Below the pieces are notes generated by a model. That model worked only from the letters and a program-made list of their open reading frames with translations. It did no database searches and had not been told where the DNA came from. Position numbers and translations under genes: made by a program. Shown in pieces: positions 1 through 64,000 of a stretch of 64,000 nt of DNA (positions within the stretch are counted from its first letter, which is position 1; each line of letters opens with the position of its first letter). Source of the stretch: Alphaproteobacteria bacterium (lineage in GTDB: Bacteria; Pseudomonadota; Alphaproteobacteria; Geminicoccales; Geminicoccaceae); contig JALUAG010000076.1 of NCBI GenBank assembly GCA_027045875.1, positions 1-64,000 on the forward strand. The letters run 5' to 3'.

Positions 1-145
1 CCACCTCCATCGTCGCCTTGTCCGTCTCGATCTCCGCAATCACCTCCCCGGGCGACACCTTCTCCCCCTCCCTCTTCAGCCAACGCGAAAGATTGCCCTC
101 CGTCATCGTCGGCGAAAGAGCGGGCATCAGGATCTCTACGGGCAT
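1..145 (-). CDS. pdhB: Lipoyl-domain start of a pyruvate dehydrogenase subunit, probably E1 beta (partial)
   Basis: Only the first 48 residues are in the window; the gene runs off the left edge. They form the start of a biotinyl-lipoyl domain, with the lipoylated lysine in the motif ETDKATMEV. The gene lies 60 bp downstream of pdhA on the same strand. In many alphaproteobacteria the E1 beta subunit (PdhB) carries such an N-terminal lipoyl domain and directly follows pdhA, so PdhB is the best guess. The visible part cannot exclude the E2 acetyltransferase (PdhC), which starts with the same type of domain. Confidence 0.8.
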
Positions 146-205
146 CGGAATGTCCTCCTTGCCGGGCGGTCCGCGAGGAGCCGTTCGGCCCGCACCACCG
201 CCGGC

Positions 206-1255
206 TCAGACCAGCACGTCGGTATAGAGCTCGCTCGGATCCGGTTCCGGGCTGTCCTGGGCGAAGCGGGCGGCGTCGTTGACGATGTTGCGGATTTCAC
301 GGTCGATCGCCTTGAGCTCCTCCTCGCCGGCCAGCTCGCGCTCCAGCAACAGGCGCTTCAGCTGGTCGATGGGATCGTGCTGTTCGCGGACCTTCTGGAC
401 CTCCTCCCGGGTCCGGTACTTGGCGGGGTCGGACATGGAATGCCCGCGGTAGCGGTAGGTCTGGGCCTCGAGGATGAACGGCCCCTTGCCGCTGCGCACG
501 TATGCCGCCACCTCCTGCGCCTTTTCGTAGACGGCGATCACGTCCATCCCGTCCACTTGCTCGCCGGGGATGGCGAAGGCCTGGCCGCGCTGGGCGAGCT
601 CGGTGCTGGCGGTGGCGCGCGTGAGGGGTGTGCCCATCGCGTAGCGGTTGTTCTCGATCACGTAGAGCACCGGCAGCTTCCACAACGCCGCCATGTTGAA
701 CGATTCGTAGACCTGGCCCTGGTTGGCCGCGCCCTCGCCGAAATATGTTGCGCAGATGCCGCCGTCGCCGCGGTACTTGTGGGCGAAGGCGAGGCCGGTG
801 CCGAGGGGCACCTGGGCGCCGACGATGCCGTGTCCGCCGTAGAAGTTCTTGTCCCTGGCGAACATGTGCATGGAGCCGCCCTTGCCCTTGGAATAGCCGG
901 TGACGCGACCGGTGAGCTCGGCCATCACCCGCCGCGGGTCCATGCCGCAGACCAGCATGTGGCCGTGGTCGCGGTAGCTGGTGATCACCGAATCGCGGTC
1001 GGTCAGGGCGTGCTGGATGCCGGTGCAGACCGCCTCCTGGCCGATGTAGAGGTGGCAGAAGCCGCCGATCAGGCCCATGCCGTAGAGCTGGCCGGCCTTC
1101 TCCTCGAAACGGCGGATCAGCAGCATGTCGCGATAGAAGGCGAGCAGCTTGTCGCGCGGCGGCAGGGCACGCGCCTTGGACGTCCTGTTCGAGCTGGCTG
1201 AAGCGGTTTTCCTGCCGCTCCTGGGGCTCTTGCCCCCGCGTGATGCAGCGCACAT
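206..1255 (-). CDS. pdhA: Pyruvate dehydrogenase E1 component, alpha subunit
   Basis: This 349-residue subunit pairs with E1 beta to decarboxylate pyruvate and acetylate the lipoyl arm of E2, feeding acetyl-CoA to the TCA cycle. The thiamine diphosphate motif runs from GEGAANQG (about residues 173-180) to the paired Asn at 202-203. The conserved loop YRYRGHSMSDP lies near residue 290. I chose the ATG at 1255 because the reading frame upstream is Arg/Pro-rich and unlike the family. The first 30 residues are a basic, Ser-rich leader, as often seen in PdhA. It follows ftsB after a 143 bp gap and precedes the lipoyl-domain gene. Confidence 0.97.
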   Translation of the reverse strand: MCAASRGGKSPRSGRKTASASSNRTSKARALPPRDKLLAFYRDMLLIRRFEEKAGQLYGMGLIGGFCHLYIGQEAVCTGIQHALTDRDSVITSYRDHGHMLVCGMDPRRVMAELTGRVTGYSKGKGGSMHMFARDKNFYGGHGIVGAQVPLGTGLAFAHKYRGDGGICATYFGEGAANQGQVYESFNMAALWKLPVLYVIENNRYAMGTPLTRATASTELAQRGQAFAIPGEQVDGMDVIAVYEKAQEVAAYVRSGKGPFILEAQTYRYRGHSMSDPAKYRTREEVQKVREQHDPIDQLKRLLLERELAGEEELKAIDREIRNIVNDAARFAQDSPEPDPSELYTDVLV

Positions 1256-1398
1256 GGCGTTGCCTCTCCCGATCGGGTTGCCGGATCTGCCATCGGGCGG
1301 CCCCGCCGAGGGCGGGCGCCGGCGGTCTTCTAGCGCAGAGGTTCCCACTTCGATACCCATCCACGCGCATGAGGGCCATGCAGGAGCGGGAGGGCGGG

Positions 1399-1761
1399 TC
1401 AGCGGGCCTCCGCCTCCTCCACCTCCGCTTCCGGTTCGACGAGCACGATCACCTCCTCGGGCCGCAGATAGCCGAGCCGCCGCAGCTCGCTCTCCAAAAG
1501 ATCGGCGTCGGTCTGGCCGGGCCGCAGCGCTTCGACCCGGCGCGCCAGGGCCTCGCGTTCGGCCTCGAGGGCGGCGAGCTCGCGCTCGGCCCGCGCCACC
1601 TCCCGGCGCAGATCCATCCAGGCCAGGAGGCCGCGTTTCCCGTGGACCGCGTGATAGCCGAAATAGGCGAGCAGCAGGGTGAGCGGCAGCAGCAGCCAGC
1701 GCGCCCGGATCGTCCGCCGCAGGCGGTGGAGGAGGTCGGCGAGGCGATCGGCGCTGCCCAC
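1399..1761 (-). CDS. ftsB: FtsB/DivIC-type septum formation protein
   Basis: This is a small bitopic division protein of about 120 residues. A basic N-terminus is followed by one membrane segment (about residues 22-40) and then a heptad-like coiled coil rich in Glu, Arg, Ala and Leu (about 45-80). That is the FtsB/DivIC layout; such proteins bridge FtsL and FtsQ in the periplasm. I take the GTG at 1761 as the start. A GGAGG sits 8 bases ahead of it and the gene then begins just after the eno stop. An ATG at 1803 would add 14 Arg-rich residues and overlap eno. The eno-ftsB-pdhA order is usual in alphaproteobacteria. Confidence 0.87.
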   Translation of the reverse strand: MGSADRLADLLHRLRRTIRARWLLLPLTLLLAYFGYHAVHGKRGLLAWMDLRREVARAERELAALEAEREALARRVEALRPGQTDADLLESELRRLGYLRPEEVIVLVEPEAEVEEAEAR

Positions 1762-1765
1762 CCGC

Positions 1766-5582
<3,817 letters not shown>

Positions 5583-5661
5583 CAATCGCCATTGTCTACA
5601 CGGAGGCGGCCGCGAGGCCAAGGCGCGGTGATGCCGCGCCCATCCGCCGGTGGCCGGAAGC

Positions 5662-5985
5662 TCACTGGGCGACCGGGGCGCTGGGCACGCCCGGGGCTTC
5701 CTCCTGCGGCGCCGGCGCCGGGGCGGTGGCCGGCTGATCGAGCACGATCGGCGCCCGGGTGGCGTTGCCGGCGAGAATGGCGAGCAGCAGGCTGGTGCCG
5801 ATGAAGCTCGCCGCCAGGATGGCGGTGGTGCGGGTCAGAAGGTTGGCCGCCCCGCGGCCGCTCGTGAGCCCGCCGAAGGTGCCGCCGCCGATGCCGAGCC
5901 CCCCGCCTTCGCTGCGCTGGATCAGGATCACCCCGACCAGCGCCATGGCGATGAACAGATGAATGACGAGAACCACCGTGGCCAT
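5662..5985 (-). CDS. secG: Preprotein translocase subunit SecG
   Basis: SecG is the small accessory subunit of the SecYEG protein-export channel. The 107-residue product has two membrane segments (about residues 1-20 and 52-72). Between them is the family loop: QRSEGGGLG, a Gly-rich stretch, then TRTTAILA. The C-terminal 35 residues are rich in Ala, Pro and Glu, a common alphaproteobacterial tail. The position between tpiA and pyrG on the minus strand matches the usual order in this class. The 79 bp to pyrG hold nothing I recognise. Confidence 0.95.
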
Positions 5986-6021
5986 GTCGTGATCACCTCG
6001 AACGAAAAACGGGCGGACGCC

Positions 6022-6774
6022 TCACGCGCCGCCGCCCGACGTGTAGATACGCCAGAATTCCTCGGCGTCGAGACTGGCCCCTCCTACCAGTACGCCGTCG
6101 ACTTCCGGCTGGGCCATGATCTCGGCCGCGTTGGCGGCCTTCACCGAGCCCCCGTAAAGGAGGCCGACGGCGTCCCCCTCGCCCAGCCGGGCGGCGAGCT
6201 GACGGCGCAGCCAGGCGTGGGTCTCGCGGATGTCGTCGGTGGTCGGCGTGCGGCCGGTGCCGATCGCCCAGACGGGCTCGTAGGCCACGACCAGCCGGGC
6301 GGCAGCCGCGTTCTCGGGCAGCGAGCCGTCGAGCTGCCTCGCCAGCACCTCGTAGCGGCGGCCGGCGAGCCATTCCTCCTCCGTCTCGCCGATGCAGAGC
6401 ACGGCCAGAAGGCCGCTCTCCATGGCCGCCGCCGCCTTGCGACGGACGAGCTCGTCGGTCTCGCCGAGCCCGTGGCGGCGCTCGGAATGGCCGACGATCA
6501 CCGCCCCTGCGCCGGCGTCCTTGAGCATCGGCGCACTGATGCAGCCGGTGTAGGGCCCTTCCGGCTTGTCGTGACAGTCCTGTCCGCCCACCAGGAGCGC
6601 GCTGCCCGCCACCCGCCGCGCCACCTCCGCCAGCACCGTGGCCGGCGGAAAGATGCCGAGGGTGCCCGAAAGCCGGGCGCCGCGCTGCGCGAGACTGCCG
6701 GCGAGCGCCAGCGCGTCCGCCCGCAGACCGTGCATTTTCCAGTTCCCGAAAACGATCGGCCGGGCCAGCGGCAT
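6022..6774 (-). CDS. tpiA: Triosephosphate isomerase
   Basis: TpiA interconverts dihydroxyacetone phosphate and glyceraldehyde-3-phosphate. The 250 residues carry the complete active site: Lys13 in GNWKMHG, His96 in VGHSERR, Glu166 in AYEPVWAIGTG, and the phosphate-binding LLYGGSVKAAN near the end. The ATG at 6774 was chosen because the 49 codons ahead of it in frame are low-complexity and unlike the family. It is the first gene of the minus-strand set and is divergent from ppiD across 167 bp. secG follows after 36 bp. Confidence 0.97.
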   Translation of the reverse strand: MPLARPIVFGNWKMHGLRADALALAGSLAQRGARLSGTLGIFPPATVLAEVARRVAGSALLVGGQDCHDKPEGPYTGCISAPMLKDAGAGAVIVGHSERRHGLGETDELVRRKAAAAMESGLLAVLCIGETEEEWLAGRRYEVLARQLDGSLPENAAAARLVVAYEPVWAIGTGRTPTTDDIRETHAWLRRQLAARLGEGDAVGLLYGGSVKAANAAEIMAQPEVDGVLVGGASLDAEEFWRIYTSGGGA

Positions 6775-6859
6775 CGGGCGCTCCGACGGGTTTGGGGGCC
6801 GCGCGAGAGGTATCACACCGCCTCCCGCGTTTCCAGAGGGGGCGGCAGGATGCCCGAGC

Positions 6860-6888
6860 TTGCCGCTCCTTCGGCGCTTCGCTATCGT
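6860..6888 (+). promoter_or_regulatory. Candidate sigma-70-type promoter for ppiD-trpE
   Basis: TTGCCG and TATCGT are separated by exactly 17 bases in the tpiA/ppiD divergent gap; each matches four of six consensus positions. A start point would fall near 6895, about 47 bases before the ppiD ATG. This is a pattern match only; in such GC-rich DNA it is suggestive rather than firm. Confidence 0.3.
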
Positions 6889-6941
6889 GCCGCGGTGCCG
6901 CCGGCCGGTCCGCCTTCCCACAGCATCCTGGTTTGTCGAAC

Positions 6942-8834
6942 ATGCTGGACGCGTTGCGCAGTAAGGCCTCGTCCTGGGTCGTCAAGGCCTTCCTCGGGCT
7001 GCTGATCGTCAGCTTCGCGGTCTGGGGCATCGGCGACATCTTCCTCGGCCCCCGCGGCGGCAACGTCGCCGCCACCGTGGACGACCGGGAGATCACCACC
7101 GTCGAGCTGGACCGCGAGTTCGAGGCCCAGCTCCGGCGCATGAGCGAGCAGTTCGGCATCGCCATCGACCGCAACAATCCGCTCGCCGCCACCGCCCTCA
7201 ACGAGGCGCTGCAGCGGCTGATCGCGCGACGCCTCGTCGACGCCTACGTGACCGAGCTCGGGGTCGGCGTGAGCGACGAGGAGGTGGCGGAGGCCATCCG
7301 CAGCGATCCCAACTTCACCGACGCCGCCGGCAATTTCGAGCGCGGCCGGCTGGAGCTGTTCCTGCGTTCCGTCGGCATCACGGAAAAGGCGTTCGTCGAC
7401 GAGGTGCGGGCGGAGCTCGCCCGCAGCCGTCTGCTGCGCGCGATCGCCGAGCCGGTCCGTCCCTCCGACTTCCTCGCCCGTTTCCTCTACGACTACCGCA
7501 ACGAGGAGCGGACGGCCGAGGCACTCCTGGTGCAGGCCGCCGCCATGGAGGTGGCCGAGCCCGACGACGCCACCCTCGAGGCCTGGCTCGAGGAGAACAG
7601 GGACGCGTTCCGGCGTCCCGAGTTCCGCAAGGTGGTGATCGCCCTCATCGGCGCCGAGGATCTGGTGGACGAGATTTCGGTGCCGGAAGAGGAGGTGCGG
7701 CAGCTCTACGAATCCCGCAAGAGCCTCTACACCGCGCCGGAGCGGCGCGAGATCGCCCAGCTCCTGCTGCCCGACGAGGACACCGCCCGCGAGGCCCAGC
7801 GCCTTCTCGGGCAGGGCAGGAGCTTCGAGGAGGTGGCCCAGGCGCTGGCCGAGGCGGGGGCCCGGTTCTCGCTCGTCGGCCCGGTCGAGCGCAGCGGTCT
7901 GCCCGCGGCCCTCGCGGAAACCGCCTTTGCCCTCTCCGAAGGAGAGATCGGCGAGCCGATCCGCACGCCTTTCGGCTGGCACATCCTGCGGGTCGTCAGG
8001 ATCGAACCGGAACGGGTAGCCGACTTCGCGGAGAAGAAGGCCGAGCTCGAACGGGAGCTGGCGCTCGAGAAGGCGACCGACCAGCTGCCCGATTTCGCGG
8101 CCACCCTGGACGACGAGATCGCGGCCGGCGTGCCCCTCGAGGAGGCGGCCGAGAAACTGGGCATCCGGTTGCTGGCGATCGCGGCGGTGGACCGCGAGGG
8201 CAAGGATCCGGAAGGCCGGCCGGTGGCACCCGACGATCTCACGCCGGACATTCTGGAGGCCGTGTTCGCGGCGCCGGCGGGCGAGCCCTCGCTGCTCGAG
8301 GAGACCCGCGACGGACGCTATTTCCTGTTCCGGGTGGACGAGATCCAGGAGGCGCGGCCGCTGACGCTGGCCGAGGCCCGCGACCGCGTCCGCGAGGCCT
8401 GGCGGCGCGAACAGCAGCAGGAGGCGGCCCGGGCGCTGGCCGACAGCCTCCTCGAGGAGGCCCGGGCCGGTCGCGGCTTCGCCGAGCTCGAAGCGACCGC
8501 CGCGGGCGTCGTCCGTCGCGAGGTGGGGCCGCTCAAGCGCGGCGAGACGGGAGCCGCCTTCGGCCTCACCCCGAGCGGGGTGCGGGCGATCTTCACCACC
8601 GACAAGGACGCCCTCGTGGCGGAGCCGGTCGAGACCCCGGAAGGGGTCGCCCTGCTGCGGGTCACCGCCATCGAACCGGCACCCGAACCCGAGGATCTGA
8701 CGCCGCTCCGCGACCAGCTCCGGATCGGCTGGCGGTCCGATCTGTTCGCCCAGTTCGAGGGCGCGCTCCGGGCGCGCTATGCGATCGAGGTCAATCAGCA
8801 GGCGATGGCGACGGTGCTCGGAGCCGGGGGCTGA
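6942..8834 (+). CDS. ppiD: PpiD/SurA-like periplasmic peptidyl-prolyl isomerase, membrane-anchored
   Basis: This 630-residue folding factor is anchored in the inner membrane by one segment (about residues 13-33, with flanking Lys/Arg inside). A SurA-N-like chaperone region follows, then a parvulin rotamase domain (about 265-375; note FGWHILRV) and a second partly degenerate rotamase-like region. PpiD helps newly exported outer-membrane proteins fold at the Sec translocon. The ATG at 6942 puts the membrane segment at the start as in the family. trpE begins four bases after the stop, an arrangement found in many alphaproteobacteria. Confidence 0.92.
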   Translation: MLDALRSKASSWVVKAFLGLLIVSFAVWGIGDIFLGPRGGNVAATVDDREITTVELDREFEAQLRRMSEQFGIAIDRNNPLAATALNEALQRLIARRLVDAYVTELGVGVSDEEVAEAIRSDPNFTDAAGNFERGRLELFLRSVGITEKAFVDEVRAELARSRLLRAIAEPVRPSDFLARFLYDYRNEERTAEALLVQAAAMEVAEPDDATLEAWLEENRDAFRRPEFRKVVIALIGAEDLVDEISVPEEEVRQLYESRKSLYTAPERREIAQLLLPDEDTAREAQRLLGQGRSFEEVAQALAEAGARFSLVGPVERSGLPAALAETAFALSEGEIGEPIRTPFGWHILRVVRIEPERVADFAEKKAELERELALEKATDQLPDFAATLDDEIAAGVPLEEAAEKLGIRLLAIAAVDREGKDPEGRPVAPDDLTPDILEAVFAAPAGEPSLLEETRDGRYFLFRVDEIQEARPLTLAEARDRVREAWRREQQQEAARALADSLLEEARAGRGFAELEATAAGVVRREVGPLKRGETGAAFGLTPSGVRAIFTTDKDALVAEPVETPEGVALLRVTAIEPAPEPEDLTPLRDQLRIGWRSDLFAQFEGALRARYAIEVNQQAMATVLGAGG

Positions 8835-8838
8835 CGGC

Positions 8839-10341
8839 ATGCGCCTGTCGCCCGATCCGGCGGAATTCGTCGCCGCCTACGAGGACGGCCGCGCACAGGT
8901 GGTCTGGACCTCGCTGGTGGCGGATCTCGAAACCCCGGTCTCCGCCTTCCTGAAGCTGGCCGAGAACCGGCCCTACAGCTTTCTCCTGGAAAGCGTCGAA
9001 GGCGGCGCCACCCGCGGGCGCTATTCCATCATTGGGCTGCGCCCCGACCTCGTGTGGCGCTGTTTCGGCGAGCGGGCCGAGATCAATCGCGAGGCGCTCC
9101 AGGGCCGCGACCGCTTCCGGCCCGACGAGCTGCCGGCGCTGGCCAGCCTGCGCCGGCTGATGGAGGCGACGCGGATCGCCCTGCCGCCGGAACTGCCGCC
9201 GATGGCCGCCGGTCTCTTCGGCCACATGGGCTACGACATGGTGCGGCTGATGGAGCGGCTGCCGGATCTCAACCCGGATCGCCTCGGCCTGCCCGACGCG
9301 GTGTTCGTGCGGCCCACCCTGATCGCCGTCTTCGACAACATCCTCGACCGGGTGACCCTGGTGACGCCGGTCTGGCCGCGGCGCGATCTCGCCGCCCGCG
9401 CCGCCCTCGATCTCGCGGCCGAGAGGCTGGCCGACGCCATCGCCGACTTCCAGCGCAGCCTCGGCCACGGCACCCTGCGCATGGCGAGCCCGCCGCCGCA
9501 GCCGCGCTCGAACGTGAGCCGCGAGGAGTACCACGAGATGGTACGGCGTGCCAAAGCCTACATCATGGCCGGCGACATCTTCCAGGTGGTACCCTCGCAG
9601 CGCTTCACCCTGCCCTTCACCCTGCCGCCCTTCGCCCTCTATCGGGCGCTGCGCCGCCTCAATCCCTCGCCCTTCCTGTTCTTCCTCGATCTCGACGGCT
9701 ACGCGCTGGTGGGCTCCAGCCCCGAGATCCTGGTGCGGGTGCGGGACGGCAAGGTCACCATCCGCCCCATCGCCGGCACCCGCCGCCGGGGGGCGACGCG
9801 CGCCGAGGACGAGGCGCTGGCCCGCGACCTCCTGTCCGATCCCAAGGAGATCGCCGAGCACATCATGCTGCTCGATCTCGGTCGCAACGACGTCGGCCGG
9901 GTGGCGGAGATCGGCTCCGTGCGGGTGACCGAGAAAATGATCGTCGAGTACTACTCACACGTCATGCACATCGTCTCCAACGTCGAGGGCCGGCTGCGTT
10001 CCGACCGCGATGCCCTCGACGCCCTGATCGCCGGCTTCCCCGCCGGCACGGTGACGGGCGCCCCCAAGATCCGGGCGATGGAGATCATCGAGGAGCTGGA
10101 ACCCGAGCGTCGCGGCTTCTACGCCGGTGCCGTCGGCTACTTTGCCGCCGACGGCGGCATGGACACCTGCATCGCGCTCCGGACGGCGCTCGTGCGCGGC
10201 GACCAGATGTACGTTCAGGCCGGAGGCGGGGTGGTCGCCGACAGCGATCCCGAAGCCGAGTTCCAGGAGAGCTGCAACAAGGCCCGCGCCCTCGTGCGGG
10301 CGGCCGAGGAGGCGGTCAGCTTCGCCGGCCGCGGGAGCTGA
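8839..10341 (+). CDS. trpE: Anthranilate synthase component I
   Basis: TrpE converts chorismate and ammonia to anthranilate, the first committed step of tryptophan synthesis. The 500-residue product has the N-terminal tryptophan-feedback region, with LLES and GRYSIIG near residues 53-66. The C-terminal chorismate-binding half contains GDIFQVVPSQRF, PIAGTRRRG, LLDLGRNDVGRV, the PAGTVTGAPK loop and GAVGYF. It is probably cotranscribed with ppiD (4 bp gap). Its partner trpG is not next to it: an opposite-strand gene intervenes. No leader peptide or attenuator is visible ahead of trpE. Confidence 0.97.
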   Translation: MRLSPDPAEFVAAYEDGRAQVVWTSLVADLETPVSAFLKLAENRPYSFLLESVEGGATRGRYSIIGLRPDLVWRCFGERAEINREALQGRDRFRPDELPALASLRRLMEATRIALPPELPPMAAGLFGHMGYDMVRLMERLPDLNPDRLGLPDAVFVRPTLIAVFDNILDRVTLVTPVWPRRDLAARAALDLAAERLADAIADFQRSLGHGTLRMASPPPQPRSNVSREEYHEMVRRAKAYIMAGDIFQVVPSQRFTLPFTLPPFALYRALRRLNPSPFLFFLDLDGYALVGSSPEILVRVRDGKVTIRPIAGTRRRGATRAEDEALARDLLSDPKEIAEHIMLLDLGRNDVGRVAEIGSVRVTEKMIVEYYSHVMHIVSNVEGRLRSDRDALDALIAGFPAGTVTGAPKIRAMEIIEELEPERRGFYAGAVGYFAADGGMDTCIALRTALVRGDQMYVQAGGGVVADSDPEAEFQESCNKARALVRAAEEAVSFAGRGS

Positions 10342-10354
10342 GCGGAGGACCGTT

Positions 10355-11497
10355 TCAGCAGGCCGCCGCGCCGCCGCAGTCGGCGTTTCGGGCCATCACC
10401 GCCCGCGCCTCGCGCGCAGCACACAGTTCGGCGATCCGGATCTCCGGGCAGCGCCGCTGGCGCACCACCGTCCCGAGCTCGGCGAAGCGCACGCCGCGTG
10501 CCCGGGCCTCGGGGATCCACCGCTCCAGCACCTCGAGGGTGACGGCGTGGGGATGACCGATGACGATGGCGGTGCCGCGCCGCCGCGCCAGCCGTTCGGC
10601 GAGGGCGAGCTGGCGGCGGATGGCGGCGGGTTCCCGCTCGTTGTCGATGAACACGTCCCGCCCGCCGAACAGGATGCCCGCCTCCCGGGCCGCCTTCTCG
10701 GCGACGCTCCGGGGCGAGGTCCAGCTGTCGACATAGAGGAGGCCACGCTCGCGCAGGACCTCCATCACCGCCCGCATCGCCCCCATGTCGGCGGTCGCCC
10801 GGCTGCCCATGTGGTTGTTGACCCCGACCGCACCCGGCACCTGAGCGAGCGCCCAGGCGAGGCTGGCGCGGACCACCGCCGCCGACTGCCCGGCACGGAT
10901 GGCGCGCGGGCCGGGATCGAAGCCGGAGCTCTCGGGCTCCATCGGCATGTGCAGGAAGATCTCCTTGCCGGCCTCGCGGGCCACCGCCACCCGTCGCGGG
11001 GCGTCCTGGACGTAGGGCAGGAAGGACAGGGTCATCGGCGCCGGCAGCGCGGCCGCACGGCGCACCGTCTCCATGCTGTGCCCCATGTCGTCGAGCACCA
11101 GCGCGATCACCGGATCACCGGCCGGCGGGCCGGCGGGCGACCGCGCCGCCCGGTGCGGGGGACGCGGCCGGGGCCGGAGCGGGGCCGGCCGCGCCTCGGC
11201 GAGGGCCGGCGGCAGGGCGAGACGCGGCACCGCGGCGTAACTCGGCAGAGAGACCGCGGGCACCGGTTCCGGCGAAGACGCGATCGGCGGTGCCACCGCC
11301 CCCCGCACCGGGGGCGGGGCGGGCTCGGCCGCGTCCTGCCAGCGGGACAGCAGGAGACCGCCGCCCGTGGCCAGCAGGAAGACGGCGAGCAGCAGCAACG
11401 CTTCGCCACGCGACAGCCTCACCCGCCGCGGAAGCTGTCGCAGGCGGTCGAGGACGCGGGCAAAAGACGGCGGCCGGAACGCGCTCATGCGCGCCAT
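10355..11497 (-). CDS. Divergent polysaccharide deacetylase family protein (YibQ/DUF610-like)
   Basis: The 380-residue protein has a basic N-terminus, one membrane segment (about residues 33-51) and a Pro/Arg-rich linker. The C-terminal catalytic-like domain starts near residue 128 with IALVLDDMGHS and contains FLHMPMEPES, GVNNHMGSRAT, the DSWTSPRS region and VIGHPH. This matches the divergent polysaccharide deacetylase family, whose substrate is not firmly known; an envelope role fits the anchor. It is transcribed against the trp genes, ends 13 bp from trpE, and is divergent from trpG. Starting at the second Met (11488) is equally possible. Confidence 0.85.
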   Translation of the reverse strand: MARMSAFRPPSFARVLDRLRQLPRRVRLSRGEALLLLAVFLLATGGGLLLSRWQDAAEPAPPPVRGAVAPPIASSPEPVPAVSLPSYAAVPRLALPPALAEARPAPLRPRPRPPHRAARSPAGPPAGDPVIALVLDDMGHSMETVRRAAALPAPMTLSFLPYVQDAPRRVAVAREAGKEIFLHMPMEPESSGFDPGPRAIRAGQSAAVVRASLAWALAQVPGAVGVNNHMGSRATADMGAMRAVMEVLRERGLLYVDSWTSPRSVAEKAAREAGILFGGRDVFIDNEREPAAIRRQLALAERLARRRGTAIVIGHPHAVTLEVLERWIPEARARGVRFAELGTVVRQRRCPEIRIAELCAAREARAVMARNADCGGAAAC

Positions 11498-11659
11498 TAT
11501 GCCCGCGGCGGCCGGGTGGAAAAGGGCGATCTGTCGAAAAACCTACCGGCGGATGCCATCTCTCCTCCGGGCCCGCCGGTTGCGCCCTTGACGGCCGGGT
11601 CCACGCAAGCTTTGTAGATCGCCGTCTTGGCGCCACCGCCACCCGTCTCGAGTCCGGAC

Positions 11660-12244
11660 ATGCTGATCCTCATCGATAACTACGACAGCTTCACCTACAA
11701 TCTTTACCATTATCTCGGCGAACTCGGGGCCGAGGTGGCGGTCCACCGTAACGACACCATCACGCCCGAAGAGGTGCTGGCGCGGGCGCCCGAGGGCATC
11801 GTCATCTCGCCCGGCCCCTGCGATCCGGACCGGGCCGGCATTTCCCTGGACCTCGTCAGGGCGGCCGCGGGGCGGGTGCCCATCCTCGGCGTCTGTCTCG
11901 GGCACCAGGCCATCGCCCAGGCCTTCGGCGCCACCATCGGCCGCGCACCGGTCGTCATGCACGGCAAGGTGAGCGCCATCCATCACGACGGCAGCGGGGT
12001 CTTCCGGGGTCTGCCCTCGCCCTTTCCGGCCACCCGCTATCATTCGCTGGTGGCGCTCGCCGACACCATCCCCGACGTGCTCCTCGTCAATGCCCGCAGC
12101 GAGGACGGGCTGGTGATGGGCGTCCGCCACCGGCGCTGGCCGATCCACGGCGTGCAGTTCCATCCGGAAAGCATCGAGACCGGGCAGGGGCACGCGATCC
12201 TCGACAACTTCCTCGCCCTGTGCCGGACGGAGACCGTCGGATGA
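11660..12244 (+). CDS. trpG: Anthranilate synthase component II (glutamine amidotransferase)
   Basis: TrpG supplies ammonia from glutamine to TrpE; homologues may also serve the folate enzyme PabB. The 194-residue class-I amidotransferase begins [14 protein letters not shown]. It has the nucleophile Cys79 in GVCLGHQ, the oxyanion motif SPGPCDP, and the His-Glu pair in VQFHPES near residue 170. Its ATG is in family position. A weak TTGACG element lies at 11588-11593, but I see no convincing -10 partner. The stop overlaps the trpD start as ATGA, so translation is coupled. Confidence 0.95.
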
Positions 12245-13275
12245 CCGCCGAACTGCGACGTTTCCGGGAGCTCATCGCCGTCATCGCCGACGGCCGGCCG
12301 CTGTCCTTCGACCAGGCCCGCGAGGCCTTCGCCATCATGATGTCCGGCGACGCCACCCCGGCCCAGGTGGGCGCCTTCCTGATGGGGCTCCGGGTGCGTG
12401 GCGAGACGGTGGAGGAGATCCGCGCCGGGGCCAGCGAGCTGCGGGCGCGGATGCGGCGCATCCGGGCGCCGGAAGGGGCCATCGACACCTGCGGCACCGG
12501 CGGCGACGGGGCCGGCACCTACAACATCTCCACCGCCGCGGCGCTGGTCATCGCCGCCTGCGGGGTGCCGGTCGCCAAGCACGGCAACCGCGGCATCTCC
12601 TCCCGCTCCGGCTCCTCCGACGTGCTGGCGGCGCTCGGGGTCGACATCGACGCCCCCTTCGAGCGCATCGAACGGGCGCTGGCCGAGGCCGGCATCGGCT
12701 TCATGATGGCCCCCCGCCATCACGGCGCCATGCGCCACGTGGCGGGCCCGCGCGGCGAGCTCGGCACGCGCACCGTCTTCAACCTCCTCGGACCGCTGGC
12801 CAATCCCGCCGGCGTGCGGCGGCAGGTGATGGGCGTCTTTGCCGAACGCTGGATCGAACCCCTGGCGGCGGTGCTGGGCGGTCTCGGCAGCGAACGGGCT
12901 TGGGTCGTGCACGGCCACGACGGTCTCGACGAGCTCACCATCACCGGTCCCACCCGGGTCGCCGAATGGACCGGCAGCGAGGTGCGCACCTTCGAGGTGA
13001 CGCCGGAGGACGCCGGCCTGCCGCGCGGTCGCCTCGAGGATCTCCGGGGCGGTGATCCCGCCCACAACGCCGAGGCCATCCGCGCCGTGCTGGCCGGCGT
13101 GCGCGGCCCCTTCCGCGACGCCGTGCTGCTGTCGGCGGCGGCGGCGCTGCTGGTCGCCGGCAGGGCGGCCGATCTCGCCGAAGGGGCGGGCATGGCCGCC
13201 GAGGCGATCGACAGCGGCGCCGCCGAGCGGGTGCTGCAGAAGCTCGTGCGCATCACCGCGGAAGACGGCTCGTGA
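12241..13275 (+). CDS. trpD: Anthranilate phosphoribosyltransferase
   Basis: TrpD transfers ribose-5-phosphate from PRPP to anthranilate. The 344-residue product has the PRPP/Mg motif GTGGDG at residues 85-90 followed by YNISTAAA, the anthranilate-binding [15 protein letters not shown], and the later [11 protein letters not shown]. It is joined to its neighbours by overlapping codons: ATGA with trpG upstream and GTGA with trpC downstream. This makes trpG-trpD-trpC-moaC a tightly coupled run. Confidence 0.97.
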
Positions 13276-14075
13276 GCGACGTTCTCGGCCGCATCTGCGC
13301 GCTGCGGCGCGAGCAGGTGGCGGAGCGGCGGCGAGCGGTGCCGCTGTCCGCGCTCGAGGCGCGGCTGCCCGGGCTGCCCCCGCCCCGCGGCTTCGCGGCG
13401 GCGCTGGAGGCCACGGACAGGCGCCGCGAACTCGCCCTCATCGCCGAGATCAAGAAGGCCTCGCCCAGCCGCGGGCTGATCCGCGCGGATTTCGATCCCC
13501 CGGCCCTCGCCCGGGCCTACGCCGCCGCCGGTGCGAGCTGTCTTTCGGTGCTCACCGAGCACGCCCATTTCCAGGGGGACGACGCGCATCTGACGGCGGC
13601 CCGGGAAGCGGTACCACTGCCGGTGCTGCGCAAGGACTTCATCCTCGACCCCTATCAGGTGGTGGAGGCGCGGGCGATCGGCGCCGATGCGATCCTGGTC
13701 ATCATGGCGGCGGTGGCGGACGGGCTCGCCGCCGAGCTCGTCGCCGCCGCCACCGGGCTCGGCATGGACGTGCTGGTGGAAGTCCACGACGAGCGCGAGC
13801 TCGAACGGGCGTTGCGGCTCGATGCGCGGCTGATCGGCATCAACAACCGCGACCTGCGGACCCTGGCGGTCGATCTCGAGACGGGAAGGCGGCTCGCGCC
13901 GCGGGTGCCCGCCGATCGTCTGGTGGTGGCCGAGAGCGGCCTCTCGAGCCATGCCGATCTTCTTTCCCTGCGGGCGGCCGGCGCCCGTGCCTTCCTGGTC
14001 GGCGAATCGCTGATGCGCGAACCGGATGTGGCGGCGGCCACCCGCCGGCTGCTGGGGCGGAGCGAGGAACCATGA
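13272..14075 (+). CDS. trpC: Indole-3-glycerol-phosphate synthase
   Basis: TrpC closes the indole ring by converting carboxyphenylaminodeoxyribulose phosphate to indole-3-glycerol phosphate. The 267-residue TIM-barrel protein contains [47 protein letters not shown] and VAESGL, all family signatures. The start is GTG at 13272, overlapping the trpD stop by four bases. TrpF, TrpB and TrpA are not in this window, as expected where the trp genes are split into two loci. Confidence 0.97.
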
Positions 14076-14551
14076 CGGACTTCACCCATTTCGACGCCGA
14101 GGGCAACGCGGTGATGGTGGACGTCTCGGAAAAGCCGGTCACCGTCCGCACCGCCACCGCCGCCGCCCGGGTGGTGATGGCGCCGGCCACCCTGGCGCGC
14201 ATCCGGGCGCGCGGTTTCGCCAAGGGCGACGTGCTCGGCATCGCCCAGCTCGCCGGCATCATGGGGGCCAAGCGCACGCCCGATCTCGTCCCCCTCTGCC
14301 ACCCCCTGCCCCTCGATTCGGTGGAGGTCTCGCTGTCCCTCGACGAGGCGGCGAGCGCCGTCGCCATCGAGGCCACCTGCCGGGTGACCGCCCGCACCGG
14401 GGTGGAGATGGAGGCGCTGACCGCGGTGACGGTGGCGGCGCTCACCGTCTACGACATGTGCAAGGCGGTGGATCGCGGGATGCGGATCACCGACATCCGC
14501 CTCCTCCACAAGGCCGGCGGCCGCTCCGGCGAATTCCGGGCGGAGGAATGA
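14072..14551 (+). CDS. moaC: Cyclic pyranopterin monophosphate synthase
   Basis: MoaC performs the second half-reaction that turns GTP into cyclic pyranopterin monophosphate in molybdenum cofactor synthesis. The 159 residues include the active-site motif LCHPLPL (His77) and YDMCKAVD with Asp128 and Lys131. The ATG overlaps the trpC stop (ATGA), and moeA follows after one base. Linkage of trpC to moaC-moeA-lexA is a known alphaproteobacterial arrangement. Confidence 0.97.
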
Positions 14552-14552
14552 G

Positions 14553-15761
14553 ATGATCCCGGTCGCCGAGGCGCGGGCGCGCATCCTCGAAGCGATGCCG
14601 CGGATGCCCCTCGAATGGGTGGCGCTGCCGGCCGCCCACGGGCGGGTGCTGGCGCGGGATCTCCACGCCGGACGCAGCCAGCCGCCGCTCGCCGTCTCGG
14701 CCATGGACGGCTATGCCGTGCGCAGCGAGGACCTGCGCGAGCCGGGCGCCCGGCTGCGGATCGTGGGCGAGGTCCCCGCCGGCAGGGTATTCGCGGGCCG
14801 GGTCGGTCCCGGCGAGGCGGTGCGCATCTTCACCGGTGCGCCGCTGCCCGAGGGGGCCGATGCCGTGCTCATGCAGGAGCGGGCCGAGGTCTCGGGCGAC
14901 CTCTTGCGGGCGCAGGTGGCGCTGCCGCCGGGCAAGTTCGTGCGCCCGGCGGGTCTCGACTTCGAGGCCGGCTGGAAGGGTCTCGGCGCCGGCCATCTCC
15001 TCGATGCCCGCGCCCTCGGTCTCGCCGCCGCCATGGGCCACGCCTGGCTGCCGGTGCGCCGACGGCCCCGGGTCGCCATCCTGGCCACCGGCGACGAGCT
15101 CGTACGGCCGGGCGAGGTGCCGGGCCCCGCCGGCATCGTCAGCTCCAACAATCCCACGCTCATGGCGATGGTCGAGGGATGGGGCGGTGACCCCGTGGAT
15201 CTCGGCATCGCCCGCGACCGCCCGGAGGATCTCCTGCACGCCCTCGACCAAGCGGCCGGTGCCGATCTCCTGGTGACCTCGGGCGGCGCCTCGGTGGGTG
15301 CCTACGACCTCGTGCAGGACACGCTGGTCGCCCACGGTCTTGCGGTCAATTTCTGGAAGATCGCCATGCGCCCGGGCAAGCCTCTGATCTTCGGGCGCTT
15401 TCGCGACATCCCCTTCCTCGGTCTGCCGGGCAACCCGGTCTCCGCCGCCGTCTGCGCCATCGTCTATCTGCGGGCGGCGCTCCTGGCCTGCCTCGGGCGA
15501 CCGACCGAACTGCCCGTGTCCCGGGCGCCGCTCGCCGCACCGCTCGCCGCCAACGACGAGCGCGAGGACTACATGCGGGCGTACTGGCGATCCGACGGCG
15601 GGCAACCGCCGCGGGTGCGGCCGGCGGACCGCCAGGACAGCTCGATGTTCGCCACCTTCGCCCATGCCGATCTGCTGCTGCGGCGGCCGCCCCGCGACCC
15701 GGCCCGGGCCGCCGGCGACCTGGTCGAGGTGATCGAGATCGCGCGCGCGCTCGCCCGATGA
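14553..15761 (+). CDS. moeA: Molybdopterin molybdotransferase
   Basis: MoeA inserts molybdate into adenylylated molybdopterin. The 402-residue protein shows MDGYAV near residue 52, the LPEGADAVLMQE motif, the MoaB/MogA-like domain with TGDELVRPGE and TSGGASVGAYD, and GLPGNPVSA, followed by a C-terminal beta domain. It follows moaC by one base and ends about 100 bp before lexA. Confidence 0.96.
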   Translation: MIPVAEARARILEAMPRMPLEWVALPAAHGRVLARDLHAGRSQPPLAVSAMDGYAVRSEDLREPGARLRIVGEVPAGRVFAGRVGPGEAVRIFTGAPLPEGADAVLMQERAEVSGDLLRAQVALPPGKFVRPAGLDFEAGWKGLGAGHLLDARALGLAAAMGHAWLPVRRRPRVAILATGDELVRPGEVPGPAGIVSSNNPTLMAMVEGWGGDPVDLGIARDRPEDLLHALDQAAGADLLVTSGGASVGAYDLVQDTLVAHGLAVNFWKIAMRPGKPLIFGRFRDIPFLGLPGNPVSAAVCAIVYLRAALLACLGRPTELPVSRAPLAAPLAANDEREDYMRAYWRSDGGQPPRVRPADRQDSSMFATFAHADLLLRRPPRDPARAAGDLVEVIEIARALAR

Positions 15762-15787
15762 GTGCAGCCGCTGCGACGAGATTTCGC

Positions 15788-15816
15788 TTGACCGGCGAGG
15801 AGAACTAAACTAGAAC
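15788..15816 (+). promoter_or_regulatory. lexA promoter
   Basis: TTGACC at 15788-15793 and TAGAAC at 15811-15816 are separated by 17 bases, giving a good sigma-70-type promoter. A start would fall near 15823, about 35 bases before the GTG of lexA. The -10 hexamer lies inside the SOS box, as expected for an autorepressed lexA. Confidence 0.65.
15802..15816 (+). promoter_or_regulatory. SOS box (LexA operator)
   Basis: The sequence is GAAC-TAAACTA-GAAC, which reads GTTC-N7-GTTC on the other strand. That is the direct-repeat LexA site established for alphaproteobacteria, distinct from the palindromic CTGT-N8-ACAG of E. coli. It ends 41 bases before the lexA start codon and covers the -10 element. 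Confidence 0.88.
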
Positions 15817-15857
15817 ATCCCCCGGTTCCATCGGCCCGTTTCCCCGGGGAGAGAGGC

Positions 15858-16550
15858 GTGCTCACCCAGCGTCAGCTCCAGCTGCTTCGCTTCATCTACG
15901 CGTACATGCAGGAGCACGGGGTGCCGCCCTCCTTCGACGAGATGCGGGCGGCGCTTCGCCTGCGCTCGAAGTCGGGGATCCATCGCCTCATCTCGGGCCT
16001 CGAGGAACGCGGCTACATCCGTCGCCTCGCCTATCGCGCCCGCGCCATCGAGGTGCTCAAGCCGCCCCTCGAGATGACCCGCGCCTCGGCCGGGGCGGCG
16101 GGCGGCGGCAATGTCGTGCGGGGGCTGTTCGGCAACGGCGGCCGGCGGGCGCTGGCCGGGGTCCAGGACAGCACACGACTGCCGCTCTACGGACGGATCG
16201 CCGCCGGCACCCCGATCGAGGCGCTGAGCGACACCAGCACGGTGATCGAGGTACCGGGGATGTTCCTCGGCGAGGGTGAACACTACGTGCTGCAGGTGGT
16301 GGGCGATTCGATGGTCGGCGCCGGCATCCTCGATGGCGACTACGTCGTCATCCGCCGCTGCGAGACGGCGGAAAGCGGGGAGATCGTGGTGGCCCTGATC
16401 GAGGACCGCGAGGTGACCCTGAAGCGCCTGCGCCGCCGCGGCGCCTCGATCGCCCTCGAGGCCGCCAATCCCGACTACGAGACGCGCATCTTCGGACCGC
16501 ACCAGGTCAAGATCCAGGGGCGGCTCGTGGGTCTGCTGCGGCGCTATTGA
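15858..16550 (+). CDS. lexA: LexA repressor, self-cleaving SOS regulator
   Basis: LexA represses DNA-damage genes until RecA filaments trigger its autocleavage. The 230-residue protein has an N-terminal winged helix (about 1-65) starting with [13 protein letters not shown] Gly/Ala-rich linker leads to the cleavage site Ala116-Gly117 in GRIAAGTP. The catalytic pair is Ser151 (GDSM) and Lys189 (TLKR). The start is GTG at 15858 behind a GAGAG; no ATG nearby fits. The gene lies just after moeA but has its own promoter and SOS box. Its last seven bases overlap the convergent ugpQ end. Confidence 0.97.
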
Positions 16551-17326
16551 ACGGTCGCCGCCACCTCCTGGATGCGATCGGGCACGTCGGTGATCACCGC
16601 ATCGACCCCGAGATCGAACAGTTCGCGTGCGCGTTCCGGCGAGTTGACGGTGAACACCAGCACCTTGACGCCCTCGCGCCGCGCGGTCTCGATCACCTGC
16701 GGTTCTACCGCCCCGTGCCACAGATGAACGGAGACGCATCGCAGGCGGCGCAGGACGGCCGGCCAGTCGCCCTCCGGCCGGCGCAGCAGCAACCCCCGCG
16801 GGATCTCGGGGGCCACCTCGCGCAGTCCGGCGAGGATCTCCTCGGAGAAGCTGGAGACCAGCTGCACCACCTCGCGGCGATGCGGGTCGGCGAGCAGGGC
16901 GCGCCCGATCACATGCGCCTTCTCCCGCTGCGACCCGGCGGTCGGCTTGATCTCGATGTTGGCCTTGAGCCCCAGCTCCCGGAGCAGCGCGAGGGCCTCG
17001 TCCAGTCGCGGCGGCCGCTCGCTGCGGTAGGTCTCGCCGAACCAGCGTCCGGCATCCAGCCCGGCCACCGTATCCGCATCGTGGTCCCGGAGCTCGCCGC
17101 GGCCGCTGGTGGTCCGGTCCAGGGCCGGGTCGTGCATCAGCACCGGAACCGCGTCGCGCGTGAGCCGCACGTCGATCTCCACCCAGCGGCAGCCGCGGCG
17201 CCGCGCCTCGCGCAGCCCGGCCAGGGTGTTCTCGGGTGCGTAGGCGGCGGCCCCGCGATGGCCGATCACCCTGGTGTCCAGAGCCAGCGTCCCGCCGGCG
17301 TCGTCTCCGTCGCTGCGCTTCGCCAT
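16544..17326 (-). CDS. ugpQ: Glycerophosphodiester phosphodiesterase
   Basis: The enzyme hydrolyses deacylated phospholipids to glycerol-3-phosphate and an alcohol. The 260-residue GDPD barrel has the catalytic HRG followed by PENTLAG, the metal ligands in EIDVRLT, the second His in [11 protein letters not shown], the Glu of ANIEIKP, and the C-terminal TDVPD. I see no signal peptide, so it is probably cytosolic. I chose the ATG at 17326 because GGGAG precedes it; the longer frame from 17392 adds 22 unlike residues. It converges with lexA and is divergent from the recD2-like gene. Confidence 0.92.
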
Positions 17327-17444
17327 GAGCGCTCTCCCGGCCGCGTCATCGGCGCCTCCAGAAATATTGGGCGCGAGGGGCGACGAAACCATGACTTCGC
17401 GGCAGGATTTTCACCGTCGCCGACGTCCGCGGGAAGGGGCAACG

Positions 17445-19661
17445 ATGGGCGCTGACGGCCGGCCCCGGCGCACCGGGGCGGAGACGTCGGGCGGAGCGGT
17501 GGCCACCGTTACCGGGGTGGTCGAGCGGGTCCTGTTCGCCCGGCCCGCGGACGGGTTCGCCCTTCTCTCCCTGCGGCCGGCGGCCGGCGGGCCGCCCCTC
17601 GTGCTCGCCGGGGACATCGCCCGTTTCGGCGTCGGCGAGAGCGTCCGCGCCGAGGGGGTGCTCGAGGAGGACCGGAGCTGGGGGCGACGGCTGCGCGTGA
17701 CCGCCGCCGAGCCCCTCGCGCCACGGACCGCCGAGGCGGTGGCCGAATATCTGGGGTCGGGGATCGTGAAGGGCCTCGGGCCGCGCCTCGCGGCGCGCCT
17801 GCTCGCCCGCTTCGGCGACGAGCTGCCTTCGGTGCTGCTCGAGGCGCCCGAGCGGCTGGCCGAGGTCCGCGGCATCAGCCCGCGCATGGCGGCACGCATC
17901 GGTCGGGCGTGGCGGGAGCGGGCGGCCGAGCGGGAGGCCCTCCTGTTCCTGCAGAGCCACGGCCTCGGCGCCCGGCGCGCACGGGCGGTGCTCGAGGTCT
18001 TCGGTGAGGCCACGGTGGCCAGGGTGCGCGAGGATCCCTACCGCCTCGCGCGCGAGGTGCGCGGCATCGGTTTCGCGACCGCCGACGCCCTCGCACGGCG
18101 GCTCGGGATCGCCGAGGACGCCCCGGTACGCAGGGTGGCGGCGCTCGAGGAGGCGCTGCGCCAGGCGGCCGAGGAAGGCCACAGCGCGGTCGAACAGGAG
18201 GCCCTGCTGGAGACCGCGGCATCGCTCCTGCACCAAGGTGCGGACGACTTCCGGGAGGCGCTCGAACGGGCCCTCGCCGAGGGCCGGCTGGCGCGGCGCC
18301 GCACGGGCCCCCTCGCCTATCTGCTGCTGCCCGAGCTCAACCGCGCGGAGGCCGACATCGCCGTCGATCTCGAACGGCTGGCCGCCGGCCTGCCGCCCTG
18401 GCATCCGCTGGACGCCGGCGAGGCCCTGCAGGGGGCGGCGAAGGCGCTCGAGCTGGAGCTTTCCGAGCGCCAGCGCGCCTCCCTGGCGCGTCTCCTGGAA
18501 CACAAGGTGAGCATCCTCACGGGCGGACCGGGAACCGGCAAGACGACGCTGGTGCGGGCCTTCCTCGCGGCGCTGCGGGGACGCGGCCTCGCGATCGCCC
18601 TCGCGGCGCCCACGGGCCGGGCCGCGCGCCGCCTCGCGGAGAGCACCGGTCACGAGGCCTCGACCCTCCACCGGCTGCTGGAGGCGGAACCGGGGCGCGG
18701 CTTCCGGCGCGGCCGCGGCCGTCCGCTCGAACTCGATCTGCTGGTCGTCGACGAGACCTCGATGGTCGATCTGCCGCTCGCCCAGGCCACCCTCGCCGCG
18801 CTGCCCTCGCGCTGCGCCCTCCTGCTCGTGGGCGATGCCGACCAGCTCCCCTCGATCGGTCCCGGCCAGCTGCTGGCCGATCTCATCGCCAGCGGCCAGC
18901 TGCCGGTGGTCCGTCTCACCGAGATCTTCCGCCAGGCGGCGGAGAGCGGCATCGTCACCAGCGCCCACCGGGTCAACCGCGGCCTGCCGCCCCGCTTCTC
19001 CCACGACGGCCGCAGCGGCGACTGTTTCGGCGTCCGCTTCGAACGGGCCGAACAGGCGACCGACCTGCTGCTCGAGCTGGTGGCGAGCCGCATTCCCGAG
19101 CGGTTCGGCCTCGATCCCGTGCGCCAGCTCCAGGTCCTCTGCCCGACCAATCGCGGCGCTCTCGGCACAGTGGAGCTCAACCGCATCCTCCAGGAGCGGC
19201 TCAATCCCCGGCCGGCCGCCAGGCTCGACCACCGGGGGCAGCGCTTCGCCCTCGGCGACAAGGTCATGCAGACCGAGAACGACTACCAGCGCGAGGTCTA
19301 CAACGGCGACATCGGCACCATCGTCGAACTCGACCGCCGCGGCCGCACGCTGGTGGTGGACATGGAGGGCCACCATGTGCGTTACGAGGCCGCCGATCTC
19401 GAGCGGCTGGTGCCCGCCTATGCCATCACGGTACACAAGGCGCAGGGCAGCGAGTATCCGGCGGTGGTGCTGGTGCTGGCCCGCGAGCACGGGCGCATGC
19501 TGCGCCGGCGGCTGCTCTACACGGCCATCAGCCGCGCCCGGCGCCTGCTCGTGGTGCTGGCGGAACCTACCGCGCTGGAGCGCGCCATCCGGACCGCCGA
19601 CAGCGAGCGTTGCTCGCTGCTGCGCCACCGTCTGCTGGGGGAGGTCGAGAACCGATCATGA
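17445..19661 (+). CDS. recD2: RecD2-type ATP-dependent helicase (SF1, RecD/TraA family)
   Basis: The 738-residue protein has the RecD2 layout: an N-terminal OB-like domain (about 1-90), helix-hairpin-helix repeats (about 95-210, including GSGIVKGLG and VRGISP) and an SF1B helicase core. Walker A is GGPGTGKTT at residues 360-368, Walker B is VVDETSMVD near 435, and motif VI is AYAITVHKAQGSEYPAVVLV. RecD2 works without RecBC and is linked to 5'-3' unwinding and replication stress. The start at 17445 has a purine-rich GAAGGGG ahead of it; an upstream ATG at 17391 would add 18 basic residues. It is coupled to the next gene by ATGA. Confidence 0.9.
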   Translation: MGADGRPRRTGAETSGGAVATVTGVVERVLFARPADGFALLSLRPAAGGPPLVLAGDIARFGVGESVRAEGVLEEDRSWGRRLRVTAAEPLAPRTAEAVAEYLGSGIVKGLGPRLAARLLARFGDELPSVLLEAPERLAEVRGISPRMAARIGRAWRERAAEREALLFLQSHGLGARRARAVLEVFGEATVARVREDPYRLAREVRGIGFATADALARRLGIAEDAPVRRVAALEEALRQAAEEGHSAVEQEALLETAASLLHQGADDFREALERALAEGRLARRRTGPLAYLLLPELNRAEADIAVDLERLAAGLPPWHPLDAGEALQGAAKALELELSERQRASLARLLEHKVSILTGGPGTGKTTLVRAFLAALRGRGLAIALAAPTGRAARRLAESTGHEASTLHRLLEAEPGRGFRRGRGRPLELDLLVVDETSMVDLPLAQATLAALPSRCALLLVGDADQLPSIGPGQLLADLIASGQLPVVRLTEIFRQAAESGIVTSAHRVNRGLPPRFSHDGRSGDCFGVRFERAEQATDLLLELVASRIPERFGLDPVRQLQVLCPTNRGALGTVELNRILQERLNPRPAARLDHRGQRFALGDKVMQTENDYQREVYNGDIGTIVELDRRGRTLVVDMEGHHVRYEAADLERLVPAYAITVHKAQGSEYPAVVLVLAREHGRMLRRRLLYTAISRARRLLVVLAEPTALERAIRTADSERCSLLRHRLLGEVENRS

Positions 19662-20455
19662 AGGCGAGCGACATCGAGGCCCGGCTCGCGGCCGGCCGCG
19701 AGATCCTGCGCGAGGCCGGCCGTACCGCCCTCGGCTTCTTCGCCCGACACCGCGAACTCGCGGTCGAACGGAAGGGCCGTCAGGATTTCGTGAGCCGCGC
19801 CGACCGGGAGGTGGAGGCGCTGATCCGCGCCCGCCTGGCCGAGCGCTTTCCCGAAGATGCGGTGATCGGCGAGGAACAGGGGGGCCAGCTGGCCGAGCGC
19901 GTCTGGGTCGCCGATCCCATCGACGGTACCGCCAACTTCCTGCGCGGGATTCCCTACTGGAGCACGACCCTGGCCTTCGTCGAGAAGGGACGGCCGCTGA
20001 TCGGTCTCACCTATGATCCGGTCCACGACGAGCTGTTCGTCGCTCTCGCCGGCGGCGGCGCGCAGCTCGACGGGCGGCATATTCGGGTCTCGGGGGCCTG
20101 CGGGCCGGAGGAGGCCTGCGTCGGCCTCAGCTTCACCTTCCGCACCCCGGTCCGGGACTATCTCGCGGCGCTCGAAGGGCTGCTCGCCGCCGGTTTCGAT
20201 CACCGCCGCCTGGGCTCGGCGGCCCTCAGCCTCGCCCATGTCGCGGACGGCCGCCTCGACGCCGTCTTCACCCTCCGCACCCACAGCTGGGACGTGCTCT
20301 CGGGGCTTCTCCTGGTGCGCGAGGCGGGCGGTCGGACCACCGCGTTCGGAACGGATCTGCTGGAGAGCCGGAGCGTCGCCGCCGCCGCCCCCGGCATCGC
20401 CGGCGAGATCGCCCGGCTGACCGGGATCCCGCTCGCCGGTCGGGGCGGCGCCTGA
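19658..20455 (+). CDS. Inositol monophosphatase family protein
   Basis: The 265-residue Mg-dependent, Li-sensitive-type phosphatase contains all three metal motifs: GEEQ with Glu72-Glu73, ADPIDGTANF with Asp86 and Asp89, and SWDVLSG near residue 210. Members hydrolyse inositol phosphates, sugar phosphates, histidinol phosphate or 3'-phosphoadenosine phosphates. The sequence alone does not settle which, although SuhB/HisN-type activity is plausible. Its ATG overlaps the helicase stop (ATGA), so the two are cotranslated, with no obvious biochemical link. It ends four bases from convergent sufE. Confidence 0.88.
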   Translation: MKASDIEARLAAGREILREAGRTALGFFARHRELAVERKGRQDFVSRADREVEALIRARLAERFPEDAVIGEEQGGQLAERVWVADPIDGTANFLRGIPYWSTTLAFVEKGRPLIGLTYDPVHDELFVALAGGGAQLDGRHIRVSGACGPEEACVGLSFTFRTPVRDYLAALEGLLAAGFDHRRLGSAALSLAHVADGRLDAVFTLRTHSWDVLSGLLLVREAGGRTTAFGTDLLESRSVAAAAPGIAGEIARLTGIPLAGRGGA

Positions 20456-20459
20456 AGGA

Positions 20460-20918
20460 TCAGGAAGCGGCGATCCGCCCCTCGTCGAGCCGGGCGTAGA
20501 CCGCCGCCAGTTCCCTGATGCGGCCGATCATCGAGTAGAGCCCGTTCTGGCGGCCGGGTGTGAGCAGGCGACCGAGCCCGATCCGCTCGAAGACCTCGGG
20601 CGGGGTGGCGAGGATCTCCGCCGGCGGCCGGCCCGAATAGAGCCGGAGCAGGAGGGCGATCAGCCCGCGCACGATGATGGCGTCGCTGTCGGCCCGCAGA
20701 TGCAGCAGGCGGCTGCGCGCATCGTAATCGGCCACCAGCCACACCTGGCTCTGGCAGCCGCGCACCTTGTTCGCCTCGGTACGGTGGCGCTCCTCGAGCG
20801 CGGGCAGCTCCTTGCCCAGCTCGATCAGATATTCGAGCTTCTCGCGGGGATCCTCGAAGAGCGCGAACTCCTCGACGATGCGCTCCTGCTCCTCGGTGAT
20901 GCCGGCGGCCCGGTCCAT
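20460..20918 (-). CDS. sufE: SufE-family sulfur acceptor for Fe-S assembly
   Basis: SufE accepts persulfide sulfur from the cysteine desulfurase SufS and passes it to the SufBCD scaffold. The 152-residue protein begins with the family helix (EEFALFEDPREKLEYLIELG) and carries the acceptor Cys55 in VRGCQSQVW. The GLIALLLRLYSG and LTPGRQNGLYSMI stretches are also typical. The ATG at 20918 gives family length; the frame is open far upstream but unlike SufE. No other suf gene is in this window. It is divergent from the amidotransferase across 89 bp. Confidence 0.94.
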   Translation of the reverse strand: MDRAAGITEEQERIVEEFALFEDPREKLEYLIELGKELPALEERHRTEANKVRGCQSQVWLVADYDARSRLLHLRADSDAIIVRGLIALLLRLYSGRPPAEILATPPEVFERIGLGRLLTPGRQNGLYSMIGRIRELAAVYARLDEGRIAAS

Positions 20919-20929
20919 GCACGCTGTCC

Positions 20930-20957
20930 TTGTCACGCTCGCATCGCTCCATATGCT
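20930..20957 (+). promoter_or_regulatory. Candidate promoter for the stand-alone amidotransferase gene
   Basis: TTGTCA (20930-20935, five of six matches) and TATGCT (20952-20957, four of six) are 16 bases apart. The start would be near 20964, about 44 bases before the GTG. Its -10 region shares the CATATG core with the opposing candidate promoter for sufE. Confidence 0.4.
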
Positions 20958-20977
20958 GGCGCCGATCACCGGGTCAA
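20948..20977 (-). promoter_or_regulatory. Candidate promoter for sufE, overlapping the divergent one
   Basis: On the minus strand TTGACC (20977-20972, five of six) is followed after 18 bases by TATGGA (20953-20948, three of six). The start would fall near 20941, about 23 bases before the sufE ATG. It overlaps the -10 of the plus-strand promoter, so the two could compete for polymerase. Confidence 0.3.
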
Positions 20978-21007
20978 CCTTCCCCCACCCCCGTCGCCGG
21001 AGACGCC

Positions 21008-21718
21008 GTGCCGAAGCTGCTCGTGCTGCAGCACAGCGACGACGCCCCACCGGGTCTGATCGGCGAGGAGATCGCCGCCGCCGGCGGCGAGATCGACCTG
21101 CGCATCGAACGCCGGGGCATGCGCCTGCCGCCGGACGCCCGCGGGCACGACGGGCTGATCGTCCTGGGCGGGGTGATGAACGCCCTCGACGATGCCCGCT
21201 GTCCGCATTTCCCGCGACTGCTCTCGCTGATCCGGACGTTCGCGGCGGAGGACAGGCCGGTGCTCGGCGTCTGTCTGGGCGCCCAGCTCGTGGCCCGCGC
21301 TTTCGGTGGCGAGGTACGCATCGGGGGCGCTCCGGAATTCGGCTTCGTGCCGCTCCATGCGCGGCCGGCGACGGCCCGCGACCCGCTGTTCGGCGGTCTG
21401 TCCTTTCCGGTCGCGGTGATGCAGTGGCACGACGATACCTTCGCGCTGCCCTCGAAGGCCGTGCACCTCCTCGAGAGCGCGACCTGTCCGAACCAGGCCT
21501 TCCGCATCGGCCGCGCGGTCTACGGCCTGCAGTGCCATTTCGAGGTGACGGCGGAGATCCTGGAGTCCTGGCTGGCCCTCTATGCGCGCTCGGGCCGCGA
21601 TCCCGAGGCCCTCGAGCGGACGCGCCGGGCGCTGCCGCGGCTGCTGCCGGAGGCCCAACGGTTCGGCCGCTGCATCCTGCGTCGGTGGCTGCGGCTGGTG
21701 AAGGCGGTTCGCGCGTGA
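21008..21718 (+). CDS. Stand-alone class-I glutamine amidotransferase (GMP-synthase-like)
   Basis: The 236-residue protein is a complete class-I amidotransferase domain without a synthetase partner. The nucleophile is Cys89 in GVCLGAQ, and the catalytic dyad is His177 and Glu179 in GLQCHFEV. The start is GTG at 21008, behind CGGAG and matching the family start (PKLLVLQHSDDAPPG). Related orphans are often annotated GMP synthase-like; their real acceptor is usually unknown. guaA itself is present separately at 31.2-32.7 kb, so this is not the purine enzyme. Confidence 0.88.
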   Translation: MPKLLVLQHSDDAPPGLIGEEIAAAGGEIDLRIERRGMRLPPDARGHDGLIVLGGVMNALDDARCPHFPRLLSLIRTFAAEDRPVLGVCLGAQLVARAFGGEVRIGGAPEFGFVPLHARPATARDPLFGGLSFPVAVMQWHDDTFALPSKAVHLLESATCPNQAFRIGRAVYGLQCHFEVTAEILESWLALYARSGRDPEALERTRRALPRLLPEAQRFGRCILRRWLRLVKAVRA

Positions 21719-21748
21719 ATATCCGTGAATATACGCTTCTCGCAGCGG

Positions 21749-21777
21749 TTGGCATGTCTTTTTCGTTGCTCTAACAT
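21749..21777 (+). promoter_or_regulatory. Candidate promoter for the MFS exporter gene
   Basis: TTGGCA (21749-21754, five of six matches) and TAACAT (21772-21777, four of six) are spaced 17 bases in a locally AT-rich gap, the best-looking promoter in this part of the window. An imperfect inverted repeat begins four bases downstream, over the expected start point. The start would be near 21784, about 90 bases before the GTG. Confidence 0.5.
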
Positions 21778-21780
21778 CCG

Positions 21781-21804
21781 CGCGAGAACACACACCGTTT
21801 CGCG
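21781..21804 (+). repeat. Imperfect inverted repeat downstream of the MFS promoter
   Basis: CGCGAGA (21781-21787) can pair with TTTCGCG (21798-21804) around a 10-base loop, with one G-U pair. AATTTTCT follows. It could be an operator at the transcription start of the MFS gene or a weak terminator for the amidotransferase gene; the sequence does not decide. Confidence 0.35.
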
Positions 21805-21873
21805 AATTTTCTCATTTCTTAATGCTCGGATGGTAAGGCGGCCGGTGAATGCCGCCGATGATGGACAGGCCTT

Positions 21874-23118
21874 GTGGAATCCCGTTCCCATCTTCTTTCG
21901 GTGATGCGCCGGCCGGGCGCCGCGCGTCTCTGGATGGCCGGCATCGCCGTGAGCGTGATGCGCTGGCTGGAGATGCTGGCCTTCAGCCTCTTCGCCCTCG
22001 CGGAGACCGGCTCGGCGCTGGTCGTTTCCCTCACCGTCTTCGCCCGCATGCTGCCGCTCTTGTTCCTGGGCGGGATCGCCTCCTCCCTGGCCGAGCGGCG
22101 CGACCGCCGCGCCACCCTGCTGGTCGCTCTCGGCACCATGCTGGCCAGCGCCGCGGCCCTGTTCGCGGCCGCTCTCGGCGATCTGCTGAACGTGCCGCTG
22201 ATCATGCTGGCGGCGGTGCTGGGCGGGGTCTTCTGGGCGGTGGAGACGCCGCTTCGCCGCACCATGCTGGCCGAGGCCGGGGGCATGGAGCGGATCGGCC
22301 AGAGCATGGGCCTCGAGATCGCCACCAACCAGCTCACCCGCCTCACCGGCGCCGTGATGGGCGGCACCATCATCGCCTTCCTCGGCCTCGGCGGCGTCTT
22401 CCTTTCCGGTATCCTGCTCTATGCCGGCGCCATCCTGCTGGTCCTCGGCCTGCCCCACAGTCGACCGTCGCGTGCGGCCGCGCGGGGCCCGCGCGAGATC
22501 CTGGCCGGTCTCATGGAGAGCGTGCGCGAGGCGCGCCGCTCCGAGCTGCTCACCGGCAGTCTCCTCATCTCGGCGGTCTTCAACCTCTGGGCCTTCCCCT
22601 ATTTCGCGCTGGGACCGGTGGTGGGCCGGGAGGTACTGGGGCTGGGGCCGAGCGGCATCGGCCTGCTCATGGCGATGGAGCCGCTCGGGGCGTTGCTCGG
22701 CTCGGTGTTCATCGCCGCCCGGCTGCGGCCCGCCCTGTTCGCGCCGCTCTACGCGTTGAGCCCCATCGTCTTCGTGGTCGGTACCACCCTGCTCGCCGGC
22801 GCCGCCTCCGTTCTCGTCGCCCATGCCGCCCTCTTCGGTGCCGGGCTCGGGATGGCGGCCTTCGCGGTGATGCAGATGATCCTCCCCATCTATGCCGCAC
22901 CGCCCGAAATGCGGGTACGGATGGTGGGACTGATGGCCATGACCATCGGCGTGGCACCGCTGGGCTTCGCCCACGCCGGCCTGCTCGCCGAATGGCTCGG
23001 GGTCCAGAATGCGCTGCTCGTGCTGGCCGCCGAGGGCACCATCGCCACCCTCCTCGTGCTGCTGCGCTATCCGGCACTGCTGACGACCCGGCTGCGTCCC
23101 GCGCGGGGTGACCACTGA
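21874..23118 (+). CDS. MFS transporter, MFS_3/EntS-like exporter
   Basis: The 414-residue membrane protein has about 12 hydrophobic segments. The loop after the second segment (SSLAERRDRRATLL) is the MFS motif A region. The overall type resembles the MFS_3 group that includes the enterobactin exporter EntS. The substrate cannot be read from sequence, and there is no siderophore gene nearby. The frame opens with GTG at 21874; an ATG at 21904 (MRRPGAARLW) would drop ten residues and keep all membrane segments. It has its own candidate promoter. Confidence 0.85.
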   Translation: MESRSHLLSVMRRPGAARLWMAGIAVSVMRWLEMLAFSLFALAETGSALVVSLTVFARMLPLLFLGGIASSLAERRDRRATLLVALGTMLASAAALFAAALGDLLNVPLIMLAAVLGGVFWAVETPLRRTMLAEAGGMERIGQSMGLEIATNQLTRLTGAVMGGTIIAFLGLGGVFLSGILLYAGAILLVLGLPHSRPSRAAARGPREILAGLMESVREARRSELLTGSLLISAVFNLWAFPYFALGPVVGREVLGLGPSGIGLLMAMEPLGALLGSVFIAARLRPALFAPLYALSPIVFVVGTTLLAGAASVLVAHAALFGAGLGMAAFAVMQMILPIYAAPPEMRVRMVGLMAMTIGVAPLGFAHAGLLAEWLGVQNALLVLAAEGTIATLLVLLRYPALLTTRLRPARGDH

Positions 23119-23221
23119 GCGGCTTTTCGCGGACCGCCGGTTTGGCGTATGACGAAACGGCACGACCCGCAGGCGGCGCCGGCCCGCGGGCCGTGGCGCA
23201 GTTCGCTCGGGAGGAAACCGC

Positions 23222-24583
23222 ATGCAACCTTGGCTTTGCCTGGCTCTCGCCCTTTCCCTGCCGCTCGCGGCGGCGGGATCGCAGCGGGCTCTCGCCCAGG
23301 AGCCGGCCACGCCACCGGCCGCGGCCGGCACGGAAGGGGCCGAGGTGGACGAGATCCAGGCCCTGATCGAGCGCATGCGCAGGAAGGTGGAGGACATGAA
23401 CAGGGCCGCTGCCGAGCGCGACAAGGCCCTGCAGTTCCTCGAAAAGCAGGTCGAAGAAGCGACCAGGGTCATCGGCACCACCACCCAGACCACCGAGGCC
23501 CTGCGGGAGAAGACGACCGCCCTCAGCAGCGAGCTCGAGGACATCGCCCAGGCACGCGACGAGCTCTCGAGCGCGGTGAGCGAGCGCGAGCAGCTCTTGA
23601 CGGCGCTCGAGCAGCGGGTGGCCGCCCTCACCGACATGCTCGGTCTCGACCGGCCCGACCGCTACAAGCTCGGCGACAGTCTCGAGGCACTCGGCGCCCG
23701 GCTCGACTCCACTCTCAAGGAGCGGGACGAGCTCGCCGCGCGGCTGGCCGAGGTGGAACGGCAGCGGGCTACGCTGGAAGAGCAGCGGGCCATCCTCGAG
23801 GAACGTCTCGCCGGCCTCGAGCGGGAAGGGCGCCGACGCGAACAGGAGGCCCGGCAGCGGATCGCCGAGCTCGGTCGCGAGATCGAGGATCGCGAGGCGC
23901 GGCTGGCGGAGCTCGAACAGCGGCTCGGCGTCGGTCAGGAGCGGATCCGGGCGATGAACGAGGAGATCGCCCGCCTGAACCGCCAGCTCGCGACCCTCAA
24001 GGATCTCCTCGGCAGCCTCGATCAGAAGCTGCAGGAGGCGGATCTGCGGAACAAGCGCCAGCAGACGCGGATCGCCGATCTCACGCTCCGCCTCAACGCC
24101 GCCCTCGCCAAGCAGGTGGAGGAGCTCAGGGAGTACCGCTCCGAGTTCTTCGGCCGCCTCAAGAAGGCGCTCGGGGACCGTCCGGACATCAAGATCGTCG
24201 GCGATCGCTTCGTCCTGCAGGCGGAACTCCTGTTCCCTTCGGGCTCCGCCAATCTCGACCCGGCCGGCGAGGCGGAGCTCGAGAAGGTAGCGGAAAGCCT
24301 CAAGGAGGTGATGGCCACCATTCCGCCGGATATCGACTGGGTGCTGCGGGTCGACGGCCACACCGACAAGGTGCCGCTCCGCCCCGAATCCATCTACCGT
24401 TCCAACTGGGAGCTCTCCACCGCCCGGGCGCTCACCGTGGTGGAGTTCCTGATCGACCACGGGATTCCGCCGGAGCGGCTGGTGGCCGCGGGCTTCGGCG
24501 AGTACCAGCCGATCGATCCGGGGGACAGCGAGGAGGCCTATCGCCGCAACCGCCGGATCGAGTTCAAGCTCACCGAACGCTAG
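23222..24583 (+). CDS. Exported coiled-coil protein with C-terminal OmpA peptidoglycan-binding domain
   Basis: The 453-residue protein starts with a signal peptide (about 1-26, cleavage likely after RALA). From residue 40 to about 300 it is an almost unbroken Glu/Arg/Leu/Ala coiled coil with heptad character. The end (about 335-450) is an OmpA/MotB domain: FPSGSANLDP, VDGHTDKVPL, NWELSTARA and the final NRRIEFKLTER. It probably spans periplasm to peptidoglycan as a rod. The ATG has AGGA ahead of it. It lies between an exporter and a nucleoside hydrolase, and its function there is unknown. Confidence 0.85.
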   Translation: MQPWLCLALALSLPLAAAGSQRALAQEPATPPAAAGTEGAEVDEIQALIERMRRKVEDMNRAAAERDKALQFLEKQVEEATRVIGTTTQTTEALREKTTALSSELEDIAQARDELSSAVSEREQLLTALEQRVAALTDMLGLDRPDRYKLGDSLEALGARLDSTLKERDELAARLAEVERQRATLEEQRAILEERLAGLEREGRRREQEARQRIAELGREIEDREARLAELEQRLGVGQERIRAMNEEIARLNRQLATLKDLLGSLDQKLQEADLRNKRQQTRIADLTLRLNAALAKQVEELREYRSEFFGRLKKALGDRPDIKIVGDRFVLQAELLFPSGSANLDPAGEAELEKVAESLKEVMATIPPDIDWVLRVDGHTDKVPLRPESIYRSNWELSTARALTVVEFLIDHGIPPERLVAAGFGEYQPIDPGDSEEAYRRNRRIEFKLTER

Positions 24584-24592
24584 GAGGACGGC

Positions 24593-25525
24593 ATGCCGCC
24601 CCGGGCCATCATCCTCGACTGCGATCCCGGTCAGGACGATGCGGTGGCGATCTTCCTCGCCCTCGCCTCGCCCGAGGAACTCGACGTCCTGGCCGTCACT
24701 ACCGTGGGCGGCAACGTCCCCCTGGCGCTGACCGAAGCCAACGCGCGGCGGGTGGTGGAGGCGGCGGGAGCGTCGGTGCCGGTCCACCTCGGCTGCCCAC
24801 GGCCGCTGCTGCGGCCGCTCGAGACGGCCGAGCACGTTCACGGCGAGACCGGCCTCGACGGTTCCGGGCTGCCGCCTCCGCAACGACCGCCCGCGCCCGG
24901 TCATGCGGCGGACGTCATCGTCGAGCTGGTGATGGGCCGCCCGCCCGGCAGCGTCACCCTGGTGCCGACCGGGCCCCTCACCAACATCGCCCTGGCACTC
25001 GTCAAGGAGCCGGCCCTGGCCGAGCACCTCGCCGGCATCGTGCTGATGGGCGGCGCCATCGGCCTCGGCAACATCACCCCGGCGGCCGAGTTCAACTTCT
25101 ACGTCGACCCCCATGCGGCGGACATCGTGTTCCGCTCGGGGGTGCCGATCACCATGTTCCCGCTCGACGTCACCCACAAGGTGCTGGTCACCCCGGAGCG
25201 GCTCGAGCGGATCGACGCCCTCGGCACGCCCGCGGCGCGGGCGGTGGCGGGCATGCTCGACTTCTACCGTCGCCACGGCCGCACCGGCGGCGCCGAGGAC
25301 GGCCCCCTGCACGACCCCTGCACGATCGCCTGGCTGATCGCGCCCGAACTGTTCTCCGGCCGCGAGTGCCATGTGGCCATCGAGACCGTGAGCCCCCTCG
25401 GCCTCGGGCGCAGCTACGTCGACTGGTGGGGCAGCGGGGACGGACCGGCCAACGCGCTGGTCGTGAACGAGGCCGATGCCGAAGGCTTCTTCGATCTGCT
25501 GGTGGAGCGGCTGGCCCGCCTCTGA
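24593..25525 (+). CDS. Inosine/uridine-preferring nucleoside hydrolase
   Basis: This enzyme cleaves nucleosides to ribose and free base for salvage or catabolism. The 310-residue protein has the calcium site DCDPGQDDA (Asp9, Asp11, Asp15, Asp16), then VTTVGGN, the central LVPTGPLTNIALAL, MGGA and FNFYVDPHAAD, and the later HDPC motif near residue 239. The ATG is ten bases after the OmpA-like stop with GAGGA ahead. Free pyrimidine bases released here could be degraded by the catabolic cluster at 33-45 kb. Exact nucleoside preference cannot be called. Confidence 0.93.
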   Translation: MPPRAIILDCDPGQDDAVAIFLALASPEELDVLAVTTVGGNVPLALTEANARRVVEAAGASVPVHLGCPRPLLRPLETAEHVHGETGLDGSGLPPPQRPPAPGHAADVIVELVMGRPPGSVTLVPTGPLTNIALALVKEPALAEHLAGIVLMGGAIGLGNITPAAEFNFYVDPHAADIVFRSGVPITMFPLDVTHKVLVTPERLERIDALGTPAARAVAGMLDFYRRHGRTGGAEDGPLHDPCTIAWLIAPELFSGRECHVAIETVSPLGLGRSYVDWWGSGDGPANALVVNEADAEGFFDLLVERLARL

Positions 25526-25535
25526 GCCGATCGCT

Positions 25536-26549
25536 TCAGGACTTCGGCTGCTGCTGGGTGATGCAGTGGATGCCGCCGCCGCCCGCCACCAAATCCAGCA
25601 CGTCCACCTGCACCACCTCGTGCTCGGGGAAGGCGGCGGCGATGACGCGGTACGCCGTCTTGTCGGCGGCGTCGTCGAAGGCCGGCATCACGATGCCGCC
25701 GTTGGCGACGTAGAAGTTGACGTAGGAGGTGGTGAGCAGCACCCCCTCGCGACGTTCGCGCGGCCTGGGCATCGGCAGCTCGATGATCTCGAACGAGCGT
25801 CCGCGCGCGTCCGTGGCCTGCTTCAGGACCTCGAAATTGGCCTCCAGCGCCTCGTGGTGGGGCCCGCCGGGTTCGTCCCGTGCGGCCAGCACGACACCCG
25901 GGCGGACGAAACAGGCAAGGTTGTCGACATGGCCCCGGGTCTCGTCGTCCACCATGCCCCGCGGCAGCCAGATCACCCGCTCGACGCCGAGGCAGGCGGC
26001 CAGCTCGGCCTCCACCTCCTCGCGGCCGAAGCCGGGGTTGCGGGCCGGATCGAGGGCCGCCGGCTCGCACACCAACGCCGTCCCCTCGCCGTCCACCGAG
26101 ACGTTGCCGCCCTCGAACACGAGCTGGGACTCGAAGCTGCGCGCCTTCACATGCTCGAGGATACGCCGCGCGAGCTGGGCGTCCTGGGCGTAGTCCTGGT
26201 AGAGCTCGCCCCAGCCGTTGAAGCGCCAGGCGACACCACCGAGCCTCCGCTCCCCGTCGAGCAGGAAGGTGGGACCGGTATCGCGCACCCAGCTGTCGTC
26301 GTGGGTCATCGGCAGCACCGAGACGCCCTTGCCGAGATAGAGGGAGGCGTCGGCGGCGAGATCGGGACGGACGATCATCGTCACCGGCTCGAATTCGGCG
26401 ATCGCCGCCGCCACCTGGGCGACCACGCGGCGCGCCGCCTCGAGATTGCCCTCCCAGATCGCGTCCCGGCAGGGCCATGCCATCCAGCAACGGGCATGCG
26501 GCCACCACTCCGGCGGCATCGCGAAACCGAGATCCCGCGGTCGCTCCAC
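25536..26549 (-). CDS. aguA: Agmatine deiminase
   Basis: AguA hydrolyses agmatine to N-carbamoylputrescine and ammonia, linking arginine to putrescine. The 337-residue guanidino-modifying enzyme has MPPEWWPHARCWMAWP near the start, DDSWVRDTGPTF, FEGGNVSVDGEG, HVDNLACF and the catalytic Cys329 in GGGIHCITQQQP. The GTG at 26549 gives the residues that normally precede the PEW motif and has GGAGG six bases ahead; an ATG at 26519 is possible. The partner N-carbamoylputrescine amidase (AguB) is not in the window. It is divergent from ridA. Confidence 0.94.
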   Translation of the reverse strand: MERPRDLGFAMPPEWWPHARCWMAWPCRDAIWEGNLEAARRVVAQVAAAIAEFEPVTMIVRPDLAADASLYLGKGVSVLPMTHDDSWVRDTGPTFLLDGERRLGGVAWRFNGWGELYQDYAQDAQLARRILEHVKARSFESQLVFEGGNVSVDGEGTALVCEPAALDPARNPGFGREEVEAELAACLGVERVIWLPRGMVDDETRGHVDNLACFVRPGVVLAARDEPGGPHHEALEANFEVLKQATDARGRSFEIIELPMPRPRERREGVLLTTSYVNFYVANGGIVMPAFDDAADKTAYRVIAAAFPEHEVVQVDVLDLVAGGGGIHCITQQQPKS

Positions 26550-26668
26550 CCTCGGCCTCCATCTCCTGCGCGTTCATGTTCAGGTTGCGACATCCCCGCG
26601 AGCATGGCAACCACGGCGTAGCCATCCGGGCGCCCTCGGCGCCACGCTTCGAGCGGGGAGGAGCCGCC

Positions 26669-27136
26669 ATGACCAGTGCCATCGAACGCCGCCTCGGGGA
26701 ACTCGGCCTCGAGCTGCCCGAACTGCCTGCACCCGCCGGCAACTACGTGCCCTGCGTGCGCACGGGCGACCTCCTCTTCGTCTCCGGCCAGGTGCCCATG
26801 GTCGACGGCCGCATCGTCGTCGCCGGCCGGCTGGGGGAGGATGTGGGGATCGAGGAGGGGCAGCGGGCGGCGCGGATCTGCGCCCTCAACATCCTGGCCC
26901 AGGCGAAGGCGGCACTCGACGGCGATCTCTCGCGGCTCGCCCGCTGCGTCAAGCTCGGCGGCTTCGTCGCCTGCACCGCCGACTTCAGCGACCATCCCAA
27001 GGTGATCAACGGGGCCTCGGACCTGATGGTCGCGGTGATGGGCGAAGCGGGAAGGCACGCCCGGTTCGCGGTCGGGGCGCCGGCCCTGCCGCTCGGCGCC
27101 GCGGTCGAGGTCGAGGCGATCTTCGCGCTCTCCTGA
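26669..27136 (+). CDS. RidA family (YjgF/YER057c/UK114) protein
   Basis: The 155-residue protein belongs to the RidA fold; archetypal members deaminate reactive enamine/imine intermediates made by PLP enzymes. Visible landmarks are GDLLFVSGQVPMVDG, the central AARICALNILAQAKAAL helix, VKLGGFVACTADFSDHPKVING and the closing AVEVEAIFAL. The length and N-terminal extension suggest one of the longer Rid subgroups rather than classical RidA, so the activity is uncertain. The ATG follows GGGGAGGAG. The next gene starts within four bases of the stop. Confidence 0.9.
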   Translation: MTSAIERRLGELGLELPELPAPAGNYVPCVRTGDLLFVSGQVPMVDGRIVVAGRLGEDVGIEEGQRAARICALNILAQAKAALDGDLSRLARCVKLGGFVACTADFSDHPKVINGASDLMVAVMGEAGRHARFAVGAPALPLGAAVEVEAIFALS

Positions 27137-27139
27137 CGG

Positions 27140-28318
27140 GTGACGGCAACGGGCTTGCGTCTGCTCGGCCCCGTCGCGGGCATCGAGGCGGCACGCTGGG
27201 ACGCGCTCGTTCCCGGAGGCCATCCGTTCCTCCGCCACGCCTTCCTGTCGGCACTCGAGGAGAGCGGCTCGGCGGCGATCGCGAGCGGCTGGCAACCCCT
27301 CCACCTGGTGCTCGAGACGGCCGGGGAACCGCGGGCCGCGGTGCCGCTCTACGCCAAGAGCCATTCCTGGGGCGAATACGTGTTCGACCACGGCTGGGCC
27401 GAGGCCTGCGAGCGTTCCGGCGGGCGCTACTATCCGAAACTCCTGGCGGCGGTGCCCTTCACGCCGGTGCCGGGACCGCGCCTGCTGACCGGGGGCGACA
27501 GGCACCTCGCGAAGACACTCGTTGCCGGGCTCGTCGAAACCTGTCGGGCCCTCGACCTCTCCTCCGTCCACGTCAACTTCTGCACCGCGGAGGAGGCGCG
27601 GTGGTTCGAGGCCGCGGGCTGGCTGCTGCGCCGCGGCATCCAGTATCACTGGCAGAACCGCGGCTATCGCGACTTCGCGCATTTCCTCGCCGGGCTGCGG
27701 AGCGGCCGCCGCAAGACCATCCGCCGCGAACGCCGCGAGGCGGCGGAAAGCGGGCTCGAGATCCGGACGCTGACCGGCGCCGAGGTGACGCCCGAGGTCA
27801 TGGAGTCCTTCCACCCCCTCTATCTGGCGACCGTCGACCGCCGCTGGGGCGGCGCCTATCTGACGGCCCCCTTCTTCCGCCTGCTGGCCGAGCGCATGGC
27901 CGCATCCCTGGTGCTGGTGACGGCGCGGGAGAAGGGCCGGCTGGTGGCCGCCGCCCTCAACCTCCGCGACGGAGAGGCGCTCTACGGCCGCCTGTGGGGG
28001 AGCCTCGAGAGCCACCGTTTCCTGCACTTCGAGCTCTGCTACTACCGGGCAATCGACTTCGCCATCGCCCACCGTCTGCGACGGGTGGAGGCGGGTGCCC
28101 AGGGAGAGCACAAGCTGCTGCGCGGCTACGAACCGGTCTGGACCTGGAGCGCCCACCACATCCGCGACACCGGGCTGGCGGCGGCCGTCGCCCGCTTCCT
28201 GCGGCACGAGACGCGGCTCCTGCGGCACCGTTTCGCGGAGCTCGAAAGGCTCCTGCCCTACCGCCACGCCCCTCAGGACGACAGCAGGATGGCGTCCTCG
28301 GGACGGAAGGAGAGGTAG
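27140..28318 (+). CDS. COG3146-type (DUF482) predicted N-acyltransferase
   Basis: The 392-residue protein looks like the COG3146/DUF482 group of FemAB/GNAT-like acyltransferases. Landmarks are [57 protein letters not shown], the [16 protein letters not shown] region and [25 protein letters not shown]. The acyl donor and acceptor are not known for this group. The start is GTG at 27140, three bases after ridA, so they are probably one operon. Its 3' end overlaps the convergent potA-like gene by 46 bp. Confidence 0.85.
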
Positions 28319-29355
28319 CAGGGGTCGCCTTCGCGGAAGGAAGGTTCCTCCCGTCGCGAGCGATTGTGGCGGATGCAGACGAGGCGCCGGCCCCGGGCCT
28401 CGACGAAGACGCGGCTGTGATCACCGAAGTAGGCGATCTGGCCGACCCTGCCGGCGATCGTCACCCTCCCCTCCTCCGGCGGCACCGCCGAGACCCGCAT
28501 CTTCTCGGGCCGCACGGCCACCGCCACCACCTTCTCCGGCGGCCGTTCGTCGGGCAGCGCGAGCTCGCCGATGCCGTCCACCGCGAGCCGCAGCTCCCCG
28601 TCCCCCGCCGCCACGCGGCGGGCCTCGAAGACGTTCACCTGGCCGATGAAATCGGCCACGAAACGGCTCCGCGGCTGCTCGTAGAGGGTGCGGGGGTCGC
28701 TGATCTGGAGGACCCGCCCCTGGTTCATGACCGCGACATGGGTGGCCATGGAGAGGGCCTCGCCCTGGTCGTGGGTGACGATGACGAAGGTGATGCCCAC
28801 CTCGTGCTGCAGGCGCACGAGCTCGAGCTGCATCTCCTCCCGGAGCTTGCGGTCGAGGGCCGACAGGGGCTCGTCGAGGAGCAGCAGCTTGGGCCTCTTG
28901 ACCAGCGCCCGGGCCAGCGCCACCCGCTGCTTCTGGCCGCCGGAGAGCTGGTCGGGACGGCGCCGTTCGAAGCCCGACAGGCGGACCATCCGCAGCGCTT
29001 CGCCGACGCGCCGCTCGATCTCCGGTCGCGGCACGCCCGTCACCTTGAGGCCGTAGGCGACGTTCTCGGCCACCGTCATGTGGGGAAAGACGGCGTAGGA
29101 CTGGAACACCATGTTGACCGGCCGCCGGTTGGGCGGCACGCCGGCCATCTCCTCGCCGTCGATCAGGATGCGCCCCTCGCTCGGCTGCTCGAAACCGGCC
29201 AGCATGCGCAGGAGCGTGGTCTTGCCGCAGCCCGAGGGGCCGAGCAGGGCGAAGAAGGCGTTGCGCGGGATCTCGAGCGACACCGCGTCGACGGCGGCGA
29301 ATTCGCCGAAGCGCTTGGTCAGCCCCTCGATGCGGACGATGGGTATCCCGCTCAT
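28273..29355 (-). CDS. potA: Spermidine/putrescine-type ABC transporter ATPase
   Basis: The 360-residue ATPase has Walker [10 protein letters not shown] near residue 40, the Q-loop [12 protein letters not shown], signature LSGGQKQR, Walker [13 protein letters not shown], and the H-loop His in [10 protein letters not shown]-terminal TOBE-like regulatory region (about 280-360) follows, as in PotA/PotG. It powers import by the two permeases encoded just upstream. Its ATG overlaps the preceding permease stop (ATGA). The exact polyamine cannot be called from the ATPase. Confidence 0.92.
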
Positions 29356-30191
29356 TCCTTCCCCTCCCCGCGGACCGGCGCCTGCATGCGCATGGCGATC
29401 ACCGTCAGCAGCAGGGTGATCGCGATCAGCACCGTGGAGGCGGCATTGACCTCGGGCGTGGCGCCGAACCGGACCATGGAATAGATCTTGATCGGGAAGG
29501 TGATGGTCTCCGGCCCGCTCGTGAAAAAGGTGATGACGAAGTCGTCGAGGGAAAGCGTCATCGCCAAGAGCGCCCCGGCGACGATGCCCGGCTTCAGGAA
29601 GGGGATCATCACGTAGCGCAGGGTCTGCCATTCCGAGGCGCCGAGGTCCTTGGAGGCCTCCTCGAGGGAGCGGTCGAAACCTTCGAGGCGCGCCCGGACC
29701 ACCACCGCCACGAAGGGGAAGGAGAAGGCGATGTGCCCGATCACGATGGGGGTCAGGCTGGCGGGCCAGGGAATGCCGCTCATGAGACCGATGCTGCTGA
29801 AGAACACCAGCAGCGACACACCCATGCAGATCTCGGGAATGACGATGGGAAGGGCGTTGGCGCCCTCCACCACCGGCTTGCCCGGAAACCGGAAGCGCCA
29901 CAGGGCGAGGGCGAGGAGGGTGCCGAGGACGGTGCTGACGAGGGTCGAGAGGAAGGCCACGACGAGACTGTTGGTGAAGGCCTCGATCAGCGAATCGTTG
30001 GCCATCGCCTTGGCGTAGTACTTGGTGGTGAAGCCCCGCCAGACGATGTTCCTGCGGCTGTCGTTGAAGCTGAAGACGACCAGGATGACGATGGGCGCGT
30101 AGAGGAACAGGAAGGTGGCGGCGAGCCAGGCCCGCACCCAGAACCGCCGGGTGTATTCGAGCGGTCCCGGGGCACCCCGCCGCTCAGCCAC
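29352..30191 (-). CDS. potI: Spermidine/putrescine-type ABC permease (PotC/PotI-like)
   Basis: The 279-residue inner-membrane permease has about six membrane segments. Its cytoplasmic EAA loop is visible as [27 protein letters not shown]. The PotC/PotI landmarks VFSFNDSR near residue 40 and [11 protein letters not shown] in the second half support the polyamine assignment. The start is GTG at 30191; the gene overlaps the end of the other permease by eight bases and the start of the ATPase by four. Confidence 0.9.
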
Positions 30192-31092
30192 GGTACCCTC
30201 TCCGTCCCGCCAGCCAGGCGCGCAGCGCCAGCGCGAGGAAGGTCATGTAGAGGAGCAGGAAGGAAAGGGCCGAACCGAGCGGAATGTTGTTGGCGGCCTT
30301 GAACTGCCGCTCGATGACGTTGCCGATGAGCTGGCTGTCGGGGCCGCCCAGGAGATCGGAAATGAGGAAGGTGCCGAGCGCCGGGATGAAGACGAGGATG
30401 ATGCCGGAGACGATGCCCGGCCAGGCGAGGGGCACGATCACGGAGCGGAAGGTGCGGGCCTGGGAGGCCCCGAGATCGAGGCTGGCCTCGATCAGGGAGC
30501 GGTCGAGCCGCTCGAGGGTCGCATAGAGCGGCAGCACCATGAACGGAAGGTAGACGTAGACGATGCCGAACACCACCGCGGTGTTGTTGTAGAGGAGGGA
30601 GAGCGGCACGAACCGCTCGCCCAGGAGTTCCCCGAGACCGATCGGGGTCAGCAGCGCCTTGGCGCCGGTCCACAGGTACTCGAGACCGAAGTTGAGATAG
30701 CCCTTGGTGCGCAGCACCGCGATCATCGCATAGGTGCGGATGAGCAGGTTGGTCCAGAAGGGCAGGATCACGAGCATCAGGAGCAGGGGCTTCGCGCGGG
30801 CCGGCGCGAAGCTCACCGCCAGCGCCACCGGGAAGCTGATCACGAGACAGATGGCGGTGGCCAGCGCCGCGATCCAGAAGGACTTCCAGAACAGCCCGAG
30901 ATAGATGGGTTCGAGCGCCTGCCGGTAGTTGTCGAGAGTCCAGGTGATGACGATCTCGACCGGCCCCGCCCGCTCGCCGAAGGCCAGCACCCAGACCATC
31001 GCCAGTGGCACCAGAAAGAACAGGAGGAGCCACAGCCCTCCCGGCAGCAGGAATGCCCAGAACACCCAAGGGGCCGAACGCCAACTGTCCAA
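30184..31092 (-). CDS. potH: Spermidine/putrescine-type ABC permease (PotB/PotH-like)
   Basis: The 302-residue permease has about six membrane segments. It shows PotB/PotH features: PFWTNLLIRTYAMIAVL in the middle and the EAA loop EASLDLGASQARTFRSVIVPLAWPGI. The start appears to be TTG at 31092, with GGAAGGG about ten bases upstream; no ATG or GTG fits the N-terminus better. It is first in a three-gene potH-potI-potA run. No periplasmic binding protein gene accompanies it here, which is unusual. Confidence 0.88.
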   Translation of the reverse strand: MDSWRSAPWVFWAFLLPGGLWLLLFFLVPLAMVWVLAFGERAGPVEIVITWTLDNYRQALEPIYLGLFWKSFWIAALATAICLVISFPVALAVSFAPARAKPLLLMLVILPFWTNLLIRTYAMIAVLRTKGYLNFGLEYLWTGAKALLTPIGLGELLGERFVPLSLLYNNTAVVFGIVYVYLPFMVLPLYATLERLDRSLIEASLDLGASQARTFRSVIVPLAWPGIVSGIILVFIPALGTFLISDLLGGPDSQLIGNVIERQFKAANNIPLGSALSFLLLYMTFLALALRAWLAGRRGYRG

Positions 31093-31174
31093 CGGACCGC
31101 CCTTCCGTCCCTACCGACGCCGGCCAGAGAGTGCCGCCGCCTCCACGCTTGTCAACGGCACGTATCCGCGGTCC

Positions 31175-32719
31175 TCACTCCCACTCGATGGTGCCGGGCG
31201 GCTTGCTGGTGTGGTCGTAGACCACCCGGTTGATGCCGCGCACCTCGTTGACGATGCGGGTGGCGGTGCGGGTCAGGAAGGCGGAATCGAAGGGATAGAC
31301 GTCGGCGGTCATGCCGTCCTCGGAGGTCACCGCGCGCAGGGCGCAGGCGGCCTCGTAGGTGCGGGCATCACCCATCACCCCCACGGTGCGCACCGGCAGC
31401 AGCACCGCGAAGGCCTGCCAGATGGCATCGTAGAGCCCGGCCGCGCGGATCTCCTCGAGGAAGATGCGGTCGGCCTCCTGGAGCATCGCCACCCGCTCGC
31501 GGGTCACCTCGCCCAGCACCCGCACGGCGAGGCCGGGGCCGGGAAAGGGATGACGGCCCACGAAGCGCTCGGGCAGGCCGAGCTCGCGGCCGAGCTCGCG
31601 CACTTCGTCCTTGAAGAGCTCGCGCAGCGGTTCCACGAGCTTCATCCGCATCCGCTCGGGCAGGCCGCCCACATTGTGGTGGGTCTTGATGGTGGCGCTC
31701 GGCCCGCGGAAGGAGACGCTCTCGATGACGTCGGGATAGAGGGTGCCCTGGGCCAGGTACTCGGCGCCGCCGAGCCGCTCCGCCTCCTGCTCGAAGAGCT
31801 CGACGAAGCTGCGGCCGACGATCCGCCGCTTGGCCTCGGGATCCTCGATGCCGGCGAGGCGCTCGAAGAACAGGTCCGCCGCCTCGACATGGACGAGGGG
31901 GATGTTGAAATGGCCGCGGAACAGGCCCACCACCTCCTCCGCCTCGCCCGCCCGCAACAGCCCGGTATCCACGAACACGCAGGTCAGCCGGTCGCCCACC
32001 GCCTCGTGCACGAGAAGGGCGGTGACGGCGGAATCGACACCACCCGAGAGGCCGCACAGCACCCGCCCCTCGCCCACCCGCTCGCGGATGCGGGCCACCG
32101 CTTCGTTGCGGAAGGTCGCCATCGACCAGTCGCCGGCGAGCCCGGCCACATGGTAGCAGAAGTTGGCGAACAGCCCCCGGCCGATGGCCGTGTGCACCAC
32201 CTCGGGATGAAACTGCACGCCGTAGAACCGCCGCCCCTCGTCGGCGATGGCGGCGAAGGGCGCCCCCTCGCTCCGGGCCACCGCCGCGAAACCGGGCGGC
32301 AGCGTCACCACCCGGTCGCCGTGGCTCATCCAGACGGTGGTCCGGTCGCCCACCCGCAGCAGACCGTCGAACAGATGACATTCCCGGACGAGCTCGATCT
32401 CCGCCCGGCCGAACTCTCGTTCCCTCGCCGGTTCGACCGCGCCGCCGAGCTGGGCGCACATGGTCTGCTGGCCGTAGCAAATGCCCAGCACCGGCACGCC
32501 CAGGGCGAACACGGCCTCCGGCGCCCGCGGTCCGGCCTCCTCGAGCACGCTCGCCGGCCCGCCGGAGAGCACGATCGCGCGTGGTGCGAAGGCCCGCACG
32601 AAACCGTCGTCCACCGTGCAGGGATGGATCTCGCAGTAGACGCGGAGCTCGCGCAGGCGGCGGGCGATGAGCTGGGTGTACTGAGAGCCGAAATCGAGGA
32701 CGAGGACGCGTTCGATCAT
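31175..32719 (-). CDS. guaA: GMP synthase (glutamine-hydrolysing)
   Basis: GuaA converts XMP to GMP. The 514-residue protein has an N-terminal amidotransferase domain: [15 protein letters not shown] at the start, GICYGQQ with Cys near residue 80, and QFHPEV. The ATP pyrophosphatase domain has the PP-loop [11 protein letters not shown], and the C-terminal dimerisation domain ends PPGTIEWE. I chose the ATG at 32719, the family start. It is divergent from preT across 183 bp and lies 82 bp upstream of potH on the same strand. Confidence 0.98.
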
Positions 32720-32902
32720 GACCGTTCCCGCGGGCTTCCGGTAGGTCCTCAGATAGCCCCGGCCGGCGCCCGGCGCCAGCCGCGGCTGTGGCCTTCGGAC
32801 CACCGTCGCAGCCGCTTGAAGGGTCGGCGATGCGCCGCTAATGTCCGGGCTTCCGGAAACGGCGCACGGCGCCCGGGACGGCTAAACTACGGGAAACGCA
32901 GC

Positions 32903-34231
32903 GTGATTGAAAAGGAACGACGGACCGGCGGGTTGGGTGAAGTGCTGCCGCCCCTGAGCGAACACGAGGCCAGGGTCGAGGCGTACCGGTGCCTGTTCTG
33001 CTACGACGCACCCTGCACCCACGCCTGCCCCACCCACATCGACATCCCCGGCTTCATCAAGAAGATCGCCACCGGCAATCTGCGCGGTTCGGCGCGCACC
33101 ATCATGGAGGCCAACATCCTGGGGGCCACCTGCGCGCGCGTCTGTCCGGTGGAGGAGCTGTGCGAGGGCGCCTGCGTGCTCAACGCCGAAGGCCGCCCCA
33201 TCATGATCGGCCGGCTGCAGCGCCACGCGACCGACCATCTGTTCGAGAACGGCATCCGGCTGTTCACGGCCGGCCCGCCGAGCGGCCGGCGGGTGGCGGT
33301 GATTGGGGCCGGGCCGGCGGGGCTCGCCTGCGCCGCCGAGCTGGCCCGCCTCGGCCATGCCGTCACCCTCTACGAGAAACGGGAGCTGCCCGGCGGCCTT
33401 TCCACCTACGGCATCATCGTGCTGCGCGAGCCGGTCGAGGTGGCGCTGGCCGAAGCGGAGATGATCGCCCAGCTCGGCGTCGACATCCGTACCGGCCGGG
33501 AACTCGGCCGCGACCTCACGCTGGACGCCCTGCTAGGGGAATACGACGCCGTGTTCCTGGGCATCGGTCTCGGCGGCTCGCCCGCGCTCGGCATCCCGGG
33601 CGAGGAGCTCGTCCTCGACGGGCTGACGTGGATCGAACGCAGCAAGTTCGAGCCCGAAAAGATGGAGGTGGGCAACGAGGTCTACGTGGTGGGGGCCGGC
33701 AACACCGCCATCGACGCCGCCACCATCGCCCGTCGGCTGGGTGCCGAGCGGGTGACCATCCTCTACCGGCGGAGCGAGCGGGAGATGCCCGCCTACCGGC
33801 ACGAGTACGAGTTCGCCCGCAGGGAAGGCATCGACTTCCGCTTCCTCACCCAGCCGCTGCGCGTGCTGGGCGAGAACGGGCGGGTCACCGGCATCGAATG
33901 CGTGCGCATGCGGCTCGGAAGCCCCGACGCCTCCGGCCGTGCGGCGCCGGAGCCGGTGCCCGGCTCCGAGTTCACCCTGCCCGCCGATCAGGTGATCAAG
34001 GCGATCGGCCAGGAGAAGCCGGCGCTGATCGCCGAGCTGGGTCTCGCTACCGAGCGGGGTTTCGTGAAGGTGGACGAGGCCTATCGCACCAGCATCGACC
34101 GGGTGTACGCCGGCGGCGATTGCATCCGCGCGCGGGGCGCGGCCTCCACCGTCATGGCCACCCAGGACGGCAAGCTGGCCGCCCGGGCCATCCACGAACA
34201 TCTCGGCGCGGCCGCCGCCGCGGCCGAATGA
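32903..34231 (+). CDS. preT: NAD-dependent dihydropyrimidine dehydrogenase subunit PreT
   Basis: PreT is the FAD/NADH, Fe-S subunit that passes electrons to PreA for reduction of uracil and thymine. The 442-residue protein has an N-terminal cluster region with Cys30, Cys33, Cys38 and Cys42 (CLFCYDAPCTHAC) and the following CARVCPVEELCEGAC. Two dinucleotide folds follow: VAVIGAGPAGLACA near residue 131 and VYVVGAGNTAIDAA near 260. The last part holds YAGGDCIRARG. I take the GTG at 32903; no nearby ATG is in frame. It opens the pyrimidine catabolic cluster, with preA 11 bp downstream. Confidence 0.94.
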   Translation: MIEKERRTGGLGEVLPPLSEHEARVEAYRCLFCYDAPCTHACPTHIDIPGFIKKIATGNLRGSARTIMEANILGATCARVCPVEELCEGACVLNAEGRPIMIGRLQRHATDHLFENGIRLFTAGPPSGRRVAVIGAGPAGLACAAELARLGHAVTLYEKRELPGGLSTYGIIVLREPVEVALAEAEMIAQLGVDIRTGRELGRDLTLDALLGEYDAVFLGIGLGGSPALGIPGEELVLDGLTWIERSKFEPEKMEVGNEVYVVGAGNTAIDAATIARRLGAERVTILYRRSEREMPAYRHEYEFARREGIDFRFLTQPLRVLGENGRVTGIECVRMRLGSPDASGRAAPEPVPGSEFTLPADQVIKAIGQEKPALIAELGLATERGFVKVDEAYRTSIDRVYAGGDCIRARGAASTVMATQDGKLAARAIHEHLGAAAAAAE

Positions 34232-34242
34232 GGAGGGACGCC

Positions 34243-35628
34243 ATGGCCGATCTGTCGATCGATTTCGCCGGGATCAAGTCTCCCAACCCCTTCTGGCTGG
34301 CCTCCGCGCCACCCACCAACAGCGGCGCCCAGATCCACAAGGCCTTCGAAGCCGGCTGGGGCGGCGCGGTGTGGAAGACCATCGGCGCGCCGGTGCTCAA
34401 CGTCTCCAACCGCTACGGGGCCTGGCACTACAACGGCCACAAGATGCTGGCCATCAACAACGTGGAGCTCATCTCCGACCGCCCGCTCGAGGTCAATCTG
34501 CGGGAGATGGCCGAGGTCAAGCGCGCCTGGCCGGACCGGGCGGTGATCGCCTCGGCGATGGTGGAATCGAACCCCGAGGCCTGGCGCGACATCGTCCGCC
34601 GCATCGAGGACACCGGCGCCGACGGGATCGAGCTCAACTACGGCTGCCCTCACGGCATGTCGGAGCGGGGCATGGGCAGCGCCGTCGGCCAGGTGCCCGA
34701 ATACTGCGAGCAGATCACCCGCTGGGTCATGGAAGCCGCCTCCATACCGGTGATCGTCAAACTCACGCCCAACGTCACCGACATCGTGCCGCCGGCGCGG
34801 GCGGCGGTGCGCGCGGGCGCCAACGCGGTGTCGCTGATCAACACCATCAACTCCATCATCGGCGTCGATCTCGACACCCTGGAGATCGTCCCCAGCATCG
34901 GCGGCAAGGGCAGCCACGGCGGCTACGCGGGGCCGGCCGTCAAGCCCATCGCCCTCAACATGCTGTCGTCGGTGGCGCGCGATCCGGAGATCCGCGAGGC
35001 GGGAGTGCCCATCTCCGGCATGGGCGGCATCGCCACCTGGCGCGACGCCGCCGAGTTCCTGCTCCTGGGTGCCGGCAGCCTCCAGGTCTGCACCTCGGTG
35101 ATGCACTACGGGTTCCGCATCATCGACGATCTCGTCGAAGGCCTGTCGGCCTGGATGGACGAGAAGGGCTTCGCCACCATCGCCGACGTGGTCGGACGTT
35201 CGGTCCACCGGATCTCCGATTTCAAGGACTTCGACCTCTCCTTCCGGGCGGTGGCGCGGATCGATCCGGCGAAGTGCATCCGCTGCGATCTCTGCTACAT
35301 CGCCTGCAACGACACCGCGCATCAGTGCATCGACCTCGTCGACGGCGAGGGTCGTCGGGTCGAGCCCCGCGCCTACGGACCGCGCGCCAACGGCAAGGAG
35401 GAGGCGACGGCCAACCGGCCGCTCCCGGTGGTGCGCGAGGCGGACTGCGTGGGCTGCCGCCTGTGCTACAACGTGTGCCCGATCGACGGCTGCATAGAAA
35501 TGGTGGAGGTCCCCTCGGGACGGCCGTCCATCACCTGGGCCGAGCTGACCGCCGCCCGGCCCGAGGTGGGCACCGATTGGGAGGCGATGAAGCGCTACCG
35601 CGAGGAAAACGGCATCGACATCCATTGA
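34243..35628 (+). CDS. preA: NAD-dependent dihydropyrimidine dehydrogenase subunit PreA
   Basis: PreA is the FMN catalytic subunit that reduces uracil and thymine to the 5,6-dihydro forms. Its 461 residues form a dihydroorotate-dehydrogenase-like barrel with NPFWLASAPPTNSG near the start, the active-site loop ELNYGCPHGMSERGMG (Cys is the proton donor in this family), and FMN-phosphate motifs. A C-terminal ferredoxin-like domain has two 4Fe-4S sets, CIRCDLCYIAC and CVGCRLCYNVCP. The ATG has AGGAGGGA upstream. It pairs with preT just before it. Confidence 0.96.
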   Translation: MADLSIDFAGIKSPNPFWLASAPPTNSGAQIHKAFEAGWGGAVWKTIGAPVLNVSNRYGAWHYNGHKMLAINNVELISDRPLEVNLREMAEVKRAWPDRAVIASAMVESNPEAWRDIVRRIEDTGADGIELNYGCPHGMSERGMGSAVGQVPEYCEQITRWVMEAASIPVIVKLTPNVTDIVPPARAAVRAGANAVSLINTINSIIGVDLDTLEIVPSIGGKGSHGGYAGPAVKPIALNMLSSVARDPEIREAGVPISGMGGIATWRDAAEFLLLGAGSLQVCTSVMHYGFRIIDDLVEGLSAWMDEKGFATIADVVGRSVHRISDFKDFDLSFRAVARIDPAKCIRCDLCYIACNDTAHQCIDLVDGEGRRVEPRAYGPRANGKEEATANRPLPVVREADCVGCRLCYNVCPIDGCIEMVEVPSGRPSITWAELTAARPEVGTDWEAMKRYREENGIDIH

Positions 35629-35671
35629 CGCGCCGAGCCCCCTCGGCCGCACCATACCGGAGGGAAGCCCC

Positions 35672-37051
35672 ATGCCGCTCTTGATCAGGAATGGCGAGAT
35701 CGTCACCGCCGATTCGCGTCAGCGCGCGGACATCTACGTGGAGGACGAGCAGATCACCCGCATCGGCCGCGATCTCGAGGTGCCGCCGGGCACCGAGGTG
35801 ATCGACGCTTCCGGCAAGTACGTCTTTCCGGGCTTCATCGACCCCCACGTGCACATCCATCTGCCCTTCATGGGCACCTTCGCCAAGGACGATCACGAGA
35901 CCGGCAGCAAGGCGGCGGTGGTGGGCGGCACCACCACCTACATCGAGATGTGCTGCCCCAACCGCAACGACGACCTGCTCGAAGGCTACGAGCTCTGGAA
36001 AGGCAAGGCCGAGGGCAGGAGCGTCTGCGACTACAGCTTCCACATGGCGGTGCCCAAGTTCGACGCGAAGAGCGAAGGCCAGCTCCGGGAGATCGTCGCC
36101 GACGGCATCGCCTCCTTCAAGGTGTTCCTCGCCTACAAGAACTTCTTCGGGGTGGGCGACGAGGAGCTGTACCAGACGCTGCGGCTCGCCAAGGAGCTCG
36201 GCGTGATCACCACCGCCCACTGCGAGAACGCCGAACTCGTGGCCCAGCTCCAGCCGCGCATCCTGGAGCAGGGCCTGACCGGTCCCGAAGGCCACGAGCC
36301 GAGCCGGCCGGAGAGCGTGGAGGCCGAGGGGACCCATCGCTTCGGCGTGTTCCTCGAGAACACCGGCGCCACCGGCTATGTGGTGCACCTCTCCTGCATT
36401 CCCGCCCTCGAGGCGGCGATGGCCGCCAAGGCGCGGGGCGTGCCCATCTTCGTCGAGGTGGTGATCCCCCATCTGCTGCTGGACAAGAGCTGGGCGGAGC
36501 GGCCGAACTTCGAGGGCGCCAAGTACGTCATGTCGCCGCCGCTGCGCGACCGGCGCAACCAGCCGGCGCTGTGGGAGGGGGTCAAGCGCGGTTTCGTCGA
36601 CACCGTCGCCACCGATCACTGCCCCTTCGACCTCGCCCAGAAGGACATGGGCCGCGGCGACTTCACCAAGATCCCGAACGGCATGCCGGCCATCGAGGAC
36701 CGGGTGAACCTGCTCTGGACCTACGGCGTGAGCCGGGGCGGGCTGGACATCCACCGCTTCGTCGATGCCGCCAGCACCCGTGCCGCCAAGCTGTTCGGGC
36801 TGTTCCCGAGGAAGGGCACCATCGCCGTCGGCTCCGACGCCGATCTCGTGATCTACGATGCCGACTGGCGCGGCAAATGCTCGGTCGAGACCCAGCACAT
36901 GAACAACGACTACAACGCCTTCGAGGGGTTCGAGCTCGACGGCCGGCCGGCGGTGGTCACGGTGCGCGGCAAGGTAGCGGCGCGCGACGGCCGGTTCGTC
37001 GGCGAGACCGGCCGCGGCCGCCTGCTGCGGCGCGAGCCGGCCTACTTCTGA
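35672..37051 (+). CDS. Dihydropyrimidinase
   Basis: This enzyme opens the ring of dihydrouracil or dihydrothymine to the N-carbamoyl-beta-amino acid. The 459-residue amidohydrolase has HVH at residues 59-61, the carboxylated Lys150 in ASFKVFLAYKNF, HCENAEL, VHLSC, and the final metal Asp in TDHCPFDLAQK. The family name overlaps with D-hydantoinase. Placement directly after preTA makes the pyrimidine role by far the likelier one. The ATG follows GGAGGGAAG. Confidence 0.94.
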   Translation: MPLLIRNGEIVTADSRQRADIYVEDEQITRIGRDLEVPPGTEVIDASGKYVFPGFIDPHVHIHLPFMGTFAKDDHETGSKAAVVGGTTTYIEMCCPNRNDDLLEGYELWKGKAEGRSVCDYSFHMAVPKFDAKSEGQLREIVADGIASFKVFLAYKNFFGVGDEELYQTLRLAKELGVITTAHCENAELVAQLQPRILEQGLTGPEGHEPSRPESVEAEGTHRFGVFLENTGATGYVVHLSCIPALEAAMAAKARGVPIFVEVVIPHLLLDKSWAERPNFEGAKYVMSPPLRDRRNQPALWEGVKRGFVDTVATDHCPFDLAQKDMGRGDFTKIPNGMPAIEDRVNLLWTYGVSRGGLDIHRFVDAASTRAAKLFGLFPRKGTIAVGSDADLVIYDADWRGKCSVETQHMNNDYNAFEGFELDGRPAVVTVRGKVAARDGRFVGETGRGRLLRREPAYF

Positions 37052-37060
37052 GGAGGTGCC

Positions 37061-37876
37061 GTGAACGCCACCGCAGTACCCGGGGAGCCGGCCGCGACCG
37101 GTGACGCGCTCGTATCCGTGCGCAACGTCACCATGATCTACGGTGGCGGCACGGTCGCCCTCAAGGACGCCACCCTCGATATCGAACAGGGCGAGTTCGT
37201 GAGCCTGATCGGCCCCTCGGGCTGCGGCAAGACGACCCTTTTGCGGCTGCTCGCCGATCTCATCGAGCCCAGCTCCGGCACCATCAGCATCGGCGGCAAG
37301 AGCCCGGCCGAGGCCCGGCGCGACCGCTCCTACGGCTACGTCTTCCAGGCGCCGACGCTGATGGAATGGCGGACCGTGCTCGCCAACGTCATGCTGCCGC
37401 TCGAGGTGATGGGGTTCCCGCGCGAGGAGCGCCAGCGCCGCGCCGAGGCGATGCTCGCCCTCGTGGGGCTCGACAAGTTCGCCGACAAGTACCCCTGGCA
37501 GCTCTCGGGCGGCATGCAGCAGCGGGTGTCCATCGCCCGGGCGCTGTCCTTCGATCCCCAGCTCCTCTACATGGACGAGCCGTTCGGCGCCCTCGACGAG
37601 ATCACCCGCGAGAACCTCAATCTCGAGCTGCTGCGGCTGTGGCGGGAGACCGGCAAGACGGTGATCTTCGTCACCCATTCGATCCCCGAGGCGGTGTTCC
37701 TCTCCACCCGCATCGTGGTGATGACCCCGCGACCCGGCAAGATCGAGACCGTGATCCCGGTCGACCTGCCGCAGCCGCGGGATTTCGAGACCCGGGAGAC
37801 GTCGCGGTTCTTCGAGATCGCCACCGAGGTGCGGGAGGCGCTGCGCAAGGGGCACGGGTACGAGGTCGAGGTCTGA
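37061..37876 (+). CDS. NitT/TauT-type ABC transporter ATPase for the pyrimidine cluster
   Basis: The 271-residue ATPase has Walker [11 protein letters not shown]-loop VFQAPTLMEWRTV, signature LSGGMQQR, Walker B LLYMDEPFGALDE and the H-loop His in VTHSIPEA. The type matches the nitrate/sulfonate/taurine and pyrimidine importers (SsuB, TauB, ThiZ-like). The start is GTG at 37061 behind AGGAGG, ten bases after the dihydropyrimidinase stop. It is the only ATPase in the cluster and would have to serve all three permeases encoded downstream. Confidence 0.92.
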   Translation: MNATAVPGEPAATGDALVSVRNVTMIYGGGTVALKDATLDIEQGEFVSLIGPSGCGKTTLLRLLADLIEPSSGTISIGGKSPAEARRDRSYGYVFQAPTLMEWRTVLANVMLPLEVMGFPREERQRRAEAMLALVGLDKFADKYPWQLSGGMQQRVSIARALSFDPQLLYMDEPFGALDEITRENLNLELLRLWRETGKTVIFVTHSIPEAVFLSTRIVVMTPRPGKIETVIPVDLPQPRDFETRETSRFFEIATEVREALRKGHGYEVEV

Positions 37877-37913
37877 GGAGGCCGGGGAGGAAACGGGCCG
37901 GAGCCTGGGTGCG

Positions 37914-39203
37914 ATGGACACGGTGATCAAGGAGGCGCGTCTCACGGGGCGCGACGGGCTCGTCGACATCGGCATCGAGGACGGCGTCATCGTCGCCATC
38001 GAGCCGCGACTCTCGGGCCGCGAGGAGATTCCGGCCCGGGGCAATCTGGTGTCGCCGAGCTTCTACGAGATCCACATCCACCTCGATGCGATCCTCACCG
38101 AGGGTGACCCGCGGCCCAACGAATCGGGCAGCCTCTGGGAGGGCATCGCCATCTGGGCGGAGAGGGTCAAGCGCCTCACCCCCGAGGACATCCGCGGCCG
38201 GGTGATGAAGGCGCTGCCCTGGTTCGTGGCCCACGGCGTGACCCACATCCGCTCCCATGTCGACGTCTGCGATCCGAAGCTCACCGCGCTCAGGGCCCTG
38301 CTCGCCATCAAGCGCGAGGTGGCCGATCTCATCGACATCCAGCTCGTCGCCTTTCCCCAGCTCGCGGTCTATTCCTTCGAAGGCGGCGAAGATCTCATGC
38401 GCGAGGCGATCTCGCTCGGCGTCGACGTCGTGGGCGGCATCCCCCACTACGAGATCACCCGCGAATACGGCGTCGAGCAGATCCGCTACGTCATGCGCCT
38501 CGCCCACGAGGCGGGGCTGCCGGTCGACGTCCACTGCGACGAGACCGACGACGATCACTCGCGCTTTCTGGAAACCCTGGCGGCGGAGACCATCCGCCTC
38601 GGCATGGGCGGCAGGGTGGCGGCCAGCCACACCACCGCCATGCACTCCTACAACAACGCCTATGCCGACAAGATCATCGGCAATCTCCGCCGCGCCGGGC
38701 TGCACGTCATCTGCAACCCGCCCGACAACGCCGTGCTGCAGGGACGCTTCGACCACTATCCCATCCGCCGCGGCCTCACGCGCGTGCGCGAGCTGCTGGC
38801 GGCCGGCGTCAACGTCGCGGCGGGGCACGATTCGGTGATGGATCCCTGGTATCCGATGGGCTGCGGGGATCCGCTCCACACCGCCTTCGTGCTCCTGCAT
38901 CTCGGCCACATGTCGGGGCGTGCCGACCGCCGTCACCTCTTTCCCATGCTGACCGCGCGCCCGGCCGCCATCTGGCACAACCGGCGGGTGACGGGCGAGG
39001 AGGGACTGGCCGGTCACGGCGTCGCCGTCGGCAATCCCGCCGATCTCATCGTCTGGCCGGTGCCCACCGAGGACGACGCGCTGCGCACCCTGCCGCCGCG
39101 CCGTTTCGTGCTCAAGCGGGGCCGGGTGGTGGCGGAGACACGGCCCGGGACCACCACCGTCCGCGGTGCCCCCGTGCACTTTCTCCGGGAGGCGGCGTCG
39201 TGA
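37914..39203 (+). CDS. codA: CodA-family cytosine deaminase, probable 5-methylcytosine specificity
   Basis: The 429-residue amidohydrolase aligns along its length with E. coli CodA as I remember that sequence. Metal and catalytic residues are present: His54 and His56 (HIHLD), Gln149 (AFPQ), His207 and Glu210 (HCDE), His239 (SHTTAMHSYNN) and Asp306 (GHD). The next residue is Ser307, where CodA has Asp314. Loss of that Asp is the reported marker of homologues that turn 5-methylcytosine into thymine. Product uracil or thymine would feed PreTA. It sits between the ABC ATPase and first permease, overlapping the latter as GTGA. Specificity is inferred; other ring substrates remain possible. Confidence 0.85.
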   Translation: MDTVIKEARLTGRDGLVDIGIEDGVIVAIEPRLSGREEIPARGNLVSPSFYEIHIHLDAILTEGDPRPNESGSLWEGIAIWAERVKRLTPEDIRGRVMKALPWFVAHGVTHIRSHVDVCDPKLTALRALLAIKREVADLIDIQLVAFPQLAVYSFEGGEDLMREAISLGVDVVGGIPHYEITREYGVEQIRYVMRLAHEAGLPVDVHCDETDDDHSRFLETLAAETIRLGMGGRVAASHTTAMHSYNNAYADKIIGNLRRAGLHVICNPPDNAVLQGRFDHYPIRRGLTRVRELLAAGVNVAAGHDSVMDPWYPMGCGDPLHTAFVLLHLGHMSGRADRRHLFPMLTARPAAIWHNRRVTGEEGLAGHGVAVGNPADLIVWPVPTEDDALRTLPPRRFVLKRGRVVAETRPGTTTVRGAPVHFLREAAS

Positions 39204-40000
39204 GCCGTTTCGATCCCGAGGCCCGACGGATGTCGCTGGCCGACAACGAGGTCACCCGGTGGCTGCTGTTCGGCATCGTCTTCATGGCGGTCTGGGAGGT
39301 GGCGGCGGCGGCCTACGACGCCCCCTTCCTGCTCCCCGGCCCGTCCCGCATCTTCGCCGAGTTCACCCGGGCGCCCCAGCTCATCATGATCAACGCCTGG
39401 ATCACTACCCAGGAGATCGTGCTAGGGTTCCTCATCGGTTCGGCGCTGGCGATGCTGGCGGCGCTCGTGCTGCTGGTGGTCCCGCGCTGGCTCGAGGACT
39501 TCATCTTCCGGGCGGTGATCACCCTCAACTCCATCCCCTTCGTGGCGCTCGCGAGCCTCGTCGTGGTCTGGCTCGGGGCCAACACCATCGCCTCCAAGGT
39601 GGCGATCGCCGGCCTCTACGCCTTCTTCGCCCTCGTCTACTTCGCCCACAAGGAGATGCTCTCCACCGATCCGCTCAAGGAGGAGCTGCTGACCTCCTAC
39701 AACGCGAGCTTCGGCCAGCGGGTGCGTCTCCTGAAGCTGCCCTCGGCGTTGCCGGTGATCTTCACGAGCCTGAAGGGAGCGGCCATGGCGGCGGTCAATG
39801 GCGCCATCGTCGGCGAGCTGTTCGGCGCCTTCCAGGGACTCGGTTTCATCATCCTGGATTCGCGCTATGTGGGGAATACCGCGCGGGTGTTCGTGGCCGC
39901 CGTGCTCTGCACCCTCGTGGGGTGGATGATGCTCGGCATTCTCGCGGTGCTCGAGCGACGCTTCGTCGGCTGGCATCTGGAGATGACCAAACAGACCTAG
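39200..40000 (+). CDS. ABC transporter permease 1 of the pyrimidine cluster (NitT/TauT type)
   Basis: The 266-residue permease has about six membrane segments and the typical opening LLPGPSRIFAEFT. The EAA-like loop follows the pattern LTSYNASFGQRVRLLKLPSALPVIFTSLK and ends in the AAVNGAIVGELFGAFQGLG region seen in SsuC/TauC-type proteins. The start is GTG at 39200, overlapping the deaminase stop. A binding protein gene follows after 10 bp, so this pair and the ATPase could form one complete importer. Confidence 0.9.
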   Translation: MSRFDPEARRMSLADNEVTRWLLFGIVFMAVWEVAAAAYDAPFLLPGPSRIFAEFTRAPQLIMINAWITTQEIVLGFLIGSALAMLAALVLLVVPRWLEDFIFRAVITLNSIPFVALASLVVVWLGANTIASKVAIAGLYAFFALVYFAHKEMLSTDPLKEELLTSYNASFGQRVRLLKLPSALPVIFTSLKGAAMAAVNGAIVGELFGAFQGLGFIILDSRYVGNTARVFVAAVLCTLVGWMMLGILAVLERRFVGWHLEMTKQT

Positions 40001-40010
40001 GGAGGTTGCG

Positions 40011-40997
40011 ATGATCCGAGGAACACGGACGGCGTTGTGGGCCCTGGCCCTGGCGGTGGGTGGCGCGACGGCGGCGGCAGCGGCCGAGCTCGAACCCGCG
40101 ACGATGATCGAATCCTGGTACATCCACGCCGAATCGGTCGGCGATCCGGTGGCGGTGGAGAAGGGGTTCTACCGCGAGGCCGGTCTCGACGTGACGGTGG
40201 TACCGGGCGGCCCCGGCCTGTCGCCGATCGGCCGGGTGCTGGCCGAGGCGCGGAGCGGCAAGCTCGTGCTGGGCATCGACTATCCCTACAACCTTCTGGA
40301 AGCGCGCCAGAAGCAGGGCCTCGACCTCGTGGTGCTGGGTGCCGACTTCCAGGAGTCGGCGATGCGCATCCTCTCCTGGAAGAAGATCGAGAGCCCGAAG
40401 GACATCCGGGGCCAGTTCGCCACCTGGATCGGCTACGACAAGCCCATCAAGGCGCTGATCGGCAAGGGTTGGGAGAACCAGATTCAGGTCGTCAACCAGC
40501 AGGGTGACCCGGCCACCCTCGGCGGATGGCTCGCGCGACAGTACGACTACGCCTCGGGCATGATCTACAACGAGGTGCTGGTGGCGGAGAAGGTCGTCGA
40601 GGATCCCTACTACGTCTATTCCTACAAGCAGTTCGGCGTGGACTGGCAGGAGAACGTGCTGTTCACCACCGAGCGCGTGCTCGAGAAGTTTCCGGAGAAG
40701 GTGAAGGCCTTCGTGCAGGCGCGCTATCGCGGCTTCAAGTACGCCCTCGACAATCCCGACGAGGCCGCCGACATCCTGCTCCAGTACAACCCCAATCTGG
40801 AGAAGGACTTCGAGCTGATCGGCATCGAGAAGATCCGCACCATCATGGTGACCGAGGAGAGCCGCAAGAACGGGCTCGGCTATCTCGACATGGGCAAGCT
40901 CGAGACCATGGCCGGCCAGCTCGTCGCCGCCGGCATCCTCGATTCCGAGGACATGACCGGCTTCGCACGGCCGATCCCGAGCGGCGTGATGCCCTGA
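40011..40997 (+). CDS. NMT1/THI5-like periplasmic binding protein 1
   Basis: The 328-residue exported protein has a signal peptide (about 1-24, Ala-rich cleavage region). The mature part opens with WYIHAESVGDPVAVEKGFYREAGLDVTVVPGG, the classic start of NMT1/THI5-like proteins that bind pyrimidine- or thiamine-related ligands. It contains the paired motif YDYASGMIYNEV. Gene position between permeases 1 and 2 suggests it delivers a pyrimidine base. The ligand cannot be chosen among uracil, thymine, cytosine and 5-methylcytosine. Confidence 0.87.
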   Translation: MIRGTRTALWALALAVGGATAAAAAELEPATMIESWYIHAESVGDPVAVEKGFYREAGLDVTVVPGGPGLSPIGRVLAEARSGKLVLGIDYPYNLLEARQKQGLDLVVLGADFQESAMRILSWKKIESPKDIRGQFATWIGYDKPIKALIGKGWENQIQVVNQQGDPATLGGWLARQYDYASGMIYNEVLVAEKVVEDPYYVYSYKQFGVDWQENVLFTTERVLEKFPEKVKAFVQARYRGFKYALDNPDEAADILLQYNPNLEKDFELIGIEKIRTIMVTEESRKNGLGYLDMGKLETMAGQLVAAGILDSEDMTGFARPIPSGVMP

Positions 40998-41016
40998 ACC
41001 GGGCGGAGAACGGGCG

Positions 41017-41874
41017 ATGCGCGCGCGGGCGGGTAATCTCGGACCGATGGCGGTGGTGGCGGCCGCGGCCGTGCTGCTCTACCTGCCGCTGGTCGTGATC
41101 GCCAACTACCCGCTCGCGCAGCGCGCCCTCGAGCGGGGCGCGGTGATGGACTGCGAGGGTCCCCTCGCCTGCGCCTTCTCCCTCAGGAACCCGGTGATCC
41201 CGGCCCCCGGCCAGCTTTTCACGGGGATCTACAATCTCCTGCTGCCGCTCGATTCGCCGAGCGCCATTCCGATCAACGCCTTCTGGACGGGGGCCGAGAC
41301 CCTGGTGGGGCTCGCGCTCGCCGCCCTGGTCGGGTTCCTGTTCGCCGTCGGCCTCGTGCTCTCGCGGGCCTTCGAGCTCTCGGTGCTGCCCTGGATCGTC
41401 GCCTCGCAGACGGTACCGATCATCGCCCTCGCGCCCATGCTGGTCGTGCTGCTCGGCCAGTACGGGGTCCAGGGCTGGCTGCCGAAGGCGATCATCGCCG
41501 CCTACATCGCCTTCTTTCCTGTGACCATCGGCCTCGCCAAAGGGCTGCGGAGCCCGGACAGCCTCACCCTCGACCTCATGAAGACCTACCGCGCGACCAC
41601 CTTCCAGACCTTCCTCAAGGTCCGGCTCCCGGCCTCGCTGCCCTATCTTTTCACCGCCTTCCGCATCTCCACCGCGGCCGCGCTGATCGGCGCCATCATC
41701 GCCGAGATGTCCACCATCAGCTTCTACGGACTCGGCAAGATGCTGTCCGAGAACGCTCGCGCCTCGGACGTGGTGGGCACATGGGTGCTGATGATCGCCT
41801 CGGCGGCGCTCGGCATCCTTTTGGTGGCCTGCGTCGGCTGGGTCGAACGGCTGGTGACGCCATGGCGACGCTAG
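41017..41874 (+). CDS. ABC transporter permease 2 of the pyrimidine cluster
   Basis: The 285-residue permease has an N-terminal membrane segment and then about five more. The region ETLVGLALAALVGFLFAVGL and the EAA loop LDLMKTYRATTFQTFLKVRLPASLPYLFTAFRISTAAALIGAIIAEM are of NitT/TauT type. A longer periplasmic loop (about residues 36-75) lies after the first segment. It overlaps the next permease by 13 bp, so the two probably form a heterodimer served by binding protein 2. Confidence 0.88.
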   Translation: MRARAGNLGPMAVVAAAAVLLYLPLVVIANYPLAQRALERGAVMDCEGPLACAFSLRNPVIPAPGQLFTGIYNLLLPLDSPSAIPINAFWTGAETLVGLALAALVGFLFAVGLVLSRAFELSVLPWIVASQTVPIIALAPMLVVLLGQYGVQGWLPKAIIAAYIAFFPVTIGLAKGLRSPDSLTLDLMKTYRATTFQTFLKVRLPASLPYLFTAFRISTAAALIGAIIAEMSTISFYGLGKMLSENARASDVVGTWVLMIASAALGILLVACVGWVERLVTPWRR

Positions 41875-42860
41875 GCTCGAGCCTCGCCGGCACGACGCGG
41901 GCCGAAGGCGGCGGACCGCCCCTTTCGGCCGTGCTGGCGCTGGCCGCGGGACAGGCCTTCCTGCTCCTCTTCGTGCTGCTGTGGTGGGAAAGGACCGACA
42001 TCGCCGCTCCCGCCTGGCAGCTCGGCCTCTATCTCGCGACCCTGGTCGCGGCCTTCGGCCTGTCGCGGCTCGCGGGCTGGATCGCCGAGCATCCGGCGGG
42101 TCCCGTGGTGCGCTTTCTCCCCGCCGCCTTCACCATGATCCTCACCCTGCTGGCGGCCGAGGCCCTGCTCCGCGCCTATCAGGTGCCGGCGGGTCTCATC
42201 CCCACCCCCACCGAGGTGCTCACCGTCCTCTGGCAGGCGCGCGACGTGCTGCTGCAGGACACCTTCCAGACCTTCGTCATGGAGGCGGTGATCGGCTTTC
42301 TGATCGGTGTCGGGGTGGCGCTTCCCGTGTCGCTGCTGATCGCCCGCTCGGGCTTTCTGCAGCGCGGCATGATGCCCTATGCGGCCGCCTTCTCCAGCAT
42401 CCCCATCCCCGCCCTGGCGCCGGTCTTCGTCCACATGTTCGGGCTCGACTGGCAATCCAAGGCGGCGGTGGTGGCGGTCACCGTCTTCTTTCCGGTGGTG
42501 GTCAACGTCGTGCGGGGACTGCTGGAGATCGATCCGCGGCTGCTCGACCTGATGCGTTCCTACGCGGCCAGCGACCGGCAGATCTTCGCCAAGGCCCGCG
42601 TGCCCAACGCCTTGCCCTTCTTCTTCAATGCCCTCAAGCTCGGCACCACCCTGGCGATGATCGGTGCCATCGTGGGCGAATTCTTCGGCGCCACCGGCAA
42701 GGGCCTCGGCTTCCGCATCCAGATCGAGGCCGGCCGCTTCGGCTTCGACATCGTCTGGGCGGCGATCATCGTCGCCTCGACGCTGGGCATCGCCTGGTTC
42801 GGCCTGGTCGCCTGGCTGGAGCGACGATTCACCGCCTGGCACGTCTCGCTCAGGGAGTGA
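41862..42860 (+). CDS. ABC transporter permease 3 of the pyrimidine cluster
   Basis: The 332-residue permease is longer than usual. Two additional N-terminal hydrophobic segments (about residues 24-45 and 50-72) precede the NitT/TauT core, which starts around residue 85 and contains GLIPTPTEVL. The core has the EAA loop LLDLMRSYAASDRQIFAKARVPNALPFFFNALKLG. The ATG at 41862 lies inside the end of permease 2, implying coupled translation. Binding protein 2 follows after 40 bp. Confidence 0.88.
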   Translation: MATLGSSLAGTTRAEGGGPPLSAVLALAAGQAFLLLFVLLWWERTDIAAPAWQLGLYLATLVAAFGLSRLAGWIAEHPAGPVVRFLPAAFTMILTLLAAEALLRAYQVPAGLIPTPTEVLTVLWQARDVLLQDTFQTFVMEAVIGFLIGVGVALPVSLLIARSGFLQRGMMPYAAAFSSIPIPALAPVFVHMFGLDWQSKAAVVAVTVFFPVVVNVVRGLLEIDPRLLDLMRSYAASDRQIFAKARVPNALPFFFNALKLGTTLAMIGAIVGEFFGATGKGLGFRIQIEAGRFGFDIVWAAIIVASTLGIAWFGLVAWLERRFTAWHVSLRE

Positions 42861-42900
42861 TCCGCATCAACGGCACGTCTCACAACTCGGGAGGGAAGGA

Positions 42901-43989
42901 ATGAAAGCGAAACGCATCGTCTCCGCGGTCGCGGCCACACTGGCCGCAGGCTGGATGGTACAGGCGGAGGCCGGCGAGGAGCTGGCCGTCAGCCTGCAGC
43001 TCAAATGGTTCCCGCAGGCCCAGTTCGCCGGCTATTTCGTGGCCAAGGAGAAGGGCTACTACGCCGAGGAAGGGCTCGACGTCACGCTGCTGCCGATCGG
43101 TGACCAGTCGCCGATCCAGACCGTGGTCTCGGGCGCCGTCGATTTCGGCACCACCTGGATCGCCGATCTCCTGACCGCCCGCGAGAAGGGGCTGCCGGTG
43201 GTGCACATCGCCCAGATGTTCCAGCGCTCCGGCTTCGCCATGGTGGCCCTCAAATCGAGCGGCATCGACAATCTCTGCGACATCAAGGGGCGCAGCGTCG
43301 GCGTCTGGCCCTCGGGCAACGAGTATCCGGCGGTGGCGCTGTTCCGCAAGTGCGGGCTCACGAGCTCCCTCGACGCCCGTGTCGCCAATCCCGACGTGAC
43401 GGCAGTGACCTATCCCTTCGATCCGGCCCTCGTCTTCCCCGAGCGCGTCGATCTCGTCTCGGCCATGATCTACAACGAGGTCAACCAGATCATCGGCCTC
43501 GGCTACGAGCTCGATCAGCTCAACGTGTGGATGCTCGCCGACGAGGGCATCAACCTGCTCGAGGATCTCGTGTTCACCACCGAGAAGGTGCTGAACGATC
43601 CCGACTACAAGGGCTCCGGCATGTCCGGCCGCGAGGTGGCGGCCCGCCTGCTGCGCGCCTCCCTCAAGGGCTGGGCCTGGGCGGTCGCCAACCAGGAGGA
43701 GGCGGTCGACGAGTACGTGCTGCCGGTCTGCGGCAACACCTGCAAGGGCTCGGGCACCCGTTCCGACGCCCGCGGCCACCAGCTCTGGCAGATGCGGGAG
43801 ATCGCCAAGCTGTTCGAGGCCGGGGCCACCGCCAGAGGCTGCGCCGGCTATCTCGAACCGGCGGCCTACGAGGCCTCCGTCCAGCTGCTGCTGGATCAGG
43901 AGATCCTCTCCAAGGCGCCTCCCGCCGCCACCGTCGACTACGGTCCCTGGGAGATGGCCACCGGCAAGACCGGCGCCGACTGCCAGTGA
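42901..43989 (+). CDS. NMT1/THI5-like periplasmic binding protein 2
   Basis: The 362-residue exported protein has a signal peptide (about 1-24, ending QAEAG). The mature start is LQLKWFPQAQFAGYFVAKEKGYYAEEGLDVTLLP, typical of NMT1/THI5 proteins, and VFTTEKVL near residue 220. It is only distantly like binding protein 1 and has extra Cys residues (CDIKG, RKCGL, CGNTC) that could form disulfides. The ATG has GGGAGGGA ahead. A perfect hairpin follows the stop. Confidence 0.87.
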   Translation: MKAKRIVSAVAATLAAGWMVQAEAGEELAVSLQLKWFPQAQFAGYFVAKEKGYYAEEGLDVTLLPIGDQSPIQTVVSGAVDFGTTWIADLLTAREKGLPVVHIAQMFQRSGFAMVALKSSGIDNLCDIKGRSVGVWPSGNEYPAVALFRKCGLTSSLDARVANPDVTAVTYPFDPALVFPERVDLVSAMIYNEVNQIIGLGYELDQLNVWMLADEGINLLEDLVFTTEKVLNDPDYKGSGMSGREVAARLLRASLKGWAWAVANQEEAVDEYVLPVCGNTCKGSGTRSDARGHQLWQMREIAKLFEAGATARGCAGYLEPAAYEASVQLLLDQEILSKAPPAATVDYGPWEMATGKTGADCQ

Positions 43990-43995
43990 TCGCAC

Positions 43996-44028
43996 GGACG
44001 GGTGCGGGCCGACCGCCCGCACCCGTCC
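43996..44028 (+). terminator. Perfect 14-bp hairpin after binding protein 2
   Basis: GGACGGGTGCGGGC (43996-44009) pairs perfectly with 44015-44028 around a five-base loop. There is no strong T-run after it. It lies seven bases after the stop of binding protein 2 and ahead of the last gene of the cluster. It may be a partial terminator or a 3' stabiliser for the transporter message; I cannot tell which. Confidence 0.6.
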
Positions 44029-44062
44029 TCGTCCGCTTCACGATTTCCGGGGAGGATCCGCC

Positions 44063-45307
44063 ATGCCACTCGATCCCAAGCGTACCGTTGCCGAACTCAA
44101 GGAGCTCCGGGCCCTCACAGGCGACGAGAACGGCGCCTGGCGGGTGGCCTGGACGGACACCTGGCTCAAGGCCCGCGAGTGGTATCGCGGGAAGCTCGCC
44201 GAACTGCCGGTGGAGGTCCATCAGGATGCGGCCGGCAACATCTGGGCCACCCTCGCGGGCGAGAGCGAGAAGGCCCTGCTGATCGGCGGCCATCTCGATT
44301 CCGTGCCGGGCGGCGGCTGGCTCGACGGCTGCCTCAACGTGCTGGCCGGGCTCGAGGTGCTGCGGCGGATCGCCGAACAGTACGATGGACGTCCGCCGGT
44401 GACGGTGCGCCTCGTCGACTGGGCCGACGAGGAGGGCGCCCGCTTCGGCCGCAGCCTGATGGGCTCCTCCGCTTTCTCCGGCACCCTCGAGCCGGAGGCC
44501 GAAAAGGACCGCACCGACAAGGACGGCACCCGCCTCGAGGACGCGCTGCGGCGCTGCGGGGTGGAGATGGACCGCATGCTGGAAGCGCAGCAGGAGCAGA
44601 AGAACGCGGCCGCCTATCTCGAGCTCCACATCGAGCAGGGGCCGGTGCTCCTCGACATTGACCTGCCGCTCGGGGCGGTGCTCGGCACCTTCGGCGTCGA
44701 ACGGCATGCCATCCGCTTCTTCGGCCAGGCGGCCCATTCGGGTTCCACGCCGATGGACAAGCGCAAGGACGCCTTCCTCGCGGCCGCCAAGATGGCACCC
44801 GAGATCTACGCCATCACCGACCGCAACGGCGGCGTCTGCACCCTCGGCTCCTGCGTCACGCGGCCCGGCATCGTCACGAGCGTGGTGGCCGAATGCGATC
44901 TGACCCTCGATCAGCGCCATCTCGACGCCGACGCCCTCGCGCGCATGCTGTTCGAGGCCAAGAAGGCCAGCCAGCGTTTCTCGCGGGAGGGGGGTCTGCC
45001 GGAGCCCGAGTGGAGCACCATCTGGCGGATCGAGCCCATCCTGTTCCATCCCGATCTGATCGAGTTCTGCGATCAGGCGATCCGCGAGGTGGTCGGCACC
45101 TCCCACAGGCTTCCGAGCGGCCCGCTGCACGATGCCGCCGAGGTGGCCCGGGCCGGCATCCCGACGGTGATGATGTTCGTCCAGAGCCTGCACGGCATCA
45201 GCCACAACAAGATCGAGGATACCAAGGAGGAGCATCTGGAGCTCTCGGTGCAGGCCCTCGACCGCCTCGCCGACAAGACCATCGACTGGATCCGACAGCA
45301 GTCCTGA
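44063..45307 (+). CDS. M20-family Zn hydrolase, probable beta-ureidopropionase
   Basis: The 414-residue enzyme belongs to the N-carbamoyl-amino-acid/allantoate amidohydrolase group. Metal ligands are visible as His77 (GGHLDSV), Asp88 (WLDGCLNV), Glu123-Glu124 (WADEEGARF), His189 (ELHIEQGPVL) and the late His in GISHNKIED. In this context it should split N-carbamoyl-beta-alanine or N-carbamoyl-beta-aminoisobutyrate to the beta-amino acid, CO2 and ammonia, completing the pathway. By family alone, N-carbamoyl-L-amino acids are an alternative. The ATG has GGGGAGGA upstream. Confidence 0.9.
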   Translation: MPLDPKRTVAELKELRALTGDENGAWRVAWTDTWLKAREWYRGKLAELPVEVHQDAAGNIWATLAGESEKALLIGGHLDSVPGGGWLDGCLNVLAGLEVLRRIAEQYDGRPPVTVRLVDWADEEGARFGRSLMGSSAFSGTLEPEAEKDRTDKDGTRLEDALRRCGVEMDRMLEAQQEQKNAAAYLELHIEQGPVLLDIDLPLGAVLGTFGVERHAIRFFGQAAHSGSTPMDKRKDAFLAAAKMAPEIYAITDRNGGVCTLGSCVTRPGIVTSVVAECDLTLDQRHLDADALARMLFEAKKASQRFSREGGLPEPEWSTIWRIEPILFHPDLIEFCDQAIREVVGTSHRLPSGPLHDAAEVARAGIPTVMMFVQSLHGISHNKIEDTKEEHLELSVQALDRLADKTIDWIRQQS

Positions 45308-45312
45308 GCCCT

Positions 45313-45355
45313 GCGGTTTCCCCGGCCCCTGGGAACGGGGGTCGGGGAAACCCGC
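45313..45355. terminator. Long GC-rich hairpin between convergent genes
   Basis: The left arm 45313-45329 (GCGGTTTCCCCGGCCCC) pairs with 45338-45355 with one bulge and one G-T/mismatch position, around a loop of about eight bases. It starts six bases after the hydrolase stop and reaches the stop codon of the convergent nuclease-like gene. A bidirectional factor-assisted terminator is likely; there is no U-tract. Confidence 0.6.
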
Positions 45356-45981
45356 TAGTCCGCCGCGCGGGCGGCGCGCTGCACGGCTTCGCCGATGGCA
45401 GAGAACCCCACCTTCTCGGGGCCCAGCTTTCCCAGAGTCGCGAGGCCGATGGTCGCTTGGCTGCCGACCGCACGGTCGAGCCGGAGGGTGGGCAGCACGT
45501 AGAACTCCCACTGATCCAGGTTCAACGGATCCAGTGTGCGCTTGTCCCTGTGGGCAAGGAGACAGAAGACGTACACATCCGCGATCCTTCGCTTTTCATC
45601 GGCGAAAGTATTCGTCTTGGCGTCCCATCCGCGAGTGGCTCCGATGCTGAAGCGAATGGCCGATCTCGTGTGCTGTTTCCATGTCTGCAAATAGGCCGCC
45701 GACTTCACCTCCACACGGATGCCGTCCCTCGTTTCGAGGTCCACAGCGTCCCATTCTCGTCGGGTTTCCTCAAGGCAACCCAAGGCCAAGGCGACGATGA
45801 ACTCCACGAGCACGCCACGTAACGCGTTGCTCACCAAGTCCGAAGCATACCATTGCCAGAACTCGAGCAGAGTGATGTCGAGTTGTTTCTCGCCAAGTCG
45901 AAAACGCTCGTTCCCGCTCTTTCGGACAATTTCCACCGCGTCCAGCTCTTTGCGGGCATGGTCCGGACCACGCTCTCCCAT
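45355..45981 (-). CDS. Orphan PD-(D/E)XK nuclease-like protein
   Basis: I do not recognise a named family for this 208-residue soluble protein. A restriction-endonuclease-like core is readable: helix Glu60 (LVEFIVALALG), Asp78 and Asp81 (WDAVDL), then Glu91-x-Lys93 (RVEVKSAAYLQ) with Gln99. A region rich in aromatics follows (ADVYVFCLLAH, LDQWEFYVLPT). This is the PD-(D/E)XK arrangement with helix Glu, Asp, ExK and Gln. No methyltransferase, helicase or other defence gene is adjacent. Base composition is clearly lower in GC than its neighbours, suggesting acquisition. The ATG at 45981 has GGGAGGGG about ten bases ahead. A solitary nuclease or DNA-repair-like role is inference. Confidence 0.7.
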   Translation of the reverse strand: MGERGPDHARKELDAVEIVRKSGNERFRLGEKQLDITLLEFWQWYASDLVSNALRGVLVEFIVALALGCLEETRREWDAVDLETRDGIRVEVKSAAYLQTWKQHTRSAIRFSIGATRGWDAKTNTFADEKRRIADVYVFCLLAHRDKRTLDPLNLDQWEFYVLPTLRLDRAVGSQATIGLATLGKLGPEKVGFSAIGEAVQRAARAAD

Positions 45982-46065
45982 CGCCTGTTCCCCTCCCGAA
46001 AAAGCCTAGCCGTCGGCCGATCCGGCGGTTCTCCGGTGGCTCGGCAGTGTACCCGTTCGTGTCCC

Positions 46066-47652
46066 CTACCCCCGGAAATCCTCTTCCCGCAGGTGGAGAA
46101 GGTGGACGCCGCCGGTGGCGAGGGCGGCGGCGAGGGCGGATTCGAGTTCGTCGAGGGAGCGTGGAGTGGCCACCCTGGCCCCCATCGCCCGGGCGAGAGC
46201 GGGGAAATCGGGATTGCGCAGCCGGGTGGCCACCGGCTGCATCGACCGGCCCACCATCTCGTCCCGGATCTGCCCCAGGGCGTCGTTGTCCCAGAGCAGC
46301 ACCACGAGCGGCAGGGCGAGCTCCACCGCCGTCGCGAGCTCCGCCAGCGTGTACTGGAAACCGTAGTCACCGACGATCGCCACCACGGGCGTGCCGGGGC
46401 GGGCGAGAGCGGCCCCGATCGCCGCCGGCAGGGCCCAGCCGAGGGTGCCGAAGCCCACCGGGTGCAGCCAACGCCGCGGCGCCGGTACCGGGAAGACGGC
46501 GTTGGCGGTGTAGGCGAGCTGGGTCATGTCGGAGGTGAAGACCGTCTCCGGCGGTGCCGTCCGGCGCACGACATCCAGCACCCGCCGGTGACGGGCGGCG
46601 AGATCGCCTCCCTCCGTTAACGCCCGTTCCCGGAGCGCGCCCACCCCTTCGGCGCCGGTGCGCTGAGGCAGGAGCGGCAGGAGCGCCTCGACGAAGGCCA
46701 CGGCATCGCCGCACACCGCCAGTTCCGCCGGATGACGGGCATCCGCGAGCCGGGCGGGATCGAGATCCACGCGGACGAGCCGCCCCGACGGGGAGAGACG
46801 GTCGCACCAGAGATCCGTCTCGGCGAGCTCGCTGCCCAGCACCAGCAGGAGATCGCGGTCGGCGAGGAAGGCCCGGACCTTCGGGCTCGCGAGGCTCGCG
46901 CCCAGATGCAGCGGATGCTCGGGCGGTACGAGCCCCTTGGCGGCGACCGTGGTGACCACCGGGGCGGCGAGGCGCTCGACCAGCGCGCGTGCCCGGTCGC
47001 CGAGGCCGAGGGCGCCGCCGCCCAGGATCACCGCCGGCCGTGCGGCCTCGCGAAGGAGGGCGGCCGCCCGGCGCACATCATCGTCCGGCGGAGACGGCGG
47101 CCCGGGAAGGGCCATCGGCCGCCAGTTGCCGGTGGCCGGTGCCGCCATCACGTCCAGCGGGATCTCGATGCAGGCCGGCCGCGGCCGGCCCGAGCGGAAG
47201 CCCGCCATCGCCCGCCCTACGAGTTCGGGGACCGCTTCGGGCGCGAGGGCGGTCGCGGCGAAGCCGGTGAGCGGCGCCGCCACCTCGCGCTGGCGAGCGA
47301 TCTCGTGCAGCCGCCCGCGACCGAGCCCCAGATCGGCGCGGTCGAGCGCGGTGGCCACGACCAGCATCGGTACCGAATCCGAGAAGGCCTGCCCGAGCGC
47401 GGTGGCGATGTTGGTGAGGCCCGGCCCGGTGATGACGAAGCAGGCCGCCGGCCGGCCGCTCGCGCGGGCGAAGCCGTCGGCCATGAAGCCGGCACCCTGT
47501 TCGTGGCGGGGCAGCACGTGCCGCAGCCGTCCCCCCTGGAGACCGCGATAGAGCTCGAGGTTGTGCACCCCCGGCACCCCGAAGGCGGTGTCGATGCCGT
47601 AGCCGGCGAGCAGCTCGATCAGGGCCTCGCCGGTGGTGGGCCGCTCGCTCAT
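46066..47652 (-). CDS. aruI: Thiamine-diphosphate decarboxylase, AruI-like (5-guanidino-2-oxopentanoate)
   Basis: AruI decarboxylates 2-ketoarginine to 4-guanidinobutyraldehyde in the arginine transaminase pathway. The 528-residue protein has the acetolactate-synthase fold: catalytic Glu51 in RHEQGAGFMADG, ITGPGLTNIATALGQA, and the ThDP motif GDYGFQYTLAEL ending in WDND. The specific stretches FGVPGVHNLELYRGL, LGLGRGRLHEI and RPRPACIEIPLDV resemble AruI more than biosynthetic acetolactate synthase. The neighbours (AruH-like aminotransferase and amino-acid ABC genes) support this. The enzymes for the next two steps are not here. Confidence 0.82.
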   Translation of the reverse strand: MSERPTTGEALIELLAGYGIDTAFGVPGVHNLELYRGLQGGRLRHVLPRHEQGAGFMADGFARASGRPAACFVITGPGLTNIATALGQAFSDSVPMLVVATALDRADLGLGRGRLHEIARQREVAAPLTGFAATALAPEAVPELVGRAMAGFRSGRPRPACIEIPLDVMAAPATGNWRPMALPGPPSPPDDDVRRAAALLREAARPAVILGGGALGLGDRARALVERLAAPVVTTVAAKGLVPPEHPLHLGASLASPKVRAFLADRDLLLVLGSELAETDLWCDRLSPSGRLVRVDLDPARLADARHPAELAVCGDAVAFVEALLPLLPQRTGAEGVGALRERALTEGGDLAARHRRVLDVVRRTAPPETVFTSDMTQLAYTANAVFPVPAPRRWLHPVGFGTLGWALPAAIGAALARPGTPVVAIVGDYGFQYTLAELATAVELALPLVVLLWDNDALGQIRDEMVGRSMQPVATRLRNPDFPALARAMGARVATPRSLDELESALAAALATGGVHLLHLREEDFRG

Positions 47653-47664
47653 CGCCGGGGCTCC

Positions 47665-48666
47665 TCAGCGGCGGTCGGACTTGCCGAAGCGATGCTCGAT
47701 CCGGGCCTGGATCATCTCGAACAGGAAGGAGAGGAACCAGTAGATCAGCGCCGCGGTGATCAGCATCTCGAAATACTTGAACTCGGCCCGCCCCTGCGTG
47801 CGGGCGAGGAACATCAGCTCCCAGACGCCGAGGATGGACACCAGCGAGCTGTCCTTGAGCATGGCGATGAACTGGTTGCCGGTGGGCGGCACGATCAGGC
47901 GCAGCGCCTGGGGCAGGATGATCTTGCGCATGATCTGGCCCTCGGTGAGGCCGAGCGCCCTTCCCGCCTCGGTCTGCCCCTTGGGGATGCTCTGGATGCC
48001 GGCGCGGAAGATCTCCGCCATGTAGGCCCCGTAGCAGAGCGACAGGGCGATCACCCCGGACGGCACGGGATCGAGCACGACGCCGAGCTGCGGCAGGCCG
48101 AGATAGATGAGATAGACCTGCAGGAGGAGCGGCGTGCCGCGGAAGAAGGAGATGTAGAAGGTGGAGAGGCCGTAGGCGACCGCACTCCGCGACAGACGGG
48201 CGAGGGCGCCGATCAGCGCCAGTATCGAGGCGCAGAAGATGGAGATCAGCGAGATGTAGACGGTGGTGAAGGCTCCGGTGAAGACGAGGATCGGCAGCCG
48301 GTCGAAGATGAAGCCGAAGCTCAGATCGAAGGAATAGAAGAAGGCCAGGAAGACGAACAGCAGCTCGGCCCAGACGATGCCGATCTGCACCCGGCGCGGA
48401 AAGAGGCGCAGCAGGGCGCCGTTGACGACCAGAAAGGCGGCGATCGGCGCCGCCATCAGAAGCCGGGCGAGCCAGCTCCCCGCCCAGCCCTCGCCGAAGC
48501 CCAGAAGCGCGAGCAGCGAACGGGCGATCTCGTCGTCCCCCGGCACCAGCCAGGCGAACAGCGCCGTCAGCAGGAGGAACGCGAGGGCCCGGCGGGCGTT
48601 CCGGCTTTCCCGCAGGGGTACGGAGGAACCGGCGGGCGCGGATGCACCCGCCGGAACCGTGGACAT
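47665..48666 (-). CDS. Polar amino acid ABC transporter permease
   Basis: The 333-residue permease is about 100 residues longer than typical HisM/ArtQ proteins. Its N-terminal half carries about three additional hydrophobic segments before the core. The core shows GAFTTVYISLISIF, SFFRGTPLLLQVYLIYLGLPQ and the EAA loop EAGRALGLTEGQIMRKIILPQALRLIVPPTGNQFI. Its substrate is presumably arginine or a related basic amino acid, inferred from the AruI/AruH neighbours. No ATPase gene accompanies it. The ATG at 48666 starts after the binding-protein stop. Confidence 0.88.
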   Translation of the reverse strand: MSTVPAGASAPAGSSVPLRESRNARRALAFLLLTALFAWLVPGDDEIARSLLALLGFGEGWAGSWLARLLMAAPIAAFLVVNGALLRLFPRRVQIGIVWAELLFVFLAFFYSFDLSFGFIFDRLPILVFTGAFTTVYISLISIFCASILALIGALARLSRSAVAYGLSTFYISFFRGTPLLLQVYLIYLGLPQLGVVLDPVPSGVIALSLCYGAYMAEIFRAGIQSIPKGQTEAGRALGLTEGQIMRKIILPQALRLIVPPTGNQFIAMLKDSSLVSILGVWELMFLARTQGRAEFKYFEMLITAALIYWFLSFLFEMIQARIEHRFGKSDRR

Positions 48667-48674
48667 GGCGGGTC

Positions 48675-49502
48675 CTACTGCGCGGTCGTCAGATCGACCC
48701 CGTACCATTTCAGGGAGAACTTCTTGAGCGTGCCGTCGGCGTGCATCTCGTCGACGATACGCTTGATCTCGGCGGCGAACTCGGGATCGCCCTTGTCGAT
48801 GGCGACCGCCAGCGGCTCGTAGAACACCGGATCGCCCAGCACCTTCAGCGGATAGCCGGCGTCGATCGCCCCCTTGATCGTGGGCAGCGCGGAGATCCCG
48901 GCATCGAGACGCACGCCGTCACCGAGGCGCAGATCGTCGAACACGTTGGTGTCGGTCTCGTAGGTGCGGATCTCGCCCGGCGTCACCTTGTACTCGAAGG
49001 GCGGCACGCCTTCGGCGTCGATGGTCAGATTGTGCTTGAGGTAGAACTCGTAGGTGCAGGCGCCGCAGGTGCCGATGACCTTGCCGTTGAGGTCCTCGAC
49101 CTTGGTGTACTTGGCGTCCTTGTGCACCACGAAGGAGGCCGGCGTGTAGTAGTAGATGGCCGGAAAATCGAGCACCTCGGCCCGCTCCTTGGTCGGCGTC
49201 ATGGAGCCCACCGAGACGTCCCAGCGACCGCCCCAGCGGCCGGCGGTGATGATCTCCCAGGCCGGGGTCACGAACTCGACCTTGGCCCCGAGGCGCTTGG
49301 CGAGCTCGGTGGCGACGTCGATGTCGAAGCCCTCGAAGGTGCCGTCCGGCTTCTGAGAGGACTGGGGCGGATAGGCGGGATCGGTGGCCACCCGCAGCAC
49401 GCCCGTGCTCTTGACGCGGTCGAGCACCTCGCCTGCCTGCACCGAGCCGACCGCGAAGGCGGTCATCGCGGCGAGCACCGCCGCACCGAACAACCGTTGC
49501 AT
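48675..49502 (-). CDS. Polar amino acid ABC transporter periplasmic binding protein
   Basis: The 275-residue exported protein has a signal peptide (about 1-23, AVGSVQA). It has the family-3 binding-protein opening GVLRVATDPAYPPQS...GFDIDVATELAKRLG, SVGSMTPTKERAEVLDFPAIYYYTPA, and GKVIGTCGACTYEFYL where the ligand carboxylate usually binds. The paired Cys there is uncommon. It is first in the run SBP-permease-aruI, behind GGAGGG and a candidate promoter at 49577-49605. Confidence 0.92.
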   Translation of the reverse strand: MQRLFGAAVLAAMTAFAVGSVQAGEVLDRVKSTGVLRVATDPAYPPQSSQKPDGTFEGFDIDVATELAKRLGAKVEFVTPAWEIITAGRWGGRWDVSVGSMTPTKERAEVLDFPAIYYYTPASFVVHKDAKYTKVEDLNGKVIGTCGACTYEFYLKHNLTIDAEGVPPFEYKVTPGEIRTYETDTNVFDDLRLGDGVRLDAGISALPTIKGAIDAGYPLKVLGDPVFYEPLAVAIDKGDPEFAAEIKRIVDEMHADGTLKKFSLKWYGVDLTTAQ

Positions 49503-49576
49503 GGTGTCCCTCCTCTTCCTGTTCGTTCCGCGCCGGCGCCGGGCCGATGGTCCCTTGCCGGCCGCACGTGGCGGCG

Positions 49577-49605
49577 ATAGTAGGAAGCGCTCCTTGGTTC
49601 CACAA
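49577..49605 (-). promoter_or_regulatory. Candidate promoter for the SBP-permease-aruI operon
   Basis: On the minus strand TTGTGG (49605-49600) is followed after 17 bases by TACTAT (49582-49577). The -10 is good; the -35 keeps only TTG. The start would be near 49570, about 68 bases before the binding-protein ATG. Confidence 0.35.
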
Positions 49606-49631
49606 GCTTTGCCTGCCGCGGGGTGCTTCCC

Positions 49632-50852
49632 ATGGGACCCGCTTCCGCCACCGGCGACGACCGCCGGCGCTTCGCCGCACGGGTGGCACGCATCGCCGAA
49701 CGCCCGGGCGGCGGCTGGGCCGTCCATTTCGACGCCGTGGCGCGCCGCGACCGCGGCGAGGACGTCATCCTGCTCTCCATCGGCGATCACGAGTTCGCCA
49801 CCCCCGAGCCGATCGTGGAGGCGGCGATCGCCGCCCTCCGCGCCGGCCATCACCACTACACGCCGGCCGCCGGCATTCCGGAACTGCGGCGCGCCATCGC
49901 CGCCTTCTATGCCGACAAGGCGGCGGTGCCGGTGACCTCCGACAACATCGTCGTCGTGCCGGGCGCCCAGGGCGGGCTCTACGCCCTCCTCCAGTGCCTC
50001 GCGGAGAGCGGCGACGAGGTCCTGGTGCCCGAGCCCATGTACGTGACCTATCCGGAGACGGTGGCGGCGAGCGGGGCTCGGCTGGTCCCGGTCCCGCTGT
50101 CGCCGGAACGCGGTTTCGCCCTCGATCCCGCGGCGCTGGCGGCACGGGTCGGGGGGCGCACGCGGGCGGTGCTGGTCAACACCCCGCACAATCCCACCGG
50201 CACCGTGGCGAGCCGGGAGGCCATGGGCGAACTCGTCGAGCTCTGCCGGCGGCACGGGCTGTGGCTGATCTCGGACGAGGTCTACGCCGGCATGGTCTAC
50301 GGCGGCGGCCATGTGAGCGCCCTCGCCTTCGCCGATCGCCACGAGCGCATCGCCGTCGTGGAGAGCCTGTCCAAGAGCTGCGCCATGACCGGCTGGCGGG
50401 TGGGCTGGACCGTGACCCCGCCCGACCTCGCCCACTATCTCGAACACCTGACGGGCGTCGTCACCTACGGCCTGCCACCCTTCATCCAGGAGGCGGCGGT
50501 CGAGGCGATGGCCCGGCTCGACGAGCTCGAGGGGAACATCGCCCGGCTCTACGAGCGGCGCGCCGCCCGGGTGTGCGATACCCTCGCCGCCGATCCCGAC
50601 CTCCTCGTCCACCGGCCCCGCGCCGGCATGTTCGTGATGCTCGGGGTCGCCCGCTTCGGCCTCGACGCCGAGCGCTTCGCCCGCCGGCTGCTGGACGAGG
50701 AGGGGGTGTCGCTGCTGCCCGGCGAGAGCTTCGGCCCCGCGACCAGGGACTGCGTGCGGCTGAGCCTGTCGGCCGACGAAGCCGATCTCGACGAGGCCTG
50801 CCGGCGCATCCTCCGTTTCACCGCCGCGCTGCGGGCCGCCGGGCGGCGCTGA
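49632..50852 (+). CDS. aruH: PLP aminotransferase, AruH-like (arginine:pyruvate transaminase)
   Basis: AruH transaminates arginine with pyruvate to give 2-ketoarginine and alanine. The 406-residue class I/II aminotransferase has VILLSIGDHEFATP, PGAQGGLYALLQCLAESGDEVLVPEPMYVTY, NTPHNPTG, ISDEVYAGMVY, the PLP-Lys in SLSKSCAMTGWRVGW, and a C-terminal GMFVML. The order and wording of these stretches closely follow Pseudomonas AruH as I remember it. It is divergent from the transporter-aruI operon. A GTG at 49623 could add three residues. The end overlaps the convergent exporter gene by 35 bp. Confidence 0.83.
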   Translation: MGPASATGDDRRRFAARVARIAERPGGGWAVHFDAVARRDRGEDVILLSIGDHEFATPEPIVEAAIAALRAGHHHYTPAAGIPELRRAIAAFYADKAAVPVTSDNIVVVPGAQGGLYALLQCLAESGDEVLVPEPMYVTYPETVAASGARLVPVPLSPERGFALDPAALAARVGGRTRAVLVNTPHNPTGTVASREAMGELVELCRRHGLWLISDEVYAGMVYGGGHVSALAFADRHERIAVVESLSKSCAMTGWRVGWTVTPPDLAHYLEHLTGVVTYGLPPFIQEAAVEAMARLDELEGNIARLYERRAARVCDTLAADPDLLVHRPRAGMFVMLGVARFGLDAERFARRLLDEEGVSLLPGESFGPATRDCVRLSLSADEADLDEACRRILRFTAALRAAGRR

Positions 50853-52071
50853 AGGCGGCGAGGAGGGTGGCAAGGGCGGCGAGCGCCAGGATGCCCGTCA
50901 TCGGTCGTGCGGTGCCGTCGTAGAGTGCCGCCACCGCCACCCCCACCGACGCCGCCACCAGAAGCTGCACGAAGCCGAGCAGGGCCGAGGCCGCGCCCGC
51001 CCGTTCGGGAAACGGGCCGATGGCGCCGGCCATCGCCGCCGGCAGCACGAAACCGGCGCCGAACATGTAGGCGAAGACCGGCAATACGATGGTGATAAAG
51101 CCGGGCGGGAGCAGCAGCGACACGAGGAAACCGCTGCCCGCAGCGGCCACCGCCACCAGCGCGCCCACCCGCAGGAGACCGGCGATGGCGAGCCGCCGGT
51201 TGAGACGTCCGCCGGCCAGGCTGCCGAGCATGTAGCCGAAGGCGGCGCTCGCGAAGGCGAGCCCGTAGAGGCGCGGGCTCAGTCCCGCGAGCTCGATGAG
51301 GACGTAGGACGAACCCGAGATGAAGGTGAAGATGCCGCTGTAGACGAAGGCGGCGGCGAGGGCATGGCTGCGGAACACCGGATCGGCGAGGATGATCCGG
51401 CAACCGCCCAGGAGCCGCCGGGGATGCAGGGCGTCCGGATCGCGGAGCCGATTGGTCTCGCCCAGGAGGCGCCAGCTCGCCGCCAGTACCAGCGCGCCGA
51501 ACAGGGCGAGGGCGAGGAAATTCGCGCGCCAGCCCCAGGTTTCGGTGAGCCAGCCGCCGAGCACCGGCCCCGCCATGGGGGCGAGCGCCATCGCCGAGGC
51601 GAGGTAGGAGAGCACCCGGGCGGCCTCCTGCGGCGCCCAGAGATCGCGCACCACGGCCCGCCCGAGCACCACCGCCGCGCAGGCGCTCGCCCCCTGCAGC
51701 AGGCGGAACAGGACGAGGAGGCCGATCGAGGGCGCGAAGGCGCAGGCGAGGGTGGAGAGCAGATAGACGGCGAGGCCGGCGAGCAGGACGGGACGCCGGC
51801 CGAAACGGTCGGAAAGCGCGCCCCAGACGAGCTGACCCGTGCCGAAACCGATGAGGAACAGCGAGAGGGTGAGCTGCACCGCCTCGATGTCGGTGGCGAG
51901 ATCGACGGTGATCGCGGGCAGCGAGGGCAGGTAGAGATCGGTGGAAATGGCCTGGAAGGCGACCAGCGCCGCGAGCAGCACGACGAAACCACGACCGGGC
52001 CGCACCGCCGATGCGGCGGCGGCCGCGGTATCCGCGCCGGTCCGCTCAGAGCTGGGCGGAGTAGCCGCCAT
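50818..52071 (-). CDS. Bcr/CflA-type multidrug MFS exporter
   Basis: The 417-residue membrane protein has about 12 segments. It opens with FVVLLAALVAFQAISTDLYLPSLPAI, the Bcr/CflA hallmark, followed by motif A GALSDRFGRRPVLLAGL and VRDLWAPQEAARVLSYLASAMALAPMAGPVLGGWL. Such proteins expel drugs or small metabolites by proton antiport; no substrate can be assigned. The start overlaps the preceding SDR gene by 26 bp, so the two are probably cotranscribed. Confidence 0.9.
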   Translation of the reverse strand: MAATPPSSERTGADTAAAAASAVRPGRGFVVLLAALVAFQAISTDLYLPSLPAITVDLATDIEAVQLTLSLFLIGFGTGQLVWGALSDRFGRRPVLLAGLAVYLLSTLACAFAPSIGLLVLFRLLQGASACAAVVLGRAVVRDLWAPQEAARVLSYLASAMALAPMAGPVLGGWLTETWGWRANFLALALFGALVLAASWRLLGETNRLRDPDALHPRRLLGGCRIILADPVFRSHALAAAFVYSGIFTFISGSSYVLIELAGLSPRLYGLAFASAAFGYMLGSLAGGRLNRRLAIAGLLRVGALVAVAAAGSGFLVSLLLPPGFITIVLPVFAYMFGAGFVLPAAMAGAIGPFPERAGAASALLGFVQLLVAASVGVAVAALYDGTARPMTGILALAALATLLAAFSAARRPAARR

Positions 52072-52813
52072 CCACCGGGATCGCCGTGCCGGTCACGAAA
52101 TCCGAGGCCGGACTGGCGAGGAAAACGGCCGTTCCGGCCAGATCCTCGGGCAGCCCCCAGCGCCCCGCCGGCGTGCGCTCGAGCACCTTCCGGTTCAGCT
52201 CCGGCAGGTCGCGCCGCGCCTGGCGGGTGAGATCGGTGTCGATCCAGCCGGGCAGGATGCAGTTGACCTGGATGTTGTCCTTCGCCCAGGCGGTGGCGAG
52301 GGATTTGGTGAGCTGCACGACGGCGCCCTTGGAGGCCGCATAGGGCGCCGCGAAGGGAGCGCCGAAGAGGGACAGCATGGAGCCATTGGTAATGATTTTC
52401 CCGCCGCCCGCCTCGCACAGCACCGGATATGCTGCGAGGCAACTCTGCCAGGTGCCGTCGAGATTGATGGTGAGAATGCGCCGCCATTCCTCGGCGGAAT
52501 AGCGATCCGGCGGCTTGCGGATGTTGATGCCGGCGTTGCAGACGAGGATGTGGAGCCCGCCGAGACGGGCCACGGTCCGCTCCACCATCGCCGCGCAGGA
52601 GGCGGCATCGGCGACGTCGGCCTCGATGCCGGCGGCGGTGGCGCCCATGGCCTCGAGCTCGCGCACCGCCGCCGCGTTCTTGGCCTCGTCACGGCCGACG
52701 ACGGCGATCGCCGCCCCGGCCTCGGCGAGCCCCTTCGCGATACCGAGACCGATGCCGCCGTTGCCGCCGGTGACCAGCGCCACGCGGCCGGAAAGATCGA
52801 AACGAGCCGACAT
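52046..52813 (-). CDS. Short-chain dehydrogenase/reductase (KduD-like)
   Basis: The 255-residue classical SDR has the cofactor motif TGGNGGIG (residues 16-23), LVCNAGI, the catalytic Ser in [14 protein letters not shown], and the C-terminal [11 protein letters not shown]. The pattern [13 protein letters not shown] and the line around [21 protein letters not shown] resemble sugar-acid oxidoreductases such as 2-deoxy-D-gluconate 3-dehydrogenase. SDR substrates cannot be read from sequence. It is the first gene of the two-gene run with the exporter. Confidence 0.87.
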
Positions 52814-52896
52814 CTCTCACCTCCCCCTGCCCCGCAGGCGGGGCCGCCACGGCCCTTCTAGCGCGGCCCCCGCCGCGGCTCCAGTCTCCGCGGGCG

Positions 52897-52924
52897 TGGA
52901 CAAAGCGCGGCGAACGCCTAAATT
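52897..52924 (+). promoter_or_regulatory. Promoter of the mbfA-like gene
   Basis: TGGACA (52897-52902, five of six) and TAAATT (52919-52924) are spaced 16 bases apart, one of the better sigma-70-type promoters in the window. The start would be near 52931, inside the inverted repeat that follows. Confidence 0.5.
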
Positions 52925-52939
52925 CGGCCACCGCCGAAT
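52922..52939. promoter_or_regulatory. Inverted repeat over the mbfA promoter, probable operator
   Basis: ATTCGG (52922-52927) and CCGAAT (52934-52939) form a perfect six-base inverted repeat around CCACCG. It overlaps the -10 hexamer and the expected start point, the usual position for a repressor site. Homologues of the downstream gene are controlled by the iron regulator Irr in rhizobia. This sequence does not match the Irr box I know, so the regulator is open. Confidence 0.45.
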
Positions 52940-52977
52940 GCCGGCAACGGAACCAGATCATAGCCGACGGAGCGGCC

Positions 52978-53958
52978 ATGTTTCCCCTCACCTTCGGACC
53001 GACGAAGCGTTTCTCGGAACTTTCCGAGCGGGAGATCCTCGCGCTCGCCATCTCCCTCGAGGAGGAAGATGGACGGATCTATCGCGATTTCGCGGAAGCG
53101 TTGCGCGAGCAGTTCCCGCATTCCGCCAAGGTGTTCGAGGAAATGGCGGAGGAGGAGAGCGAGCATCGCCGTCGGCTCACGGAGCTGTTTCGCGAGAAGT
53201 TCGGTGACCACATTCCGATGATCCGCCGCGAGCATGTGCGCGGCTTCATCCGCCGGCGGCCGGTCTGGCTCATGAAGCACGCCAACCTCCGAACCATCCG
53301 GCAGATCGCCGAGGACATGGAGGAGGAGACCCGCAACTTCTACCTCAAGGCGGCGGAGCATGTGACCGACCTCTCGATCCGTGAGCTGCTCGTGGATCTC
53401 GCGGAGACGGAAAGCCAGCACGCCTCTCTGGCGCGGCGGCTGCGCGAGCGCTACGCCACCGGCGAGGCCGCCGCCGAGGAGGAGGAAGCGGCGCATCGGC
53501 GCTTCGTCCTGCAGTACGTGCAGCCCGGCCTCGCCGGGCTGATGGACGGCTCGGTCTCGACCCTGGCACCGCTGTTCGCTGCCGCCTTCGCCACCGGCAA
53601 CAGCTGGGAGGCGTTCCTCGTCGGCATGGCGGCCTCGGTGGGCGCCGGCATCTCGATGGGTTTCGCCGAGGCGCTTTCCGACGACGGCGAGCTCACCGGG
53701 CGCGGTCATCCCTGGATCCGCGGCTCGGTCTGCGGGCTGATGACCACCCTGGGCGGCGTCGGCCACACCCTGCCCTATCTCATTCCCGATTTCGTGATTG
53801 CCACCACCCTCGCCGTCATCGTGGTGCTGTTCGAGCTCTGGGCGATCGCCTGGATCCGCGCCCGCTACATGGACACCCCCTTCCTCCAGGCGGCCTACCA
53901 GGTGGTGGTCGGGGGCTTTCTCGTGTTCGTGGCGGGGATCCTCATCGGCAACGCCTAG
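52978..53958 (+). CDS. mbfA: Membrane-bound ferritin-like protein with VIT1/CCC1 domain (MbfA)
   Basis: The 326-residue protein fuses an N-terminal ferritin/erythrin-like four-helix domain (about 1-165) to a C-terminal vacuolar-iron-transporter-like membrane domain (about 180-326). Diiron ligands show as ExxH pairs at Glu60-His63 and Glu145-His148 plus acidic residues around 28-31 and 114-118. The membrane part contains [14 protein letters not shown] and [14 protein letters not shown] with further hydrophobic segments. MbfA proteins export iron and protect against peroxide. It is a single gene behind its own promoter and convergent with the amidase gene. Confidence 0.92.
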
Positions 53959-53970
53959 CGGCGGGCGGGG

Positions 53971-55395
53971 TCAGACGGGCGGCAGGCGACCGAACCAGGG
54001 CCGCGCCCGCTCGATCTCGGCGGCCACCGACAGCAGCCGTTCCTCGCCCCCGAAGGGCGCGCCCAGCATCACGCCCACCGGCAGCCCCTCGGCCGTGACG
54101 TGCAGCGGCAGACTGATCGCCGGGCAGCCCGAGGCGTTGTAGAGACTGGTGAAACAGACGTAGGGTCGGTTGCGTTCGAGAAAACGCACGGGCAGGAGAT
54201 CGTTCTGGTCGATCTCGCCGATGCGCGGGGGCGGTGCCGCGCAGACCGGGCTCAGCACGAGGTCGAAGCGGCGGAACATCTCGCCGAAGGCACGCGCCGC
54301 CTGCTGCACCGTCTGGAGACTGCGCAGATAGGTCACGGCCGACACCTCCCGACCACGCTCGACCAGCGCCAAGGTGCAGCGCTCGAGATGGTGACGGTCG
54401 AGGCGCCGCCCGAGACGCTTCCCCCAAGCCTCGAGGTCGTTGGCGCAGTTGGCCGAAACGACGTCGAGAAAGGCCGCCGCCATGCGCTCCCCGTCGATGG
54501 GGATGGACGCTTCCTCGATCCCGTGGCCCATCTCCTCGAGCAGCCGGGCCGCATCCCCGAGCGCGGTCTCCACCTCGGGCGCCAGGGGGATGGCCAGCGG
54601 CGCATGCCGCACGAGAGCCACCCGCAGGCGACCCGGGGGGCGCTCGAGGCTTTCGACGAAGGGAGCCGACGGCGGCGGGCAGGCGTAGAAGTCGCCGTTC
54701 TCCGGGCCGTGGACGGCATCGAGGAAACGGGCGGTATCCCGCAGACTGCGGGACACGACGAGGCCGGTGGCGAGCCCGCTCCAGGCCTCGGCGACGAGCG
54801 GTCCCATGGGAATGCGGGCCCGGCTGGGCTTGAGGCCGACGAGACCGCAGTGGGAGGCGGGGATGCGGGTCGAGCCCCCGCCGTCGGTGGCATGCGCCAT
54901 GGGCACCACGCCGGCCGCCACCGCTGCCGCCGCGCCGCCCGAGGAACCGCCCGGGCTGAAGGCCGTGTTCCAGGGGTTGCGGCAGGGACCGTGCAGCACC
55001 GGTTCGGTCACCACGTTGAGACCGAACTCGGGCGTCGTGGTCTTGCCGAAGACGACGAGCCCCGCCGCCCGCACCCGGGCGACGAAGGTGGTGTCGAATT
55101 CGGCCGTTACGTCACGGGTCAGCCGGCTGCCGTTGGTGAGCCGCGTGCCGCGGAGAAAGGCGTAGAGATCCTTGAGCAGAAAGGGGACACCCGTGAACGG
55201 CCCCTGCGGCGGTCCGGCCTCGAGGGTCGCCTCGGCGTGATCGAGGTCCCAGACCGAAACCGCGTTCAGGGTTTCCGCGAGCTCCCGCGCCCTGGCCTCG
55301 GCGCGTTCGAGCAGCTCCCGCGGCGTCACCTCGCCCCGGGCCACGAGTCCGGCGAGGCCGGTGGCGTCGAAACCTCGGTATTCCTCGAAATTCAT
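53971..55395 (-). CDS. Amidase signature family hydrolase
   Basis: The 474-residue enzyme has the full Ser-cisSer-Lys triad: Lys75 in LLKDLYA, Ser151 in PGGSSGGAAAA and the nucleophile Ser175 in DGGGSTRIPAS. These enzymes hydrolyse carboxamides; homologues include GatA, aliphatic and aryl amidases. A C-terminal region typical of small-molecule amidases and the absence of gatB/gatC argue against GatA. The ATG overlaps the gamma-glutamyltransferase stop (ATGA), so both are in one operon and may act in sequence on a glutamyl or amide compound. Confidence 0.9.
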   Translation of the reverse strand: MNFEEYRGFDATGLAGLVARGEVTPRELLERAEARARELAETLNAVSVWDLDHAEATLEAGPPQGPFTGVPFLLKDLYAFLRGTRLTNGSRLTRDVTAEFDTTFVARVRAAGLVVFGKTTTPEFGLNVVTEPVLHGPCRNPWNTAFSPGGSSGGAAAAVAAGVVPMAHATDGGGSTRIPASHCGLVGLKPSRARIPMGPLVAEAWSGLATGLVVSRSLRDTARFLDAVHGPENGDFYACPPPSAPFVESLERPPGRLRVALVRHAPLAIPLAPEVETALGDAARLLEEMGHGIEEASIPIDGERMAAAFLDVVSANCANDLEAWGKRLGRRLDRHHLERCTLALVERGREVSAVTYLRSLQTVQQAARAFGEMFRRFDLVLSPVCAAPPPRIGEIDQNDLLPVRFLERNRPYVCFTSLYNASGCPAISLPLHVTAEGLPVGVMLGAPFGGEERLLSVAAEIERARPWFGRLPPV

Positions 55396-56966
55396 GGCGC
55401 TTCCTTCGGTCGGTCGGGTTCGGCGAGCCCCCCGGCCCAGGGCTGCCAGGGCTCGGCCACCGCCTGCCGCTCCCCCTGCACCGTCGCCAGCGCCCCCGAG
55501 GGACAGGCGTAGGCGAGCGGGAAATGCCGGGCGGGCTGCAGGTCCAGCGGGCGGGTGGCCAGCGCGCTCAGCACCTCCTCGCCGAGGCGTGGGTCGACGG
55601 TGATCCGCTCGGGGCCGCTTACGTCGATCCGCGGGTGATGGAAGGCCTCCTCGAGCGACAGCCCGCGCTCGCCCAGAAAGAGGGCGAGCTGGAGGACCGC
55701 CGGCAGGATCCGCCGGCCGCCCGAGGCGCCGAGGGCGAAACGGCCGACCGTACTCTCGCCGATGACCGGGCACATGTTCGAGAGCGGGCGCGCGCCCGGA
55801 GCGAGGGCGTTGGGACGCCCCGGACGCGGGTCGAACCAGTAGATCCCGTTGTTGAGGAGGAGACCCGTGCGCGGCAGCAGCAGCCGGCTGCCGAACACCG
55901 AGAGCAGGGTCTGGGTCCAGGCGACCATGTTGCCGTGGCGGTCGATCACGCAGAAATGCGAGGTGCAGCCCTCGGGACCCTCGCCGGTCAGCCGCTCGGC
56001 GTAGGCGCGCAGGAGGGCGTCGGCCACCGCCTCGAAGAAGGGAGCGTCGGGCGCCCCCGTGCGAACGGGGAAATCGGCCAGCAGCGCGATGCAGCGGGCG
56101 AAAGTGGTGCCGGCGAACCGTCCCGGCATGGCCCACAGGCGGGTCGCACCGCGCGCGCAGGCGACGGGCTCGGCGAAACCGGCCCGGTAGCTCCGCAGAT
56201 CCCCGGCAGCGAGCCTGGCCCCGAAACCGCGCAGATCGGCCAGTACCTCCTCCGCCACCGCGCCCTCGTAGAAGCTGCGCGGCCCTTCCTCGGCGATGGC
56301 CTCGTAGGTGTCGGCGAGACGGCCGAGCGGCAGGCGCAGGGTTCCGCCGGCGGGATCCGGGCGCGGCGGCAGGCCGCGGGGCAGCCACACCGCCGCCGTG
56401 GTGGCGAACCGCCGCAGCTCCTCGGCATGGGCGGTGACCATCAGGCTGGTCCACCAGTCGATCTCGAGCCCCTCGGCCGCCAGCGCGCGGGCCGGCGCGA
56501 CGAGCTCCCGCCAGGGCCGGCTGGCGAAGCGCTCGTACAGCAGCCGCAGCCCCTCGAGCTGGCCCGGCACGGCGATCGCGAGCGGCCCCTCGATGTTGCG
56601 GTCCTCGACGACGCCGGGCCAGGGAAAGAGATCGCCGGCGGGGCGGCCCGACAACGGGTAGTCGGCAGGATCGAGGGCGCGCGGCGCCACGGCGCCGAAA
56701 TCGAGGGCGTGGCAGGTCGCCGCCCCGGCATCGAACAGGAGGGCGCAGCCGATCCCGCCCATGCCGCTCATCCAGGGCTCGGTGGCCCCGAGCGCCAGCG
56801 CCAGGGCGATGGTGGCGTCGAAGGCGTTGCCCCCCTCCTCGAGCACGGCGACCGCCACCGCCGCCGCCTTCCGGTTCTGCGCCGCCACCACCCCGCCGCG
56901 TCCGCGCGCCGCGGGCTTCACGACCGCGCAGTCGGCGAAGGCGTCGGGAACGGCTGTTCGAATCAT
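55392..56966 (-). CDS. Gamma-glutamyltransferase family protein
   Basis: The 524-residue Ntn-hydrolase has the self-cleavage/nucleophile Thr335 in CTSHFCVIDRHGNMVAWTQT, PWMSGMGGIGC, LLLNNGIYWFDPRPGRPNALAPGARPLSNMCP and GASGGRRILPAVLQ. The ATG starts directly in the mature-like sequence and I see no signal peptide, so a cytosolic enzyme is likely, unlike periplasmic GGT. The usual TTH motif is TSH here. It could be a glutathione hydrolase or a GGT-like acylase. It overlaps both operon neighbours by four bases. Confidence 0.88.
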   Translation of the reverse strand: MIRTAVPDAFADCAVVKPAARGRGGVVAAQNRKAAAVAVAVLEEGGNAFDATIALALALGATEPWMSGMGGIGCALLFDAGAATCHALDFGAVAPRALDPADYPLSGRPAGDLFPWPGVVEDRNIEGPLAIAVPGQLEGLRLLYERFASRPWRELVAPARALAAEGLEIDWWTSLMVTAHAEELRRFATTAAVWLPRGLPPRPDPAGGTLRLPLGRLADTYEAIAEEGPRSFYEGAVAEEVLADLRGFGARLAAGDLRSYRAGFAEPVACARGATRLWAMPGRFAGTTFARCIALLADFPVRTGAPDAPFFEAVADALLRAYAERLTGEGPEGCTSHFCVIDRHGNMVAWTQTLLSVFGSRLLLPRTGLLLNNGIYWFDPRPGRPNALAPGARPLSNMCPVIGESTVGRFALGASGGRRILPAVLQLALFLGERGLSLEEAFHHPRIDVSGPERITVDPRLGEEVLSALATRPLDLQPARHFPLAYACPSGALATVQGERQAVAEPWQPWAGGLAEPDRPKEAP

Positions 56967-58174
56967 CGACCGGCTCCGAATTCGACCGCGGGTTCGCCCG
57001 GGCCGCGGCGCATGGCGGCCAACGTCACCGCCGCCACGAGGAAGAGCCCCGGCAGGGCGAGCAGGTTCATGAGCTGCCAGCCGAGAACGCTCTCGAGCGC
57101 CCCCGAGGCACTCGCCGACAGGGTGACGCTGGTGAACAGCACGAGATCGTTGAAGCCCTGCACCTTGGCCTTCTCCTCGGGCCGGTGGCAGCTCGTGAGC
57201 AGGCTGGTGCCGCCCACGAACATGAGGTTCCATCCCAGCCCGAGCAGCAACAGGGCGGTCGCGAAATGCGCCACCTCGAGGCCGCTCTCGGCGATGGCCA
57301 CCGTGAGCGTCATGAAGAGAACGCCGGCCAGGATCACCCGCGGGGCACCGAAGCGGGCGACGAGATGGCCGCTCACGAAGCTCGGGGCGAACATGCCCAC
57401 CACGTGCCACTGGATCACCCGTGCGGTGTCGGCGAAGCTGTGACCGCAGCCGGCCATGGCCAGCGGGGTGGCGGTCATCAGCAGGTTCATGGTGACGTAG
57501 GCGACCACCGCCGAGAAAACCGCGGTCGCCGCCCCCGGGGTGCGCAGGATCTCCCCGAGCGGACGGCCGCCGCGACGCCGTTCGGCGAGGCTCGGTCGCG
57601 GCATGCGCAGGAAGGCCAGGGTGGCGAGGCTCGCCACGCCCAGCACCGCGATGGCGAGATAGCTGCCGGCGAAGAGGTAGGGGGGCAGCAGCTCGCGGGT
57701 GGCCTTGGCGAGTTCGGGACCGATCACCGCCGCCACGAGGCCGCCGGCCATCACCCAGGCGATCGCCCGCGCCCGCCGCGCCGCCGCCCCCTCGGCACCC
57801 CCGGCGTCGGCGGCATCGGCGGCGGCGAAGCGGTAGTACTGGGCGAAGGCGCTGAACATGCCGTAGAGGAACCCGCCCAGCACGAAGAGGAGGAAGCTGC
57901 CGCGCCAGATGGCCTCGGCCCCGAGGAGACCGGCCAGGACGGCGAACGCGGCGCCGATCAGCAGCCCGCCCCGCCTGCCCAGCCATTTCATGAGGTAGGA
58001 GGCGGGCACCGTCGTGAGCATGGTGCCCAGGAACTGCGCCCCTAGCGGCAGGGTGGCGAGGGCCGGGCTCGGCGCGTACTGCAGCCCCACCAGCGGCGAG
58101 GTGCTGATGGCGATGGTGTTGGCCATGTAGAACAGCGCCTGGCACACCCCGAGCAGGGTGACGTTGCGCCGCAT
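56963..58174 (-). CDS. MFS transporter of the GGT-amidase operon
   Basis: The 403-residue membrane protein has about 12 segments. It begins NVTLLGVCQALFYMANTIAIS, with a weak motif A (SYLMKWLGRRGGLLIGAAF) and LLLGLGWNLMFVGGTSLLT in the second half. The substrate is unknown; cotranscription with a gamma-glutamyltransferase and amidase suggests a glutamyl peptide or amide. I chose the ATG at 58174 because GGAG precedes it closely; the ATG at 58189 adds five residues and has no ribosome site. It is divergent from ipdC. Confidence 0.85.
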   Translation of the reverse strand: MRRNVTLLGVCQALFYMANTIAISTSPLVGLQYAPSPALATLPLGAQFLGTMLTTVPASYLMKWLGRRGGLLIGAAFAVLAGLLGAEAIWRGSFLLFVLGGFLYGMFSAFAQYYRFAAADAADAGGAEGAAARRARAIAWVMAGGLVAAVIGPELAKATRELLPPYLFAGSYLAIAVLGVASLATLAFLRMPRPSLAERRRGGRPLGEILRTPGAATAVFSAVVAYVTMNLLMTATPLAMAGCGHSFADTARVIQWHVVGMFAPSFVSGHLVARFGAPRVILAGVLFMTLTVAIAESGLEVAHFATALLLLGLGWNLMFVGGTSLLTSCHRPEEKAKVQGFNDLVLFTSVTLSASASGALESVLGWQLMNLLALPGLFLVAAVTLAAMRRGPGEPAVEFGAGR

Positions 58175-58296
58175 GTCTCCTTCTCGCATGCGCCCGCTTT
58201 AGCCCATCGCCGGCATCGTGGCGAGGGCGCGCGGTGGCGCGGGCGCGCCGCCGCCTGTATATGCTGGCGGCGCTGGCAGCCCGACGGAGAGCCACC

Positions 58297-59925
58297 ATGA
58301 ACCTGGTCGAAGCCCTGCTCGACGCGCTGGCGGCGCGGGGCGCCCGGGAGATCTTCGGCATCCCCGGCGATTTCGCCCTTCCCTTCTTCCGCATCGTCGA
58401 GGAATCGGGCCGTCTGCCGCTCTACACCCTGAGCCACGAACCCGGGGTGGGCTTCGCCGCCGACGCCGCCGCCCGTTTCCGCGCCAGCATCGGCGTGGCG
58501 GCGGTGACCTACGGCGCCGGCGCCTTCAACCTCGTCAACGCGGTGGCCGCCGCCCATGCCGAGAAATCGCCGCTGGTCGTCGTCTCGGGGGCGCCCGGGC
58601 GCCACGAGGGACGGAGCGGGCTGCTCCTCCATCACCAGGGGCCGCGGCTCGACACCCAGATGCGGGTGTTCGCCGAGATCACCTGCGCCCAGACCCGGCT
58701 CGAGGATCCGAAGACGGCCCATCTCGAGATCGCCCGCGTGCTGGACGCCGCCCTCGATAAGGCCCGCCCGGTGTACATCGAGATCCCGCGCGACGTGGTC
58801 GATCTGCGGTGCCGCCCGGTGCCCGCCCGCCGCCCGCGCGAGGCCGATCCCGAGGCCGCGGCGGCCTGCGCTGAGGAAGTATTGGCCCGCCTCGCCCGCG
58901 CGAGGCAGCCCGTGCTCATGGTCGGGGTGGAGATCCGCCGCTACCGGCTCGAGGACAAGGTGGCCGAGCTCGCCCGGCGTCTCGGCGTTCCGGTCGTCAC
59001 CTCCTTCATGGGGCGCGGCCTCCTCTCCGGCCGGGAAGCACCGCTGGTCGGCACCTATCTCGGCATCGCCGGCGAGCCGGCGGTGACCGATCTCGTGGAG
59101 GGATCGGACTGTCTCCTGCTGCTGGGGGTCATCCTCTCCGACACCAATTTCGCGGTCAGCGCCGGCCGCCTCGACCTTCGCCGGACCGTCCAGGCCCTCG
59201 ATGGCGAGGTGCGCCTCGGCTACTACGTCTATCCCGAGCTGCCGCTGGCGGCGCTGATCGAGGCCCTGCTCGAACGGGCGCGGCCGATCGGCGACGCGCG
59301 GCGCGCCCCGCGTCCCGAACATCCCACGGGGCTCGTGGCCGACGACGCCCCCATCACCCCCACCGACATCGCCCGGGCGGTCAACGATCTGTTCGCCGAG
59401 CACGGGCCGATGCCGATGGCCGTCGATGTGGGCGACTGCCTCTTCACCGCCATGGACATCGCCCAGACCGAGCTCGTGGCCCCCGGCTACTACGCCGGCA
59501 TGGGGTTCGGCGTGCCGGCCGGTATCGGCGGCCAGTTCGCCACCGGGCGGCGGATGCTGGTGCTGGTGGGTGACGGCGCCTTCCAGATGACCGGCTGGGA
59601 GCTCGGCAACTGCCGGCGCCTCGGCGTCGATCCCGTGGTGCTGCTGTTCAACAACCGGAGCTGGGAGATGCTGCGGGTGTTCCAGCCGCAGTCGGCCTTC
59701 AACGATCTCGACGACTGGCGGTTCGCCGAGATGGCGCCGGCGATGGGCGGTGCCGGCCGACGCGCGACGACGCGGCGCGAGCTGCGCGACGCCCTCGCGG
59801 AGGCGGTGGCCGACCGTGGGAGTTTCCGCATCGTCGAGGCGATGATCCCACGCGGGGCCCTGTCGCCGCGGCTCGAACGCTTCGTCGCCGGCCAGAAGCG
59901 TCTCTCCGCGCGCAGCCGCGGCTAG
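58297..59925 (+). CDS. ipdC: Phenylpyruvate/indole-3-pyruvate decarboxylase
   Basis: IpdC decarboxylates indolepyruvate and phenylpyruvate, the key step of the indole-3-pyruvate route to auxin (IAA) and of phenylacetate formation. The 542-residue ThDP enzyme has Glu48 (SHEPGVGFAAD), the His pair 112-113 (LHHQGPRLDTQ), MGFGVPAGIGGQ and the cofactor motif GDGAFQMTGWELGNC ending FNN. Stretches such as SWEMLRVFQPQSAFNDLDDW and IVEAMIPRGALS match Azospirillum IpdC as I recall it, not yeast-type PDC. The ATG at 58297 has GGAGA upstream. The LplT-like gene starts at the next base after its stop. Confidence 0.9.
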   Translation: MNLVEALLDALAARGAREIFGIPGDFALPFFRIVEESGRLPLYTLSHEPGVGFAADAAARFRASIGVAAVTYGAGAFNLVNAVAAAHAEKSPLVVVSGAPGRHEGRSGLLLHHQGPRLDTQMRVFAEITCAQTRLEDPKTAHLEIARVLDAALDKARPVYIEIPRDVVDLRCRPVPARRPREADPEAAAACAEEVLARLARARQPVLMVGVEIRRYRLEDKVAELARRLGVPVVTSFMGRGLLSGREAPLVGTYLGIAGEPAVTDLVEGSDCLLLLGVILSDTNFAVSAGRLDLRRTVQALDGEVRLGYYVYPELPLAALIEALLERARPIGDARRAPRPEHPTGLVADDAPITPTDIARAVNDLFAEHGPMPMAVDVGDCLFTAMDIAQTELVAPGYYAGMGFGVPAGIGGQFATGRRMLVLVGDGAFQMTGWELGNCRRLGVDPVVLLFNNRSWEMLRVFQPQSAFNDLDDWRFAEMAPAMGGAGRRATTRRELRDALAEAVADRGSFRIVEAMIPRGALSPRLERFVAGQKRLSARSRG

Positions 59926-61239
59926 ATGGCTCCGCGGCGAGAGACGCCGGCCGGGGCGACACCCCTCGGCACGCTCGGCCTGCTGCGCGACCGGCGCTTC
60001 CTGCCCCTGTTCCTCACCCAGCTCCTGGGCGCCTTCAACGACAATCTGTTCAAGGGCGCCATCGTCATCCTCGCGGTCTACCGGGCCGGCGGCGAGGGTG
60101 GCGCGGTGATGGCGATGCTGGCGGGCGGGCTCTTCATCCTGCCCTTCCTGCTGTTCTCGGCGCTGGCCGGCGAACTGGCCGACCGCCTGCCCAAGCCGCT
60201 CCTCATCCGGCGCGTCAAGCTGCTCGAGATCCTGATCATGCTGCTGGGGGCGGTGGCGCTGGTGACCGTCCATCTGCCGGCGCTCCTGTTCGTCCTCTTC
60301 CTGATGGGCGCCCAGTCCACCCTGTTCGGGCCCCTGAAATACGGCATCCTGCCCGAGCTTCTGGAGGAGGACGAGCTGCTGCCGGCCAACGGCCTCGTCG
60401 AGGCCTCGACCTTCCTCGCCATCCTCCTCGGCACCATGGGCGGCACGCTCCTCGTGGCGCTGCCCGGCGGCGAGCGCCACACCGCCCTCGCGGTGCTGCT
60501 GCTGGCGGTCCTCGGCTGGCTCGCCAGTCTCGCCGTCCCGCCGCTGCCGGCGGCCGCCCCCGGTCTGGCCCGCCGCTTCAATCCCTGGCCCGCCAGCCGC
60601 GAGGCGATCCACCACGCCCGCCGGCAGCCGGGCATCTGGCGCCCCATCCTCGGCATCTCCTGGTTCTGGGCGGTGGGCGGGATCTATCTGGCCCAGCTTC
60701 CGGCCTATGCCGCCGCGGAACTGGGCGCCGAGGAGAGCGTGGCGACGCTGCTCCTCGGCATGTTCGTGCTGGGCATCGGCCTCGGCTCGCTCCTCGCCCG
60801 CCCCGCTGCCGGCGGCCATGTGACGCTGCGGCCGGTACCCTGGGCGATGGCGGCGCTCGCCCTCTTCTCCCTCGATCTGGTGGCGGCCGCCGCGACCCTC
60901 GAGCGCCCCGCGGGGCCGGTCGATCTCGGCGGCTTCCTGGCGCTGCTCGGGAGCTGGCGCCTGCTCGCCGATCTCGGCCTCCTGGCCACCGCCGGCGGCG
61001 TCTTCGTGGTGCCCCTCTACGCCTGGCTGCAGGCGCGCAGCGAGGCCGCCTTCAAGGCCCGCGTGATCGCCGCCAACAACATCGTCAACGCCGTCTTCCT
61101 GGTGGCCTCGGCGGGACTCGCCTCGCTGCTGCTGGCCCTCGGCCTGTCGGTGCTCGGCCTGCTGCTGGTGACCGCGCTCGGCAACCTGCTGGTCGCCCTG
61201 TGGCTGTTCGTGCGGTGGCAGCGGGGCGGTCTCGCCTGA
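59926..61239 (+). CDS. LplT-like MFS lysophospholipid transporter
   Basis: The 437-residue membrane protein has about 12 segments. It starts with the conserved FLPLFLTQLLGAFNDNLFKGAIVILAVY, then MGAQSTLFGPLKYGILPELL and LPANGLVEASTFLAILLGT, all of the LplT/Aas flippase family. LplT flips lysophospholipids inward for reacylation. In many alphaproteobacteria the same domain is fused to an acyltransferase and an acyl-ACP synthetase; here it stands alone. The ATG abuts the ipdC stop without a gap. It ends 12 bp from convergent proB. Confidence 0.9.
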   Translation: MAPRRETPAGATPLGTLGLLRDRRFLPLFLTQLLGAFNDNLFKGAIVILAVYRAGGEGGAVMAMLAGGLFILPFLLFSALAGELADRLPKPLLIRRVKLLEILIMLLGAVALVTVHLPALLFVLFLMGAQSTLFGPLKYGILPELLEEDELLPANGLVEASTFLAILLGTMGGTLLVALPGGERHTALAVLLLAVLGWLASLAVPPLPAAAPGLARRFNPWPASREAIHHARRQPGIWRPILGISWFWAVGGIYLAQLPAYAAAELGAEESVATLLLGMFVLGIGLGSLLARPAAGGHVTLRPVPWAMAALALFSLDLVAAAATLERPAGPVDLGGFLALLGSWRLLADLGLLATAGGVFVVPLYAWLQARSEAAFKARVIAANNIVNAVFLVASAGLASLLLALGLSVLGLLLVTALGNLLVALWLFVRWQRGGLA

Positions 61240-61251
61240 GGCTGCAGCGCT

Positions 61252-62369
61252 TCAGAGCAGGACGAGATCGTCGCGGTGGATCATCTCGTCGCGCCCGCGC
61301 CAGCCCAGCACCTCGGCGATCTGCTCGCTGTGGCGGCCGGCGATGCGCCGGGCATCCTCGGCGTCGTAGGCGGAAAGCCCCTTGGCCACCGGCACCCCGT
61401 CCGGCCCCTCGACGATCACCGCATCGCCCCGCTCGAAGCGGCCCTCGACCGCCCTCACCCCGGCCGGCAGCAGGCTCGAGCCGCGCTTGAGGGCGGCCAC
61501 CGCGCCTTCGTCGACGCGGATCCGCCCGGCGGCGCCGAGGCTCGCCGCGATCCACTGCTTGCGCGCCCGCCTGGGGCTCGTGCGGGCGGGGAAGAAGGTG
61601 CAGCGGGCACCGGCCCTGAGCGCGGACAGGGGGCGCAGTCCGCCGCCCGCGGTGAGCACCACGTGACAGCCGGCGCCGGTGGCGATGCGGGCGGCGAGGA
61701 CCTTGCTCGCCATGCCGCCGGTGCCCACCGGGGTCGCCGCCTCGCCCGCCATCGCCTCGATCTCCGGTGTGATGGCCTCGACGAGGGGGATGTGACGGGC
61801 GTCCACGTCGACGCGCGGATCGCCCGTATAGAGCCCGTCCACGTCGGACAGCAGCACGAGGGTGCCGGCCCAGCACATCACCGCCACCCGCGCCGACAGC
61901 CGGTCGTTGTCGCCGAAGCGGATCTCCCCCGTGGCCACGGTGTCGTTCTCGTTGACCACCGGCACCACTCCCAGCTTGAGGAGGGTCTCGACGGTGGCGC
62001 GGGCGTTGAGGTAGCGCCGGCGGGCCTCGGTATCCTCGAGGGTGATCAGGATCTGGGCGGTCTCGAGGCCGGCCCGGCCGAGGCTCTGCTGCCAGGCCCG
62101 GGCGAGGCGGATCTGGCCCACCGCGGCCGCCGCCTGCTTCTCCTCGAGGCGCATGGGCCGCCGCGGCAGCCGCAGGACCCGGCGCCCGAGGGCGATGGCG
62201 CCGGAGGTGACGATGATCACCTGGCGTCCCGCCGCCCGCAGCGCCGCCACGTCCTCGGCCAGCGCGTCGAGCCAGGCGGTGCGCAGCTCGCCCTCCTCGT
62301 CCACCAGCAGCGAGGAGCCGATCTTGACGACGAACCGCCTGGCCGCGAGCGCGCGTTCGAGGCGCTGCA

Positions 62370-62370
<1 letters not shown>
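61252..62370 (-). CDS. proB: Glutamate 5-kinase
   Basis: ProB phosphorylates glutamate, the first and feedback-controlled step of proline synthesis. The 372-residue protein has the amino-acid-kinase domain with VVKIGSSLL, VTSGAIALG, VPVVNENDTV, FGDNDRLSA, LLSDVDGLYTGDP and GTGGMASKV. A C-terminal PUA domain follows (about 280-372). The ATG shares a base with the obg stop (TGATG), so the two are translationally coupled. proA is not in the window. Confidence 0.97.
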
Positions 62371-63446
<1,076 letters not shown>

Positions 63447-63710
63447 CTATTCGGCGGCCGCCTCCGGTACCACATGGACGAAGGTCTTGCCGAGCCGCTT
63501 CTTGAACTGCACCCGACCCGGCACCACGGCGTAGATCGTGTAGTCGCGGCCGAGCCCGACCCCGTTGCCGGGATGCCACTTGGTGCCGCGCTGGCGCAGG
63601 ATGATGTTGCCGGGCACCACCGCTTCGCCGCCGTACTTCTTGATGCCGAGGCGCTTGCCCGGGGAGTCGCGGCCGTTGCGCGAGCTGCCGCCTGCCTTCT
63701 TGTGCGCCAT
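63447..63710 (-). CDS. rpmA: 50S ribosomal protein L27
   Basis: L27 lies near the peptidyl-transferase centre of the large ribosomal subunit. The 87-residue product starts [16 protein letters not shown], the invariant family opening, and contains [28 protein letters not shown]. The start at 63710 was chosen over the upstream in-frame ATG at 63734 because MAHKKAGG is the family N-terminus. It follows rplU by 20 bp and ends in a strong terminator. Confidence 0.98.
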
Positions 63711-63730
63711 CTCCGAGCCCTCCTGCTCCG

Positions 63731-64000
63731 TCACGCCACCTGGATGTCCTGCACCCGCAGCACGGTGAGCTGCTGCCGGTGGCCGCGCTTGCGGCGGTAG
63801 TTCTTGCGGCGCTTCTTCTTGAAGATCACGATCTTCGGACCCTTGATCTGGTCGAGCACGGTGGCGGTGACCTTCGCCCCCTCCACCAGCGGCCGCCCGA
63901 CCCGGGTCTCCTCGCCGCCCACCAGCAGCACCTCCTCGAATTCGACCGTGCTGCCGGGTTCGGCCTCGATCTTCTCGATCCGGATGACCTCGTTCCTGGC
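63731..64000 (-). CDS. rplU: 50S ribosomal protein L21 (5' end outside the window)
   Basis: The frame is open to the right edge and gives 89 residues of L21. Only about 13 N-terminal residues are missing, because the visible part starts at the conserved [25 protein letters not shown]. It continues with [29 protein letters not shown], the RNA-binding family signature. It is directly upstream of rpmA, the universal bacterial order. Confidence 0.97.

Follow-up and report, generated by a model that had tools for sequence, protein, structure and literature searches.

The pyrimidine operon

The window, a 64,000-nucleotide stretch of DNA from an alphaproteobacterium of the Geminicoccaceae, carries an 11-gene operon (positions 32903–45307) that is read entirely from the forward (+) strand. 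The first gene, preT (32903–34231; GTG start assumed), encodes a PreT-type NAD(P)H/FAD subunit of dihydropyrimidine dehydrogenase with Fer4_20 and pyridine-nucleotide oxidoreductase domains, and preA (34243–35628) encodes the PreA subunit of that enzyme (NF006183 equivalog, 672 bits against a cut-off of 335). Next come hydA (35672–37051), for dihydropyrimidinase (TIGR02033, 532 against a cut-off of 393), and the gene of an ABC ATPase (37061–37876) that is probably common to both permease/binding-protein sets. The fifth gene (37914–39203) encodes the deaminase that is the subject of this analysis. Its stop codon is overlapped by the gene of ABC permease 1 (BPD_transp_1, 39200–40000), which is followed by that of substrate-binding protein 1 (NMT1/THI5-like, 40011–40997; nearest solved structures 4nmy and 3ix1, the latter the pyrimidine binder ThiY); both are assigned to the deaminase module described below. 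The operon continues with ABC permease 2 (41017–41874), ABC permease 3 (41862–42860) and substrate-binding protein 2 (NMT1/THI5-like, 42901–43989; nearest solved relative 3ix1), and ends with a hydantoinase/carbamoylase-family amidohydrolase (44063–45307; TIGR01879, 271 against a cut-off of 204) that is presumed to be β-ureidopropionase. For each binding protein, the closest relatives are pyrimidine binders.

An earlier note on this DNA described a complete cluster for degradation and uptake and saw in it a destination for thymine. PreT, PreA, HydA, the amidohydrolase and the ABC genes are indeed present, but the operon cluster in the window holds no transaminase for the last pathway step. Methylmalonate-semialdehyde dehydrogenase is encoded elsewhere in the genome, as is an NCS1-type permease that could serve as an alternative importer of cytosine. 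The operon context strongly supports a pyrimidine-base deaminase. Thymine does enter the reductive pathway, but uracil enters it equally, and the operon therefore does not tell cytosine from 5-methylcytosine.

Some features of the operon and its surroundings were recorded in passing. PreA is 461 residues long, and its match to the equivalog model (422 positions) ends at residue 439; its C-terminal stretch is shared with a second genome of the same family (G014), and other alphaproteobacterial hits stop near residue 434 or earlier. Directly downstream of the operon lies a 208-amino-acid frame (45355–45981, −) that has no NCBIfam match at an E value of 1e-40. In the area beyond it (46066–47652, −; 49623–50852, +), 5-guanidino-2-oxopentanoate decarboxylase is found above cut-off, near an apparent amino-acid ABC transporter and a PLP aminotransferase-like protein. 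This suggests that a putative arginine-degradation cluster adjoins the pyrimidine operon.

The deaminase and its family

The deaminase reading frame is intact, with 429 codons and zero internal stops. Comparison with a congener (G002) gave a dN of 0.058 and a dS of 0.51, indicating that the gene is under purifying selection. It is the sole CodA-type gene in the 99.9% complete genome, and a plasmid search returned 354 records, none above 60% identity, with no plasmid carrier of the window clade among them. E. coli CodA (a cytosine/isoguanine deaminase; PDB 1K6W, 3O7U) is the best match overall in both sequence and structure. In the alignment with 1k6w (E value 4e-116, 391 bits, residues 3–416), His54, His56, Gln149, His207, Glu210, His239 and Asp306 match CodA, and Trp312 corresponds to CodA Trp319. 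These seven catalytic and metal residues are near-invariant across 133 aligned relatives, which bears out the earlier claim that all of them are kept. The complete set is also retained in Kpn00632 of Klebsiella pneumoniae (PDB 4R7W, 4R85, 4R88), an enzyme of the same fold whose PDB entries are titled "5-methylcytosine deaminase"; identity to these two solved proteins is 45–48%.

An AlphaFold2 model of the deaminase (pLDDT 88.4) is closest to CodA with phosphonocytosine (Z 55.1), followed by Kpn00632 (Z 54.0 over 400 residues, 44% identity in this comparison). AtzC, an N-isopropylammelide aminohydrolase, was less similar than CodA (29% identity, Z 49.6). In the model, catalytic Gln149 sits just past barrel strand 3 (E141–147). 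The catalytic Gln follows strand 3 in the CodA cluster and strand 1 in the GuaD cluster (PMC12828455), and the latter, which comprises guanine, 8-oxoguanine and isocytosine deaminases, was excluded on this ground. The protein exceeds the cut-off of the NCBIfam model PRK07572, "cytosine deaminase" (467 against 438), and falls below that of PRK09230 (454 against 483), which Kpn00632 passes (600 bits). A tree placed it inside a 103-row CodA group, separated by starred branches from outgroups of 35–39% identity, and not among non-cytosine amidohydrolases. Judged by its sequence, the gene product is a CodA-family, cytosine-class deaminase.

Residue 307 and the active-site pocket

Codon 306 is GAT (38829–38831) and codon 307 is TCG (38832–38834), so that Ser307 falls on CodA Asp314, as the earlier note had read it. 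The resulting GHDS motif is identical to that of a solved CodA D314S mutant (PDB 1r9z), and Ser likewise occupies the discriminating site of Kpn00632, which reads ...FAQDSIQDPW. The discriminating residue of 5-methylcytosine deaminase is described as serine, and CodA barely uses 5-methylcytosine unless the Asp is removed (PMC6186785, citing the 2014 discovery paper), in agreement with the note's statement that CodA homologues lacking this Asp were shown to act on 5-methylcytosine. The activity of Kpn00632 was reported by Hitchcock et al. (2014; cited in PMC6186785). By analogy with these enzymes, loss of the Asp supports tolerance of a methyl group. Two other enzymes, from Rhodobacter and Corynebacterium, are said to have been included in the 2014 study.

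The 133 aligned relatives have Ser at position 307 in 62 cases, Asp in 44, Cys in 25 and a gap in 2. In a broader sample that leaves out the window clade, the counts are 42 for Ser, 64 for Cys and 31 for Asp (Ser or Cys in 106 of 137 homologues); both sets are samples collected with the window protein as query, and the proportions are rough. Cys was found in all 51 alphaproteobacterial genomes outside the window genus whose homologues were read (at least 42% identity), and two more alphaproteobacterial MAG sequences (L088 and L093) have Ser. Replacement of the Asp is therefore real but not unusual, since most family members carry a residue other than Asp. It follows that this state is not enough to identify a 5-methylcytosine deaminase; Ser307 simply places the window protein outside the Asp-bearing CodA subgroup. 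Asp appears to be the derived state, in the CodA clade of Bacillota and gammaproteobacteria. A rule of thumb is thus corrected: a missing Asp is usual in the family and on its own gives no basis for naming a 5-methylcytosine deaminase.

A deaminase tree was built without columns 75, 150 and 307. The window protein falls, with full support, in a clade of five rows whose other members are its congener and three Thermaceae sequences, and this clade nests in a larger starred group of 24 rows, all with Ser, that spans Chloroflexota, Dormibacterota, Actinomycetota, Armatimonadota and others. The Kpn00632 clade lies within the Asp-bearing CodA group, so the Ser of Kpn00632 looks secondary. Constraining the window and Kpn00632 clades to be each other's nearest kin cost 104 log-likelihood units and was rejected (AU p = 0.0004). 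A constraint that united all Ser-type rows cost 17 units and was not rejected (p = 0.3), and Ser may therefore still have had a single origin.

Around the predicted active site, the window clade differs from CodA, Kpn00632 and almost every other relative at S49, Y51, I53, P270 and A303 (P56, V58, P60, L277 and F310 in CodA). W75 and L150 are Phe and Glu in both CodA (Phe82, Glu157) and Kpn00632. Relative to CodA, the changes thus include Asp314 to Ser307, Phe310 to Ala303, Glu157 to Leu150 and Phe82 to Trp75; relative to Kpn00632, which shares the Ser, the pocket still differs at W75 (F), L150 (E), A303 (F), I53 (P) and Y51 (V). The Thermaceae orthologues (79–81% identity; Calidithermus chliarophilus, C. 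roseus and Meiothermus granaticius) belong to another phylum and have the same pocket residues as the window protein. No experimentally assigned function was found for these uncharacterized proteins. In the model, the unusual residues map to barrel strands 1, 3, 7 and 8 or to the positions that directly follow them, with W75 in the segment after strand 1. They appear to surround the active-site face and may approach the substrate. The predicted placement of Ala303, in the stead of Phe310 and beside Ser307, suggests more room near C5. Since Asp314 is absent and Ala303 stands for Phe310, a methyl group should be tolerated in this part of the pocket, and activity on both cytosine and 5-methylcytosine would be expected. 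The changes peculiar to the window clade could also have shifted specificity elsewhere.

Conservation of the operon and its deaminase module

The 11-gene operon recurs with identical order and orientation in C. chliarophilus, C. roseus and M. granaticius (L055, L056 and L057; distantly related hot-water bacteria of the Thermaceae, Deinococcota), with 62–85% identity between the encoded proteins and those of the window. Alphaproteobacterial deaminases outside the window genus are about 42–49% identical to the window protein. The contrast between this collinear operon and the more divergent alphaproteobacterial deaminases argues for transfer of the operon between phyla, and we consider transfer in either direction the best reading of these sequences.

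The G014 genome carries the operon at 65–85% identity (L187, 5772–15200), but this copy lacks the deaminase, permease 1 and binding protein 1, and its ATPase is followed directly by permease 2. No match to the deaminase was found elsewhere in the G014 genome at an E value of 1e-60. In a tree of the eight shared genes, G014 joins the window genus (99/98) and the Thermaceae fall outside; on this grouping, it is more economical for G014 to have lost the trio than for the same site to have gained it twice. Two ANGP1 MAGs (L063 and L065) present the reverse arrangement: an ATPase stands together with the deaminase, permease 1 and binding protein 1, with no degradation genes nearby. Permease 1 is kept next to the deaminase in these two and in the three Thermaceae. 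The absence of the trio from G014 and the set standing alone in L063 and L065 indicate that the trio behaves as an import-and-deaminate module, which probably imports and deaminates an aminopyrimidine and passes the product to the reductive pathway. G014, with its operon minus the module, and the stand-alone module in L063 and L065 make the substrates of the deaminase and of its importer directly testable.

Three more distant operons (L193, L196 and L199) have the ATPase, permeases 2 and 3, binding protein 2 and preT/preA with no deaminase. Their composition suggests that these transport genes together encode a putative importer of the oxo bases. NMT1-type pyrimidine transporters encoded next to dihydropyrimidine dehydrogenase were sought in the literature, and none was found. 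Other transport contexts occur in the family: E. coli codA adjoins codB, unlike the window gene with its degradation operon and ABC transport, and in a Chloroflexi MAG (L061) a Ser-type relative lies beside a PF02133 cytosine/uracil permease and hydantoinase/carbamoylase-type genes.

Substrate of the deaminase

We regard it as likely that the enzyme is a CodA-type metal-dependent deaminase of free 4-amino-2-oxopyrimidine bases that works within an import-and-degradation operon. Permease 1 and binding protein 1, with the operon's shared ATPase, would import such a base. By analogy with CodA, a metal-activated water would deaminate it at a site formed by Asp306, His239 and Glu210, with Gln149 on the 2-oxo group. 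The 4-amino group would be replaced by oxygen, which would turn cytosine into uracil or 5-methylcytosine into thymine. PreT/PreA, dihydropyrimidinase and the carbamoyl-amidohydrolase would then convert the product to a β-amino acid, ammonia and CO2.

The choice of base was weighed against the same evidence. An ordinary cytosine deaminase, used for salvage or as a nitrogen source and acting on 5-methylcytosine at most as a side activity, comes fairly near to an even chance. Cytosine is the most abundant base of its kind, the genome has this one CodA-type gene, and the NCBIfam family name and cut-off agree, but the lack of Asp314 and several pocket residues unlike those of CodA speak against so conventional an enzyme. 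The earlier note had instead called the protein a likely 5-methylcytosine deaminase. Of that proposal, the CodA family, the non-Asp residue at the discriminating position and the reductive operon all stand, and the residue is the same as in Kpn00632; the reading of the Ser as a special mark is not supported. An enzyme dedicated to 5-methylcytosine, with this base as its preferred and physiological substrate and thymine as its product, is possible but on the doubtful side. It would accord with the shared Ser, with the gain of 5-methylcytosine use by CodA on loss of the Asp (PMC6186785), with the extra room that Ala303 should give, with thymine as a substrate of the reductive pathway and with the one DNA C5-methyltransferase gene of the genome. 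Set against this, Ser or Cys is the common family state, the joint clade with Kpn00632 was rejected and no gene of the operon is specific for thymine. The unusual pocket of the window clade, and the closeness of the binding proteins to 3ix1, a thiamine-pyrimidine binder, would also suit some other amino-pyrimidine, for instance 5-hydroxymethylcytosine, a pyrimidine derived from thiamine, or a triazine or isocytosine-like compound. We consider this improbable, as the conserved Gln149 (CodA Gln156) points to a 2-oxo group, the downstream reductive pathway needs uracil- or thymine-like products and AtzC-type structures are more distant.

Taken together, the most likely reading is a deaminase of the cytosine class with 5-methylcytosine as an additional substrate. 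The enzyme probably deaminates 5-methylcytosine to some extent; that this base is the preferred one seems to us a minority prospect. The protein is relevant to the bacterial disposal of 5-methylcytosine, a process with few proven enzymes. The chief interest of the locus lies in the conserved cross-phylum operon, the natural loss of the module and the unusual pocket, and not in the Ser by itself. A more specialized role, which we think rather unlikely, is that the window and Thermaceae proteins form a distinct subfamily whose pocket (Trp75, Leu150, Ala303, Ile53 and Tyr51) is adapted to a 5-substituted cytosine and whose module includes its own importer. The substrate would then be 5-methylcytosine or 5-hydroxymethylcytosine, and the operon would provide a dedicated route for modified DNA bases from the environment.
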